Assembly: GCA_021029095.1 (NCBI GenBank)
Contig: JAJOHG010000036.1
Span: 1 to 64,000, forward strand
DNA: 64,000 nt
Direction of reading: 5' to 3'
From: Phellopilus nigrolimitatus
Taxonomy: Eukaryota; Basidiomycota; Agaricomycetes; Hymenochaetales; Hymenochaetaceae
Positions 1-64,000 of the stretch are shown piece by piece (positions within the stretch are counted from its first letter, which is position 1; each line of letters opens with the position of its first letter). The notes below the pieces were generated by a model. The model saw nothing but the letters and a program-made list of their open reading frames with translations, had not been told where the DNA came from and ran no database searches. A program made the translations under genes and the position numbers.

Positions 1-26
1 AGAAAGCGTCCTCTAGCGAGACGGCG

Positions 27-593
27 ATGCGCACCGGTAGTCAGGGTAGACCCCAAGGCCGCGGCCGTTCCGGGGTGATTTGTTGGAACTGCAACGAACG
101 CGGCCACGTCCAAGCCGTCTGCACCAAACCAAAAAAGGACGCACCGGCAGCTAATAATACAAAGGAAACCGCAAATGCCGCAGCGCCCGCGGAGAAATCC
201 GATTCTCAATCGGAAAGCGCAAATCTTGCGGCCGCCACACCCACGCAGACGTTCGCGCTGAATGCAGGAGCCCAGGGTCTCAGGGGCAACGCGTGGCTTA
301 TGGATTCTGGTGCCATGTCCCATATGGCGAAGCACCGGCTCGAATTTTCTAAATATACAGTTATTGAGCCGTTTAGTGTGTCTACTGCTCAAAAAGGCGG
401 GACCCTTTTAGCAATCGGGCGCGGGACGATCGTTGCTAAATTCCTTCACAAGGGAGAAGTAACCGAAGTCGCCATATCGGGGGTATTGCATACTCCGGAG
501 ATCGAAACGAGCCTCATGTCAGTATCCAAACTTATGGCATGCGGAGTCAACGTGAATTTTACAAACGGTCGATGCTATCTCAACCGTGACGGG
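27..593 (+). pseudogene. Copia Gag C-terminal part and protease, cut by insertion
   Basis: This is the visible 5' part of the copia polyprotein. A CCHC zinc knuckle (CWNCNERGHVQAVC) lies near residues 19-32, followed by an Ala/Lys/Ser-rich linker and the protease active-site region MDSGAMSHM near residue 92. Copia proteases normally have a D-S-G-A core like this. The frame stays open to 593, where the gypsy LTR begins and supplies a stop. The same frame resumes at 7107 after the 5-bp duplication ACGGG. The annotated start may be internal, since the Gag N-terminus could lie before the window. Confidence 0.85.
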
Positions 594-993
594 TGTTAGA
601 GCACACCACAAACCAAAAGGCTGAGGCGCAAACTCCAAAGCACAAGACGACAAGAGAGAGAGACAATGCTGAGCTGACTTAGTAGGGATCACACTTTGTG
701 GTGGATATTCTAAGAGAACTCGATTGAGTCTCCCAGTCATGTATTGCCTCCTTATATACCTAAGTCTAGTGCGCACAGACCAAGCAGTACACTACCTAAT
801 ATAGTTACACTAGTGGAGCGAGTGGAGCTAATGATGTCATAAGTGATGTCATCGTCAATGATGTCACTATGATGTCATGGTCTAGACTACGATGTCATAA
901 TGACGTCAGTGTAGAATGTTCTAGGCAGTCACGTGACTGAGAGGTCGCAAGTTCAAGACAAGGTAAAGGTAAAATAAAATACGTGTCATAACA
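594..993 (-). repeat. Gypsy 3' LTR (element is on the minus strand)
   Basis: 400 bp, TG...CA bounded, and the same as 6702-7101 as far as I can read it base by base. The adjoining bases 994-1006 are a polypurine tract in the element's sense (AAAGAGGGGGTGA), which overlaps the end of pol. Confidence 0.95.
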
Positions 994-1004
994 TCACCCC
1001 CTCT

Positions 1005-4000
1005 TTAAGGATCGACTTCCAGACGATTAACAAAATCAGATGGGGTAGCGGTGAAGTTCTCATAGGGTCGGAATTTCAAAGCTTGGAAATCAATCATGCT
1101 GATGGCTCGGGGTGCAGCTGGGTGCTTTTTGTAGAAGTCATTTATCAAACCCTTTGAACGCTTGCAATTTTCCTGTGGTTCCCAAGTATTGTTCTCATCT
1201 GTGTAGCCCTTCCACTTGACTAAAAATTCCAACTTTCCACGCCTCTGTCTTGCGTCCAAAATTTCTTCCACCTCATAGTCCTTCTCTTCTCCAACCTCAA
1301 TCGCTGGTGGTGGCAGAGCCCTTTGTCCAGGGATGCTTGCAGCGGTGTGTAGACGTATGCGCGAAACATTGACAACTGGATGAATCTTTATGGTGGATGG
1401 GAGTCGCAATTGCACAGCATTAGGGGAGATGATACGCGTGATAGGGTATGGGCCAATCCTCTTCTCTGCAAGTTTCCGCGAGGGTCGATTTATTTTAAGA
1501 TTTGTTGTGTCCAGCCAAACCTTGTCCCCTACTTTGTATTTTGGAGCATCCCCTCGCCTCTGGTCCGCATACTTCTGCATCTCATCTTTTGCTTTTTCTA
1601 AAGCAGACTTCGCTTCCTCATGTATCCCCTTCATCCGATTCGCAAAATCCTCTGCCGCCTCCACCTTTGAATCCCTTCGCACCTCAAAACCCATCCGTGG
1701 ATTTCGTCCATAAACAGAATAGAATGGAGAAACCTTCGTGGCTGTTTGTACTTTATTATTGTACGCAAATTCCGCCATAGCAGTCCAGGATGGCCAGTTT
1801 TCTTGGCGATGATCAATAAACATCCTTAAATACTGCTCGATTTCTTGATTCATTCGTTCTGTTTGTCCGTCTGTTTGTGGATGATATGCTGTAGACAGTT
1901 TTGTTTTGATCCCCAAAATGCCATTTAGCTCTTTCATGAATGCAGACGCAAATTGTGGACCTCGATCTGAAATCACCGTCAATGGTAAGCCATGGATTTT
2001 CCACACATGGTCTCGGTACAACGCAGCTAAGCCTAGAGCCGATGTCTCCTCTCTTGTGTTGATCACGTGGATTTGTTTTGAAAAGCGATCGCAAACCACT
2101 AAGAGCGCATTAAAACCCTGTGCTTCTGGTAATCCGGTCACAAAATCCACTGATATGTCCTCCCAAGGTGCAGTAGGAGTTTGATTAGGCATCAATTTTC
2201 CGGCAGGTTTTTCTGGAAATATTTTGTAGCGTGCGCATGTGTCACAGCCTTTGACATAAGTTTGAACAAACTTAGTCATTCCTGGCCACCAATAGTTTCG
2301 CGCAATTAATTCCAATGTCTTCCAGTTTCCTGGGTGTCCTGCCACTGCTGAGTCATGATGTAGTTTGACAATTTCTCTCCTAATCTGACCATCTTTGGGG
2401 ACATACACCTTTCCTCGATAGAGAATCAGGCCCTGTTCTTCCTCCCATTCCTCGCCTCTCAACCGCCTCGTTCCCGACTTTCGCAGTTCATCCGCCGCTT
2501 TCACCACTGCTTCATCCCAATCCTTAGCCCCTCTGATCTGCGTCAATAATTCTTTTTCTGCCCCTTCTAACAGCACATGACCTTGCTGAGTCGCTTTAAT
2601 TCTGAAAAATTCTGGTTTCAACAGGACTACGTCTTTGTTGTCATTCTCCACCCCCTCTTTAAGGTCCACTCGTCTCGAGAGGGCATCAGTTTTACGCATT
2701 GTTGCACCAGGTTTATGAATGATTTCAAAATCAAATCGAGAAAGGAATAAGGACCAGCGCGCTTGTCGACGGTTAAGTTTTTTGGCTTTCATGAAATACT
2801 CCAGGTTTTTATGATCGGTCCAGATTTCGAATTTATGGGTGGAGCCCTCTAGGTGATGACGCCATGCTTCTAGCGCTCGCATGATTCCCAATAATTCTTT
2901 GTCATGCACGTCATAATTTCTCTCGACATCATTCAAGGATTTAGACAAGTATGCACAAGGCCTCCATAGACCGTCATCGCATTTCATCGAAAGTACGGCT
3001 CCTGTGGCAAAGTCCGATGTGTCTGATTCAACTCGCATTTCTTTCCTTGAATCTGGAATGACTACGACTGGTCTAGCGCAGAATCGTGCTTTTAGTTCGT
3101 CAAATGCCTTTTGTTCCTTCTCTCCCCACTTCCAAGTCTTGTCTTTCTTTTTCAAGTCATTTAAGGGTCTGGTGATCTTTGCAAAATCTTTTATGAAGCG
3201 ACGATAGAAGTTTGCAAAACCCAAAAATGACTCGACGTCCTTGACTTTCTTTGGAACAGGCCAATTCTTCACTCCCTCCACTTTGTCCTCCATCATACTA
3301 ACTTCACCATTCCGAATCATCATTCCCAAAAACTCCACCTCTTCTACGCCAAAGACACATTTTTCAGGTTTTAGGAATAGATCGTTTTCGCGAAGCCTTT
3401 TCAGGATTTCTTTTACTATGCGATCATTTTCTTCCATAGTTTCAGTAAAAACCAAAATGTCATCAATGTAGATCACAACGACTCCTTCAATCATTAGGTC
3501 ATTGAATATGTCGTTCATCATGTTTTGAAAGGTGCTTGGTGCATTACATAATCCAAAGGTCATGACTAATGGTTCATACACTCCCCTACTTGTCGCAAAG
3601 GCCGCCTTCCACTCGTCTCCCTCTTTAATTCGAACATTGTGATACCCCCAGCGCAAATCCATTTTTGAGAAGTACTTGGCGCCTTTGAGTTTATCAATGA
3701 TGTCCGATATCAAAGGAAGTGGATACGCATTTTTGACAGTACCGGAGTTTAGATACCGATGGTCTGTAATCATCCGACGTTTTCCATCTTTTTTGTTGAT
3801 AAAGAAGATGGGTGACGTCATTGGCGACTTTGATGGCCGAATATATCCTTTTGCCTCCTGTTCCTGAATAAAGCGTCCAACCTCGTCATCCTCATCCTGA
3901 GACAATGGATAAACTTTTGACTTTTTAGGCACGAAGTCAGGTTTTAGGCTTATTTCATGATCCCATGGTTTTCTTGTTGGGAGCCGTTCCGACGTTTTCT

Positions 4001-4871
4001 GATCAAATACGTCCAGGAATTCATGAAACCTTTCTGGCACCTTGCTTTTCCAGTCTGGCGGTTCTGCCACCTTCCAATTGAGGGGCTCAGGAGTAGGTCC
4101 ATCTTTCTCGTCAATGTAGCGTAACCAGAACATTTCCTCCACAATCCTCCTATCCAATTCATCCTCCTCATCATCATCCTCATCGGCTATCAAGCCCGGC
4201 ATAGGCTTTATCGTTCGTATCCTAGCCTCCTCCTCTCTCTTTTCTCGCTTCTGCAGTGACTGGCATGTTTTGGGGCATCGAGTCAGCTTTACTTCGCCTG
4301 AGCTCCAATCGATTTCTGGATTATGTCTTTTTAACCATGGGTGTCCTAAAATGACAGTGGTTTTACCCAGGTTACAGATTTCGAAAGTTGCCTTTTCTCG
4401 ATGTTCCCCATACTGCACAATTAAGTCTACTTCCTCATCTATTGACCCTCCTTGGTTCTTTGTCCCATCTACATTGTAGACCGGTATGCTTCGTGCAAGC
4501 TTACGTGTCTTTAGACGGTTTGATTTTACAAATTCGGTGTCAATGAAGAGGCCAGTAGCACCACTATCCAGTAGCGCTTCTACATCCAGTCTTTCGTTGG
4601 TGTCGCTAGTCTGCAATGTGATTCTCATTGCGACATGTCGACTGTTGACCGATCGAATGAATTTCTTCTCTCCTTTTCCTTCCTTTTCCGATGATGAATT
4701 GGGACAAAAACATGTATTCGAATGGGGAATTAAGCACGCCCTTTTGGCGCCGAGCTCTGAACCAGTCAGAGACCCCCCTGATCCTTTACAGTCTAATATT
4801 ACATCATCATTCAAAGAAGAAAATCGATTCTGAGTCACAAGCGGGAGATTGTTCACTTGGACTCGGTTTGA
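1005..4871 (-). CDS. Gypsy Pol: protease, reverse transcriptase, RNase H, integrase, chromodomain
   Basis: Residues are counted from the GTG at 4856. An aspartic protease has [10 protein letters not shown] at about 97. Reverse transcriptase has [26 protein letters not shown] and the catalytic YIDD near 463. RNase H has [14 protein letters not shown] and [10 protein letters not shown]. Integrase has an HHCC finger ([16 protein letters not shown] ... CDTCARYK), DDE-core motifs [19 protein letters not shown] and [16 protein letters not shown], and a GPY/F motif ([10 protein letters not shown]). A chromodomain ([25 protein letters not shown] ... WEPQENC) ends the protein and is known to guide integration to particular chromatin in this group. 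All key residues are present. Expression probably depends on the -1 shift at 4871-4877. Confidence 0.95.
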
Positions 4872-6064
4872 AAACCCTGCTCCTTAGCCTTCGCCTCCAG
4901 AGCATCCTTGTCCTTCTGCGCAGCAGCTTCTTGCTCGAAATAGTCGCGCATCTGGTCGTACGTCATCGCCCTGACATCGAGGCCCACTTTACAGTCCCTC
5001 GCATAATGTCCAAGACGACCGCATTTGAAACACTTCACCGGCGGCCTACGGCCCGTCCGGTCCACATCCATCGCATTAGGGTCTCTAGGCGCTCCCGTGG
5101 TCGACGTCCCTGACGCACCTGGCTGAGCCCTACCCTGTCCATAACTTTGTTGTACCGGCACCTGTGGTTGTTGGTACGTCCTTGTCTGAGTCTGAGTCTG
5201 CGTCGCCTTCCCTGCATTCCCTGACTGTCCTGGAGTCACTCGCTTTTGCTCCACCGCACTGCGACGATAGGCTTCGCTTTCTCGCCACTGTCGATCAAGT
5301 CGCTGGGCCCACTCGTACCATCCATCAATGAACGCTCCTGACCCTGGTGGGTGCTCGAATCGCTGGAGGGTGGTAGGCATTGCCGGTAATGCGTACAGAC
5401 GCGTAAGTAGTTGACCATTAATTTTCTTTTTGAACGCTTCAATTAATGCAGCGTCATTATAACCAGTTCGCGCAGCAAGGTCTTGGAACTTTACTATGAA
5501 CGCATCTGCCGACTCTGTTCCTTGGCGTATGTTCTCCAGTTTGGAGACAGCCGTGGCTCTGGGATTGGGGTCTGCAAAACGCATCTTGAAGACCTCCGCG
5601 AAACTCGGCCATGTAGGGAAGGTTTCAGGAGGGGGTGCTTGGGGTGGTGTCGCATTTACCGCCGCGCTGCGGTCCCGAGCATTTGCTTCCATCCTATCCA
5701 GATACATTTGCTTCCAATCATTCACCACCTCCCCTTGCATGTATGAAAGCGCAAACACCACCTCCTCAAATACGGTTGGGAATGATGCAGCGTGTGTCGA
5801 AATGTAGAGTCGTGTCGCAAGCAGCCATCCTTCTGCCTCTTCCCTTTTCCCATCGTAGATTGGGGGTAGAGCAGTTTTAGGCATAGGAGGTCGTGCCGCA
5901 ACGGGAGCTGGTGCAGGTGCTGCCGCTGCTGCAGGAGGGGGAATTGCGGCGAGGTTGGCAACATTGGTGGTGAGTGCCGCCAACTGTGCACCCAAGTGTA
6001 CCACCTCCTGTGATAGAGTCCCAATGAGGTTCAGCAACTGCTGCTCCGTAAAGTTGCCCGCCAT
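4853..6064 (-). CDS. Gypsy Gag (capsid and nucleocapsid), 403 aa
   Basis: The N-terminal Ala/Pro-rich region is followed by a capsid-like segment ([13 protein letters not shown] ... [16 protein letters not shown] ... [27 protein letters not shown]), as in Ty3/gypsy Gag of the retrotransposon-gag family. A CCHC zinc knuckle ([14 protein letters not shown]) lies near residue 345, then a charged tail. The product would form the particle and bind element RNA. The start at 6064 is the first ATG after the leader. The 3' end carries a GGGTTTT slippery heptamer in frame, six codons before the TGA stop, so Gag is expected as the main product and Gag-Pol as the minor one. Confidence 0.93.
4871..4877 (-). 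promoter_or_regulatory. -1 frameshift slippery heptamer between gag and pol
   Basis: In the gag frame the bases are split G GGT TTT, which fits the X XXY YYZ pattern for -1 slippage. The gag TGA follows at 4855-4853. The -1 frame is open from 4883 through pol with no intervening stop and has no ATG near its beginning, so frameshifting is a better explanation than separate initiation. Confidence 0.7.
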
Positions 6065-6688
6065 GTCTGGGGAAACTAACTAGCAACGAGATATGTTTCG
6101 GTATATAATTCTACTAACTACGGCGCCGCCAGGCACACACGCTTCAGCAATTGCACGAGAGGGCTACGACGTGGTGTTCGCCTGTCCCTTACTACTCGTG
6201 GGGTATCGTTCCCAATAGCTCGGCTTAAGCCTACGCTACCAAAAGTTCACCAAGCGCGTGGGGTGCGATTTAATAAAGCAAGGAGTAGAAAGTGAACACG
6301 CGGCGAGTCGGTAGTGGAACCTGACACTCTGATTTCCGCGTGTGTGGGAGTATGGGGTTTCCTATCAAAAAGCCGCGCGTCGATCAAGGGATCAACGACG
6401 GTAAGGACGAGGTCGCGGGAACCGAAGGTGAGGTCGTTCTTGATAGTGTTGGCGCTGAAGGTAGAAGATGGAGAGTCGATGCGTGTGTCGGAAGTGCTGT
6501 TCAGGTCGAAGGTGGTGTCCTCGAGGTCGAAGGTCGTACCGCTCTGAACGCACGCGTCGGGTGTGAGGTGAAATGGTGAGGTAATGAAAACAGGCCGCCG
6601 CAATGTGTCGCGACGACAAGGCAAGAGTTTATAGAGATGAGGGCGAGGTAGAGATGAGAGAGACGTTTGGAGAATGCGCAATGAGAAG
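6065..6688 (-). other. Gypsy 5' untranslated leader
   Basis: About 620 nt lie between the primer-binding site and gag. I see no conserved coding sequence; short frames here do not resemble known proteins. A GGTCGAAGGT-type sequence recurs near 6505-6535. Confidence 0.6.
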
Positions 6689-6699
6689 AATCGAGTTCT
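6689..6699 (-). promoter_or_regulatory. Probable self-primed primer-binding site
   Basis: In the element's sense this reads AGAACTCGATT and begins 2 nt after the 5' LTR ends. It is not a tRNA 3'-end complement of the usual TGG type. It is exactly complementary over 11 nt to AATCGAGTTCT at 6833-6823, the predicted first bases of the mRNA. The bases flanking the 11 do not pair. Tf1/sushi elements are known to prime with the first 11 nt of their own mRNA. Confidence 0.7.
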
Positions 6700-6857
6700 A
6701 CTGTTAGAGCACACCACAAACCAAAAGGCTGAGGCGCAAACTCCAAAGCACAAGACGACAAGAGAGAGAGACAATGCTGAGCTGACTTAGTAGGGATCAC
6801 ACTTTGTGGTGGATATTCTAAGAGAACTCGATTGAGTCTCCCAGTCATGTATTGCCT

Positions 6858-6866
6858 CCTTATATA
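6858..6866 (-). promoter_or_regulatory. TATA box of the gypsy element
   Basis: TATATAAGG reads on the minus strand from 6866. A start site 25-35 nt downstream falls at 6841-6831, which includes 6833, the first base of the stretch complementary to the primer binding site. Confidence 0.65.
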
Positions 6867-6939
6867 CCTAAGTCTAGTGCGCACAGACCAAGCAGTACAC
6901 TACCTAATATAGTTACACTAGTGGAGCGAGTGGAGCTAA

Positions 6940-7017
6940 TGATGTCATAAGTGATGTCATCGTCAATGATGTCACTATGATGTCATGGTCTAGACTACGA
7001 TGTCATAATGACGTCAG
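6940..7017 (-). promoter_or_regulatory. Cluster of six CRE-like (bZIP) motifs in the gypsy LTR U3
   Basis: GATGTCA or GACGTCA cores occur at about 6941, 6953, 6968, 6979, 7000 and 7010, about 75-150 bp upstream of the TATA box in the element's sense. TGACGTCA is the palindromic ATF/CREB site and TGATGTCA a common variant. The same cluster is in the other LTR (832-909) and is preserved in a diverged LTR fragment at 41957-42230. Confidence 0.6.
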
Positions 7018-7106
7018 TGTAGAATGTTCTAGGCAGTCACGTGACTGAGAGGTCGCAAGTTCAAGACAAGGTAAAGGTAAAATAAAATACGTGTCATAAC
7101 AACGGG

Positions 7107-7448
7107 AGAACTTTTGGCTATGGGAATCAGATCGGGCATCTTTTCCATTTGCGCATGGCCGTGAATCACGAGTCGGCTAGTCTTGTGACACCTGATCGAG
7201 ACCAGCGCCAGCCTCTTCAGGTTTGGCACGAACGCTTTGGGCATGCAGGTTCCGATAAACTCCTTGCGATGGCCGAGAACGGCACAGTGACTGGAATGGA
7301 GATCGCTCACGGGGAAGACCATCACCGATGTGAAGGGTGTATCCTCGGGAAACTCCCCGCGACTAGCGCGCCCAGTCGGCCAGACCATTCACTGAACCCT
7401 GGTGATGTAATTCACTCAGACATTGAGTATATGGCAACTATATGCTAG
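7107..7448 (+). pseudogene. Copia pre-integrase zinc domain, downstream half after the gypsy insertion
   Basis: This resumes the copia reading frame immediately after the gypsy element and its second ACGGG. It encodes the GAG-pre-integrase HHCC region (WHERFGHAGSDKL ... HRCEGCILGK) and the beginning of the integrase core (VIHSDIE). The frame ends at 7448, while the rest of the integrase lies in another frame from about 7442. A small indel near 7425-7445 is the simplest explanation, so this copy was probably dead or dying independently of the gypsy insertion. Confidence 0.85.
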
Positions 7449-9943
7449 ACCGATCGTTTGGAGGGGCGATCTATTCTTTAAAATTCACGGATGGGGCTAG
7501 CGGCTATCTTTACCAATATCCTTTAAAGGATAAATCCTCGGAAACCGTCCTCACAAAATGGAAGGAAGTCGTGGCGTCCCTGAAAACCCAATTCGACGTG
7601 ACTGCGCGTGCTCTTCACACGGACAATGGGACAGAGTTTGTCAACCACGAAATGCACACATACAATGCCGTGAACGGCATAGTCCACCGTTTGACGGCCC
7701 CTCACCGTCATGAACAGAACGGTCTAGCGGAGCGAATGAATCGGACTGGCGCAGATGCCGTCCGATCCATGCTGCACACAGCTAATCTCCCTCGCGCGTA
7801 TTGGGCGGAGGCATACGCTTACTTCACGTACTGTCACAATCGTTTGAGCGCGGCCTTTCTAGACCCTGGCAAGACTCCGTTTGAGATCTTGCACAAGAGG
7901 AAGCCTGACGTCCGTCATCTCCGGATCTTCGGCTGTGTGGCATATGCTCGGATCGTCCCTGAGCTCCGTAAGAAGCTCGATCCAAAAGCAGAACGCGGAA
8001 TTTTCGTGGGTGTACGTGACGATGCGGCATGGAAAATCATGAATCCCGCCAGCCGCGAAATCACTTTCTCACGTGACGTTGTCTTCGATGAACAGGGTCG
8101 TTTTACGCAACACAGATCCCCCGTTACTGAATACATTGCCAATGATGAGTCCGAAGACGGACCATCCCTTTCTGAGGAGGGAGAGCATGCCCGTGCAGAT
8201 CCTGTAGAGGTTAATCCTCGCCGATCCGCCCGTGTCCCACAGACCACAGAACGGCGTGCCGCAGGAATTGACCAAGAGCGTACGCTGGCCCATTTGGACC
8301 ATGTTCCGAACGACAACGAGCGCGCGAATGCCACCAAAGCCAGACGTGTTGTCGCTGGCATTCCCATCCCTCGCTCCGCGAGCGAGGCCCTCAATTCTGC
8401 CCAAGCGGCAGAATGGAAAACTCAAATGAATTATGAACTAAGTAAACTCGACGGTATGGACGTCTGGGAAATTGTTCCCCGTCCCGATGATCTGCACGTG
8501 ATTCAGGGAATGTGGGTATTCAATATTAAAGAAAATGTCGACGGTTCTCTCGATTACCGTGCCCGATGGGTGGCACGCGGCGATTCTCAAGTTGAAGGCC
8601 TAGAATTTGATGAAACCTTTGCAGCCTCAGGTGATTATGTTGCGGCCAAAATAGTCATGGCTCTCAGTGCAGAATCTACCTCGGATCTCGTCACGATCGA
8701 CATTAATTCCGCTTATCTCCACAGCCCCCTCGACAAAAACGACCTTGTTGTTGAATTTCCAACCGGCCTAAAAGAATTGGCTCCGGCAGGGATACGTGAC
8801 CCTGTATGCCGTCTAAACCGCGCGCTGTACGGTTTACGTCAAGGCGCGCGTGCATGGGCCGATCACCTATCTGGAAGACTCGATCGTCACGGCTATCACC
8901 GGCTCGTTAGCGCACCCAGTGTATATCACCGGTCAGACGCCGAGGGGGAGTCTATTGTAGCAACACATGTCGATGACTGCACAGCGGCGTGTAGTTCGGC
9001 GTCTGGAAAGAAAGAAGCCGATCGATTCAGGGGTGATATAGGATCCGACTTTCAATTCAAGGAGAAATTCGCAACGCAACGCGCCGTACAGTTGGGCCTA
9101 ACCGTAGAAAAGAATACCAAAGACGGCTGGGTCAAGATTTCGGCACCGATCAAAATTAAGCGCGCACTAGAGAAATATGGTCTTCTTGATGCAAACACTG
9201 TCAGGACGCCGATGGCACGAAATGCGTTAACTATTTTTGATCAAGATGAATCGGAGGGATTCGAGACCCAACCGTGGCCGTTTTCAAGTCTGATCGGGGA
9301 ACTCCTTTTTTTAGCTACCGTCCTCCGCATTGACATCGCGCTAGCAGTAAATATACTAGCGCGGTTCTTGCAAAAGCCAAAACTAATACATTGGATGGCG
9401 GCGAAGCGCGTACTAAGGTACCTAAAGGGTTCGATGGAGCTAGGGATAATGTATCGAGGGGGAGCGGCGGAGAAGAAACCGTTTGGTTTCTGTGATTCAG
9501 ATTGGGCGGGGGACCTTGGCGATCGAAAGTCGATCGGAGGTTACGTGTTTATGGTCAATGGAGGACCAGTCGGATGGAAAGCGAAGAAGCAAAGCGTGGT
9601 CGCTACGTCAACGGCAGAAGCTGAATATTTGGCAGCATCAATCTGCACTCGGGAAGGGCTGTGGCTGCGTAATTTCTTTCAGGAGATCGGTCGGGAGTTC
9701 GGAAGAGAACCAATCAAAATTTACGTGGATAATCAAGCGGCGATACAGATGGCCGCTAATCCGGTTTTTCACTCGCGTACGAAACACATTGATATTCCCG
9801 TTCACCATATACGTGATGAAGTCAAGAAACGCCGGGTCGAATTTATTCATATCCGCGGCGACAAAAACCCAGCCGATATGCTTACCAAGCCGCTTCCTCC
9901 GGCGGCTCACTGGTCTTGCATCGACTTATTGGGTATGAACTGA
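7442..9943 (+). pseudogene. Copia integrase, reverse transcriptase and RNase H (833 codons, open)
   Basis: The integrase core shows HTDNGTEF near residue 58 and HRHEQNGLAERMNRT (DDE/GKGY-type region). The copia reverse transcriptase follows, with WVFNIKENVDGSLDYRARWVARG, DINSAYLH and the catalytic box THVDD near residue 508, where YVDD is usual. RNase H shows FCDSDWAGD, STAEAEYLA, YVDNQAA and the typical copia C-terminus ADMLTKPLP. The whole segment is one open frame, so damage is confined to the frame change at its start and the gypsy insertion upstream. Translation from this start is not implied; it is the continuation of the broken polyprotein. Confidence 0.9.
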
Positions 9944-9963
9944 CACGCTGCGCTGAGGGGGAG

Positions 9964-10252
9964 TGTTGAGATTGTATACATGACATAAGCAGCTCGCGTG
10001 TCGGTGGCGAAGTGTTTCCTATTTTGTTTTGTCTCATATTATGTGATGCCGGAGCGGCTGACACTATTTACAATTTTTCTGTCTATATGCGCACCTCAGT
10101 CTCGTACCGTCTAGACTGAGGTGAGCATATTAGTCTGCCGCTAGTTTATTTCCTTACTCACTACCTGTAATTAGCCGGATTTCTATTGCAGGTAGATAGA
10201 CTAATATACACGAGTCTCGTACCGTCTAGACTGAGCCGGATTTCTATTGCAG
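9964..10252 (+). repeat. Copia 3' LTR with preceding polypurine tract; right end uncertain
   Basis: A purine tract (9954-9963) ends directly at TGTTGAG (9964), as expected for a plus-strand primer and LTR start. Inside, CACCTCAGTCT (10092-10102) and its complement (10113-10123) form an inverted repeat. A segment containing its core recurs near 10213-10233, and a 19-bp block recurs at 10173-10191 and 10234-10252. The LTR may therefore end near 10190 or near 10252. Confidence 0.6.
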
Positions 10253-10801
10253 ATTCTGTTTACTTTGTTCAAACGATTGTAGGGCTCGTCCCGCATTTTT
10301 TCCGGCAGTGTTTTTTTCTCTTCTGTATGGCGTTTTGGCTTTTCTTGAGCGTTGACTCAGATTTTGTATCTGAGGAGTCCGTCAATACGACAACGAGACC
10401 AAAAGAAAAGCTAGTACGTCATTGCTTCTTTCCTGCTATCGAGAGCACTATCTTCCCTTCGATATCTTTCTTTTTTCTTCTCTTCAAGCCCCATGACTGC
10501 CCGCAATGTCCGTCGAAACCGTCTCAAGCGCCTTAGGAAATCTGGCAACGAGGCGTTGTGTGGATGGACGGTCAATGTCGGTAATTTTCGCCGTAAGCTT
10601 CAACCTTTTCAGCATATAAAACAAGAGGTACCCGCGCTTCCTTTGTTTCTGATAGCTTTGATGGGAAATTCAGTCCTTCACAGACTGTTTGTTGTCTATC
10701 TACTCTAAGACGTTGTCGCAGCAAAAGATACCAAAGATTTATTGAGTATACTACATATTCGCCTGCTTCCGCGCCTTTGAAGTCAGCACTAACGGCTTCG
10801 T
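10253..10801. other. No gene seen
   Basis: Pyrimidine-rich AT-rich sequence lies downstream of copia. Short frames here resemble nothing known. The part nearest 10801 is the 3' flank of the minus-strand gene that follows. Confidence 0.5.
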
Positions 10802-11314
10802 CTACTTCGCCGGCCAAATCGAAAAAAGTCGGGTGCCCTCCGAAGCGTCTACTTTGTCGATCACCGCTTTTGCAAATGCATCAAATTTCTTGAACCTGAC
10901 ATCGCCCTGGAAGACCGCGCGGAGGAACTCCGCAAGCCACTCGTCAAGCGAGTCCCACAGCAGCGCATTTCCGTAGTACTCCGTCAGCACATTGCTGACC
11001 CTGCTGAGCTCTGCTCTGTTCTGCCGCTTTTCGTTGAGCCTGACGGCGGTTCGGAGCTGGACGACCTCATCTGCGTATAGCTTGCTCACGCTCGCATCAT
11101 CGATGTGCCTGGCTGGCGAGAGCATCTTGTACATCCCTTCTTTGCTGGTCATAGGGCCGGCCTCGAGTCCGCACTGGAAGAAATCGGCCCAGGGGATCAA
11201 ATTGCTGCGTCGTTCCCACGTGAGCAGTATCCCTCGGATCCTCTTGCTAGTGAACTGGTTGGCCGTGAAGACAACGTAGACAGACATAGGCTCGATCTCA
11301 GTTGGGAATTCCAT
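10802..11314 (-). CDS. Divergent member of an unknown small-protein family (170 aa)
   Basis: I do not recognise a named domain. The protein follows the same plan as the copies at 27582-28148, 31459-32343 and 45649-46170: an N-terminal block (SVYVVFT), a hydrophobic strand (IRGILLT), a central LRTAVRLNE block (family: LHTAVKLNK) and a C-terminal helix-like block (DEWLAEFLRAVFQGDVRFKKF; family: KDYLAHFLAFLSQDDFNFL). It is complete from ATG to stop without introns. No signal peptide or membrane segment is evident. It is the most diverged intact copy and lacks the repeat-unit surroundings of the others, so it may represent the older single-copy locus. Confidence 0.6.
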   Translation of the reverse strand: MEFPTEIEPMSVYVVFTANQFTSKRIRGILLTWERRSNLIPWADFFQCGLEAGPMTSKEGMYKMLSPARHIDDASVSKLYADEVVQLRTAVRLNEKRQNRAELSRVSNVLTEYYGNALLWDSLDEWLAEFLRAVFQGDVRFKKFDAFAKAVIDKVDASEGTRLFSIWPAK

Positions 11315-12480
11315 TCTGAATATCGTGGCTAAGGCTGTAAGTATCTGAACAGATCATCCGCGTCTGTTAAGGGACTCGCCTTTCTTAGATCGTTGTAAGG
11401 CACTTTGCGCCGGTGATTGGGAATCCCATGCGAGCTTATATAGTGCATTTTAAGGAGCTGTCTTTGCGACAGCATCCCACAGCTAATCATTGGAGGCGCC
11501 AGCAGTAACTTTTGTAGAAGCCGGCTGTTCCGTGCGTTACTGGGTATCATGCAGCTAGCCGCCACAAAAGTGTCGATGCAAAGTACAGAATGGAAAGCGA
11601 TTAGTACTGATGACGAGCTGTGACAAGTTCTACCAGTATTGTGGCTATATTAACGGGGAGATGAGAAGTCGTACTGATCATATTGTTTTGAGGGAGGCCC
11701 GTCACCAATCGCTACAGACTGTGTTTCATCACTCGAGTCCGCGGGTACTGGATACGAGCCTAAACTGCTGAAGGAGTCTAGAAACAACTTTGCGTCAGGT
11801 AAGGCAAAAACGGTTCGTCCCATTGTTCGCAGGTCTAGCAAAGCAAATTCTTCAAAGTTCGCGGTCGGCACCGTCGAGGCACAGCAGTCAAACCTTTTGT
11901 ATTGTGTACTTCCGTAGGCCTATGGCTACCAAATCAACCTAAGTATGCGCAGTTACTTAATGAGTTTCTCAGTTTGCGTAATCCTTTTATTCACAGCATC
12001 CTCTGTGGTAAACATCCAATATCCTCGAAGACTCGCTAATAGAGCTTAGTCAGCTCGCAGACAGAACTTCAGCTCGCAGACAGAACTGCACTCTGCGAGC
12101 TGACGAAACTCAGTAGCGAACTTCAAAGCCGAAATGCCGGGTCGCCTCGCAATCGCAATCTCCATCACTTTGAGCTTCCCTGATCTATGTATTTCCTCCG
12201 TCTCTGCTGTTTTTGTTGTATTCAGACTTTAGACTGATCACAAGATTTCATGATAGTCGTACAATCCGCATCAAAGAAAGCAACAGGGAGTTTGCAATCA
12301 AGTATAACTATTCGCTTTCACACTGCATACAATCATGAATAGGACTACGCGGCTCTTTCTGAAGGCACGTTTACGCTTATTTCTACTTTTTAACTTCCAT
12401 ACCCCTACATGGTTGTCACGGCTAGCTACAGCATCCGTGAAACTGGTGCAATGCTTGGCGATCTCGGAGTTTCCGTCAGC
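11315..12480. other. No gene seen; degraded copy of a long-TIR repeat near 12040-12180
   Basis: Two short minus-strand frames (11329-11565, 11650-11871) have no recognisable features. Around 12040-12180 the sequence resembles the terminal repeats of the element at 35026-35781 (blocks such as GCGAACTTCAAAGCCGA and TTTGAGC), with a local duplication of CAGCTCGCAGACAGAAC. Confidence 0.4.
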
Positions 12481-13007
12481 TTGAACACGTTTTTCACGAG
12501 TTGCCCTTTATCTGTCCTTTTGAGCTTGCTGGGGAGGATGAAGTTGACTCGTGCCAAGACACTTCAGGCACCCTCAGTCCTACCTAATAGGTCTTCCATA
12601 GGGGGGTGCCTGAAGTGGCCAAGAAGACCGCAAGGAACTCCTGGAGTGGCCCATCTAGATCCGTGGGCTCGGGGTTTTTCCACTTCATATGGCCTAAGGT
12701 CGTCTCGAGGCTTCCGTCGCTCAGTGGCTCTTTGTTGAGCTTGACAGCGGTATGGAGTAGGAAATAATCCGGGAATACGTTGTTAGCAAAACTAATAAGT
12801 CGGATCGGCATTCTCGAGTCTTTGCTAGATGATACATCTCCGCACAAAAGGAGATTTGCCCAGAACGCGTGTCCCTCTGAGCAGTAGTCCCATCTTCCTT
12901 TCCGAGTCTTCGTGGTTTCTCTTCGTGAAGACAACATAAAGAGACTTAGGTTCGAGTTTGGAGATATCGAATACCTCTGGTATCACGGTCTTTGCTGATG
13001 GAATCAT
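12481..13007 (-). pseudogene. Broken member of the unknown small-protein family
   Basis: The N-terminal part FDISKLEPKSLYVVFTKRN ... RKMGLLL starts at 13007. The central part FLLHTAVKLNKEPLS and DGPLQEFLAVFLA are in a different frame from about 12850 on, so a frameshift is present. A 58-bp MITE at 12560-12617 then splits the C-terminal block. With one copy of its 7-bp duplication removed, the frame continues as LARVNFILPSKLK, matching the family pattern LAFLSQDDFNFLDKPK. The gene is therefore disrupted twice. Confidence 0.7.
12560..12617. mobile_element. 58-bp MITE with CACTTCAGGCACCC ends
   Basis: The terminal inverted repeats are CACTTCAGGCACCC and GGGGGGTGCCTGAAGTG, flanked by GCCAAGA at 12553-12559 and 12618-12624. 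The ends match those of the larger elements at 35812 and 50039, so it looks like a minimal deletion derivative mobilised by the same unseen transposase. The 7-bp duplication is unusual; a damaged 8-bp one cannot be excluded. Confidence 0.75.
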
Positions 13008-13098
13008 ATTTGTCGATAACTTGAAGGAATTTTTGTCTTTCCTATGTTGTTGTAAGTATTTCTATACTGATGACTGGAGACGCTGCATGGGTTTATAA

Positions 13099-13148
13099 CC
13101 CCCCCCCCCCCCCCCCTCCCCCCCCCCCCCCCCCCCTTTCCCCCTCCC
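13099..13148. repeat. Poly-C tract
   Basis: About 50 bp of almost pure C with a few T. Exact length is unreliable in any assembly. Confidence 0.9.
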
Positions 13149-14420
13149 GACTTTGCATACAATTTCACTCACATTTGCACAGGGCTTTCGTCTGAATTAA
13201 GAGGACATTGTATACGCCAGTGGTGATGTCTACTCCAGGTGTCACCATCTGTCCGTCGCTGCAATAACATCAACGCAGAGTAAATGGGGGAAAAAGCTTT
13301 ATTGGTTTGCATGACTTCCCCTGCTCTCGGCAAGCAAAGCTGGCTCCTCCTTCATCTGCTCCGAATATGCACTTCCTTCATGTTTTATGAGCTTTGCTGT
13401 ATTCAGCTTTGACTTCATTAGCATTAAGCTTCGCGAGAATGTCGATGCAAAGTAAAACGCTACTCCTCACTAGGATAAATGTAGCTTCTTTACTCTAATT
13501 AGCCAGACAACATTTCTGTTCTCTCAGAAAAAAACGGAAGCAAAGTACATTCCGATATGAAAGACCGCTGACCACATTATCTCTTAATGCATAATTACCT
13601 TTCGTACATAGTGCCAACCTCTATGCAATATGCGAATTACTTTACATTTTTCAATATCCACGACAACGTGTAGGCTTGGGCTCTATGAAATGTACACCAG
13701 AGGCTATGTCATACTGTAAGATGCAGGTAAAGGCAGAGGAATCAAAGCATTGGGGGGATGAGACGCGGAGCGAAGTCGAGAAAATATAGGGGGGGGGGGG
13801 GGGGGGGATGAGAAAGGGTCCGCTCCATCCGTGCTCCGATGAATAAGTTGCTTTGATTCACGTCACAAGGGGCGCATTCCCATCTTCCTTGCCACAACGC
13901 GCCGTGCTGCGCGCAGGTTGCGCGCCGCGTGGTCCGTGTGCCTCTGCGTACGACGATGAAACCGATAGTGGCGGTAGCAGGTACCGCACCATGTACCGAG
14001 GTGGCTCAGTGGACCTGTTGTCCCGCAAGACACGCCAGGAGCATTCCATAGTGCGCCCCGTGGCTATGGTGCGCTACCTTTGCCCGCGCTCCGTGCTAGC
14101 CAGTCCGGACGGGCGAGCATGGAACGATGGTGCGGGCGGCGTGTATGATTAGCATGCATAATTCAGGCAGCTTGACGCCTTCATATAAAGTGTCTGTGAG
14201 CTCCAGAATTACATAGATTAATCTCGGAGGGAGTTAACGCACAATGTCAATGCAAGCAACACAATTACAACCGGAGAACTGCGGATGGCTTAAATCACGT
14301 GATGGGCTGTGGCTTGCGATTCCGAACTTCAACCAATTATGGCCGGGCGCATGTGGTACACATTCAACCCCCATCTACATCTCGACACTAGCACAACCGA
14401 CCTTCCAGAAAACTCTCATC
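13149..14420. other. No gene supported; contains a 19-bp poly-G run at 13789-13807
   Basis: Mostly AT-rich non-coding sequence. A 300-bp GC-rich patch (13853-14152) is open on both strands, but neither translation has protein-like features. 14160-14420 probably includes the promoter and 5' leader of the F-box gene. Confidence 0.45.
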
Positions 14421-15788
14421 ATGATCTCCGTAGTCACCAGCAACACTACAGAGGAGGACCATGAACGACGGCGTGTTCGGCCTAAACTCGAATATCAAGA
14501 GCCACAGTCTTTCGGTGCAGAGAATCAAACTTCTCACATCGAAACTCACTACGAGCCAAGCCTCTCCAGGTCCTCCTCTAAGAGGGCTTTAGCTATCCCA
14601 GAAGTCCTTCTCCTTATACTGTCATGGTTCACATACAGTGATCTTAGCACCGTCTCATTCACGAGGATCGCACCCGTGGCCGTGTCTCAAGTCAGCCGTC
14701 AATGGAGGACAGTCGCTCTATCCATGCCAAGTCTGTGGGCGAATTTTGGAATCATGCTGAGCGGCTCCCCGGGCCGCTTCGGTGCACTCCGCACAACCAG
14801 GGGTGACGTAGTGAACCTAACGTTGGTGGCAAGGTGGTGGCAGCGTTTTCTGGACAGGTCGCGAAATGCAGATCTATCGATAGTTATCGGTTCGTGGGCA
14901 AATACTGGATATTCGTGCAGCGCAAGAGACTATCGGAGCATCTGTTCTATCCTTAATGAAACCCTCAAACACAGAAGTAGATTGGTGCGACTCCAAATAT
15001 GCACTCTCTTCTTCTCGCCTTCAGACTGTGTCTATAAAACCCTGGATCTAAAGGATATGGCCAAAATAAAGTGGCTCAAAGTTGTGGGCTCGCATAATGT
15101 TACCGTTTATGTGGACCAGAAAAGCATGCCCAATCTTACCACACTTGATTATGGTGGAACCGTTCAGTTTCCGCTGAAAATTCAAACACTCCCGACACAG
15201 TTGCTTACCTTATCGGTTCTTTTTTCTCAAGCAAACAACTCATTTTTATGGCAATGGACCATCTTCAAGAACATTCTTCTCCTTTCCCCTCTTCTGAGGA
15301 AACTAGAGTGCTGTTTTCTCCCTTTTAGACAATCCGTACCACCATCAATGACTGGAGTATTTACTCTACAGACCGTTCAAGAATTCTGTCTCAAATTCGT
15401 CAACCCGCTTCCAGGACTGGCGCACCGCATTCTGGATCATTTCGAATTTCCGACCCTTGATCGCCTGGAAATCGAATTAGATGGAGGGTCACCCCACGTA
15501 TGGGTGGGCATTGACGCTTTCTTGCTACGCTCACAGGCGCCTTTGAGTACGCTTATCCTCGCACATGACGAATTTTCGTCTACCGCAGCCAAATCATCCA
15601 GAGATAACGATGACTGCATTTTAAACATCTTACAAGCCGCGCCACACTTGGAGAACTTGGTTCTACGACGAGTTGATATCGGCGATTACTTACGCGGGGT
15701 TCTGGATCTTGAGGATATGTCAGTCCGTCAGCGTTTGGGTGTACTCCCTAGATTGCGCAGCGTCGAAATCACCCCGCGAGTCTGCTGA
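14421..15788 (+). CDS. F-box / leucine-rich-repeat-like protein
   Basis: An N-terminal charged region is followed by an F-box-like motif (ALAIPEVLLLILSWF ... VAVSQVSRQWRTVALSMPSLWANF), then about 330 residues of irregular leucine-rich sequence typical of the expanded basidiomycete F-box families. Such proteins act as substrate receptors for SCF ubiquitin ligases through Skp1; that role is inferred from the family. The frame is open from 14244, but I prefer the ATG at 14421 because the upstream 59 codons look unlike coding sequence of this family. It lies 600 bp from the 3' end of the polyketide synthase and points toward it. There is no evidence for a functional link. Confidence 0.75.
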   Translation: MISVVTSNTTEEDHERRRVRPKLEYQEPQSFGAENQTSHIETHYEPSLSRSSSKRALAIPEVLLLILSWFTYSDLSTVSFTRIAPVAVSQVSRQWRTVALSMPSLWANFGIMLSGSPGRFGALRTTRGDVVNLTLVARWWQRFLDRSRNADLSIVIGSWANTGYSCSARDYRSICSILNETLKHRSRLVRLQICTLFFSPSDCVYKTLDLKDMAKIKWLKVVGSHNVTVYVDQKSMPNLTTLDYGGTVQFPLKIQTLPTQLLTLSVLFSQANNSFLWQWTIFKNILLLSPLLRKLECCFLPFRQSVPPSMTGVFTLQTVQEFCLKFVNPLPGLAHRILDHFEFPTLDRLEIELDGGSPHVWVGIDAFLLRSQAPLSTLILAHDEFSSTAAKSSRDNDDCILNILQAAPHLENLVLRRVDIGDYLRGVLDLEDMSVRQRLGVLPRLRSVEITPRVC

Positions 15789-16395
15789 AGCGACCAAGTC
15801 TGCCACAATGCTTTGATGGCTCGAGCTGATTCCCGACTATGAGATAGCAATGACAATATTGAGCATTCGTAGCGGACGGTTAGGTCGGAAACATCGGCGA
15901 GAATTTCGAAGGAAGAAGGACTTTGGGCAAACGCGGATCTTATTTTGAATGAGATACAATTTTTCTTCCTGTTTTCGTGCGCATACCGTATTGTTGAACA
16001 CTGAAATACTATTACATGTAGTATGAGCTCGATTTTGCTCGTTCTTCTTCGTAACATAGTTACTATGAAGTCCAACATACCACAAAGTCAGGAAATTGAA
16101 TGCACAGCACGTTGCTTTTTTCAATCCATAGACGCGGCGATCACTTCCCTTATTTGCAATTTGAATTGTGTTTAGAAGATAACACGAGCTCAACGTTCTC
16201 AAACCACTCGGCCCAATTGAATTCTAGCAAATTAAGATTACATAGACCATCGACAATCGCAGTATCACAGTGGAAGGCATATTTCACAGTCTTACAAAAT
16301 GCACACAATTTATCAAGAGTCATGAGAGTCAAGCATTGTAATCGAGGCACTCAAAAGAAGATTTGAACGCGATGGATAAGTAAATCAGGCCTCTT
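15789..16395. other. Intergenic, convergent 3' ends
   Basis: An AT-rich spacer between the F-box gene (+) and the polyketide synthase (-). Overlapping short frames look random. Confidence 0.5.
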
Positions 16396-19300
16396 TCACC
16401 CCCGCGCCTTCTCGACTGTGTACTCTGCGAGCTCTGATAGCGTGAGCGCATCTTCTCCAAGGAATGTCATCGGAAGGTCGACCTCGTATTTCTTGAGCAC
16501 ATCTGCGCGCAGCTGCGTAAACGAGATAGAGTCTATACCGAGCGATAACACGGGTGTTGACGAATCTTTTATGCGAAGACCAAGCCACAAAGCGTGAGCA
16601 CGGTAAAGAGGTGAATAACGAGCGAGAGAGCTCACCAAGGCTTTCCATATCTGACGCTGTCATTCCGAGAACAGTCTGAAGGCTCTCAATAATGAACTTC
16701 TCCGCATCTTTCGGCGAGGCGCCGTCTACTTCAGGTACGAGTGTGTCTGTCGATGAGTTATTGTCGGAGCCCCGCTGCTCCTTCGCCTTGTCGACGGTGA
16801 ACTCCGCTAGCTCACCAAGCGTGAGGGCGTCCTCACCCAAAAAGCTCATCGGGAGATCGACCTCGTATTTATTGAGCACGTCTGACCGAAGTTGCGTGAA
16901 GGAGATGGAGTCGATACCGAGAGAGAGTACCGGCGTGGAAGAATCTGACAAATAAATACGACTATAAGAACAACACAGTTTATTAAAGGAAAAAAAGTCA
17001 CTGACCAAGACCCTCGAAATCTGTCGGTGTCATTCCGAGAATGCCTTGCAAAGTATTTGCGATGAAATTCTCTACAGCCGTGTTTGTAATCTGCGCTGCC
17101 TTGGGAGCAACAGTAGAATTGGGCACCGTACGCGGCGTCCCATTCACAGCCGACGCAGACCGAGTGATTGGGACAGAATTAGGAATCCAGGAGACGATGT
17201 AGTCTGTGCAGGACGCTAAAAGTGCACCGGACTCCGAGCGCACTTCAAAGGATGCCGTCATCTTTCTCGAATTTGGCGCGACATCGATGGGCAGGCGGTA
17301 ATGGCAAGCGAATCGCTCGGGGAAAGAGTCAGTGTGCAGAGCAAGCCCGTTGATTGCTGAAGGCAGGAAGGAACCATTGGATTTGAGCTCCGGCGGCCCC
17401 TCTGGTGCGATCGCACCGAACATATGCAGGATTGCGTCCATCTTCCGCACGAAATCGTGTTGAACATTGCCGGTGGACGGAACTTCTACCGTACCCGTGG
17501 CGTGGTCTGACCAGACTTCGATTTTCTGCAAACACTTGAAATTCGATCCGAAGTGAACGAGGTTGTCGCGGAACTTCTCATACGTTTCGCCGTTATTCAA
17601 GGCGAAGTCCGGTCCTCCGCTCGTGACGGTGGACATCGACTGTGCGGGTGACGAAGGGCGCAGCGTACCAGAACAGATAACACCCTTTTCGACAGTGCCC
17701 TGGCGATGGACGCATGAGAAGGCGTTCCCACTGATGGCTAGTTCAAGCTTATCCTGTCCCAGGGCCTCGAGTAACATTGGTTTCAAAATGCGCATGTCGA
17801 CGTCAAATGACCCAGGCCTCGCCTTCTTCACCTCTAGGGAGACAAACATCGCAAGGGCGGCCGCAGGAATGATGGGTATAGAGTCGAGAGTGTGGTTCTT
17901 CTCGAGTAAAGGACCGAGCTCTTTGCCAATCTCCCAAGTCTTTGAGTAAGAGTCAGAAAGTATGGAAGCCTTCGAGGAGCCAGTTCTTGATGGGATGATC
18001 GTCGGGTAATGCCGCTGCCGCTGCCACGGATAAGTGGGGATCGCGACCTTCTTGGCATGAGCGCTCTGCCCTGCATACAGCTTCTGGAAATCAGGTGTGA
18101 CACCGTTCATGAACAGCGTCGCCAAGCTCTGCATGAGCGGAGTCAATGTGTTCGTAATTGGCCTGTCGCATAAAGAGGTGATCGAAACTGTAGATGAACT
18201 ACGGGCGCTGGCATCTTTCAACAGGTGTGCGATGACGTTCTGAGGACCAACGTCGACAATGACATGACAGTTGCTGTCGCTCAGCATGGCATGAGCCGCA
18301 CTCGAGAAGCGGACAGGCTGACGAGCCTGAGTTACCTATCGAAAGATATAAGAAAATGGAAAGGAAAAAATAAATGACTCTTTACCCAGTAGTCGGCATC
18401 TAGTAGTTCTCCAGGCTTCAGTGAACGGCCTTCAACACTTGAGTAGTAAGGGATGGTGGGTGGGACGAGATTGCTTTCTTGACGCTCTAGACACTCGCGA
18501 ATCGGTCCTAAAGAAGAGTCGATGCATTGACTGTGGAAACCTACGAAATGAATAAGACTTTTTGCGCGGATATAACAATGTTTATAAAATCTAACGAACC
18601 TTGGTTTACAGGAAGCACTGTGCCCTTGATACCTTTCGCGGAGAGGTCAGCAACGAGCTTTCGCACAGCTTGCTCATCGCCAGACACTACGTGCTGAGTG
18701 TCTGAGTTGTAAGCGGCAATCGTGACCAGCGAACTTAAGCCCAATGCAGAGATCCTCTTCATGATCGGTTCGAAAGGAGATCGGATCGCAGCCATGATTC
18801 CGCCGTTCGTGAGCTCAGGGCGCATGGCATTAGACCGCACGACGACAAAGTCTAGCGCTTTTCGGAAATCCATCGCCCCCGACGCCACTAAATGAAAACA
18901 GTTAAAAAATGACTTGTATGAAGAGAATGATCAGCTCACCTGCTGCTGCGATCTCACCGAGACTATGGGTGAGAATAGCATTCGGACGGATGCCTATGGA
19001 ATGCAGCCATTCCACCATAGCGCACTGGAACACGAAGATACACGCTTGAGAGATGTGCGTCTCATTGATCGGGCTTGGCCCCGCAGTGCCGTCCGCGACC
19101 TCGAAGAGAATTGGCTTCAAGTCGATTCCAAGAAGCTCGCTCGCCTGCTCCGCATAATCCATGAGGTATACGGAAAAGTTCTCATCGAAATCGCTCAGCC
19201 TCTGGCCCATGCCCTGCCATTGTGAGCCTTGACCAGGGAATGCAAAAGCAATACGGGGTTTCGAAGGCATGGCGGCAATGGGCTTCTTTGACGAAAGAAC

Positions 19301-22300
19301 GTCGTTGAGATGTCCGATAAGCTCTTTCAATGAGCTGCAAGCACAAGCGAATCGGAAACGGTAGTGCTCGCGTCCCACACAACTTGTATAGCAGATATTG
19401 GCCAAATCGGACTCCTTGGCTTGAAGGCAGAACGTGAGATAATTGCGAAGGTACACCTGGAGTGCCTTTTCCGTCTTTGTGCTGACAACAAAGAGATGAG
19501 GAGATGGGCGACTTGATGCATCGAGAGTCGAAGCAGAATCTATTGTTTTTGAGAATTGATGCTCCTCAAGAATAACGGCGGCGATGGTCCCTGCGAAACC
19601 AAATGATCTACGAGCTCGTCAGAGATAGCTGGCTCGAGAAATAAATGAACGACATACAGTGACAGTGCGCGTAGGGGCACTCCGGAGGGACGGCGCTGCA
19701 GAGGCGTCGAGAGATGCGAGATGTTCAACGGAATGCTCGTCATGTCAATCCGCGGGTTCAGGTTCTTTCCATCGAGATGGGCAAGACCAGGAACCACACC
19801 ATGACGGAGTGATTGCAGAGCTTTTGCAACTCCTACGAGACCAGCAGTGCTCTCAGTATGCCCAAACACAGTCTTCGCAGCACCGATCACGAGAGGAGAT
19901 TCAGCGGTATGCGACCCAGCGAAGACTTCGTTGACGGCTTGAATTTCCATGAAATCCCCCAAGACTGTTCCCGTTCCATGGGCTTCTATAAAGCTGAGGA
20001 AATATCGGACTCAGACAACATATAAGCGCAAGGGCAATTATTTTTGCTCACTCAACGTCTGCAGCTGTGATGCCAGCTCCAGCAATCACAGATTTCTGCA
20101 AAGCAATCTGGGCTTTGGTGTTAGGGGCGACTAAGCCTTGCGACCGTCCGTTATGACGGACAGACGTCGATTTGACGACACCGAGGATCTTGTCGCCGTC
20201 ACGTAGCGCTGCCTGCTTGTTCTTCACTACAAATGCCATAGCGCCTTCTGAAGGCACGTAGCCGTCAGCGTCCTTACTAAACGTCGCGCAACGACCGTGT
20301 ATCGAGCTCATTTGGTTCGCCGACAAAAAACTACAATCCAGTCAGTTAAGCCTGCCTAATTGTCGAGTGCACAAACCTGAAGTTTCCGGGCCTATAGAAG
20401 TAATGTAAGTTACGTGAAAGAAACAAAAACATTTGTGATCGTACCAAACATGGACATTGACCGAGCAAACAAGTGCCATTTCACTTTCTCCGTGCTTGAT
20501 GGACATAACGGCTGTGTATTCTGTTAGAATTTTGTCGCAGGCAAATTGTCCCATGAAATTCACCGTTATCGAGAGCGACGAGACCACCGCTGCAGGCCGT
20601 GTTTAAAGTCACCGACGGTCCGTGGACATCCAGAAAGCTATGCAAATAAATCAGTATACTGCTTTTGGTAAAACGAAAGGCGAAGACTTACTAGCTTATA
20701 CGTCCCGAAACAGCACTGTCCGCAACACCAGTGCCGTAGTAGCGATCATAGACTGCAAAACCTCAAATTTTAGGAGAAGACTCGCTGGAAAAATGAAATG
20801 TAGACAGACCCGTGAAACCCTTCTCCTCATACACGAGATCAGAAAATCCGAACTCTGGTCCTTGGGCGACGAAGACGCCGCAATTACTGCCCTTCACCTC
20901 AGACAGCGGGATATTTGCGTCCTCAAGCGCCTCGACCGCCACCTCAAGCGCACTTCGAGCCGACGGGGTCACATAGTACGCCTCCGCTGGGCTGATACCA
21001 AAGAACGAGTTGTCGTAGCTTGCGACCTCAATCCGACCCATTTTAGTAAAATTGATCGAACCAGGTGGCGGTTTTGCCATCGTGCCCGGAGCGACGTAGA
21101 AACTGTCATGATTCCAGCGGTCATTTCCCATGTTCTGCAAGACATCCATGCGCTTTTCGACGAGCGCATGCCAGAACGAGTGCTCATCGTTGACGTTCCC
21201 TGGGAGGCGGAATGACTGACCAATGATGACAACGTCATCGTCGGCGGAGTTAACGGACAATGGTGTAAGTGGCTTGGCGAGGATGCCGTTCTTCTGGTTG
21301 AGTTTGTCTGTGATTGCGGCCGCAAGTTGGGAGAGGTCGACATAATCATGACACGCGCTCATGGGAAGATCAAGGCCGAATCGCACGTTCAGGCTCGAAA
21401 CTATACGCGTCGCCATATTTGAATCCATTCCGAGCTGCGGTCGGGTAATGACAGTCAATAAAGTTTGTATTGGAGAAATGAATAAAAACTGACCTCAGCA
21501 AAGGACGCCCCGTTGTTATCGTCTAAAAGCTCCTTCGAAAGGCCAAGACCGTTGGCAACAATGATCGAGACTTCCTCCTCAACTTCCTCCAACGACCGCA
21601 TCTTCTGGTTCCTCTTCGTCTTCTCGCTGAAGCGTGACAGCTTCGGGTCATCCAGCAGCGCTTTCAAGCGGGAACCGAACTTCTCTTCCAATGCCTTGCG
21701 CCAGATCAGCCTCTTGCGCGTCAGTGGGATCTCCTCTCCGTCTTGCAAGACGAGCACACGCGACACTGGCACACGGAGCGGCGGGTGCAGAGTCTTATTC
21801 ACGGCCGCGAACGCGCCCATGATCTCCTGTGGCTTGAAACCACCCTCCGCGGCGCTAGGGACCTCGACGATCGCGCAGACAAATTCGGCCGCGCTGCGCA
21901 AAAAGGTATTCCCGACGAAACACGCACGCGCGATTGCGGGAGAGGCGTCGAGCTGACGTTCGGGAATGCGCGGATCAAGAAGCTCCGCGGACGCAAGTTG
22001 AATATAGTCCTCACAGCGGCCCTCCCAGACGAACCGACCGCCGGCGTAACTGTACATGTCGCCCGTGCGAAATGTTGTGCGCCCATCAGCTCCAGTCGAA
22101 TGCACGCTGCTCGCAAAGTTATGGTAACCCTTGCTAATATACTTGCTGCGGACGACGAGTTCACCATCTTGGGGTGATGTGTCAACTAAAGACAAAGATT
22201 CACATCTGGGGTTACTTACAGCTGTCGTTCTCGACTCCGGCGTCATCGACAAGAATCAGCTCTGACTCCGCGACCAGACAGCCAGACGCAGGGTAGCCTC

Positions 22301-23515
22301 CCTTTGTCATATCTGCGAGATCAGTCTCAAAAATAGCACCTACAAACGAACTTCAGACCAAATTGCTTCAAATGGACGAGAAGACGTACCAGCAAGCTCT
22401 GTCATCCCAACGCTAACCTCGAACTGCAATTCGTTCTCCCTAGCCCACTTCAGAATCGCATTGTCTGTCAGGGCACCTCCGCTCATAAGCTGCCTGTAGC
22501 CGCGGATCAACTCCAAATACTCTGGGTTGCGGGCGCACTCCTCCATGAGGCGCCGAAATACCCATGGCACGCCCGCGAATACATCGGTCTTCGTGCGCGC
22601 CGCGGTCTGCAAAAGGATCGTGCCGACGTCGTATGCTTGGCCCGCAGCAGGTCGCGCGACACCGCTATCTGCAGATATCGGGTACGTTGAAGGCGGAACA
22701 GCGAACACATAGCATCCTACAACGAGCACGCAGTGGCATGAGAAATCGTGAGCGAGCGCCATAATATGCGAGAAAGGACCCCAGCCAAGCACACGGAAGC
22801 GCTCGGGCTGGGGACCGCTGGCAGCGCCGCGCCGCGCTCGCCACCGCTCAAGCTCAAGGTTTGTATTCGCGAACAGTGTGCCATGTGTGATCGGCACGCA
22901 CTTGAGGTTCGCGACGGACGAGGCGGAAGAGGTGTACAAAAAGATTGCGTCATCATCGGGGGAAGGGAGAGTCCTACTGGCGTCAACGAACGAGGGCAAG
23001 ACATCTTCTAACACGTTAAATTTCCTCGTAAGATGAGGAATGCCGGACTCTGCCGGTGCAAAAGTATGGGCGACCAGTCCCATTTCTACGCAAGATTCAA
23101 TCGAAAATCGGCAAACTAAAAAAAAAAACTCAAACGAACCCTTAACCAAAGCCACGTTCCCTTCCGCCGTCTCAGGAAGTACGACACACGCTGGGCGAAT
23201 GCCTTCCAGCATACCACGAAGGAGCGCCTCCGGCGCATGATAGTCCAATGGAGCAGCGACGCCACCAAGGAGCCACGTTGCAAGAATTACGGCAAGCACA
23301 TACGGATGGTTTTCACTGACGAAGGCGACGGTAGGCTTTTCGCCAAACCGCAGTCGCAGGTCCTCAGCAATTTTGAGTGCAAGAGAGAGAAGTTGTCCGT
23401 ATGTCAAGGAGTCTCCACAACACTCGATGCTCTGCGCTCCAGCCGTCCCGCGAGCGGTCGCGGCTTCGACGAATTTGTAGATGATCGTAATCGCGGATGA
23501 CGGAGAGGCGGCCAT
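16396..23515 (-). CDS. Multi-exon polyketide synthase with N-terminal adenylation domain (A-ACP-KS-AT-DH-ACP-ACP)
   Basis: It starts at the ATG at 23515 (MAASPSSAITI). Adenylation domain (about 23.5-21.65 kb): FLYTSSASS in place of the usual YTSG loop, VGMTELAG, TFRTGDMYSY, LTRKRLIWR. ACP1: LGMDSN near 21430. KS: cysteine in NTACSGGLVAL (20592), EAHGTGTVLGD, KTVFGHTESTAG. AT: GQGSQWQGMG, THSLGEIAAAG, GFHS. DH-like double hotdog: NHTLDSIPIIPAAA and an aspartate in VRKMDAILHMF. Two C-terminal ACPs have GIDSISF near 16905 and 16525. No KR, ER, methyltransferase, thioesterase or reductase is seen. Many introns of 50-70 nt join the exons in frame and I found no inactivating change. Inferred role: the A domain loads an acyl or aryl acid onto ACP1, KS-AT extends it, and release needs another enzyme or spontaneous offloading. 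The product cannot be predicted. Confidence 0.85.
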
Positions 23516-24610
23516 GGTGCTGTTCCGGTGAGAATGGATTCGGTGATTTGTTCTTTTAACGGTGGGCGGCCCATTGTACAATGTATAAGGGCCGACTGCG
23601 ACTCGGAGTGCGGCCGTTACATTAACAAAACAACGAGCGGCGAGTAGCGTCCGCTAGCAACTTATCTTGAACTTCAATTCTTAAGGAAGCGACCGGTCTT
23701 AATCGAGCGACCTGGTCCCGAACTACTTGTCAACATAGATCATCATGATTTCGTAGAGTAAATGATCGTACCTAAAGATGCATTGTCAGACGCTGTAACG
23801 GCGAGACAAATAAGATGAATGGAATCATTCACAAAGGACCGCAGCGTACCGAACTCTTCACCTCCAAAGTTGCGGACGCGTCTTCTATCGTGCCTAGCAC
23901 ATTGTAAACTCAGAGCCTACTCTCCCGAGTTTGCGCTTTGTGATGACACCACTGCTCCGCGGGTGTCATTTCTGTCAGCCAACGCTTCAAGTCTAGACAA
24001 ATCAGGTCGAATATCTTCGCGTTGAGCTAACATGAAATCTCGGGGACTAGGCATGCAAAAGATGTGCTGAGCTCGAAGGTAGGTAGGAAACATGCAGCGA
24101 AGGACTCTTGCTTGCTTATGCTTGCTTATGTAATATATGGCTATTTCGGGAAAGTGAGTTTAGTCATGTATGCCGTCTTGAAAAACGACTTGAAGACAGT
24201 AAGGACCTGGCAGTAATAGTCTGAACACTCTCTTAGCTTTCTTGTTTGCTTGTATTACTTCAGCCATGTTTACCTCGGAAAAGCTGGATCGTTCATCGCG
24301 ACAAACAATAAAGACTGACTAATCTGCGTTCGTTTTTCCGCCTGCAAAAGTACTGCCGTCTGCTTGCTCCTCGTAAAACTCAATTGTGCCTACAACGAGA
24401 AGTGCCTGAGCACTGACGCCCTTATCTAGATTTTCTCGTGGCTCGGGATTTTACATTTCCGTTGAATACACCCGCACTGCACTTTCAACGTTTCGCGGGT
24501 TTGCTGTTCGTGGAGAAACGCAGTGCTCCCGTACCTGGACCTCAGTGGACGTGTGTAGGCTCTCCTTGTGTCCTTGAAGTATTCGCCTTGACAGCCTCGA
24601 ACATGTATCG
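23516..24610. other. Upstream region of the polyketide synthase, no gene seen
   Basis: This contains the presumed promoter of the minus-strand synthase. A direct repeat TTGCTTATGC occurs at about 24111-24130. No tailoring enzyme, transporter or regulator gene is visible here. Confidence 0.45.
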
Positions 24611-25270
24611 TTGATAAGAGCTGTTTATCGCCTCTTTCATAAAGCCTTTCGGTACGAATTAAAACACTCCCTTCCCGAAGAGCCTTTCTTACAGATGATA
24701 GAAACCGAGCTAATAAACACTGGTGCAGTACCAAGCGTCGCTGTCAGCCCTCTTTGCTCATGTCTTCTTGTTCGCAATGCCGATCTACATCCGTTGAGTT
24801 ACGCCACTCTGTTGAAACTTCAGCATTTACGAATTCGGGCTTCATTGTGGGAATGATGATGTATGCCGGTACTACGAATTGCCCTGTGTGGGAGATTTTG
24901 TTTGTGCGTTCCGCTCTGGTACAAGATCTCTGGAGCTGGGACACTCTTCCGTTTCATGCTTAGTCTTTATTCGCCGCTGTGCCTTCCGGTTATGCGCATA
25001 ACGGTGCTGGAATTTTCGGATGAAACCACCCATAGGGTATGAGAGGCGATTTTCCTGCTCGTCCTCCCATAACGCTGAACGTTGACGCTCAAAAACGACA
25101 ATGCTTCGACGACGTATCACGAAGAACGCGCCTTAGATATCTTTCGCGCGGCGCCGTACCTAGAGATTCTAAATCTCAGGTACAGTGAGGTCGGATGTCC
25201 TGACTGTCTTGACCGCGTTTCCGCCGAACGAGTATATCCGCTCTTACGGAGTGCGAATCAGCTTCTGTGA
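24611..25270 (+). pseudogene. Possible remnant of an F-box/LRR-like gene
   Basis: Short open segments in several frames. The last (25082-25270, ALDIFRAAPYLEILNLRYSEVG ... ERVYPLLRSAN) resembles the C-terminal region of the F-box protein at 14421-15788 (ILQAAPHLENLVLRRVDIG ... LGVLPRLRS). The upstream segments are too degraded to place. Confidence 0.35.
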
Positions 25271-25817
25271 CGTCTTCGAAAGGTTATGACAATCCGGAAC
25301 ATAGGCACGACATTCGAAATTTGCGGCCGCCGCAGACCAGAGATCCCGCGTTAATCACTCAGATTGACGCGGGGCTAGATGCGTATATTTCAGCATCATA
25401 GGTATTATTATATACTGCAAGACGTAACTGTCATCTTTTCATAGAGATAATTTAGAGACCGGCGACATCGAGTTGCGAATGAACGGTGATAGTGGGCTTT
25501 AAAGTCACTGATTTACTGATTTTACCTCGTGGCGTTCTTGACAAATACTGCTACAGATGGGACGTCTTTCTCTTACGCACGATATTCCATGACAGCATTG
25601 CTTAAAAGGAATAAATAGCTGCATCTTTGGCATCTGTGAGCTCTTAGAAATGGATCAGAACGTCATCTCACTTGGTTTGGGTATTGGTTAGCGAAGCTGG
25701 GCCTTTTCCTTGGTGCTTGATGTCATTTCGCCCAATGCTTATGCACAGCTAAAGTCAACTATCGGCATCCTGCATGTATGTCCGCCCATATACAAGAATA
25801 GGTAGGTGAGGTCGCGC

Positions 25818-25970
25818 ACGGAGATCCTCGAAGTCGACGATACCGTTGATGAGGTTGAGGTACTTGGGGACGAGGGCCTCACAGTCATCCATGATGAAGG
25901 CGCGGCGGACGCAAAGCTTGATGTTGCTGCGCTTCTTCTTGGTCTCGAAAAGATCGAAGGGCGCACTAAA
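25818..25970 (-). pseudogene. Hsp90 gene fragment (middle domain)
   Basis: The minus strand reads [18 protein letters not shown] then [19 protein letters not shown] and [11 protein letters not shown], which matches the Hsp90 middle domain (family: [20 protein letters not shown]). The similarity stops abruptly at both ends. It is a roughly 50-residue piece with no ATP-binding or C-terminal part, so not functional. No terminal repeats were identified around it. Confidence 0.8.
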
Positions 25971-26640
25971 ATTGATATCTGAATCGTCTTACCAAAGAGC
26001 AGGAAGAAGAAAACGTACAGCTCACCGCTTCATAATGTAGAGGGTGACCTTGTGCTAGTGGGGTGCGATGAACGCCAACACGGGGTGATAATTGGAAGCG
26101 AGGATGAAAGTGAACGGGATGCATGTAATGTGTATCGGCGTGTCGGCCGTCGGCGGCGTGAAGAGACAGTCGACGGACTGCAGGATGTTGGTGGAGCCCG
26201 GGGCGAACGTGGGCGTTCCGCTTTCCTACTATCTATTTTTATTTGTACACAACATCAGCGCGAGAAACTTTGTACTCACCTTGCCTGTGCACCCCGCTGC
26301 GGTTGTGCACACATTAAACGGTCGTGCGCGTGCACGCAGGCTTGCAGCGGCCGCGGTGAGCAAAATCCGGGCGTCAACCAAGAGGCACCGAGAAGGCCGC
26401 GCCGAGTTCGTACAGCACCATGCGCTGACCTGTAGCATGATCCTTCGATATTCGAGCAGGAGCGAGAAGCATCGCATCGCCGCGCGCGTGCAGCTCGGGC
26501 GCGGTGGAGGCTCCTGCTCGCCAGCGTAGTCGAAGTAGAGCGTCTGCAGCTGCGGGCTGTGCGTGGCGAAGAGCGCGGAAGCGTGCTTGAGTTTTGCCCT
26601 GCCCACACAGCACGACTTGGAGTGGTACGGGTCCACGAGT
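25971..26640. other. GC-rich sequence of unknown origin next to the Hsp90 fragment
   Basis: Several overlapping frames on the minus strand are open but none is recognisable. A stretch reading APTFAPGSTNILQSVDCLFT (near 26210-26150) looks protein-like. It could be more captured gene sequence. Confidence 0.3.
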
Positions 26641-27581
26641 GTGTGAAAAGCGAAAATCCGGATCCGTGAGAAAGGCGCCCTCAGTCACGTTCCAAAGGTC
26701 TAGCATGTAACCGCGCGCTTCTGCGCTTCCAGTTCCACGCACCGCGCGCCGCTGCCAGCTCTTCTCATTCGTCCAAAAACAAACTGTATTGCATCTCCGT
26801 TGCGGAGGAGCCGCGTCAACCAAGTCGCGCATCGACGCTCTCAGGAGTGGTTTCGAAGGTGCGTCAGCACATATGCATGTTGTCGAGCCGTGCATCAAGC
26901 CACTGTCTATTTTGACTCGGAGGTTCCGATTGGCCCCTTTGATTTGTTCGTTGCGAAATGTAATTTCAGGAGGTGAGCTACTTTCAACAAGTGCGCATTA
27001 TCTCATTCCAGCTGTTTTAAGTATATTTCCAGAAGGCCTTTGGCCACTCATGCGTGCGAGATCGATTGTAGGGGCCGCGACGGAGAGTACTGCGAGGACT
27101 GCGTCGCCAGGAAGAATGGGTACTGCTCTGCAGGCGCGCAGACGCCTTCCTCGTCTTTTTCTTTGATGGACACAAACAAATAGACAAATCGGACCTCGGG
27201 TGCTCATGGCTCGTCGAGCACGGGGTTTCGTTCGGTTGCCGAGCTCGCAGTCTGTAGCGGATACGGCACTGTTCTAATTTTGCGCTGCGCGCTCCTGCTG
27301 CAGCATGACATGACTGACTAGCTAACACGGTGTTCCGTCCATTTCCATCCCTGCTTTCCAATCCTGAATATACTCACTTTTCCTCAGCATACAATGTAGG
27401 CACCCACACTCTCGTTTTATTATTATCATTTATTTTTATTTTTATTTGCGATATTCGCTGATATTTCATTGTCTGTTATGTTCTTAGGCAGCATCGCAAT
27501 AGGCCGTAGCAAATATTTCAAGTTGCTGAGCTACTACAGGTAATGCAATGTATACGTTGTCTGGAAAAACCGCCATTTGGC

Positions 27582-28148
27582 TCACTTCTTCTTCCCCAGC
27601 TCCGAAAGCGGAATAACTCTTCCATCTCCCTCGATTTCTTCATCCGCAAGCATGATTAGCTTGCGTGCGATTTCATCGTTCGTCATATCTTTGGGCTTGT
27701 CAAGGAAGTTGAAATCGTCCTGAGACAGGAATGCCAGGAAGTGTGCAAGATAGTTTTCGAGTGGCCCGGATTTGATGTCGGGATGGTACACCTCTTTGAG
27801 GACTGACTCGGAATGTTCCTTGCTCAGTGACGGTTTGTTGAGTTTGACAGTGGTATGCGACTCCAAACCTTCGAAGACTCCGTCAGGCTTGCTTTGCAAT
27901 GATACATGTATTTCGGATTTAAACAAATCTCTGAAGAATTTGTCGTTCTTTACATCGGTCATACGCCGGCAACTGTGCCAGTCTTCAGCCGGTTTATCTC
28001 TGCGTCCAATCAGGAATAACAATCGATCATTGGGTAGTTTTTCGCTCGTGAGCAGTATTCCCATGCGCCTCCGTCCACGTTTGTCTATCTTTGTAAAGAC
28101 AATGAAGAGGGAGTCGGGATCGAATTCCGAGTTATCAATCGTTGGCAT
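27582..28148 (-). CDS. Unknown small-protein family member, copy a (188 aa)
   Basis: Complete ATG-to-stop frame, no recognised domain. The N-terminal block DSLFIVFTKIDKRGRRRMGILLTSE is followed by a variable region, then HTTVKLNK and a strongly conserved C-terminal block (YLAHFLAFLSQDDFNFLDKP ... MTNDEIARKLIM ... EGDGRVIPLSELGKKK). It is soluble and charged, with no signal peptide. A TATA-like sequence lies at 28279-28288 (minus: TATATAAA). Between it and the ATG a GTGAGT...GCATGCAG segment suggests a 5'-UTR intron ending nine bases before the start codon, also seen in copy d. Only the variable middle differs much between copies. Confidence 0.7.
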   Translation of the reverse strand: MPTIDNSEFDPDSLFIVFTKIDKRGRRRMGILLTSEKLPNDRLLFLIGRRDKPAEDWHSCRRMTDVKNDKFFRDLFKSEIHVSLQSKPDGVFEGLESHTTVKLNKPSLSKEHSESVLKEVYHPDIKSGPLENYLAHFLAFLSQDDFNFLDKPKDMTNDEIARKLIMLADEEIEGDGRVIPLSELGKKK

Positions 28149-28199
28149 GCTGAGTTCTGCATGCCGTGCACAAAGCTGTCAGCACCAAACAGGCCTCTG

Positions 28200-28830
28200 G
28201 TTTCTATAAGAATCACTCACAGTTTTGGGATCTCTGTGGGTCTTTCTGTGATGGTGTTAACTGGAAATTATGTGCAGGTTTATATAGCACGCCGCCTTAA
28301 CATTGCATGCTGTTGCCTTTCCGCACGGCCTGCCTCTTTGGTCATGAGAGGACAACAGATGCGCCACTGGTAACTATTGCAGAACTTCAGAGTGTCAATG
28401 CTGGGATGCATACCGCAACCGTCGCGATAGTGTCGATGCAAAGTACTGGCAAACCTGCTGCGTAGCCTCGTTACTGTCGTAGCTGCGTCGGCCAGGATGG
28501 CATTTTTGTCTTTCCGGTTGCGGAAGCAAAGCAAGTGTGTGGCGGGTCGTTAAGCTGGTTGAGAGTTTTGCTGCTGGCCAGTGCAGAGGTGCACTGTCCT
28601 GTGTCTGATTGTCATACGGGCTAATTATTGATTTGCTATGAAGCCAGTCAGAGCTCCCCGGGGAGCGATCGAGTTCAGTCCGGGAGGACCAGTCCACGCA
28701 CGTTTGTGTTGCATCGACTTGTTCAGAGTATATGCGCGGGCGCCGCTCTTGGCGGCGCGTATGATATCAGCTCCCCCGCCTTTTATTCTTTTTTAATTCC
28801 TGCTTAATGAGGTTGTATGGAGTACAAGTT
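28200..28830 (-). promoter_or_regulatory. Upstream region shared by the small-protein gene copies
   Basis: About 600 bp is strongly similar to 32400-33040 and, inverted, to 44970-45600. It includes a TATA box near 28285, a segment containing GTCGATGCAAAGTACTGG, and a GC-rich inverted repeat (GGGCGCCGCTCTTGGCGGCG-like) near 28740. Conservation across all copies points to a promoter that is duplicated together with the gene. Confidence 0.5.
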
Positions 28831-29187
28831 CAGCAATGTCTATCATTGTGGCTTTTTTCATGTTCACGGTCTTCCCGTGCCAGCGGCTGCGATTTACTTG
28901 TACTCTGCTAGCTGGATGCCACCTGTTCCCCTAGATCCCAGAACTACAGCAGGTGCTCTTGGGACTAAATGTTGTTCCGCATGAATGGGTATCATTCATA
29001 TTCGTTCGTCTCCTCAGAATACACAACATTTTTCGATTGGATAAGGTACATTGTGGATTGGTACTAACGCTACATATCCAGGACTTCGCTCGTGTCGAGT
29101 GCAAGATTAGTCGTAGGAGGGAGAAGAAAGAGACAGGTTATACATAGATATATGCATATACCGCTCGCGATCGCATGCGATACTTTT

Positions 29188-30500
29188 TTACGGGTGCAAG
29201 TACGGAAGACAGAGACGAAACAACAGCCAAAAACCAGGTCCGCATTCTATTCCTGTTTTATCTAAAAGCAACGACTGTCCGGACTTGCGCATGAGGCGCG
29301 ACGCGATTTCGCGCGGCCTTCGCATCCGCTTTGCCTCCGCGTCCGAGAGGCGCTCGCCAAGCGCATACCACGACTCACCCACAATGCCGAGCACCACCGT
29401 CAGCGCGCACCTGCGGGACGACAATCAAGCAAAGATAAACAGAGTGAGAAGAGCAGGGATCGTGAGAAGAGAGACAAAACGCACCCCGCCATCGCGCCAA
29501 CGCCGCGCGCGTGCCAGCCGTTGTTATGCAGGAACGGGTCGGGCGTGTGCCCGGTGAGGTTGGTGGGGCTGTTCAGCCCGCCGCGTTTTCCGCAGTCGGC
29601 ATGCTGAGCGCGGCGCGCTGGTTGTAAAGGAAGTCCGGACGGGGTCCTCCACGGCGGTCGCGAGCATCCCTGTCGGCGGCGTGACGAAGGTGGCCGCGAG
29701 GCCGATACCGAGGTGCAAAACAATGTAGCCTGCGCGCCCAGGTGAGGCCAGTAAAGGGGGAGGGAGGGAGGGATACCCAATTATGCGCCGGGGTTGTCGC
29801 GTGCGCACCCGTATCGGCCTGCACGATGTCACCACGCGGAACTTGCCGTCATTGCTGCTCATGACCACGATGTTGATTGTCTCGTTCGCGGACAGGATGA
29901 AGTTCCACGGCCCGTATGCGCTCGCGAAGTCCGCAGCACCGGGGCCGACGTCCTGCACAAAACAGTCAGAGCTCTTCCTTTTTTTTCCCTAAAGAGGAGG
30001 AGATGAGGCGCACCGCATCGAGGCTCAGCGCGCTGAACACGGTCGGCACGATGGGCGCGTTGTATGATATGTCGTTGAACATTGCGCGGTTCGTGCCGTC
30101 CGTCGTCGTGTCGAACGCGACGAGCAGCGGCACTGTGTGGTGTCGTTCGTCTCGCTGTACGCGTCGATCATGGCGGGCGGCTCGAGCGGTGCACCGGTGG
30201 CATAGGAGATGCTTGCGGTTGCGTCTGTAAATGTGTTTATAAGTCATCGAATGGTGCGTGCGGAGGAGGGGCGGGCGCTACGCACTGGGGTTGAGCGTGT
30301 CGGGCACGGTGTCGAACATGGTCGTGTCCATGTTCGCGTGCACGGCCCAGAAGTAGAACATCGAGAACGCGGCGGTGTTGACGACGCGCAGGCGGTACGT
30401 CTTGCCGGGCTCGAAGGGCAGCGTCGCGTTGCCGCCGTATCCGTTCAGATACGTCCCGTTCTGCGCGAAGTAGATGAGCGCCGCGTCTGTGTAATCATAA
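29188..30500 (-). pseudogene. Fet3-type ferroxidase fragment A
   Basis: The minus strand shows parts of a multicopper ferroxidase in order: ALIYFAQNGTYLNGYGGNAT and TYRLRVVNTAAFSMFYFWA (domain 2), TNRAMFNDISYNAPIVPTVF, YGPWNFILSANETINIVV (domain 3), then VTPPTGMLA and NNGWHARGVGAMAGCV, the beginning of the C-terminal membrane helix. The HCHIEWH copper ligands and neighbouring sequence are missing or scrambled and frames change often. Intact fungal Fet3 oxidises Fe(II) for uptake with the permease Ftr1. This copy lacks the first domain and is dead. Confidence 0.75.
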
Positions 30501-31458
30501 TTATAGTAAAAGTATTAGATTTTAGGGCGGGCCCTCCCGTCAGCCGTGACTCTCGTCACATGTCTCGCAGTACGAAAATCCGGATCCGTGGGAAAGGCGC
30601 CCTCGGCTCGGGGTCTAGCTGTAGTGATACCGCCTCTGTCGGTCTCCGCGCGCCGCTGCCAGCTCTTCTCATCCGTCCAAAACAAACCGTATTGCATCTC
30701 CATCGCGGAGGAGCCGCGTCAGCCAAGCTGCGCGTTGGCCCTCTCAGTGAGCACATAGGCATGTTGTCGAGCCGTGCATCAAGCCACTGTCTATTTTGGC
30801 TCGGAGGTTCCGATTGGCACCTTTAATTTGTTCGTTGCGAAATGTAATTTCAGGAGGTGAGCTGCTTTCAACAAGTGCGCATTATCTCATTCCAGCTGTT
30901 TCAAGTATATTTCCAGAAGGCCTTTGGCCACTCATGCGTGCGAGATCGATTGTAGGGGCCGCGACGGAGAGTACTGCGAGGACTGCGTCGCCAGGAAGAA
31001 TGGGTACTGCTCTGCAGGCGCGCAGACGCCTTCCTCGTCTTTTTCTTCGATGGACACAAACAAATAGACAAATCGGACCTCAGGTGCCCATGGCTCGTCG
31101 AGCATGGGGCTTCGGTCAATTGCCGAGCTTGCAGTCTGTAGCGGATACAGCGCTGTTCTAACTTTGCGCTGCGCGCTCCTGCTGCAGCATGACATGACTA
31201 GCTAACACGGTGCTCTATCCATCTCCATCCCTGCTTTCCGATCCTGAATATACTCACTTTTCCTCAGCACACAATGGAGGCACCCAATACTCTCGCTTTA
31301 TGATTATGATTATGATTTTTATTTGCGATACTCGCTAATATTTCGTTGTCTCATATATTCTTAGGCAGCGTCGCAGTAGGTCATAACAAATATTTCAAGT
31401 TGCTGCGCTACTACAGGTTATGCAATGTATACATCCTCTGGAAAGCCTTCTGTTTGGC

Positions 31459-32343
31459 TCACTTCTTCTCCCCCAGCTCCGAAAGAGAAATAACTCTTCC
31501 ATCTCCCTCGATTTCATCTTCCGCAAGCTTGATTAGGTTACGTGCGAGTTCGTCGTTCGTCATATCTTTGGGCTTGTCAAGGAAGTTGAAATCGTCTTGA
31601 GACAGGAATGCCAGGAAGTGTGCAAGATAGTCTTTGAGTGGCTTTTGTTCAAAGCCGGGATCCATCTCGTGGGATAACCTCTTGAAGACTGACTTGGAAT
31701 GTTCCTGGCTCAGTGGCATTTTGTTGAACTTGACGGCGGTATGGAGTTCGTATTCTTTGACCATTCTATCCTGGGCGTCGAACGTTGTCTTTGTCCAATC
31801 TGCTTTTGTCAAATTTCTAAATTCGGGTCGTTTCCAGGTTCCAACTCTGACGACCTTTTCATCACTGTCTAGTTCTTCGCTTGTGAGCAGTAGTTCGAGT
31901 AGTTTCCTGGTTCCAACTCTGACGACCTTTTCATCACTGTCTAGTTCTTCGCTTGTGAGCAGTAGTTCGGGTAGTTTCCTGGTTCCAACTCTGACGACCT
32001 TTTCATCACTGTCTAGTTCTTCGCTTGTGAGCAGTAGTTCGAGTAGTTTCCTGGTTCCAACTCTGACGACCTTTTCATCACTGTCTAGTTCTTCGCTTGT
32101 GAGCAGTAGTTCGGGTAGTTTCCTGGTTCCAACTCTGACGACCTTTTCATCACTGTCTAGTTCTTCGCTTGTGAGCAGTAGTTCGGGTAGTTTCCTGGTT
32201 CCAACTCTGACGACATTTTCATCACTGTCTAGTTCTTCGCTTGTGAGCAGTATATATGCGAGCCTGCATCCAAATCCGTGTTTCTTTGTAAAGACAAGGA
32301 AGAGAGACTCAGAATCGTATTTCGAGATATCAATTGGCGACAT
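31459..32343 (-). CDS. Unknown small-protein family member, copy b, with internal 24-residue repeats (294 aa)
   Basis: N- and C-terminal blocks are as in the family (ESLFLVFTKKHGFGCRLAYILL; YELHTAVKFNK; DYLAHFLAFLSQDDFNFLDK; SLSELGEKK). The variable middle is expanded into six near-identical copies of a 24-residue unit (LTSEELDSDEKVVRVGTRKL plus four residues). The 72-bp unit is a multiple of three, so the frame stays open for 294 codons. The repeated peptide is acidic-basic and not hydrophobic. The near-perfect DNA identity of the units indicates recent expansion. Confidence 0.65.
   Translation of the reverse strand: MSPIDISKYDSESLFLVFTKKHGFGCRLAYILLTSEELDSDENVVRVGTRKLPELLLTSEELDSDEKVVRVGTRKLPELLLTSEELDSDEKVVRVGTRKLLELLLTSEELDSDEKVVRVGTRKLPELLLTSEELDSDEKVVRVGTRKLLELLLTSEELDSDEKVVRVGTWKRPEFRNLTKADWTKTTFDAQDRMVKEYELHTAVKFNKMPLSQEHSKSVFKRLSHEMDPGFEQKPLKDYLAHFLAFLSQDDFNFLDKPKDMTNDELARNLIKLAEDEIEGDGRVISLSELGEKK
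31837..32268 (-). repeat. 72-bp coding minisatellite, six copies
   Basis: Units begin at 31837, 31909, 31981, 32053, 32125 and 32197. They differ mainly by GAG/GGG at one position and by a final divergent unit. It lies wholly inside copy b. Confidence 0.95.
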
Positions 32344-33040
32344 TCTGACTTCTGCATGTCATGCACAACACTGTCAGCATAAAACAGACTAGTGATGTCT
32401 ATAAGAGTCACTCACATTACTGATATTGCTGTGGGTCTTTCTGTAATGATGTTAACTGGAAATTATGTGCAGGTTTATATAGCACGCCGCCTCAACATTG
32501 CATGCTGTTGCCTTTGCGCATGACCTGCCTCTTTGGTTGTGAGAGGACAACGGATACGCCACTGGTAACTATTGCAGAGCTTCAGAGCGTCAATCCTGGG
32601 ATGCATACCGCAACCGTCGTGATAGAGTCAATGCAAAGTACTGGCAAACCGGATGCTGGAGAAGTGCAGCCTCGTTACTGTCGTAGCTGTGTCGGCCAGC
32701 AGAGCATTTTTGTCCTCCCGGTTGCGGAAGCAAACCATGTGTGTGGTGTGCGGCGGGGCAAAGGAGACGGTCGTCAGACTGGTTGCGAATTTTGCTGCTG
32801 GACAGGTGCAGAGGTGCGCTGTCCTTTATCTGTTTCTCATACGGGCTAATCATCGATTTGCTTTGAGGTCAGCCGGAGCTCCCCGGGGAGCGATCGAGTT
32901 CAGTCCGGGAGGACCAGTCCACGCACGTTTGTGTTGCATCGACTTGTTCAGAGTATATGCGCGGGCGCCGCTCTTGGCGGCGCATATGATATCAGCTCCC
33001 CCGCCTTTTATTCTTTTATAATTCCTGCTTGAATGAGGTT

Positions 33041-33476
33041 GTATGGAGTACAAGTCCAGCAATGTCGCTCATAGTGGCCTTTCTCATGTTCGCGGTTTTC
33101 CCGTACCAGCGGCTGTGAATTACTTATGCTCTACTAGCTGTCCCGTAGACCTTGCACTCCAGCCAGCGTCCCTGGAGTTTATGTCCAGTCTCGCATGTGT
33201 ATAAGCATTCATATTCGTTTCTTTCCTCGGAAAACGCTATATCTTTCAACTGGATAACGCACATGTCGCAGATCGCTACACGTCCAAAACTTCCTTCGTG
33301 TTGAGTGTAAATTTGTTCGTAGGGAAAAGAAGGAGACAGGTCATACATGTAGTACATAAACACAGATATATGCATATACCGCTCGCATTCGCATGCGTTA
33401 CTTTTTTACGGATCCAAGTACAGAAGGTCAGATTATCTAAATCCAGGATTCCCTTTTTTTTCCCCAAAAACAATTT
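33041..33476. other. No gene seen
   Basis: AT-rich spacer between the small-protein upstream region and ferroxidase fragment B, partly shared with 28830-29190 and (inverted) 44520-44950, e.g. the ATATATGCATATACCGCTCG block. Confidence 0.5.
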
Positions 33477-34900
33477 TCAGGATTTTCGCACGAGGCGCGC
33501 GACGCGGCCGACGCCGTAGAAGCGGCCGCGCGCGGCCTTCGCGTCCGCCTTGCGGCGCGTGTCCTCCTCGACCTCCGCGTCCGAGAGGCGCTCGCCGAGC
33601 GCGTACCACGACACGCTCGCCATGCCGAGCACCGCCGTCAGCACGCAGCCCGCCATCGCGCCGATGCCGCGCGCGTGCCAGCCGTTGTTCTGCAGGAACG
33701 GCCCGAGCGGGAGCCCCGTGAGGTCCGTCGTGCTGTTCAGCCCCGCCGCGTTGTCCGCGGTCGGCACGCCGAGCGCGGTGCATTGGTCGTACAGGAAGCC
33801 CGGGACGGGGTCGTCTGCGGCGGCTGCGAGCATGGCTGTTGGCGACGTGACGAAGGTAACCGCGAGGCCGGACTCGAGGTGCCACTCGATGTGACCTGTG
33901 CGCCCGCAAGTGAGGTCAATAAAGGAAGACGGAGAGGAGAGGAGAGAGGAAACGCACAGTGGAAGAACCACGCGCCCGGGTTGTCCGCGACGAAGCGCAG
34001 CGTCGCGCGCCCGCCTGCATCGACCTGCACGGTGTCGCGCCGCACGGGGTTCGCCTGGCCCTCGACGACGGGCGGGTTCAGCGCGGGGTCGGAGGACGTG
34101 TAGTCCGTGCGGCGCCCGACGATCTGGAACTTGTGCCCGTGAAGATGGCTGTTGGCGGAAGGGACGATCAGTACAAAAGCGGAGGAGTGCAGAGAAAAGG
34201 CGACGCACAAGGGGTGGTTGCCGGTGTCGCTGTTCATGACTACGATGTCAACCGTCTCGTTCGCGGACAGGATGAAGTTCCACGGCCCGTACGCGCTCGC
34301 GACGTCCGCCGCACCGGGGCCGACGTCCTGCACAAAACTGTCAGAGCTCTTCCTTTTTTTTTTCTAAAGAGGAGATGAGGCACACCGCATTGAGGCTCAG
34401 CGCGATGAACACGGTCGGCACAATGGGCGCGTTGTACGTTATATTGTTGAACATTGCGCGGTTCGTGCCGCCCGTCGTCGTGTCGAACGCGACGAGCAGC
34501 GGCACTGTGCGGTGTCGTTCGTCTCGCTGTACGCGTTGATCATGGCGGGCGGCTCGAGCGGCGCAGGAGATGCTTGCAGTAGCGTCTGTAAATGCATTTA
34601 TAAGTTACCGAATGGAGAGGGCGGAGGAGGGGCGCGCGTTACGCACTGGGGTTGAGCGTGTCGGGCACGGTGTCGAACAGGGATTGATTGATGCGGCGCG
34701 CATTGTTGACGCTTTGCTCGAAATGCCGTTTAGAACGGAATTTGCAGGTGGTACGTCTTTCCGGCTCGAAGGGCAGCGTAGCGTTGCTGTTGTATCCGTT
34801 CAAATACGTCCCGTTCTGCGCGAAGTAGATGAGCGCCGCATCTGTGTGCGCGACAGTGTAATCATAATTATAGTAAAAGTATTAGATTTTAGGGCGGGCA
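33477..34900 (-). pseudogene. Fet3-type ferroxidase fragment B (best preserved copy)
   Basis: The minus strand carries TNRAMFNNITYNAPIVPTVF, YGPWNFILSANETVDIVV, an intron, HLHGHKFQIVGRRTDY (copper ligands), ATLRFVADNPGAWFFHC, a second intron, HIEWHLESGLAVTFV (the HCHxxxH ligand set, split by the intron), FLQNNGWHARGIGAMAGCVL with a membrane helix, and a charged tail. This is the C-terminal half of a Fet3-like multicopper oxidase; TYLNGYGGN-type sequence upstream is shortened and disordered. The first cupredoxin domain and signal peptide are absent. Introns are retained, so it arose by DNA duplication. Confidence 0.8.
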
Positions 34901-34964
34901 CACTTCGGCGGAAAATGAGCACGGCGCTTGAATGACATGGCGTACCCTCCTGTGTCTCGCAGTA

Positions 34965-35811
34965 CGAAAATCCGGATCCGTGGGAAAGGCGCCCTCGGCT
35001 CGGGGTCTAGCTGTCTGTATGTCATTAGGGGAGCTCAAAGTTGAGCTCGTCTTTCCTGAGACTGAGATGCCTGCCTTTTACAGCGATCCAGAGACGTCCC
35101 GGCATGTCGGCTTTGAAGCTCGCTACAGAGCTTGGTCAGCTCGCAAACACGACCGCCGGCAACCTATAGTCAGGTATGCTAGGGTTACGCTTGCCTCGCA
35201 TCAAATTCGGCGCAATCCGGCACAAGCATGCATCATGAGTATTTGTTTCTTTTTTTTTCTTTTTTTCTATGGATGTTTATGCCGTTTTCCGGTAATAATC
35301 ACAGTGCACTTTTTTTCGACACCTTTTTTCGAGCCCGCACGAAAGGGAAGCAGTTACCGAAAGGGAAGTCGCAGTGCGGTTGCATGAGCCAACCAATGAG
35401 AGCTGTAGGAACCGGCACATCAGCAAATTCCCTTTCTTGGCTGCCCTTCCACTTCTAGTGGGGTCCAAGAAAAAAGGGCTAAAAAATGCACACTGTCATT
35501 ATTTTACCGAAAGCGCTGTAATATCTATTGTAGAGCAACCGAATGCTGTTTTATGCTGTTTTAGAAGGACAATCCAGGGTGTGGGAATGTCGATTGCTTT
35601 CGGCCTCGGGTATCGATGTCTTAACCCTAGCGCACCTGAATAGGCTGCCGGCGGTCATGTTTGCGAGCTGACCAAGCTCCGTAGCGAGCTTCAAAGCCGA
35701 CATGCCGGGACGTCTCTGGATCGCTGTAAAAGGCAGGCATCTCAGTCTCAGGAAAGACGAGCTCAACTTTGAGCTCCCCTATTGTGATACCGTCTCTGTC
35801 GGTCTCCGCGC
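34965..35811 (-). repeat. Repeat unit 3, leader block only, interrupted by two elements
   Basis: GAAAATCCGGATCCGTGGGAAAGGC... (34975 on) matches 30575 on. It is interrupted at 35026-35781 by a long-TIR element and continues to GGTCTCCGCGC at 35811, where the CACTTCAGG element begins. The rest of this unit is not found to the right; the missing half is at 49930-50038 in inverted orientation. Confidence 0.65.
35026..35781. mobile_element. Non-autonomous DNA element with ~140-bp inverted repeats
   Basis: 35026-35165 (TAGGGGAGCTCAAAGTTGAG ...) and 35642-35781 are near-perfect inverted copies of each other. The interior (35166-35641) has no plausible gene. The outermost TA on each side could be a TA target duplication, which would suggest a Tc1/mariner-like element, but I cannot confirm it. 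A related degraded sequence is at about 12040-12180. Confidence 0.75.
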
Positions 35812-36742
35812 CACTTCAGGCACCCCCCTACAGAGGATCTAATAGGTATAACTCTCCCCAAGAGGGTTTGGCCTATTAGGTCCCCTTTTTCAGTGGCATT
35901 CCCAAGGGGTGTGGGTTTTCCCAGAGGTCTGGATTTTCCCAATTTCGGGAATTCCCCAGACTGATCTCAGGGTCTCTGGGAAAACCCAGCCATGGGTAAT
36001 CCCATAGCTTGTCACTGGCTGTCAGGGGGTCCTGGTTTGGGAATTCCCCAATAAATAGACCTAATTATAGCAGTTTTTTCTTTGCTGCATAATATACATA
36101 TACTGGATTCTATAGTACAAATTAGAGCCCAAACCACAGCTTGATCTGGCCTGGGATACCAGGGGTTTAGTACAAACTAGGTCAGAGGCAGAGGTCAGTC
36201 AGGACATCATTCCTCTGACAAAATACAGGGAATTGAGCCACAATGTATATTCAGGCTTTCTTTTTATTGTACATGTCAATATGCCATACCACAAGGATAA
36301 GTTCTCTTTCTAAAACTCTCATGGTAAAGTTGTAGACATATTGCACAGACTCATTTTAGAACAGTATAAAAGAAAACATGTTGGATTGCACAACTTATAT
36401 CCTAAGATACAGATAACATTATCCTGACTGTACGGCACTATACAATTTTACTATGTGATTATATGTAGTTATATGAGGCATTTACAAGCTTGGGAACTCC
36501 CAGCATGGGTATTCCCAAGCTTGGAAAATCCCAGCATGGACATTCCCAAGACTGGGAACTCCCAGCATGGGTATTCCCAAGCTTGGGAACTCCCAAGTTT
36601 GGGAGGTCCCAGCTTGGGCATTCCCAAGCTTGGGAAATCCCCAAAATAGGACATCCCAGCCAGTCAAAAGGTATTAAAGACAAACTGTAAATGCTGGCAA
36701 AATTCAAGCCTTTCACAACTTAGAATATTATAATAAGACAAA
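35812..36742. mobile_element. CACTTCAGG-ended DNA element, first end segment
   Basis: It starts CACTTCAGGCACCCCCCTAC directly after TCCGCGC. About 620 bp is nearly identical to 50039-50640, and the following part, including a GGGAA/CCCAAGCTTGGG-rich tandem array, matches 54431-54758. No transposase is visible. The ends match the 58-bp MITE at 12560. Superfamily not assigned. Confidence 0.65.
36485..36660. repeat. Tandem array based on CCCAAGCTTGGGAA
   Basis: Roughly 27-bp units alternate the palindrome TTCCCAAGCTTGGGAA with CTCCCAGCATGGG. All six frames are nearly open, which is a by-product of the repeat and not coding evidence. Confidence 0.85.
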
Positions 36743-36880
36743 TTTGAAATTGATTGAGTTACTTAACACAATCAATATGAGCCCTTTTTTGGAGCTTCTG
36801 GGTTGATGCCACCTCCAACTCAACACTTTGGCAGACCCTGAAAACAGAGGGCTGTGCAACCGCGGCACACTACTGCCGTC

Positions 36881-37343
36881 TAGGGCATACCACGAGTCCC
36901 TAGAACTCGTGGGTACCCATGACCCGACCTGGACTACAGATCCGTATTCACGGATCACCTGTACACAGGTGAACCGTGGGAAACGGTTTTTTGCGGGTCC
37001 GGGTTGAGAATTCTTGATTTTTAATACCCATGGGTAGTTCACAGGTATATTTTTCACTGGTTCATTCATTTGTATATTGTACATATGCTGTATGTATCAA
37101 CTTGCATACTTCTAACTTATTCATTCAACAACCTAATATAACTTTACATGATATGTGTAATCAGTTAACACCCGTGAACAAACCCGTGACCTCTGTGACC
37201 TGGAACCGTGGGAATTTGGTGACCCGTAGATCCGTGTCCCAACGGGTCCAGGTCAAGCCGGGTCCGGGTTGAGGATTTTGGGTCACAGGTAGATCCGCCA
37301 ACAGGTCCAGGTCAACCCGGGGATCGACTCGTGGTATGCCCTA
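36881..37343 (+). mobile_element. 463-bp hAT MITE of the TAGGGC...ACGAG family
   Basis: The ends are TAGGGCATACCACGAGTC and its inverted copy. The 8-bp target duplication CTGCCGTC is at 36873-36880 and 37344-37351. Its left 170 bp (with TATTCACGGATCA and GCGGGTCCGGGTTGAG) and right 160 bp (with GGACCCGTTGGGACACGGAT) define the left-type and right-type subterminal regions shared with the cargo-carrying elements at 46493, 50642, 61012 and 62295. No cargo. Confidence 0.9.
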
Positions 37344-37403
37344 CTGCCGTCTTCCCAGTATAGACTAGGATAGAACTTTATTTGTTTTTTTACATCCCTT
37401 GCT

Positions 37404-40400
37404 GGAAGGCACCCAGAGAGTGCCAACACTTGAGCCTACAAGACAAACAGGACAAAGTAATCTTTGTTGCTGTCAGAGATACTCTAAATACATACAGGAT
37501 ACGCATATGCTCACCTTTGTTGCTGTCAGAGATACTGAGGCAACAAAGGCGATGGTGCGCAGTGAAAATGGGTTGGATTATATAATAAAAACTATACAGT
37601 ACCAGTCCGACAGGGATCCGACCCTTATTACTCTTGAAGTACATAAGCCGAGTTTCCGACAAGTTGGGAAAGTCGGAAATGCAAAAACGTCGGCCGGTCG
37701 GCTCGAAAACGTCGGCTTGAAAACGTTGGCCCGTCGGCTCAAAAACGTCGGCTCAAAAACGTCAGCCGGTCGGACACACATCGTGTCGGAAATGGGAAGA
37801 ACGCGCCAGCGGGCTTACACCCTTCCCCCCTCAAAAGAATAAGCCCCTCCTCCGAGAAATAAAGTGAACCAGGAAAAGGGGTAAAATAAATCAAAATCAA
37901 ACTTTAAAAGAAAATCTCATCTTCTTCGCGGCCGCGGTGGGGCCCCCTCTCTCCGATCCCACTCTCGGACTATGTCCGCCGCCGTCTGCTTGAGTTCCGA
38001 GCGCGATTTCCACTCCATTCCCTGGTCACCGTACCCCTTCCACCGGACCAGCAGTTGAGTGCTGCGGCTGCGCTTCCGCTCATCCACAATTGCCTCCACC
38101 TCATACACATTCGCCTCCGGCTCTACCGGGTCCGGTCGCTCGAGTTGTTGGGCTGGGAATAGTGCGTCATCATTTGGAACAAAACGTCGGAGCTGGCTGG
38201 CGTGAAACCCGGGGAACACTTGGCTGTGGTTGGGGAGCTCTAACGTGTACTCCGACTTTTCGGGGTGCGCGGCAATGATAAAGTACGGTCCATCGTACCT
38301 GGGCATAAACTTCGCAACCCAGTCTTGTCCGGCCGCCTTGTACTCCGGCCGCCGGTTTCGCGTTGAGAGCATAACCTGGTCTCCGACCTTGAAAAGATCG
38401 TCGACCGCTCGCTTCTTGTTCGCGTGGTGTGCCTGTTGGGTTTTAGATGCGAGAAGTGCATCCTGCGCTTCCGACACATCTCGTTGCAACTGCTGCATCA
38501 ACTCCATGGCCTGAACCGCCTCCACCCCCTCCGCCTGAAATTCCGCTTCGCGCTCTGGCACAATCAGCGGAATCATCCTTGGTGAGTGGCCCTGTCGGAT
38601 TTGGAATGGCGTGAAACCCGTCGATGCATTCACCGTGTTCATGATGCAAAATCGGACCCGCGGCAATGCTCGCACCCACTGGTTCTGGTTCGGATCCACA
38701 TAGTAGCGGAGAATCTGGTTGACTGTTTTATTAGTCCGCTCGCTCGCTCCGTTGGTCTCCAGATGGTATGCGGTCGACATCTTCACCTTGACTCCGGTGA
38801 GGGTGTGCAACGCCTTCCAGAAGCGCGAGACAAATAGCTTGTCTCGATCCGAAATGATTTCGAGCGGAAGTCCATTTTCGCAGTACCAGTGGTTGAAAAA
38901 CACCGCCGCGAACTGTTCGGCCGTCATTTCCATGCGAATGGGCACGATCCGCACGTCGGCTGCTCCGAGCCGATTCGTCATAGTGACAATCCCGTTATAA
39001 CCGCCATCCTCTGGCAACAGTCCGACAAAATTGAGCGCAACACTATCAAAGCGCTTGTCGAGGATCGGGAGCGGGTGCAGCGGAACGGCGGGTTTTGTGG
39101 TCGGAATTTTGTTCCGCTGGCAATCCGCACAGCCGGGAACATAAGCCGACTCCAAGTCCTTTCGCATGTTCGGCCAGTAGTAAGAGCTGCGGAGCGCCGC
39201 GTAACTCTTGTTGGGCCCGAAGTGGCCAAGTTCGTCGTGCGCCAGCCGATACAGTGTCTCGCGGATATTGCCCTTCCTCGGAATCACCAACCGCTCACCC
39301 ACAAACAACAACTCATTCTCTTCTCGCACACCTTCAATACTCTGCACGTTTGCCCGTAACTTCACACAGAACTCGTCTTCCACGTACCCGCCGCGAATCA
39401 TCTCCAGAAGCTCCGGGTCCAACGCAATGGTGAGTACCGCCGCTGCAGTCGGTGCGTCGGAAACCTTCGGCATAGATGCAAGTCCCACCGCCGCCGCCAT
39501 TGGAGAATCGTCCGACATCTTTGGGTACCGCGACATCGTGTCGGCCGCCGAGTTTTCTTCGCCTTTCACGTACTCGATCTTGAACTCGTACTGTGCCAAA
39601 AACTCGGACCAGCGGGCCTGCCGACGCGAGAGATCTTTCTGTTGCTGGAAGTAGGTGAGTGTTCGATGGTCCGTAATCACCTTGAATGGCATTTCCAAAA
39701 GGTACACCCACCACTTCTTCAATGCGCGGACGATCGCCAACAGCTCCTTCTCGTGCACTGGATAATTCTTCTCGGCCGCGGTATACTGGGCTGACTCGAA
39801 TGCAACCGGTCGGGCCGTCTTCCACGACTCCCCGACACTCAAAACCGCCCCTGTCCGATGGTCCGATGCATCGGTGGTCACAAAAATTGACTCCCCCGAC
39901 TCGTGGTCCACCGTTGTTAGGCATTCGCGGCTGGTCACAATTTTCTTGATCGCATTGAAAGCAGCCTGGTGCTCTGAAGTCCACTTCGGAAAATTGCGGT
40001 TGTACTCTTTCTTGGTAAGCAGCGTCAATACCGACATATACTCTGCCAGTTTCGGAAGGAACTGGGAAATGTATCGGACCAGGCCCAAAAACGTGCGGAC
40101 GTCCTTCGTCTTCTGCGGAGTCGGCCAGGCAAGGATCCGTGCGACCTTCGACGGATCCGCCTCAATGCCACGTGCCGAAATGACATGCCCGAGAAAAACA
40201 ACTTCTGCGCAGTACAAGTTCGTCTTCTTGGGTGAGCAGAAAAGTCCGGCCGCCCGAAGCGCCAACATTACCAAATGTACGTTCCGAGTGTGCTCCTCCA
40301 CCAACTCGGACCAGATGATAATGTCGTCCAGGTACGCATGGCAAATCTTTCCGATGAGATGCTGCAGGGCCGCATACATCCGACGCTGATGTGTCGCAGG

Positions 40401-41897
40401 CGCATTACAGGCACCCATCGGCATGACTAACCACTCATACAGGCCGAACGACGTGTTCACCGCCGTATACGGCACATCGTCGGGGTGCATGCGGGTTTGG
40501 AAGAATGAATTCGTCATGTCGATCTTTCCAAAGATCTTCCCCCGCACACAGTCATTCAGGATCTCCTCCACCCGCGGCAGTGGAGTCCGATCGCGCACCG
40601 TGTTTGCGTTCAACTCCCGATAGTTGTTCACCCAGCGGGGCAGCACGTTCGGATCCGACTTTGGGATAATAAATGCCGGGGACGCATGTGGACTGTCCGA
40701 ACGTCGGATCCGACCCGCCTCTACATGCTGGTGAATGAGTATCTGCCATGCATCTCGATACTTCTTCGGAGTTGCATAGGTGCGACCCGACAATGTCTTG
40801 CCCGCATCCTTCAGCTTGATGCGATGGAACACATTGTCGGGCAGGTCGCGGAGGTGCAGAAGCTCTTCTGGGAATCAGTTGGCATACTTCTCCTTCGCCC
40901 GTGCATCCAACTCCGCCAACTTATCGCTGAATGCCAATATCAGGATTCGGTCGCGGATCGATTGCATTACCGACGCCGCCTTCACCTCTGGCGGCAGGTT
41001 CGTTCGTGCACCGTTCTTTGGAGTCGGAATGTGGCATACAAACGGCGCATGGTGGATCGGACCGCACGTGGGAAGCTTACTGGACACTTTCCGAATCGAC
41101 TTCCCTCGATTTCTGGCTTCACGCGTCTTCTCTGACACCTTCCGCGCCAAAACCTTCGATTTCGTCGGCTTCGCAGTCGGGCTCGGTGTCGGTGTCGGCG
41201 GGGTCTTGGGATGCATGAGATCCACTCCGGACTTCTTGGCGATGAGCGTCCGCTTGGCGGCATCGTGCACAATGTGGTTGGCCACCAAGAATGTCATTCC
41301 AAGTATTAACTCCGTACATAAGTTCGGCGCAACTTTGGCGCGGACCGACTTCGACTCCCAACTCCGATCCTTCGACATCACCCGCATGCGGACCCACTCT
41401 GTCAACTCTATTGGCTTCGCCCCTTCCTGATTCAGTGCAAGTGTCGCCGACTCCGGGTTACGTAAGCAGTGGCGTCGGAGTTGGAGTCAGTCAGCGAACT
41501 CGGGACTAATCAGCACTGTAACACAGCCAGAGTCAATGAGCGGTCGGATGAGAAGCGAAGATGCGCGGTCTCGCGCGGAGATGAAACACTCAGGTCGGAG
41601 ATGGGGCTGGTGAAATGGCACGTACTTGTCGGACTCCGACTCCGACGTTTCGCCTTCAGAATCAGAGTGCTGTTCCTCCACGAACGCCGCGACAGGTTCC
41701 GTCTTAACCCGTGCCGACTCATTCGCGCTGCCTGACGGGTTTGGCGGTGCGGCCATGGCCATGCTCTCCGTCAGTGGCTTGTAGTCCTTGCGGCGCACCA
41801 GCCCGTTCGGACAGTTTCTGGCATTATGTCCGGCCTGGAAGCGCATACACTTGTAGCACCCGTTGTACCGCTGGATGTCATGAACAATCATTTTCAT
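37404..41897 (-). mobile_element. Second Ty3/gypsy element, mutated and incomplete
   Basis: pol, protease and a zinc knuckle are present; most of gag and a clear 5' LTR are not. The 3' LTR region (about 37404-37819 in plus coordinates) begins TGTAAGCCCG on the minus strand after a purine tract (GAGGGGGGAAGGG). It contains tandem AAAACGTCGGCT-type repeats (37683-37770) and a duplicated CTTTGTTGCTGTCAGAGATA. Its far end is undefined. Confidence 0.8.
37917..41897 (-). pseudogene. Gypsy Gag-Pol remnant with in-frame stops and an altered integrase site
   Basis: From the right: zinc knuckle CYKCMRFQAGHNARNC, protease site LIDSGCVTVLI, a TGA near 41490, a protease-linker segment, a second TGA near 40877. 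Then a 971-codon open frame has reverse transcriptase (FGKIDMTNSFFQ, YLDD near 40330), RNase H (VTTDASDHRTGAV, VITDHRTLTYF), an integrase finger (HDELGHFG ... CADCQRNK), ISDRDKLFVS, TAYHLETNGASERTN and a C-terminal chromodomain (YEVEAIVDERKR ... LLVRWKGYG). The first catalytic aspartate of integrase, normally in (D)FVGPLP, is Asn (LNFVGLLP). Both stops and this change are compatible with C-to-T type mutation. Confidence 0.85.
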
Positions 41898-41956
41898 TTT
41901 CTTATTTCCTTACAAATCATGGCCACTTAGATAATACGGACAACAGCGGACATTAG

Positions 41957-42230
41957 ATAAGCTTACGTCATAGGGCTAGACCATGACATCATAGTGACAT
42001 CATTGACGATGACATCACCTATGACATCATTAGCCCCGCCCACTCCACTAGAGTAGCCATATTAGGTAGTGTACTGCTTGGTCTGTGCGCACTAAGTTTG
42101 GGTATATAAGTAGACTAGATATCTGTACTTAGACCCCAGTTTTGACCTAGTCAATACTCCTGGCTAGTGTGCGTTGCAATACATTCTCCTTACCTCTCTG
42201 ACTTTGGTGTGACGTGGCGAGAACAGTTGG
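41957..42230 (+). repeat. LTR fragment related to the first gypsy element, opposite orientation
   Basis: The segment with GACATCATAGTGACATCATT, GTAGTGTACTGCTTGGTCTG and GTATATAAG aligns with the reverse complement of the 594-993 LTR but is clearly diverged. It keeps the CRE-like cluster and TATA. Borders are not clear. It directly precedes, and may have caused, the 5' truncation of the gene copy at 42434. Confidence 0.65.
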
Positions 42231-42433
42231 TTCTAGTCAGTCGCTGACAAAACGGCTTGATCAATGATAACCGGTGATGGATCGTCTCACCGGTGAAGCG
42301 GCACCAATACCAACATGTGTTTCATTGATGAAGCGTGGTATACTCACTCCTTCATCAATGATCATCCAGTATACTTGATGAAAGACCCAGTGAAACCCAA
42401 ATCCTATCCTCTCTTACTCCAATTCCTTTATTT

Positions 42434-42766
42434 TTGTCCAATAAGGACCTTCATAGTGACAAGCCCATGACGGATGATGAACTTGCATATCAAAAAGCAA
42501 TACTCGATTTGGAAGAGCAACTCCGCAAAACATTTTTACCGGACCAAGAACATTATAAGTCAGGCTCCAACAACGTACGCGTGCGACTTGCTGACTATCT
42601 TGCACAATTCCTGGCATTCCTGTCTCAGGACGATTTCAACTTCCTTGATAAGCCCAAAGATATGACGAACGAAGAACTCGCACGTAAGCTAATCATGCTT
42701 ACGAAAGATGATATTAAGGGAGATGGAAGGGTTATTTCGCTTTCGGAGCTGGGGGAGAAGATGTGA
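42434..42766 (+). pseudogene. Unknown small-protein family member, copy c, 5' truncated
   Basis: It keeps the C-terminal block (YLAQFLAFLSQDDFNFLDKP ... MTNEELARKLIM ... GRVISLSELGEKM) but lacks the N-terminal VFTK block and the shared upstream region. Upstream sequence (42235-42430) instead contains repeated CATCAATGA-type motifs. The nominal start is TTG, so it is not expected to be expressed normally. Confidence 0.65.
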
Positions 42767-42769
42767 GCC

Positions 42770-43829
42770 AAGTGGTGATTTTTCCTGAGAATGTATACAT
42801 TGCATAACCTGTAGTAGCGTAGCAGCTTGAAATATCTGCTATGGCCTATTGTGACACTGCCCGAGAATATGACAGACAATGAAATATCAGCGAATATCGC
42901 AAATAAAAACGATATTTATAATCATAAAACGAGAGAGTGCGGGTGCTTACATTGTTCGCTGGGAAATTTTGAGCATATTTAGGATTAGAAAGCAGGAATG
43001 GAGATGGGTAGAGCCCCGTGTTAGCCAGTCAGTCGGGTTGGGTAGAGCCCCGTGTTAGCCAGTCAGTCGGGTCATGAGCCCGCAGCGCATAGTTAGAATG
43101 ATACCGTACCCATACAGATTGCGAGCTCGGCAGCCGAACGAAGCCCCGTGCTCGACGAGCCATGGGCACCTGAGATGTCCATCGAAGAAAAAGACGAGGA
43201 AGACATCTTGCCTCCCACGGAACAGTACCCATTCTTTCAAGTGGCGCAGTCCCCACAGTGCTCTCCTTCACGGCACCTCGCGCTTCTCGCTGTGTAAGCA
43301 TGAGTGACCTTTGGCTTTCTTCCGATGCACTTAGGACAACCGGATTGAGTTTATGCGCACTTGTTGAAGAGTTCAAAGCAACCTACCTCCTTGTACGCCG
43401 TGATAATTGTGGAATCAATTTTTGCGCCGAAAAAGTCAAAAGGGCTAGTCAGGACCTCCAATTCGGAACATAATATTGGAAATTAAAATAGACATTGACC
43501 TGATGCATGGCTAGACAATATGCCTTCAAACCGTTCCTAGGAGGGCCGCTACCCAACTTGGCCAACGCAACTTGTCCGCAATGATTTTTTGTTTTGTTTT
43601 GGAAGGATGAGCTGAGTGCTGAGAGCGGCACGCGGGGCGCAAAGCGTAGAAACCCGCAGACAGACGCAGCGTGTGAGGTGCCAGATACAAAGAAGCCATG
43701 CGGCGTGTCTAACGACACCGCGTCGAGGAGCATGCGTATTTTCAGAGCGAAGCGCCTGCTGCGCAGCGCGAAGTGGACGGCGGATGCGCGTAGGCGGGCA
43801 TGCACGTGCACGCGATGTCACGCGCGATG
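42770..43829 (+). repeat. Inverted copy of the unit's downstream block and leader
   Basis: 42780-43510 matches the reverse complement of the 26897-27560 region (e.g. the TATTTCATTGTCTG and GTATACATTGCAT segments), with a local duplication of GGGTAGAGCCCCGTGTTAGCC at about 43000-43066. 43590-43829 is GC-rich and unrecognised, leading into ferroxidase fragment C. Confidence 0.6.
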
Positions 43830-44510
43830 TTCAGCAACGTGACGTACATCGTGCCGACCCTCGCTGGGACTCAACGCAGCCACAGGCGCCAGCGTGTCGG
43901 ACGTCGCAGGCGCATACGGTCCTGTCCGTGAACAAGACGGTCGACATCGTGCTCATGAGCAGCAACTCAGCCGATACAGGTGCACGCGCGACAATCCCGG
44001 CGCGTCATTGTGTGTCCCTTCCTCCATTTACTGGCCTCACCTGGGCGCGCAGGCTACATTGAATGGTACCGGCCTCGCGGCCACCTTCGTCACGCCGCCG
44101 ACGGGGATGCTCGCAACCGCCGCTGAGGACCCCGTCCCGGGCCTCCTTTACGACCAGCGCGCCGCGCTCAGCATGCCGACTGCGGAAAACGCGGCGGGCT
44201 GAACAGCCCCACCAACCTCACCAGGCACACGCCCGGCCCGTTCCTGCAGAACAACGGCTGGCACGCGCGCGTCGGCGCAATGGCGGGGTGCGTTTTGTCT
44301 CTCTTCTCACGATCCCTGCTCTTCTCACTCTGTTTATCTTTGCTTGATTGTCGTCCCGCAGGTGCGCGCTGACGGCGGTGCTCGGCATAATGAGTGTGTC
44401 GTGGTACACACTCGGCGAGCGCCTGTCGGACGCGGAAGTCTAGGCGGACACGCTCCGCAAAGCGGATGCGAAGGCCGCGCGCCTCATGCGCAAGTCCTGA
44501 CGGTCGTTGT
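43830..44510 (+). pseudogene. Fet3-type ferroxidase fragment C
   Basis: MFSNVTYIVPTL, VREQDGRHRAHEQQ-type scrambled domain-3 sequence, VTPPTGMLATAAEDPVPGLL, NNGWHAR and a degraded membrane helix and tail (SDAEV-like) can be followed across three frames. This is the most damaged of the three copies and is in inverted orientation with the rest of its unit. Confidence 0.65.
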
Positions 44511-45648
44511 CCTTAGAGAAACACGAATAAAATGCGGCTGTTGTTTGGTCTCTGTCTTCCGTACTTGCACCTGTGAAAAAGTGATGCATGCGATTGCGAG
44601 CGGTATATGCATATATCTGTGTTTGTGTACTACATATACACGTATAACCTGTTTTTTTTTCTTCGTTCCCCTACAAATAAATCTGCATTCAACACGAGGA
44701 AAGTCCTGGACATGTAGCGTTAATAGTCAAAGGCAATGTGTGCATTATCCAATCGAAACTCCAAGGAAGCAAGCAAATATGGATGATACCCGTTCATGCG
44801 GAACAACATTTAGACCCAAGAGCACCTGCTGGAGTTCTAGATCTAGGGGAGTCGGTAGCATCCAGCTAGCAGAGTACAGGCAAATCGCAGCCGCTGGTAC
44901 GGGCAAACCGCGAACATGAGAAAAGCCACAATGATAGACATTGCTGAACTTGTACTTTATACAACCTCATTCAGGCAAGAAATAAAAAAGAATAAAAGGC
45001 GGGGGAGCTGATATCATACGCGCCGCCAAGGACGGCGACCGCGCATGTACTCTGAACAAGTCGATGCACACAAAAGCGGGCGAGCTGGTTCTCCCGGGCT
45101 AAACTCGATCACTCCCCAGGGAGCCGACTGCCCTCAAAGCAAATTGATTATTAGCCCGTATGAGAAACAGACAAAGGACGGCGCACCTCTGCACCTGGCC
45201 AGCAGCAAAATTTGCGACCAGCCTGGAGACCGTCTCCTTTGCCCTGCCACACACTTGCTTTGCTTCCGTAACCGGGAAGACAAAAATGCCATTCTGGCCG
45301 ACGCAGCTACGACAGTAACGAGGCTACACTTCTCCAGCATCCGGTTTGCCAGTACTTTGCATTGACTCTATCGCGACGGTTGCGGTATGCATCCCAGGAT
45401 TGACACTCTGAAGTTCTGCAATAGTTACCAGTGGCATATCCGTTGTCCTCTCATGACCAAAGAGGCAGGCCGTGCACAAAGGCAGCAGTATGCAATGTTA
45501 AGGCAGCGTGCTATATAAACCTGCACATAATTTCCAGTTAACATCATCACTGAAGGACCCACAGTAATCTCAGAAACGTGAGTGACTCGTAGAGACCCGG
45601 AGGTCTGTTTGTTGCTGACAGCTTTGTGCATGGCATGCAGAACTCAGA
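44511..45648 (+). promoter_or_regulatory. Spacer and shared upstream region of gene copy d
   Basis: It matches the reverse complement of 28200-29180. The TATA box CTATATAAAC is at 45511-45520. GTGAGTGACT (about 45581) and GCATGCAG (about 45641) look like a 5'-UTR intron ending just before the ATG. Confidence 0.55.
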
Positions 45649-46170
45649 ATGAAACCAATTGATATCTCAGAATTCGATCCTGACTCTCTCTTCCTTGTCT
45701 TTACAAAACACACACCGGAATGCAGGCTCGCGTATATACTGTTCACGAGCGAAAACCTAGACACTCGTAGCAAGCTCATTCAGGTTGCAAGCACAGCAGT
45801 GCTCGACTTTGAGGGAGTTTGGAAAACAAGAGGGCCCTATAAGGCGCTCTTAAAACTCGAAAATGGAATCATCACATATTACGAACTCCATACCGCCGTC
45901 AAGCTCAACAAAATGCCATTGAGCCAGGAACATTCCATGTCAGTCTTCGACAACTTATACTGCAACTTCCCCGACTTCAATTACGAGCCACTCAAAGACT
46001 ATCTTGCACACGTCCTGGCATTCCTGTCTCAAGACAGTTTCAACTTCCTTGACAAGCCCAAAGATATGACGAACGATGAACTCGCACGTAACCTAATCAA
46101 GCTTGCGGAAGAAGAAATCGAGGGAGATGGAAGAGTTATTTCGCTTTCGGAGTTGGGGGAGAAGAAGTGA
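45649..46170 (+). CDS. Unknown small-protein family member, copy d (173 aa)
   Basis: Complete frame with all family blocks: DSLFLVFTKHTPECRLAYILFTSE, YELHTAVKLNKMPLSQEHS, KDYLAHVLAFLSQDSFNFLD, MTNDELARNLIKLAEEEIEG, RVISLSELGEKK. It has the complete shared promoter region with TATA box and probable 5'-UTR intron, so it is the best candidate for an expressed member. There is no known domain or enzymatic motif and no membrane segment. The downstream block of its unit is cut at 46391 by a solo LTR. Confidence 0.72.
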   Translation: MKPIDISEFDPDSLFLVFTKHTPECRLAYILFTSENLDTRSKLIQVASTAVLDFEGVWKTRGPYKALLKLENGIITYYELHTAVKLNKMPLSQEHSMSVFDNLYCNFPDFNYEPLKDYLAHVLAFLSQDSFNFLDKPKDMTNDELARNLIKLAEEEIEGDGRVISLSELGEKK

Positions 46171-46798
46171 GCCAAATGGCAGTTTTTCCAGAGAATGTAT
46201 ACATTGCATAACCTGTAGTAGCGTAGCAGCTTGAAATATCTGCTCTGGCCTAATGTGACACTGCTCGAGAATATAAAAGACAATGAAATATCAGCGAATA
46301 TCGCAAATAAAAATAATAATCATAATCATAAAACGAGTGGGGTGCTTACATTGTGTGCTTTGAGCATATTTAGGATCGGAAAGCAGGAATGTGTTAGAAC
46401 TTACCTTGCTTACCTCACGACCCCCCTTACATCATTCCTTCCTCACTCCATTAGGCCCTTCACCTTTCCATTATCTTTCCCTTAGTTCATGGTAGAGCCT
46501 AGCACGACTCCCTGGAACCCGCAGGTATCCGTGACCCGACTCGGACTGCAGACCCGTGGGAAACGGGTTTTCGCGGGTCCGGGTTCAGAATTTGTGTTTT
46601 TCCAAAACCTGTGGGTAATTCACACAGGTTTTCAAGCTTAGAGTGGCCAAGGTAATTTATTTGTATATTGTATGTATGTACAGTATGTATGGTTAATATG
46701 CTTCGTAATCTACACATGTATGCTCCCAGGTCCACAGCAAAAAAAGGAAAGGTGCGAGCTCGCGAGGCCCGCCCGCGTCCGCCCGCCGAAAGCAGCAC

Positions 46799-48665
46799 CT
46801 AAAAGTCGACCAGGTCCACTTCGACGGAGCTCGCGACGATGCTCTCGAACGCCCGTTTCCCGAGCACGCCCTTCTGCGAGGGCGGGGCGACACGGAGCGC
46901 ATGCCTCCCCAAGTGCAAGCAACGCGCCGAGCATCGGCGTCCCGTTCGGCGAGTCCCTGCGGAGATACGCTATGGGGCAAAGTCAGTCGGGCGGGCGCAG
47001 CAAAAAACAGAAGCAAAACGCACTTGAAAACGCCCGGCGTGCCCGGCCGTGAGCCAGTCGCAGAAGCCGCGCGCGTCAGGCGCGTCTTCTTCCTGCGCTC
47101 CGCCTCGGCCTCGTAACCTCCGTGCGGCGCACAGCGTTGCGGTTCGCCTGTCGGTTGCGCTCGTTCACCTTCGTGAGGATGTCCTCCCTTTCGGACCGCA
47201 CCCTGCCGCGTATCGAGCGCGGCGCTCTCCGCGAAGTCGCGATGCATCTGCGCGAGCGCGCGCATGCGCACGAGCTCCGCGCGCTCGAGCGCGGCCTTCG
47301 TCTCGGTTGTGCGCGTCTTCGGCAGGCTGTGGTTCAGCTCTGCCTTGCGCGCGAGGATCGCAGGAATGTCCGCCTGTGCGCGCGTGTTTCCAGCAGCCGC
47401 TCCTTTCTGAGCGCGAGGGGCAAGCACGCACCTCCGTTAATAAATGACTCGTCAGCTTGGCGAACTGCTGCAGCTTCTCGATCATGCGCTTCGCAGGGAG
47501 CTTGACTTTCTCGTGCTCACACGTTGCTTTGATCCGGTGCCACTCGTCCTGTAGGATCATTGACCTTTTGTTCCGATGCCTGGTTGCTGGACAAACAGTC
47601 TGGTGCCTCTGTGAACGCCGCGTTGGAAACCTTGTCCATCGGGAACACTTTGATAGCCGCGCCGTGCCGCAGCTCGAGTCTGGTGTCGAAGTACTCGTTT
47701 TCAAATTTATAGGGCTTGGCTGGGTTTGAGCCGAGGTCTTGGGAGGCGCATGCTCAGAACACTAGAAACGACACAGGCGAGGACGCAACACGTACTTGCG
47801 ATCTCGCAAATTCGATACACGGGCTGGCCTTGGTCTGTACCAATAAGGTAGCGCACCCATGAACCTCTGCAGTGGACCAACCGTCAAAAGGTTCGAGGGA
47901 CGACAGAATGTCGGGCAAGTTACCTTTGACGAAATCCTCGAACCACGGCATCAATGCGTACTTGACAAGCTTGCTGCGTGAAAGTCGGCACTTCTCGAGA
48001 TCTTCCATAGTAAGGTCTTCGTCCTCGGGCTTCGTCTTGTTTAGGAGGCGTGACTCGCGCTCCTCCTGCTGCTCGAGTCTGCTGATCTGCCTGTCTTCCT
48101 CGTCTTCGGAGGATATCTCCATGTCCATCGGTGACGAAGAACACTTCTGCTTCGGTGAGTTGATCCTTGTCTGTTGGCAGTTTAGGAGAAGGATGCAGAC
48201 CAGCAATGAACAACGCACCCGCTTCTTCTCGCTCTTCGCCTTCCTTTTCGCCTTCAGTACGTCCAACTTACATGTCTTCTCCTTCGTTGCTCCCCTCACT
48301 TGATGGGCGCCTAGGAAGCATTATCAGAGAGAAGTAATTGGTGCACAGAATCCAGTAGTCACGCTTTGCGGCCTTAAGACACGTTGTCCTTGCGCTGTGC
48401 GCGCAGCATCTGATTGAGATTGTGTTTGTCCTGGATGTGCTGCATTTCCTCCAGATGTTAAGCAAGGATGTTCTCGCGTTCAATTTCGGGAAGCTGTATG
48501 AGCCTGTAAAGATAGAAACTGAGTCGAGCCAGATCGCGCGAAACGGTAGATGCGATACTCACTTGACTCCGTCCGTCTCGTCCACGAATTTTCCTTCCAA
48601 TGGGTCTGGGTTCAAGTTGTCCTCTTCGCTTTCATACTCTTGCTCAGAATCAGAATTGGCCACCA
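46799..48665 (-). pseudogene. RTF1: Captured RTF1-like gene (Paf1-complex subunit, Plus3 domain)
   Basis: In minus-strand order: NSDSEQEYESEEDNLNPDPL then EGKFVDETDGVK, a KAAKRD region, LKAKRKAKSEKKRVR, acidic SSEDEEDRQISRLE, the Plus3 domain (MEDLEKCRLSRSKLVKYALM, PWFEDFVK, an intron, GSWVRYLIGTDQGQPVYRIC, FENEYFDTRLELRHGAAIKV, FPMDKVSNAAF), EWHRIKATCEHEKVKLPAKR, ADIPAILARKAELN, and a C-terminus ending ESIVASSVEVDLVDF with its stop at 46799. Rtf1 links Paf1C to chromatin and transcription elongation. The N-terminus is missing, several frame changes are present and introns are retained. Confidence 0.85.
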
Positions 48666-48689
48666 CACTTTAATGCGGTGGGCGAGGGT

Positions 48690-48880
48690 GATGGGCCCGC
48701 CCGCGCGGGGTCGACGGTATTGAAAAAGCCAGTCTGGGCTGCGGGTGACGCGGTGTCGGTGCGTGCGCACTGCTGGGACCGGGAGCAGCATGCGATGGCG
48801 AGGGAGGCGAGGACGCGGGTGGGCTACCTGGAGGCCGTGCGTGGAGTTGGCGAGGAAGACCCGCAAGGAGCTGTGAACAA
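48690..48880 (+). other. Unidentified cargo segment
   Basis: A GC-rich plus-strand open frame (VLKKPVWAAGDAVSV ... AREARTRVGYLEAVRG) lies between the RTF1 piece and the right-type end. It is open on both strands and unrecognised. It may be an exon from another host gene. Confidence 0.35.
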
Positions 48881-49452
48881 ACCGTGACCTCCGTGACCTG
48901 GAACCGTGGGAATTTGGTGACCTGCAGATCCGTGTCCCAACGGGTCCAGGTCAAGCCGGGTCCAGGTCTAGAATTTTTTGCCACGGGTGACCCGCCAACA
49001 GGTCCGGGTCAACCCGAGGTTCTACTCGTGCTATGCTCTAGTTCATGGCCTGACCCCTTCCTCATTGTACGCGCCCCTCCTGGGTGTTCCCCGCTCCACG
49101 CTCCACTGCCTCATTCCATGCTCCACAGTACACGCCCCTTACGGGCCTTTCCCTCACGTTCCCCTCATGTCATGCTGCGCATGACTCCATAGCCCCACTG
49201 ACATCATAGTCAGTCTCACAGTATATATAGGTACATCGCTGGGACCTTAAGCCCCAGCTTGACCTCCTGTTCTATAGCTAGCATAGTCTTGCTATTCATC
49301 GCCCTTGCTCTTCATAGTCTTGCGCTCAGCACTTCACAGTCTTGCCATAGTCATCGTCGCCTTGTCACAGTCAAGCCTCACGTCACTCGTCACGTCACTG
49401 TCCACAGTCACGCTCCTCGCTCCATTAGGCAAGACCCTGTTACTCCGTAACA

Positions 49453-50038
49453 GAATGGAGATGGATAGAGCATCGTGTTAGCTAGTCATGTCATGCTGCA
49501 GCAGGAGCGCGCAGCGCAAAGTTAGAACAGCGCTGTATCCGCTACAGACTGCAAGCTCGGCAATTGACCGAAGCCCCATGCTCGACGAGCCATGGGCACC
49601 TGAGGTCCGATTTGTCTATTTGTTTGTGTCCATTGAAGAAAAAGACGAGGAAGGCGTCTGCGCGCCTGCAGAGCAGTACCCATTCTTCCTGGCGACGCAG
49701 TCCTCGCAGTACTCTCTGTCGCGGCCCCTACAATCGATCTCGCATGCATGAGTGGCCAAGGGCCTTCTGGAAATATACTTGAAACAGCTGGAATGAGATT
49801 ATGCACACTTGTTGAAAGTAGCTCACCTCCTGAAATTACATTTCGCAACGAACAAATCAAAGGGGCCAATCAGAACCTCCGAGTCAAAACAGACAGTGGC
49901 TTGATGCACGGCTCGACAACATGCCTATGTGCTCACTGAGAGGGCTGACGCGCGGCTTGGCTGATGCGGCTCCTCTGCGATGGAGATGCAATACGGTTTG
50001 TTTTGGATGGATGAGAAGAGCTGGCAGCGGCGCGCGGA
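49453..50038 (+). repeat. Inverted downstream block and leader half of a repeat unit
   Basis: This is the reverse complement of 30640-31210 with high similarity, continuing unit sequence from 46391. It stops at GCGCGGA (50032-50038), the complement of the TCCGCGC that precedes the other CACTTCAGG end at 35812. Confidence 0.7.
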
Positions 50039-50828
50039 CACTTCAGGCACCCCCCTACAGAGGACCTAATAGGTATAACTCTCCCCAAGAGGGTTTGGCC
50101 TATTAGGTCCCCTTTTTCAGTGGCATTCCCAAGGGGTGTGGGTTTTCCCAGAGGTCTGGATTTTCCCAATTTCGGGAATTCCCCAGACTGATCTCAGGGT
50201 CTCTGGGAAAACCCAGCCATGGGTAATCCCATAGCTTGTCACTGGCTGTCAGGGGGTCCTGGTTTGGGAATTCCCCAATAAATAGACCTAATTATAGCAG
50301 TTTTTTCTTTGCTGCATAATATACATATACTGGATTCTATAGTACAAATTAGAGCCCAAACCACAGCTTGATCTGGCCTGGGATACCAGGGGTTTAGTAC
50401 AAACTAGGTCAGAGGCAGAGGTCAGTCAGGACATCATTCCTCTGACAAAATACAGGGAATTGAGCCACAATGTATATTCAGGCTTTCTTTTTATTGTACA
50501 TGTCAATATGCCATACCACAAGGATAAGTTCTCTTTCTAAAACTCTCATGGTAAAGTTGTAGACATATTGCACAGACTCATTTTAGAACAGTATAAAAGA
50601 AAACATGTTGGATTGCACAACTTATATCCTAAGATACAGATTAGGGCTCATCACGAGTCCACCCGTGGGTTGACCCGGACCCGTTGGCGGGTCACCCGTG
50701 ACAAAAAAACCTCGACCCGGATCCGCCTTGACCCGGACCCGTTGGGACACAGATCCACGGGTCACCCAATTCCCACGGTTCCAGGTCACGGGTTTGATCA
50801 CGGCCCCTGCGGGTCATCTTGACATGAC

Positions 50829-51735
50829 TTTGCGCTGTTCAGGCTCACCGGTGACACTTCCGAGAACACTCAGGACCTCCTTCTCCTCGATGTCGCGCCG
50901 CTCTCGCTCGGTATCGAGACTGCCGGCGGTGTCATGACCGCGCTCATCAAGCGTAACACAACTGTCCCGACGAAGAAGTCCGAAATCTTCTCGACGTACG
51001 TGGACAACCAGCCCGGTGTCCTTATCCAGGTCTTCGAGGGCGAGCGTGCGCGCACAAAGGACAACAACCTCCTCGGCAAGTTCGAGCTTTCTGGTATCCC
51101 TCCTGCGCCGCGTGGTGTTCCTCAGGTTGAGGTCACCTTCGACATCGACGGTATCCTTAATGTATCCGCCTTGGATAAGACGACCGGAAAGTCGAACCGC
51201 ATCACAATCACCAACGACAAGGGTCGTCTTACGAAGGAGGAGATCGAGCGTATGGTCAGCGACGCTGAGAAGTTCGAGGGTAAGCTATTATTCAGTTCTA
51301 TCGTCCATATTGAAATCTGACTATATTTTCTTTATAGCTGAGGATGAGGAAGCCGCTTCGCCCATCACTGCCAAGAACGGCCTCGAGTCCTACGCGTAAA
51401 ACCTGCGCAACTCGATCATGGATGAGAAGGCGAAGGACAAGTTCGACGCGGACGACAAGACGCGCCTCGAGACCGCAGTGAACGAGGCGATTTCGTGGCT
51501 CGACAACTCGCAGGAGGCGTCGAAGGAGGAGTACAAGAAGAAGCAGAAGGAGCTCGAAGGCATCGCGGGCCCGATCATGCAGAAGTTCTACCAATCTGCA
51601 GGTGCGGGTGGAGCGCCTGGCGCGGACGGCTTCCCGGGTGCGGGCGGATTCCTTGGTGGCCCGGGGGCTCCTGGCGGCTTCCCAGGAGCCGGTGGCGCTC
51701 CGGACGCGTCAGAGGATAGTCCCAGTGTCGAGGGA
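50829..51735 (+). pseudogene. Captured cytosolic HSP70 fragment
   Basis: [20 protein letters not shown] then [20 protein letters not shown], the substrate-binding domain ([20 protein letters not shown]), an intron (about 51281-51338), AKNGLESYA, a TAA where the family has Tyr, [21 protein letters not shown] and a Gly/Ala/Pro-rich tail. The sequence breaks at PSVE, just before the EEVD terminus expected of cytosolic Hsp70. The nucleotide-binding domain is absent. The stop codon, missing tail and retained intron show a nonfunctional DNA-level copy. Confidence 0.93.
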
Positions 51736-51975
51736 GGTCAACTTATTGTGATGCGGACGAACCGCATCCGTCTACCTATTTTCCTCATCAATTCAATAGC
51801 GTCCCCGGCCCAGCAACTACCCAGGTTGGCAGGGATATCTGTTCATCGATGAGTGCATCGCTATTCTCCCTAAAGTGCGCCGCTGAACGATAACGTCGAC
51901 GCGTCCGACAGAAAGTGCCGCAGTGGGATGTGCCAGGACAAGCTCCGGGCGCCGCGCAACTAGCTCCCCCGATGC

Positions 51976-52795
51976 GAGTACGACGACAATGATGATGGTG
52001 CGGGCAGCCTTACACGCCAGCTCACGGAGACAGCGGTTGGCGTCCGCGAGATGAGCAAGCAACTCGGTTAGTCATATTCTTTGGCTTGGCGATCTCGTCA
52101 TTTGGTTGCAGAGGGTGTGCTACGGTGCGGTTTCTTTCCTCCATACACTATTGTGTTCTCTTTTCTGGTTTGAGTACTTACTGATCAATGTATCCTGCAG
52201 GCCGCGCTCGCGTGCGCTCGAACATCCAAAATGTGCTCATCATCACCCAGGTGCGGGACAACAGCCTCATCAAGCTCACGCACGAGCTCGCACTCTACCT
52301 GATGCAGAAGCCGCGCTACGGCGGGCGTGGGCTCGTCGTGTACGTCGACAACCAGCTGTGCTACAGCAAGCGCTTCGACACGGCCGGCATCGAGCACGAG
52401 CACCCCGAGCTCTTCGTGCCCTTCCCGCGGCGCCGGAGCTCGAGCAGCAACTCGCTCGCGTCGATGGCAAACGGCGCCGGCAACGGCAACGATGCAGAGT
52501 TTCAGACGAACCCCGAGGGCCAGCTGCGCTACTGGACGAGCGAGATGTGCAACAAGAGCCCGCACCTCCTCGACTTTGTCGTCACTGTGCGTGTCTTCTT
52601 ACCCCCCACGCTTCGCGTCCGGCTGGCTGACACCCCGGCTGTAATAGCTCGGCGGCGACGGCACTGTGCTCTTCGCGTCGTGGCTCTTCCAGCACATCAT
52701 GCCGCCGGTGCTGCAGTTCGCGCTCGGCTCGCTCGGCTTCCTCACGAACTTCGACTTCGCGGACCACCGCGCGGTGATGGCCGCGCTTCACTCAA
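51976..52795 (+). pseudogene. Captured NAD(H) kinase fragment
   Basis: DGAGSLTRQLTETAVGVREM (exon 1), an intron ending CTGCAG at about 52200, RARVRSNIQNVLIITQVRDN, LIKLTHELALYLMQKPRYGG, TSEMCNKSPHLLDFVVT, an intron, then the NAD-kinase signature LGGDGTVLFASWLF and FALGSLGFLTNFDF. The active-site GGDG is therefore present, but the sequence breaks shortly after FADHRAVM and joins SEC24 sequence. NAD kinases make NADP from NAD and ATP; this copy lacks the C-terminal half. Confidence 0.88.
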
Positions 52796-53452
52796 AACGG
52801 CGGCAGTATGCAGCAGGCGCGACGCAGGCATACTACGGCGGTGCGGATGGTTATGACGCGGATACAGCGCCAGGATGCCGCCTGCACCAGGTGTGGTGGC
52901 GGGCACGCAACCTGCTCCAGGTGGGCAACTCTTCACGCTCAGCCTTGTCGGCGAGAGCCAGTTTGCGGGGCGGCAGACTCAGCAGTCGTTCCAGTCCGCC
53001 ACACTTGAACACATCAACGCACCGGGCTTCGGTAGCGGCGCACCCGTGCATCCACCTGTGCAGCCGGGATACCAGCGGCAGATGGGCACGATGACAGACC
53101 AGTTCTCGCAGATGGGGCTCGGAGGCGGGCAAAAGCCACACGTGCTGTATACCACAAAGCTACTGATGGTCCTGCCTGACCCGCGCGAACTGTACGCGCT
53201 GCCTCCTGAGTTCCACATACTGCCGAATGCGTGCATCTCACCATTGCCGCACGCGAATGCGGACCCATCTTACCAGCGCTGCACAATCAATGCAGTTCCG
53301 ACGACCCTCGCGCTGCTCGACAAATCCAAACTACCTCTTGGACTCGTCCTCACGCCGTGCCGCTCACTCAAGGAGGGTGCTATTCCGGTCCCACTCGTCA
53401 CCGACACTGTCATTGTGTGCTGCCGCTACTGCAGGACATCGTTTGTGTAGTT
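52796..53452 (+). pseudogene. Captured SEC24 fragment, N-terminal part (COPII coat)
   Basis: [20 protein letters not shown], a frame change, PPAPGVVAG ... [75 protein letters not shown], then [17 protein letters not shown]. The zinc-finger cysteines (Sec24 has RCRRCRxY) are partly altered. Sec24 selects cargo in COPII vesicles. The fragment ends within the zinc finger. The NAD-kinase/SEC24 join at about 52796 is an open chimeric frame for about 100 codons. Confidence 0.85.
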
Positions 53453-53728
53453 CATGATGGTGGCAACCAATGGTACTGATGTACATACCTACATACACAC
53501 AAGATATAATATTGCTACTCTATCCTTGAAAACCTGTGTGTACTACCCGCAGGTTTTCAAAAAACACAATTTCTCAACCCAGACCCGTGACAATCTGTTT
53601 CCCACGGATCACCCGTTGACGGGTGATCCGTGAATACGGATCAGCAGTCCGGGTTGAATCACGAGTCTCCACGGGTATCAAGGACTCGTGATGAGCCCTA
53701 ATACAGATAACATTATCCTGACTACTAG

Positions 53729-54421
53729 TAGTGTTCTCAAAGGTCGGGTCTGACCCGCTCTGACCCGGGGTCGACCCTCGACCCGACCCGCGGGTCAGGT
53801 CGCTATCGGGCCAGGTCAAGGTGGGTCGGAGGTGGGTCAGGTCGAGGGTCAGCAATCTTGAAGAAATCCTGACCCGCACCGACCCCGGGTCAACCCTGAC
53901 CTGACCCCCGACCCGGACAGCCTCTCAACCTATCATAAATGAAAATCAATTGAAAAATTAAGCTATCGCAGTTCACACGACAATCGAATCTGGACATCAG
54001 AATTCCGAAAATTTCCAAAGAAAATTAAAATGAAGTAAAATGTGTCACATACATAGACAAATATGGTGTGTAATATACTCTTGTGACATGCTTATGAATC
54101 AATCCTTAGTTTGTAAACTGTTGCTTTGGCTCGTTGGAAAGGCAAATCAATCTCGGACAATTAGTAAAGCATAGTACATGTAATATCTGAAAAAGTATTG
54201 TGCAGCCTTTCTTTCCAATATTCACTGAAGGAAACTCAAGATTTTTTTTTTTCTTGCGGGTCAGCGGGTCGACCCTGGGTCGACCCTCTGGGTCGGGTCA
54301 GCAGCGGGTCGGAGCAGGTCAGGCCGCAGGTCAGCAAAAGTCAGAAAAGCTGACCCAGGTCGGGGTCAGGGTCAGACAAAATGTGCCCCGACCTGACCTG
54401 ACCCGACCTTTGAGAACACTA
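53729..54421. mobile_element. Small DNA element with TAGTGTTCTCAAAGGTCGGG ends
   Basis: The 693-bp element has inverted ends TAGTGTTCTCAAAGGTCGGG. The sequence ATCCTGACT occurs at 53715-53723 and 54422-54430, and the empty site is visible near 36421. Five extra bases (ACTAG) sit between the left duplication and the left end. Both subterminal regions are dense in GACC/GGGTCGACC repeats. No gene inside. Probably hAT-like, but a different family from the TAGRGC elements. Confidence 0.75.
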
Positions 54422-54486
54422 ATCCTGACTGTACGGCACTATACAATTTTACTATGTGATTATATGTAGTTATATGAGGCATTTAC

Positions 54487-54690
54487 AAGCTTGGGAACTC
54501 CCAGCATGGGTATTCCCAAGCTTGGAAAATCCCAGCATGGACATTCCCAAGACTGGGAACTCCCAACATGGACATTCCCAAGATTGGGAAATCCCAGCAT
54601 GGGTCTTCCCAAGCTTGGGAAGTCCCAACACTGGGAACTCCCAAGTTTGGGAGATCCCAGCTTGGGCATTCCCAAGCTCAGGATTTCCCA
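54487..54690. repeat. Tandem CCCAAGCTTGGG array, second copy
   Basis: This is the same array as 36485-36660 but with one or two extra units, so copy number has changed since the two end segments separated. Confidence 0.85.
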
Positions 54691-54839
54691 GCTAGACAAA
54701 GCATACTTAGGATAAGTCTTTCACACCTTAAAATTCAATGCATTATAATAAGACAATATTACAGGTGGGTGTAGGAGCTGTACAAGATTACCTGGGTGCT
54801 AATTACCACATTTCCAGACGTGATAATTTTAAAGTTTCA

Positions 54840-56844
54840 CTATATGGCTGCTGGGGCTGCAGCAGGTTCTAATCAGCGGTTGGACTGTGTTGAAGATGGT
54901 TTTGCCCAGGGCGTGGAACTGCGACGTTCAAAAGGTTGCATTCAATATTCTCTTGGGTTATGTCGGAGAAACAGGCATTCAACAAGTACAGCGTACTGCT
55001 ACTGTTTCTTGTAGTACCTGCTATGATCGCGGCACTAGATCACGGCCTTACCATAATCGCGCAAGATAACTTTGATGAAGAGGCCTTGAGTGAGTTTTTC
55101 TATTGCCCGTCTCAGACATGTGGTATTGAAGATTCTTTCATTTTGAGTGACAGAAGCTTTGGTTGAGCCTTTGCTTGAAGAACTCATGGGATTGCAGTCT
55201 AGTTCACCGACATTCCGTCAAGTTTCTAAATCTCAGCAGACGACTCTGTTGCTTGTGAATGCATATACTACTTTCGTGGCGAATGGGTCCTCTGTGCGAA
55301 TTAATAGGCGTAATTACGTGCGTATTCTGGAGAAGATGAATCACTTTCTCCTTGCGTTCACACTGGACAACATCTTGAGCAACGCACAAAAACAAGAGGT
55401 CTGTGCAAGCTATACTTGTCACTGAAAGATACAGGATTTAAAGTACTTTTCTAGATCCTAAATGTCTTCCAGAAAGCAGAAACTGTACTCAACTCTGATC
55501 CATCTGAGGAATCCACATCGCCAATCGTTCAGACTCACACGAGAAGATCAAGTAGTATTTCGCGGATGGCGCAAGCCAGTGTCCAAATACTGGGCGAGAG
55601 AGCGTATCAGAAGACCGCATCAAAGATTCGAGACTGGCGTAAGAACATTATTGCTAGCGAGAGGAAGCGTCTGCGAAGAACGGCGTTAGATCTGTAAGAC
55701 TTCTATATAGACAACACCCCTCATTGCTTGACTAAACTGTCTGCCATAGATGGGAATATCGTCGACATGCAGACCAAAGCAACGAATGGAGGAATGTGGT
55801 ACATGATGACCGAGGCCTGTGGGATCCTGGAAGCTCGCTACAAAGCTGGGCTCTTGATGAGACCGAAGGGCCCTGTCGAGTGACGTGAATTTCAACAATT
55901 GTTCCTTTTATGACTTTCGGTGATATCGATAACTCCATTGTAGAAAGAAACTGGAAAGCAAGTTTGAAGTCTTGTCGTCCAATGTAACCCGAGATCAGGC
56001 GCGCACAGTTACCGAACCCGACGCCGATACGCAGTCATTCATTCAAGTCGAACTTGTAGTTCCGCCGTGGGCTGAAGGATACGAATTTCATCCAACTGAT
56101 GGCAAGTTCTTTTTTTCCACTTGGTTTGACTGCTTGTAACTAATCTCTTTTGGTTAGGAGAGCAGTGGTTAGACGAGTTCGCCGATGATAAGCTTCGTCG
56201 CGTGCGTCATGAGCTGCAAAATGGGGATGTGATAGAAGCTGTCTCCACAGTCACGCGTATTGTTGGCGTTGACTCATCTTGTGGGTTGTTTATCGTTCCA
56301 TCGACGTACCTTTCTAACAACAAAATCTGCCCTCGAACTAGCTGGCTTATTGATTCTGGGCCGCAGCCATGTTACATGTTAGACGGTCTGGTGGAGAATG
56401 AAGATGGAGAGGTTATTGAAGCACGCGATGCACCTAAGAACCTCTTTACAGTGCCAGGTTCTGTTCTCGAACTGGATGGGAAACAGAGAGCTCAGAAATG
56501 GTGAGCTATGAGATCTCTTTTCCTTATCCATGAGTTCACATGGCACAGGTCATTCAAGCAAGTAGCGTCATTCAGCTGGAAGATGTGTCTCTTTTGGGAC
56601 GTTGCGTGAGTCATTTGTATTACAAAGTATCGAAATGAAACTGACTAGTTTTAGCCTGGAATTTTATTTCAAAGACAGTCGAAGTCTTCTGATTGTATTT
56701 CCCAATAAGAAATGCAGACAAGAAATGACCGATAAGTTGACCAGCTCGATCGCCGCTCGAAGTATATCCTTGTCTCGGTCACCTTTACTGCAACGGACAC
56801 CACTCCTTGGGCGAATGAGCTCGAAAGCACTTTCGGCAGCCTGA
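54840..56844 (+). pseudogene. BEACH-domain protein gene fragment (region before the BEACH domain, with PH-BEACH)
   Basis: Exons joined by typical introns encode EALVEPLLEELMGLQ, NIIASERKRLRRTALDL, ALDETEGPCRV, ERKLESKFEVLSSN, then the PH-BEACH-like region [79 protein letters not shown] and [16 protein letters not shown]. In beige/neurobeachin-type proteins this sequence directly precedes the BEACH domain, which is missing here because the sequence switches to a DEAD-box helicase at about 56845. The N-terminal thousands of residues are also absent. Such proteins act in membrane traffic; this fragment should not. Confidence 0.7.
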
Positions 56845-58712
56845 TCGGCATGCTTTACTTTCAAAAGATGAACCTGTGTCGCATCACGTATCTTGTGATG
56901 GACAAGGCCGACTGCATGTTGGGTTTCGAGCTGCAGATTCGCAAGATTGTATCCTAAATTCGTCCGGACAGGTAGATGCTGATGCTTAGCGCGACCTGGG
57001 CGAAGAATGCACAGAAGCTCGCTAATGTTTGTATTACTTTCAATTACGTGCATTTTACTTACTTACTGACACATTGTGCAGGACTTCTTGAACGACATGA
57101 TTCAAGTCAATGTCGGCAGCATGGAGCTTACTGCTAATCATAACATTGCTCAGATTGTCGAGGTCTGCACCGACTTTGAAAAGTGTGCGAAGCTTGTAAA
57201 GCACCTGGACCACATCAGCGTACAGAATGCAAAGGGCCTTATTTTCGTTGGCACGAAGCGTGTGGCCGATGATATGACGAAGTACCTTCATCAAGACGGA
57301 TGGCTCGCGCTTGTCATCCGCGGTGACAAGGAACAGTGCGTGTTGTCAATGATTTGATAGGTACTAATGTATCTAACCTTACTCTCTTTCCAGGAAAGAG
57401 CGTGATTGGGTGGCCGTTCCCCGATCCCTGAGTGGTCTCGGTATGTATTTTGTTTTGGATTCATACTCAGCCGTGGGTGGTTGCTGCTACACGATGCGCC
57501 TTGACGGGAAATGTAGCGACGGTCTGGCGCTTGAATCTTTCTGGGCCAGACCTAAGTGAGACCAAGTGCGTTTGGAGTCGAGTTGAAGTGAACTCTATCC
57601 CGACGTGGCTTGGATGAACTTTTGCTCACTCCCTGCGGTACGTATCCGGGACAGGATCAAGACAAGCTTTGCAACTCTCAGGCTATGGGGCGCGCTAAAA
57701 GTCACGGTCAAGCGGGAGGAAGAAGAAACAAACATTCTGCTTAGTCTTGGTTCCCTCTGCCCTCTGACACTGAAACTGAATGAGCACGTTGTTGTTCTGG
57801 AGGTTAGCCAGTTGATAGTGGTTGCGGACTCGAGTGAATCGGCAGACTCTGCATTCCTCTCTTGTGATGATCCATTTGCGCCTGGCCTGCGACTTTGAGT
57901 ACTGCTTGTCGGAGGATCTTGGCTCGAACAACGGACTGGACTAGACTAGACTCAACCCGCGTTCGGCGCAGAATACATAGACAATGGACACTGGACTTTG
58001 TCTTAATGTAGAAGCCTTGGTTGAGTTTGCTAGTGTCTGGGACTGTGTCGTGAAGATGAAAAGTCTTCACGGAATTGCTCTTGTTGCGGTGTTGGCATAT
58101 GCAGGTACTTCGTGCTGTGGGGAGCGAGGGAAAGTTGTGATCGTTGACTATTCTGTTTATCGCATCTTGGATCGTGCCTCGAATAGACGTGAAGGACGTG
58201 GGCTATGTTATTGTGCGTGATTTTCCCAGCGCCATTGATTAGGATATATACTCATCGAGAATCTCGCAGAACTACAACTTCCCTACCAATTGCGAAGACT
58301 ACATCCATCGCATCGGGCACACAGGGGTAGACCGTTCATTTACATATAGTTGTGCGTGTGATCGTCGCAACTGATGGCTTGGAATTTGTATAGCGCGCTG
58401 GCCAGACGGGGACGTTGTACACGTTCTTCACACCGGACAACGCCAAGTCTGCGCGCGACCTGGTGAAGATCCTGGTAGAGGCGAAGGCGGATGTGCTGTC
58501 GCAGCTGCAGGAGATGGTGTCGATGGGCGACAGGGGCGGAGGCCGAGGTGAGTATTTTAACATTTAGTAAAAAGCGGAGATTGATGGAATACTGACGTGA
58601 TGCTGTGTGTTTGTGCTCTGTACAGGCCACTACGGAGGAGGCAGAGGTGGTGGGTGCAGCCAGGGTGGAGGCGGTGGTAGCCGTGGGTATGGCAGAGGAG
58701 AAGGTTACTGAA
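56845..58712 (+). pseudogene. Dbp2/DDX5-type DEAD-box RNA helicase fragment
   Basis: [20 protein letters not shown] (DEAD box altered to DKAD), an in-frame stop before IRPDRQMLMLSATWAKNAQK, an intron, [82 protein letters not shown], then an Arg/Gly-rich tail (GHYGGGRGGG ... RGYGRGEGY) with a natural stop. Helicase motif IV-VI regions are present but interrupted and GEF...RGLDV is degraded. The N-terminal domain with the Q motif and Walker A is missing. Several introns are retained. Confidence 0.85.
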
Positions 58713-58842
58713 CGAACACTAGCAACGGACATCTTTTTCTTCGAGCCCATCTGACACCAATTACTGAATTCAATTGCAAACCCCATTGAACTCAAACATG
58801 CTTAATTATTTGTCTCCTTGTGTACATAGTCATCAATACATT

Positions 58843-60905
58843 TTACTTGCCCCCACCTCTGGATTCCTCTCGCTGTTTGATTATGTGAACCAGTCCCATT
58901 TCCACCTTTTTCCTGATATCATCTCTGGGCATTATGCCTTTCTCCTTTGCCAGGCTTAGATCTTCCAGTGTTGGAAAGAGATCAAATACCTGAAAGCGTC
59001 TGAAATCATCCCATCTGGCCTCTGCCTCTCTGTCCACCTCAGCCATTGATGCTTTTGTTTTGTAACCCTGCCTAGTCCATCGGAAAAGGTGGCCCGCAGT
59101 ATACTGGACAATGGACATCCGGTACTCATCGTCTTTTGTCAGGGAAGAGTTGCTGTGTGTGATCGCTGCTGAAGGCATGAATACGATATCCCCAGGCCTG
59201 ACCTCCATGATGACCTTGGCTTCCTCTAAGATCAAGTGCCCAGACAACTCGTGGTTGAAAGCTCCAAATGCCATAATGACACAGACTCCACCTATGAGAT
59301 TCTGGATGTCCCTGTGCTTATTGCAGTCTGCTTTTGGACCCATATTCCAGGCTGTGCCAAGAAATGAAGATCCTTCATGGACCTGGCCCCGAAAGTCCTT
59401 TGGATCAAACTGCTCCTTGAGAATGTTGTACAACTGCCTGTGGTTTGGAAACCAGTACTCAAAGGAAGCTACAATAAAGTCAGAAATGAGCCTGACACAA
59501 ACCTAAAGATGAGAACGCACACTCGACATGTTTGAAGAGACCTTTAAAGTCATCATCATCCTTGAAGCCATCAAGAATTTTCCTGAGTGCTTGATCTAAA
59601 GCATGGGGTTTTTTTGCTTCACCACCACCAGCCTGGGGTCGCTGCAAACATAAAAGTCAATAACATTTTTCAATCTGATTAAAAAAAGCAGATACAACCT
59701 CTTGGCCCCCACCAAAGGAAAATCCTTCAATAAGGCAGAGACAGTAATCTGGTTCTTTCTGGACGCGTGCAGAATGTGTGACGATTGCAGAGTTCTTTAC
59801 AGCTTTTGAACCATATCGATCCACAAGCTCGTCAATGGCCTTCTGAGCCTTGCGAAGCTTGGCAGTAATCCTAGCAGCCCTACCACCCTCTCCCAACCAA
59901 TCCTGGCCAGGAGGCTGAACCTTGATGGTAAAAAGTCTCCCATTCTTGTCAACAAGTATCTGGGGGAAACTTCAGAGAATTTAAATAATCAGAAAGGGGC
60001 CAAATGAAATTGGAGATGATATGAAACAAATCTTACTCTTTGGCTTTAATATATTTGAAACCATCTCTAATGAGATCCTTCAAGAATTGAGATAGTTTTG
60101 TAAGGAGGGGCTCTGGGCTGGATGGATTAGCCTCCTTTGGAAGGCTCTGATGCATGTGCTGTTTAGAATCATCTCTTTTAGCAGTATATGAGAGGCCTGT
60201 AAAGCCTGTGCTGGTAGAAGAAAGGGCAGATGGATCAACTCCTGTAGTGATTTCCTCTGCAGACAGGAAAAGATTGTTGCTGGGATTCCCTGTCCCACTT
60301 TTCTTAGATCGCCTAGATCGCCCAGATCGCCGGCGGCGCTTGCGAGGTGGGGAATTTGCAGGAGATGTTGGACCTTTTCCCAAAGTTCAATCTCCAATTC
60401 AAATAATGGAATACAATTCGAGTCAACAAGCACTCACTGTTGGCAATTTCTCCCTCCTCAGGTCCCCCTTCCTTTGCAGGATCAGGACTCTCAGCCATCT
60501 CCCCCTCAGACATTCCAGAGGTGTTGGAAGCCAGATGTCCATCTTCACCGGAATCAGACTTGTTGGGTGTGAGGTCTGGCAGGTCTCCACCAAAAATCCT
60601 AAAGAATATGAGAAAACAAAATCTAAACTAGAATAAATAAATGCTGGCTCAACTCTTCACAATGATCCCTGAAGACAGATAATAAAAAAACAATTAAATC
60701 ATTGTATTAAGGATGGCTCACTTATTGCTACTTAGGTGGCCTTCATCGTCAATCCTGTCTCCTATCAACAATGGAAAGTCCAGAATTGAAGATGTGTAGG
60801 CAGCCACTGAATTCCCAGAAGACAGCATGATACCCTAAAGCTCAAAATTTCAGCTGCAGGTAGCTAATTCCATGGCAAACCACTCACTTCTCCTGCTTCA
60901 GCCAT
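58843..60905 (-). CDS. TET/JBP-like 2-oxoglutarate/Fe(II) dioxygenase gene, multi-exon
   Basis: It starts at the ATG at 60905 (MAEAGE, then an intron and GIMLSSGNSVAAYTSSILDF). A Ser/Pro/Glu-rich region and a basic stretch (PPRKRRRRSGRSRRSKKSG, a likely nuclear signal) follow, then GRLFTIKVQPPGQDWLGEGG and the catalytic domain: SSFLGTAWNMGPKADCNKHR-D (HxD), LIGGVCVIMAFG, GDIVFMPSAAITHSN (distal His) and RMSIVQYTAGHLFRW (Arg). The HxD...H...R set fits the fungal TET/JBP family of 2OG dioxygenases, whose characterised relatives oxidise 5-methylcytosine or thymine in DNA. Fungal members are reported to be expanded and associated with KDZ transposons. Exons join in frame and no inactivating change was found. 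Whether the substrate is DNA is inferred from family only. Confidence 0.75.
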
Positions 60906-61011
60906 TGTGATGGGAGTTGAGATGAGAGATGAGGGCGACAGCGAGATTTGACGTGCTGGCAGCCTCATGGTGGTGGAGATCACGTGATCTACATAATTTC
61001 TTAATTCATCG
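60906..61011. other. Upstream region of the TET/JBP-like gene
   Basis: A 106-bp stretch between the start codon and the hAT terminus at 61012. Any promoter would extend into the transposon. Confidence 0.4.
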
Positions 61012-61299
61012 TAGAGCTCATCACGAGCCCCTGATTCCCGTGGAAACCTGTGATTCAACCCGGACTGCTGATCCGTATTCACGGATCAGGGTGATCCGTG
61101 GGAAATGGATTGTTGCGGGTCCGGGTTGAGAAATTGTGATTTTTCAATACCTGCAGGTAATTCACAGGTTTTCAAGGAAAGAATAGCAAAGGTCCATTTA
61201 TAATATATCATATGTATGTATAGTATGTACGTGGCAGCGCTATCAGTTGAACAGACTTTTTGTTGCACGCACACGCATGACCACTTCGAGTATGATAGT

Positions 61300-61440
61300 A
61301 ATGATACTATGATGATAGGCATGGCAATGACCTCGCCGAACTCGTGCGCAAACTTGATCGCATCTTCTGACTTGGCCACATCGAAGGCGGGATAGAAGTG
61401 ACTAGAAATTTGTGGCTGAAGCTGTAACAATTGTATGTCC
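61300..61440 (-). other. Unidentified cargo exon
   Basis: The minus strand reads SSHFYPAFDVAKSEDAIKFA then HEFGEVIAMPI, which is protein-like and unlike the SEC24 sequence beside it. I do not recognise the family. It may come from a separate host gene. Confidence 0.35.
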
Positions 61441-61619
61441 ATACGGTACTTGAAGAAAATCGCGAAGAAAATACACTTATTCCAACTCGGCTAGCAAAAA
61501 GGGAAAAGGAGTACGAACAACAATGAATGAGGGAAGAAGGACCATCCAAATCTAATAACTCGATCCGTTCACCTGTCGCAATGCAGATTGAGAACACGTG
61601 GGTACCAATCAGCGCTCGT

Positions 61620-62294
61620 ACTCTCTAAGAGAACATACTGAGTCAGAGCGCACTCATACCTTGTCTTTGAGTTGGGTAATGAATTGCTGGTAGCTCGGCA
61701 TGACGGTCCGCGCGATCTTGGACCAGGTAACTCAATGCCCAGAGGCGCAGCGGTGGCTCGCCGTCCTCCTTGACGATATAGAGATGCGGATAGTATGGTC
61801 CGCGACGCATCTCTCGTGTTTTGGCAATGACTGCATTCACGCGCTGCGAGAAGGGGTTCTCGAGGAGTGGCAGTGTGGTCTGTGGGTCAGAGAGTTAAAG
61901 ACGCATACCGAGAAACAAAGGGCTTTATTACCTTGCCGCCGCGGAGCTGGTTGTACGAAGGGAGGCCGAACACATCCATGACGAGCTACGGTACCGCATC
62001 TCGGCCGACCCACAAGAATTTTGTCTGCCCGTCTTCTGTCAAGAACAAACCGTGCCGCCCCAAACGCTCCGATGTGGGAGGGAGAGGAGGCGACATGATT
62101 AGTCCATTGTTCCAGCCTATACAATAAAGTATTCAGAGCCAGTGCTCACGTTCTTCAATATACCCAGAAGAAGTACGCGGAGCATCTTCATGTTTTCGCA
62201 GACGGCGAGCTGCGCGCTAGCGCCCGAACCAGCGGCAGTCATGCTACTCTTGTACGTAGTCAAGATTTCGACCATCTTGTTGATCACCGCGTCG
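61620..62294 (-). pseudogene. Captured SEC24 fragment, C-terminal part (gelsolin-like domain)
   Basis: The minus strand reads LYDAVINKMVEILTTYKSSM, AQLAVCENMKMLRVLLLGIL, an intron, [24 protein letters not shown], a TAG stop, LVMDVFGLPSYNQLRGGK, an intron, [46 protein letters not shown], then in another frame [14 protein letters not shown]. This is the end of Sec24. The nonsense codon and frameshift make it nonfunctional. It is cut at 62294 by the next hAT element. The N-terminal part of SEC24 is carried by the element at 50642. Confidence 0.83.
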
Positions 62295-62477
62295 TAGAGC
62301 CTGGCACGAGTAGAACCTCGGGTTGACCTGGACCTGTTGGCGGGTCACCCGTGGCTTAAATTTCCCAACCTGGACCCGGCTTGACCCGGACCTCTTCGGA
62401 CTCGGACCTACGGGTCCCCAAAAACCCACGGGTGCAGGTCACGGAGGTCAAGGGTCAGTTTGCGGATCTTCACAGGT

Positions 62478-62630
62478 TTTTGTAACCAAAGCCGTGAACT
62501 CCTATCTTACTGAGCCAAACTACACGGAGGCATACCAGACAGCACCCAGATCGTCTCTTACTTAGTCAAGAACAAGTCATTGACCTTCGAAGAGTGCATT
62601 GTGTGGGCGAGGTTGCAATTTGAGTATTAA
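62478..62630 (+). pseudogene. Captured ubiquitin-activating enzyme E1 (Uba1-like) fragment
   Basis: FVTKAVNSYLTEPNYTEAYQ, a frame change, then LVKNKSLTFEECIVWARLQF-E resembles the E1 region between the catalytic-cysteine half-domain and the adenylation domain (pattern YLxQPNY ... FEDCIxWARLxFE). About 50 residues only. Recognition rests on this motif pair. Confidence 0.55.
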
Positions 62631-62651
62631 TACATAACGAACCTATATGAG

Positions 62652-64000
62652 CTAAATCTCTGCCTCTACGTCTTTATCCGCATCCTTCTTCTTCGACTTG
62701 ATACGTTTTGCCTTCTTATCGAAGGCCTCGACAATGTCATCCTCCACTACTGCGCCTGGGATTCGAGACCATGAGCCAAGGACCACCTGCGCACGAGTGG
62801 ACTCATCTGAAAGAGCGTGCCTGTACTTTGAAACTGTCAATGTACCCCGCGAGAACGAGCGCTCAACATCAACGGACGTCGCTAAGATTAAGGAAGTTAA
62901 TAATTAAGCTAGAGACAAATAAGAAAGAAAATTCGTACCTGGAGCAGAAAGAAAGTCCAATGCCATAAGAGCGAATGCATCCCCAGCATTCGCAATGGGT
63001 ACCCAGTATGCAATAGGATCTTTACACGAAGGGACGATAGGACTGTGAAGGTAATCATTGAGCTTCGTCTGCGACTCTCCGTTTTTACCCCAATTGTCGA
63101 TGTCCGATAAAAAGTCAGGTTCGTTGATAGTGTCATCGTCGGCAGTCGGCTCGTCCTCTCCTATGACGGTAGGCTTGTAGTTCTCATCCCATTGCTCCGA
63201 AAGCACGTCCTTCGCGGCGGAAATCCACTCAGCCGGCCATTTTTGATTTTCGAAGTAGGCTGTCTTGTAGCGCGGATGAAGCACTATAAAATAATAAATA
63301 ATAATAATTTAGATAGAAGATGAAAGACCTACTCATTGCCATACGATACATGATCGACTCATCTGATTTAGCGTAATACTTGTTAAGTACTTCACGGCCT
63401 CGCGAGGCCGCGGCACGGATGAGAGGATGATGCATCTTGTTAAGAATGGCTGTATCGAGCTTCGAGGAGAGCGCGTCGATGAGAGGGATAACCTCATGGA
63501 GAAGGGGAGTTGCCGACTTCGATATTCTTTCCGTTGCACGTAAAAAAGGCTTTGAATGTAATTTAGATTAATAAATATAATTGTACTATAGTACGCACCT
63601 GAAGGATAATATATAACTCCGCGAGGAGCTCCCATTCATCCGAATTGAATTTGTAGCGCTTGAGATGGGATGACTGTGGGCCATTGTGATGCTTGAGGTC
63701 GACGAGTTTATCAAGCGCCGAGCGCAGGTAAAGCGCGCGCCCGATAGCCTCCGTGACTGAATTCCATCGAGTTGGAACGGCCCGTACCATTTTTTTTGCT
63801 GGGACAGTCTCTGTCGCCTCGCAGCACATCTGTAGGTCACCTATAAGATTCGGTGAATGGCAGGTACGTTTTGCAAGCCGTTTGAGCTATAAAACAAGTT
63901 ACTATAGGTAATAAAGTATAATTATAAATATTACTCACTTTAGTTATCGCTCCGCGTCCGAGACGAAGCTGATCTGGGCGTAGCCTCTCACGTTTCCCGA
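62652..64000 (-). CDS. hAT transposase, C-terminal part (5' end outside the window)
   Basis: Minus-strand exons joined by short introns read VPTRWNSVTEAIGRALYLRS (TRWNS is typical of hAT transposases), HLKRYKFNSDEWELLAELYI, KSATPLLHEVIPLIDALSSK, MLHPRYKTAYFENQKWPAEW, then the hAT C-terminal dimerisation region: DPIAYWVPIANAGDAFALMA, DFLSAPG, an intron, TSVDVERSFSRGTLTVSKYR, HALSDESTRAQVVLGSW. It ends at 62652 after a Lys/Asp-rich tail. Splice signals fit and no stop interrupts the exons. The catalytic N-terminal half and any BED zinc finger are beyond 64000. It should cut and paste elements with the ends at 62295. Confidence 0.85.

Follow-up and report, generated by a model that had tools for sequence, protein, structure and literature searches.

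Pack-type capture is a well-studied exon-shuffling route of DNA transposons, and the repair event behind it is rarely visible. Comparable systems include fungal hAT elements reported to transduplicate histone H3 in two ascomycetes, Pyrenophora tritici-repentis (PMC3538342) and Pseudocercospora fijiensis (PMC6710886), in which, as in the Phellopilus nigrolimitatus DNA studied here, a housekeeping gene has been captured and amplified; the P. fijiensis element is further described as having 20-bp terminal inverted repeats (TIRs) with an 8-bp target duplication (TSD) (PMC6710886). These ascomycete elements differ from ours in their histone H3 cargo and in that an hAT transposase or transposase domain is often reported to be carried (PMC3538342, PMC6710886), whereas the elements of P. 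nigrolimitatus, a wood-decaying basidiomycete of the Hymenochaetales (Agaricomycetes), hold many genes, nested, and no transposase was found. The histone H3 copy of P. fijiensis is described as intron-less (PMC6710886), whereas the P. nigrolimitatus cargo keeps its introns. Pack-hAT (Pack-TYPE) elements of maize and rice (PMC8903248) and Hatvine-6 of grapevine (PMC2528002) resemble the present family in combining shared hAT ends with variable interiors of host exons and introns, although a common transposase-coding sequence is reported among the plant Hatvine-6 elements (PMC2528002). Host DNA is likewise reported between hAT-type ends in 208 of 370 metazoan Pack-TIRs, mostly single-copy with four multicopy cases (PMC8277862), whereas several cargo types are multicopy here. 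Helitrons of Pleurotus ostreatus are also basidiomycete DNA transposons described with extra genes (PMC4289320).

Multi-gene capture by hAT elements in a basidiomycete had been considered little described in the initial annotation of this locus. Gene capture by fungal hAT elements as such is not new, the histone H3 elements of ascomycetes being known; among the literature matches listed, a set that most subscription papers lie outside, none concerned many-gene, nested hAT capture in such a fungus. The present findings extend many-gene hAT-type capture to a basidiomycete.

The window, that is the whole stretch of 64,000 nucleotides analysed, contains an element that is very probably a Pack-type (transduplicating) hAT-like transposon, with host gene sequence between its TIRs and donors elsewhere in the genome [Table 1]. 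Its inverted ends are perfect and its 8-bp duplication ATACAGAT is exact on both sides, as first described, and, with up to three mismatches allowed, the window contains four occurrences of its terminal 19-mer TAGGGCTCATCACGAGTCC (its own two copies counted) against 0.01 expected. The empty site proposed near 36.4 kb was also found: positions 35812-36414 and 50039-50641 are 99.83% identical over 603 bp, and the former copy runs unbroken through the target ATACAGATAACATTATCCTGACT, so that this is a true empty site. The element was thus inserted at a formerly empty position. Helitrons are rolling-circle elements and are not known to have TIRs or TSDs; both are present here, and membership in that group was rejected.

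Table 1. Features of the window, with positions counted from its first nucleotide
Feature	Position	Strand	Remark
Non-autonomous hAT-like element, very probably Pack-type	50642..53700	+	3059 bp; paired TIRs, exact 8-bp TSD, second copy on C346
TIR, left	50642..50660	+	exact 19 bp, TAGGGCTCATCACGAGTCC
TIR, right	53682..53700	-	exact 19 bp, TAGGGCTCATCACGAGTCC
TSD, left	50634..50641	.	exact 8 bp, ATACAGAT
TSD, right	53701..53708	.	exact 8 bp, ATACAGAT
Empty target site of this element	36407..36414	.	repeat copy, 99.8% identical
Left end region	50642..50821	+	first ~120-170 bp common to compared family members
12-bp junction, non-HSP70	50822..50833	+	ACATGACTTTGC; not present in HSP70 gene
HSP70 piece, C-terminal part to just beyond stop region	50833..51749	+	93% to gene on C555
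Retained HSP70 intron	51280..51337	+	58 bp; donor ORFs interrupted at equivalent place
TAA nonsense codon within HSP70 piece	51397..51399	+	
First part of SEC24 piece: 5' leader, exon 1 and beginning of the following exon	51767..51971	+	parts inferred from donor
NAD-kinase piece, two introns, within SEC24 piece	51975..52780	+	
SEC24 piece, second part, up to zinc-finger region	52781..53475	+	
Right end region	53476..53700	+	common to family
Second element, probably Pack-type	46493..49040	-	2548 bp; TSD GTTCATGG; Plus-3 domain gene piece
Cargo-free family member (MITE)	36881..37343	-	463 bp; TSD CTGCCGTC
Empty site of the C278 element	723..730	.	ATTGAGTC; second at 6831-6838, both in window

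Apart from short fillers between the pieces, which the original description of the interior as host gene sequence had passed over, the element's interior is filled with intron-bearing genomic DNA of HSP70, SEC24 and NAD kinase. All three genes remain elsewhere in the genome: HSP70 on contig C555 (93% identity overall), NAD kinase on C177 (88%) and C112 (87%), and SEC24 on C57 (86%). The HSP70 piece matches its Pfam profile with an E value of 7e-54, and the nonsense codon noted within it is real. Over a 431-column stretch of HSP70 coding sequence, 12 of the 15 sites at which the window and the C555 gene differ are third codon positions, a pattern suggesting that a good part of the divergence accumulated in a gene under selection. 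Three ORFs of the C555 gene match Pfam domain positions 1 to 519 of 599, with a frame shift in the last stretch that is either an assembly error or a real lesion. The HSP70 intron and two NAD-kinase introns are kept in the cargo and rule out the capture of a transcript or retrocopy for these two genes; such a route, which has been reported for a fungal hAT in the case of histone H3 in P. fijiensis (PMC6710886), is for that reason hardly conceivable here.

The initial annotation needs correction in that SEC24 is split, the NAD-kinase piece separating its first part from its second. About 77 bp were lost internally from its first part. The SEC24 piece of the window has Sec24 as its top PDB match (E 1e-15), and the donor gene possesses zinc-finger and trunk domains; the gene for mitochondrial ribosomal protein S5 adjoins it on contig C57. 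The NAD-kinase piece was recognized from database proteins named NAD+ kinase and from its donor, which matches PF01513; searches of Pfam and PDB with the NAD-kinase reading frames of the window itself were without match, as was a PDB search with positions 52055-52627. The two NAD-kinase contigs are 96% alike across 8.5 kb around this gene, so that the assembly probably contains both nuclear haplotypes. As initially proposed, NAD kinase and SEC24 are joined in frame (...FADHRAVMAALHSKRRQYAAG...), but the frame is gone about 28 codons beyond the join. Some six or seven SEC24 bases were lost and a few filler bases gained at the NAD-kinase junctions, where neither a TSD nor a TIR is present, and NAD kinase therefore most likely entered SEC24 by a repair-like event rather than by transposon insertion. 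The SEC24 sequence it interrupts is continuous across the same point in a related element on contig C113 (TSD CATGCAAT), in which neither the HSP70 piece nor the NAD-kinase piece has a match; capture was thus stepwise and its order can be read.

Other copies bear on whether the ends and their cargo belong together. In a repeat-rich genome in which some segments are duplicated, the ends and the gene fragments might be separate duplications that merely adjoin. A full copy on contig C346, 97-98% identical to the window element, has both ends and the cargo together with its own TSD TTACTTGG and an additional insertion of about 721 bp, and its flanks are without match to those of the window; different cargo arrangements, moreover, occur between the same ends. 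Unless the assembly is wrong, this second copy refutes chance adjacency, which we regard as extremely improbable. The element has thus inserted with its cargo at no fewer than two different places, and the finding of donors elsewhere and of a copy sharing ends and cargo supports the capture interpretation on both counts that might have overturned it. A third locus, C619, presents HSP70, NAD kinase and SEC24 in the order seen in the window, its right end not being found within the stretch examined. The element on C278 (TSD ATTGAGTC) carries HSP70 and other stretches of SEC24. The cargo accordingly moves with the ends, as indicated by the separate TSD on C346 and by the empty sites in the window for both the window and C278 elements.

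The 12-bp junction that precedes the HSP70 piece is also found in C346, C278 and, in part, C619, as well as in a longer repeat, termed Y, in which an HSP70 piece lies beside family ends at ten loci (L011-L020). Since elements and Y share this non-gene junction on the 5' side of HSP70, and since HSP70 adjoins family ends at all ten Y loci, we first suspected that the piece derived from a Y repeat already carrying it rather than from the gene. A tree of HSP70 sequences including 7 of the 10 Y copies points the opposite way, not decisively: Y and the C278 element cluster together (100/97), and the window and C346 pieces lie near the C555 gene. Y also has family ends of its own and hence more likely holds a decayed element, and we consider it unlikely to be the source. 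We interpret Y instead as a longer repeat that has engulfed a member of the family, with the gene as the preferred origin of the HSP70 cargo. Because Y sits beside C278, a clade of the elements without Y was rejected (p-AU 0.0006); a common origin of every copy with the junction, elements and Y together, was not (p-AU 0.17). The rejection of an elements-only clade is an observation that counts against our overall explanation.

The family is far larger than this single element. Across the assembly searched (56.4 Mb in 635 contigs), the TIR was found at 126 sites at up to two mismatches, and at none with a reversed-pattern control. End searches, in which 40 of 168 left-end and 40 of 153 right-end candidates were scored and paired by eye, yielded elements mostly of 1.5-3.8 kb among these candidates. 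The TSDs of the first-examined elements had been found by requiring a match and so do not form an unbiased sample. Of 15 further elements picked by their ends alone, 14 have exact 8-bp TSDs (8/8 in one set, 6/7 in the other), the exception being L044. L046 and L050 share the same TSD and 98% DNA identity and are probably one insertion that was duplicated. Host-gene pieces were recognized in 12 of the 14 elements of two end-chosen sets, a count in which L050 is included by its identity to L046 and the match of L044 is weak.

Altogether 24 two-ended members were examined. Fourteen of these are the elements of the window, C346, C113, C278, C605, C434, C36, C1, C112, C629, C135, C179, C379 and one in L018; the other ten are L044-L050, the second window element and two MITEs, at 36881-37343 of the window and, 375 bp long, in L027. 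C619, for which there is no right end, is excluded. Twenty carry recognizable host-gene pieces, two are the MITEs, and two (L048 and L049) gave no Pfam match for the ORFs tried. For C346, C113, C278, C605 and L050 the cargo was identified not by profile but from its DNA identity with a relative or donor, and the scan covered selected ORFs of each interior, so that further genes may be missed; PDB searches with positions 47168-47761 and 46696-47436 of the second window element gave no match.

Twelve captured genes are firmly identified in the family and one weakly. Besides HSP70, NAD kinase and SEC24, the firm cases comprise STT3, EF-G, a ubiquitin hydrolase (UCH), a p21-binding domain, carbamoyl-phosphate synthase, coatomer beta' (PDB match, E 2e-33), SMC2, G-alpha and the Plus-3 domain gene of the second window element; the weak match is to an NAD-dependent epimerase. 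Candidate sources are a locus on C90 for EF-G (92% over about 2.5 kb) and loci on C23 and C612 for coatomer beta' (90-91%). A search with 2036 bp of the interior of the STT3-bearing element matched three more copies along its full length at 100% identity (rounded) and a fourth at 98% over 1772 bp, suggestive of either recent spread or haplotype copies. As donor genes, an element that has SEC24 without NAD kinase (C113), elements with SEC24 and NAD kinase (window, C346, C619), cargo-free members and many parallel captures coexist in one genome, both the order of capture and its junctions are directly readable.

With respect to the enzyme mobilizing the family, hAT is the best supported superfamily. 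The short TIRs of hAT-like elements, Ac for instance, commonly begin with (C/T)AGGG, and the ends of the present family, which begin TAGGGCTC, conform to this tip; TSDs of 8 bp, as expected of hAT, flank the window element and nearly all of the end-chosen ones. The same first eight bases open the TIR (TAGGGCTCCGCAACGTAC) of a 5-kb family in this genome that encodes a Dimer_Tnp_hAT domain, has the TSD ATGTGATG at C334 (571784-576791), and is represented by three copies whose identity over the 2 kb compared is 99.7-99.95%. The hAT assignment is made from the ends and the duplication rather than from a linked transposase. The Pfam scan of selected interior ORFs revealed no transposase domain, in keeping with a non-autonomous element. 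A linked transposase sought with PF05699, PF04937, PF14372 and PF18758 was not found, PF04937 and PF14372 giving no matches in their controls either, and none of the seven hAT dimerization matches in the genome lies between TIR pairs among the sites listed, which are part of the 126. Alternatively, the same Pack-type element may be mobilized by a KDZ (Zisupton/Dileera-like) transposase. KDZ matches outnumber those of the hAT dimerization domain by 73 to 7, and Zisupton and Zisupton-1_PGr (Dileera) are also reported to produce 8-bp TSDs (PMC12730594). The exact agreement of the first eight bases of the ends with those of the 5-kb hAT family, which has an 8-bp TSD, speaks against this, however, as does the finding that inspection by eye of the same listed sites showed no KDZ match enclosed by paired TIRs, and we give KDZ mobilization a small chance. 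By eye, no clear TSD consensus emerged from the first-examined and end-chosen elements, nor did the reference consensus, nTnnnnAn. The lack of this consensus, of a transposase in the scanned interiors and of an exact TSD at L044 are points against our explanation.

Under the hAT reading that we favor, a transposase supplied in trans would move the element, the repair of an internal break or stalled fork might copy a host gene into the gap through template switching, and the enlarged element would subsequently spread. Gap filling and template switching have been put forward as models for metazoan Pack-TIRs (PMC8277862). One may speculate further that the family serves this mushroom lineage as a permanent engine of exon shuffling, whose hAT-like ends repeatedly capture housekeeping genes through break repair, nest them in each other and spread them, and some of whose chimeric frames are expressed to give new proteins, although we hold this broader proposal to be doubtful. 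A public gene model, DFH11DRAFT_1783632 (171 aa), lies inside the C113 element, to which it is 90% identical over the aligned length with an alignment gap consistent with its annotated intron. Such cargo is thus being annotated as genes, a warning that gene models in genomes of this kind include transposon cargo. At C619, a truncated HSP70 frame begins at an ATG that is not that of the gene and continues without a stop for about 120 codons, as far as a nested MITE of 375 bp.

The window holds further sequence of the Pack-type family to which the HSP70-SEC24-NAD kinase element belongs (Table), including a second complete element, part of which shows 81% similarity to the interior of the element with coatomer beta' cargo on contig C434. 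Two lone family ends lie further downstream in orientations that allow no pairing between them; they are probably remnants. Elsewhere in the genome, locus L036 (C605:4450-14400) is a ~99% copy of the C434 element, longer by ~7.6 kb, and the additional sequence contains a gag-pol frame that we named Gypsy-like by eye. The second full copy of the main element, on C346, carries an insertion, with a 5-bp duplication, inside its HSP70 part.

HSP70 sequence is also found in a long repeat present at ten loci (L011-L020), where the HSP70 piece directly adjoins a family end. Two family ends in the same orientation, 43-49 bp apart, occur in nine of these ten loci; the left borders of the repeat vary among copies, and the right border CCTGATG is present in eight. 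The best HSP70 donor gene (C555) has a reading-frame shift in its final part (L010, about 4240), which may be either an assembly error or a real lesion. The public gene model DFH11DRAFT_1783632 falls entirely within the transposon cargo of the C113 element, a family member with SEC24 and without NAD kinase (L023 3860-4426).

hAT sequences of other families were also recovered. A 5-kb hAT family is represented by nearly identical copies, and many of its TIR pairs are also found at ~0.85 kb spacing, probably representing recently active MITEs. A MITE of a hAT-type family other than that of the main element starts 14 bp past the right TSD of the latter, and its terminus is also found at the hAT-domain loci L029 and L031.

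Table. Positions of repeats, elements and insertions
Feature	Location	Size	Details
Second complete Pack-type element	window 46493-49040		TSD GTTCATGG; cargo, Plus-3 domain gene piece
Lone right family end	window 61012-61230		
Lone left family end	window 62295-62444		
Insertion in C346 copy	L009 3427-4147	~721 bp	
5-kb hAT family copy	C257 333937-338943		
5-kb hAT family copy	C74 10464-15470		
5-kb hAT family copy	C334 571784-576791		
hAT-type MITE	window 53723-54421	699 bp	TIR TAGTGTTCTCAAAGG; TSD ATCCTGAC
Tandem repeat	window 31822-32252	72-bp unit, 6 copies	98% matches
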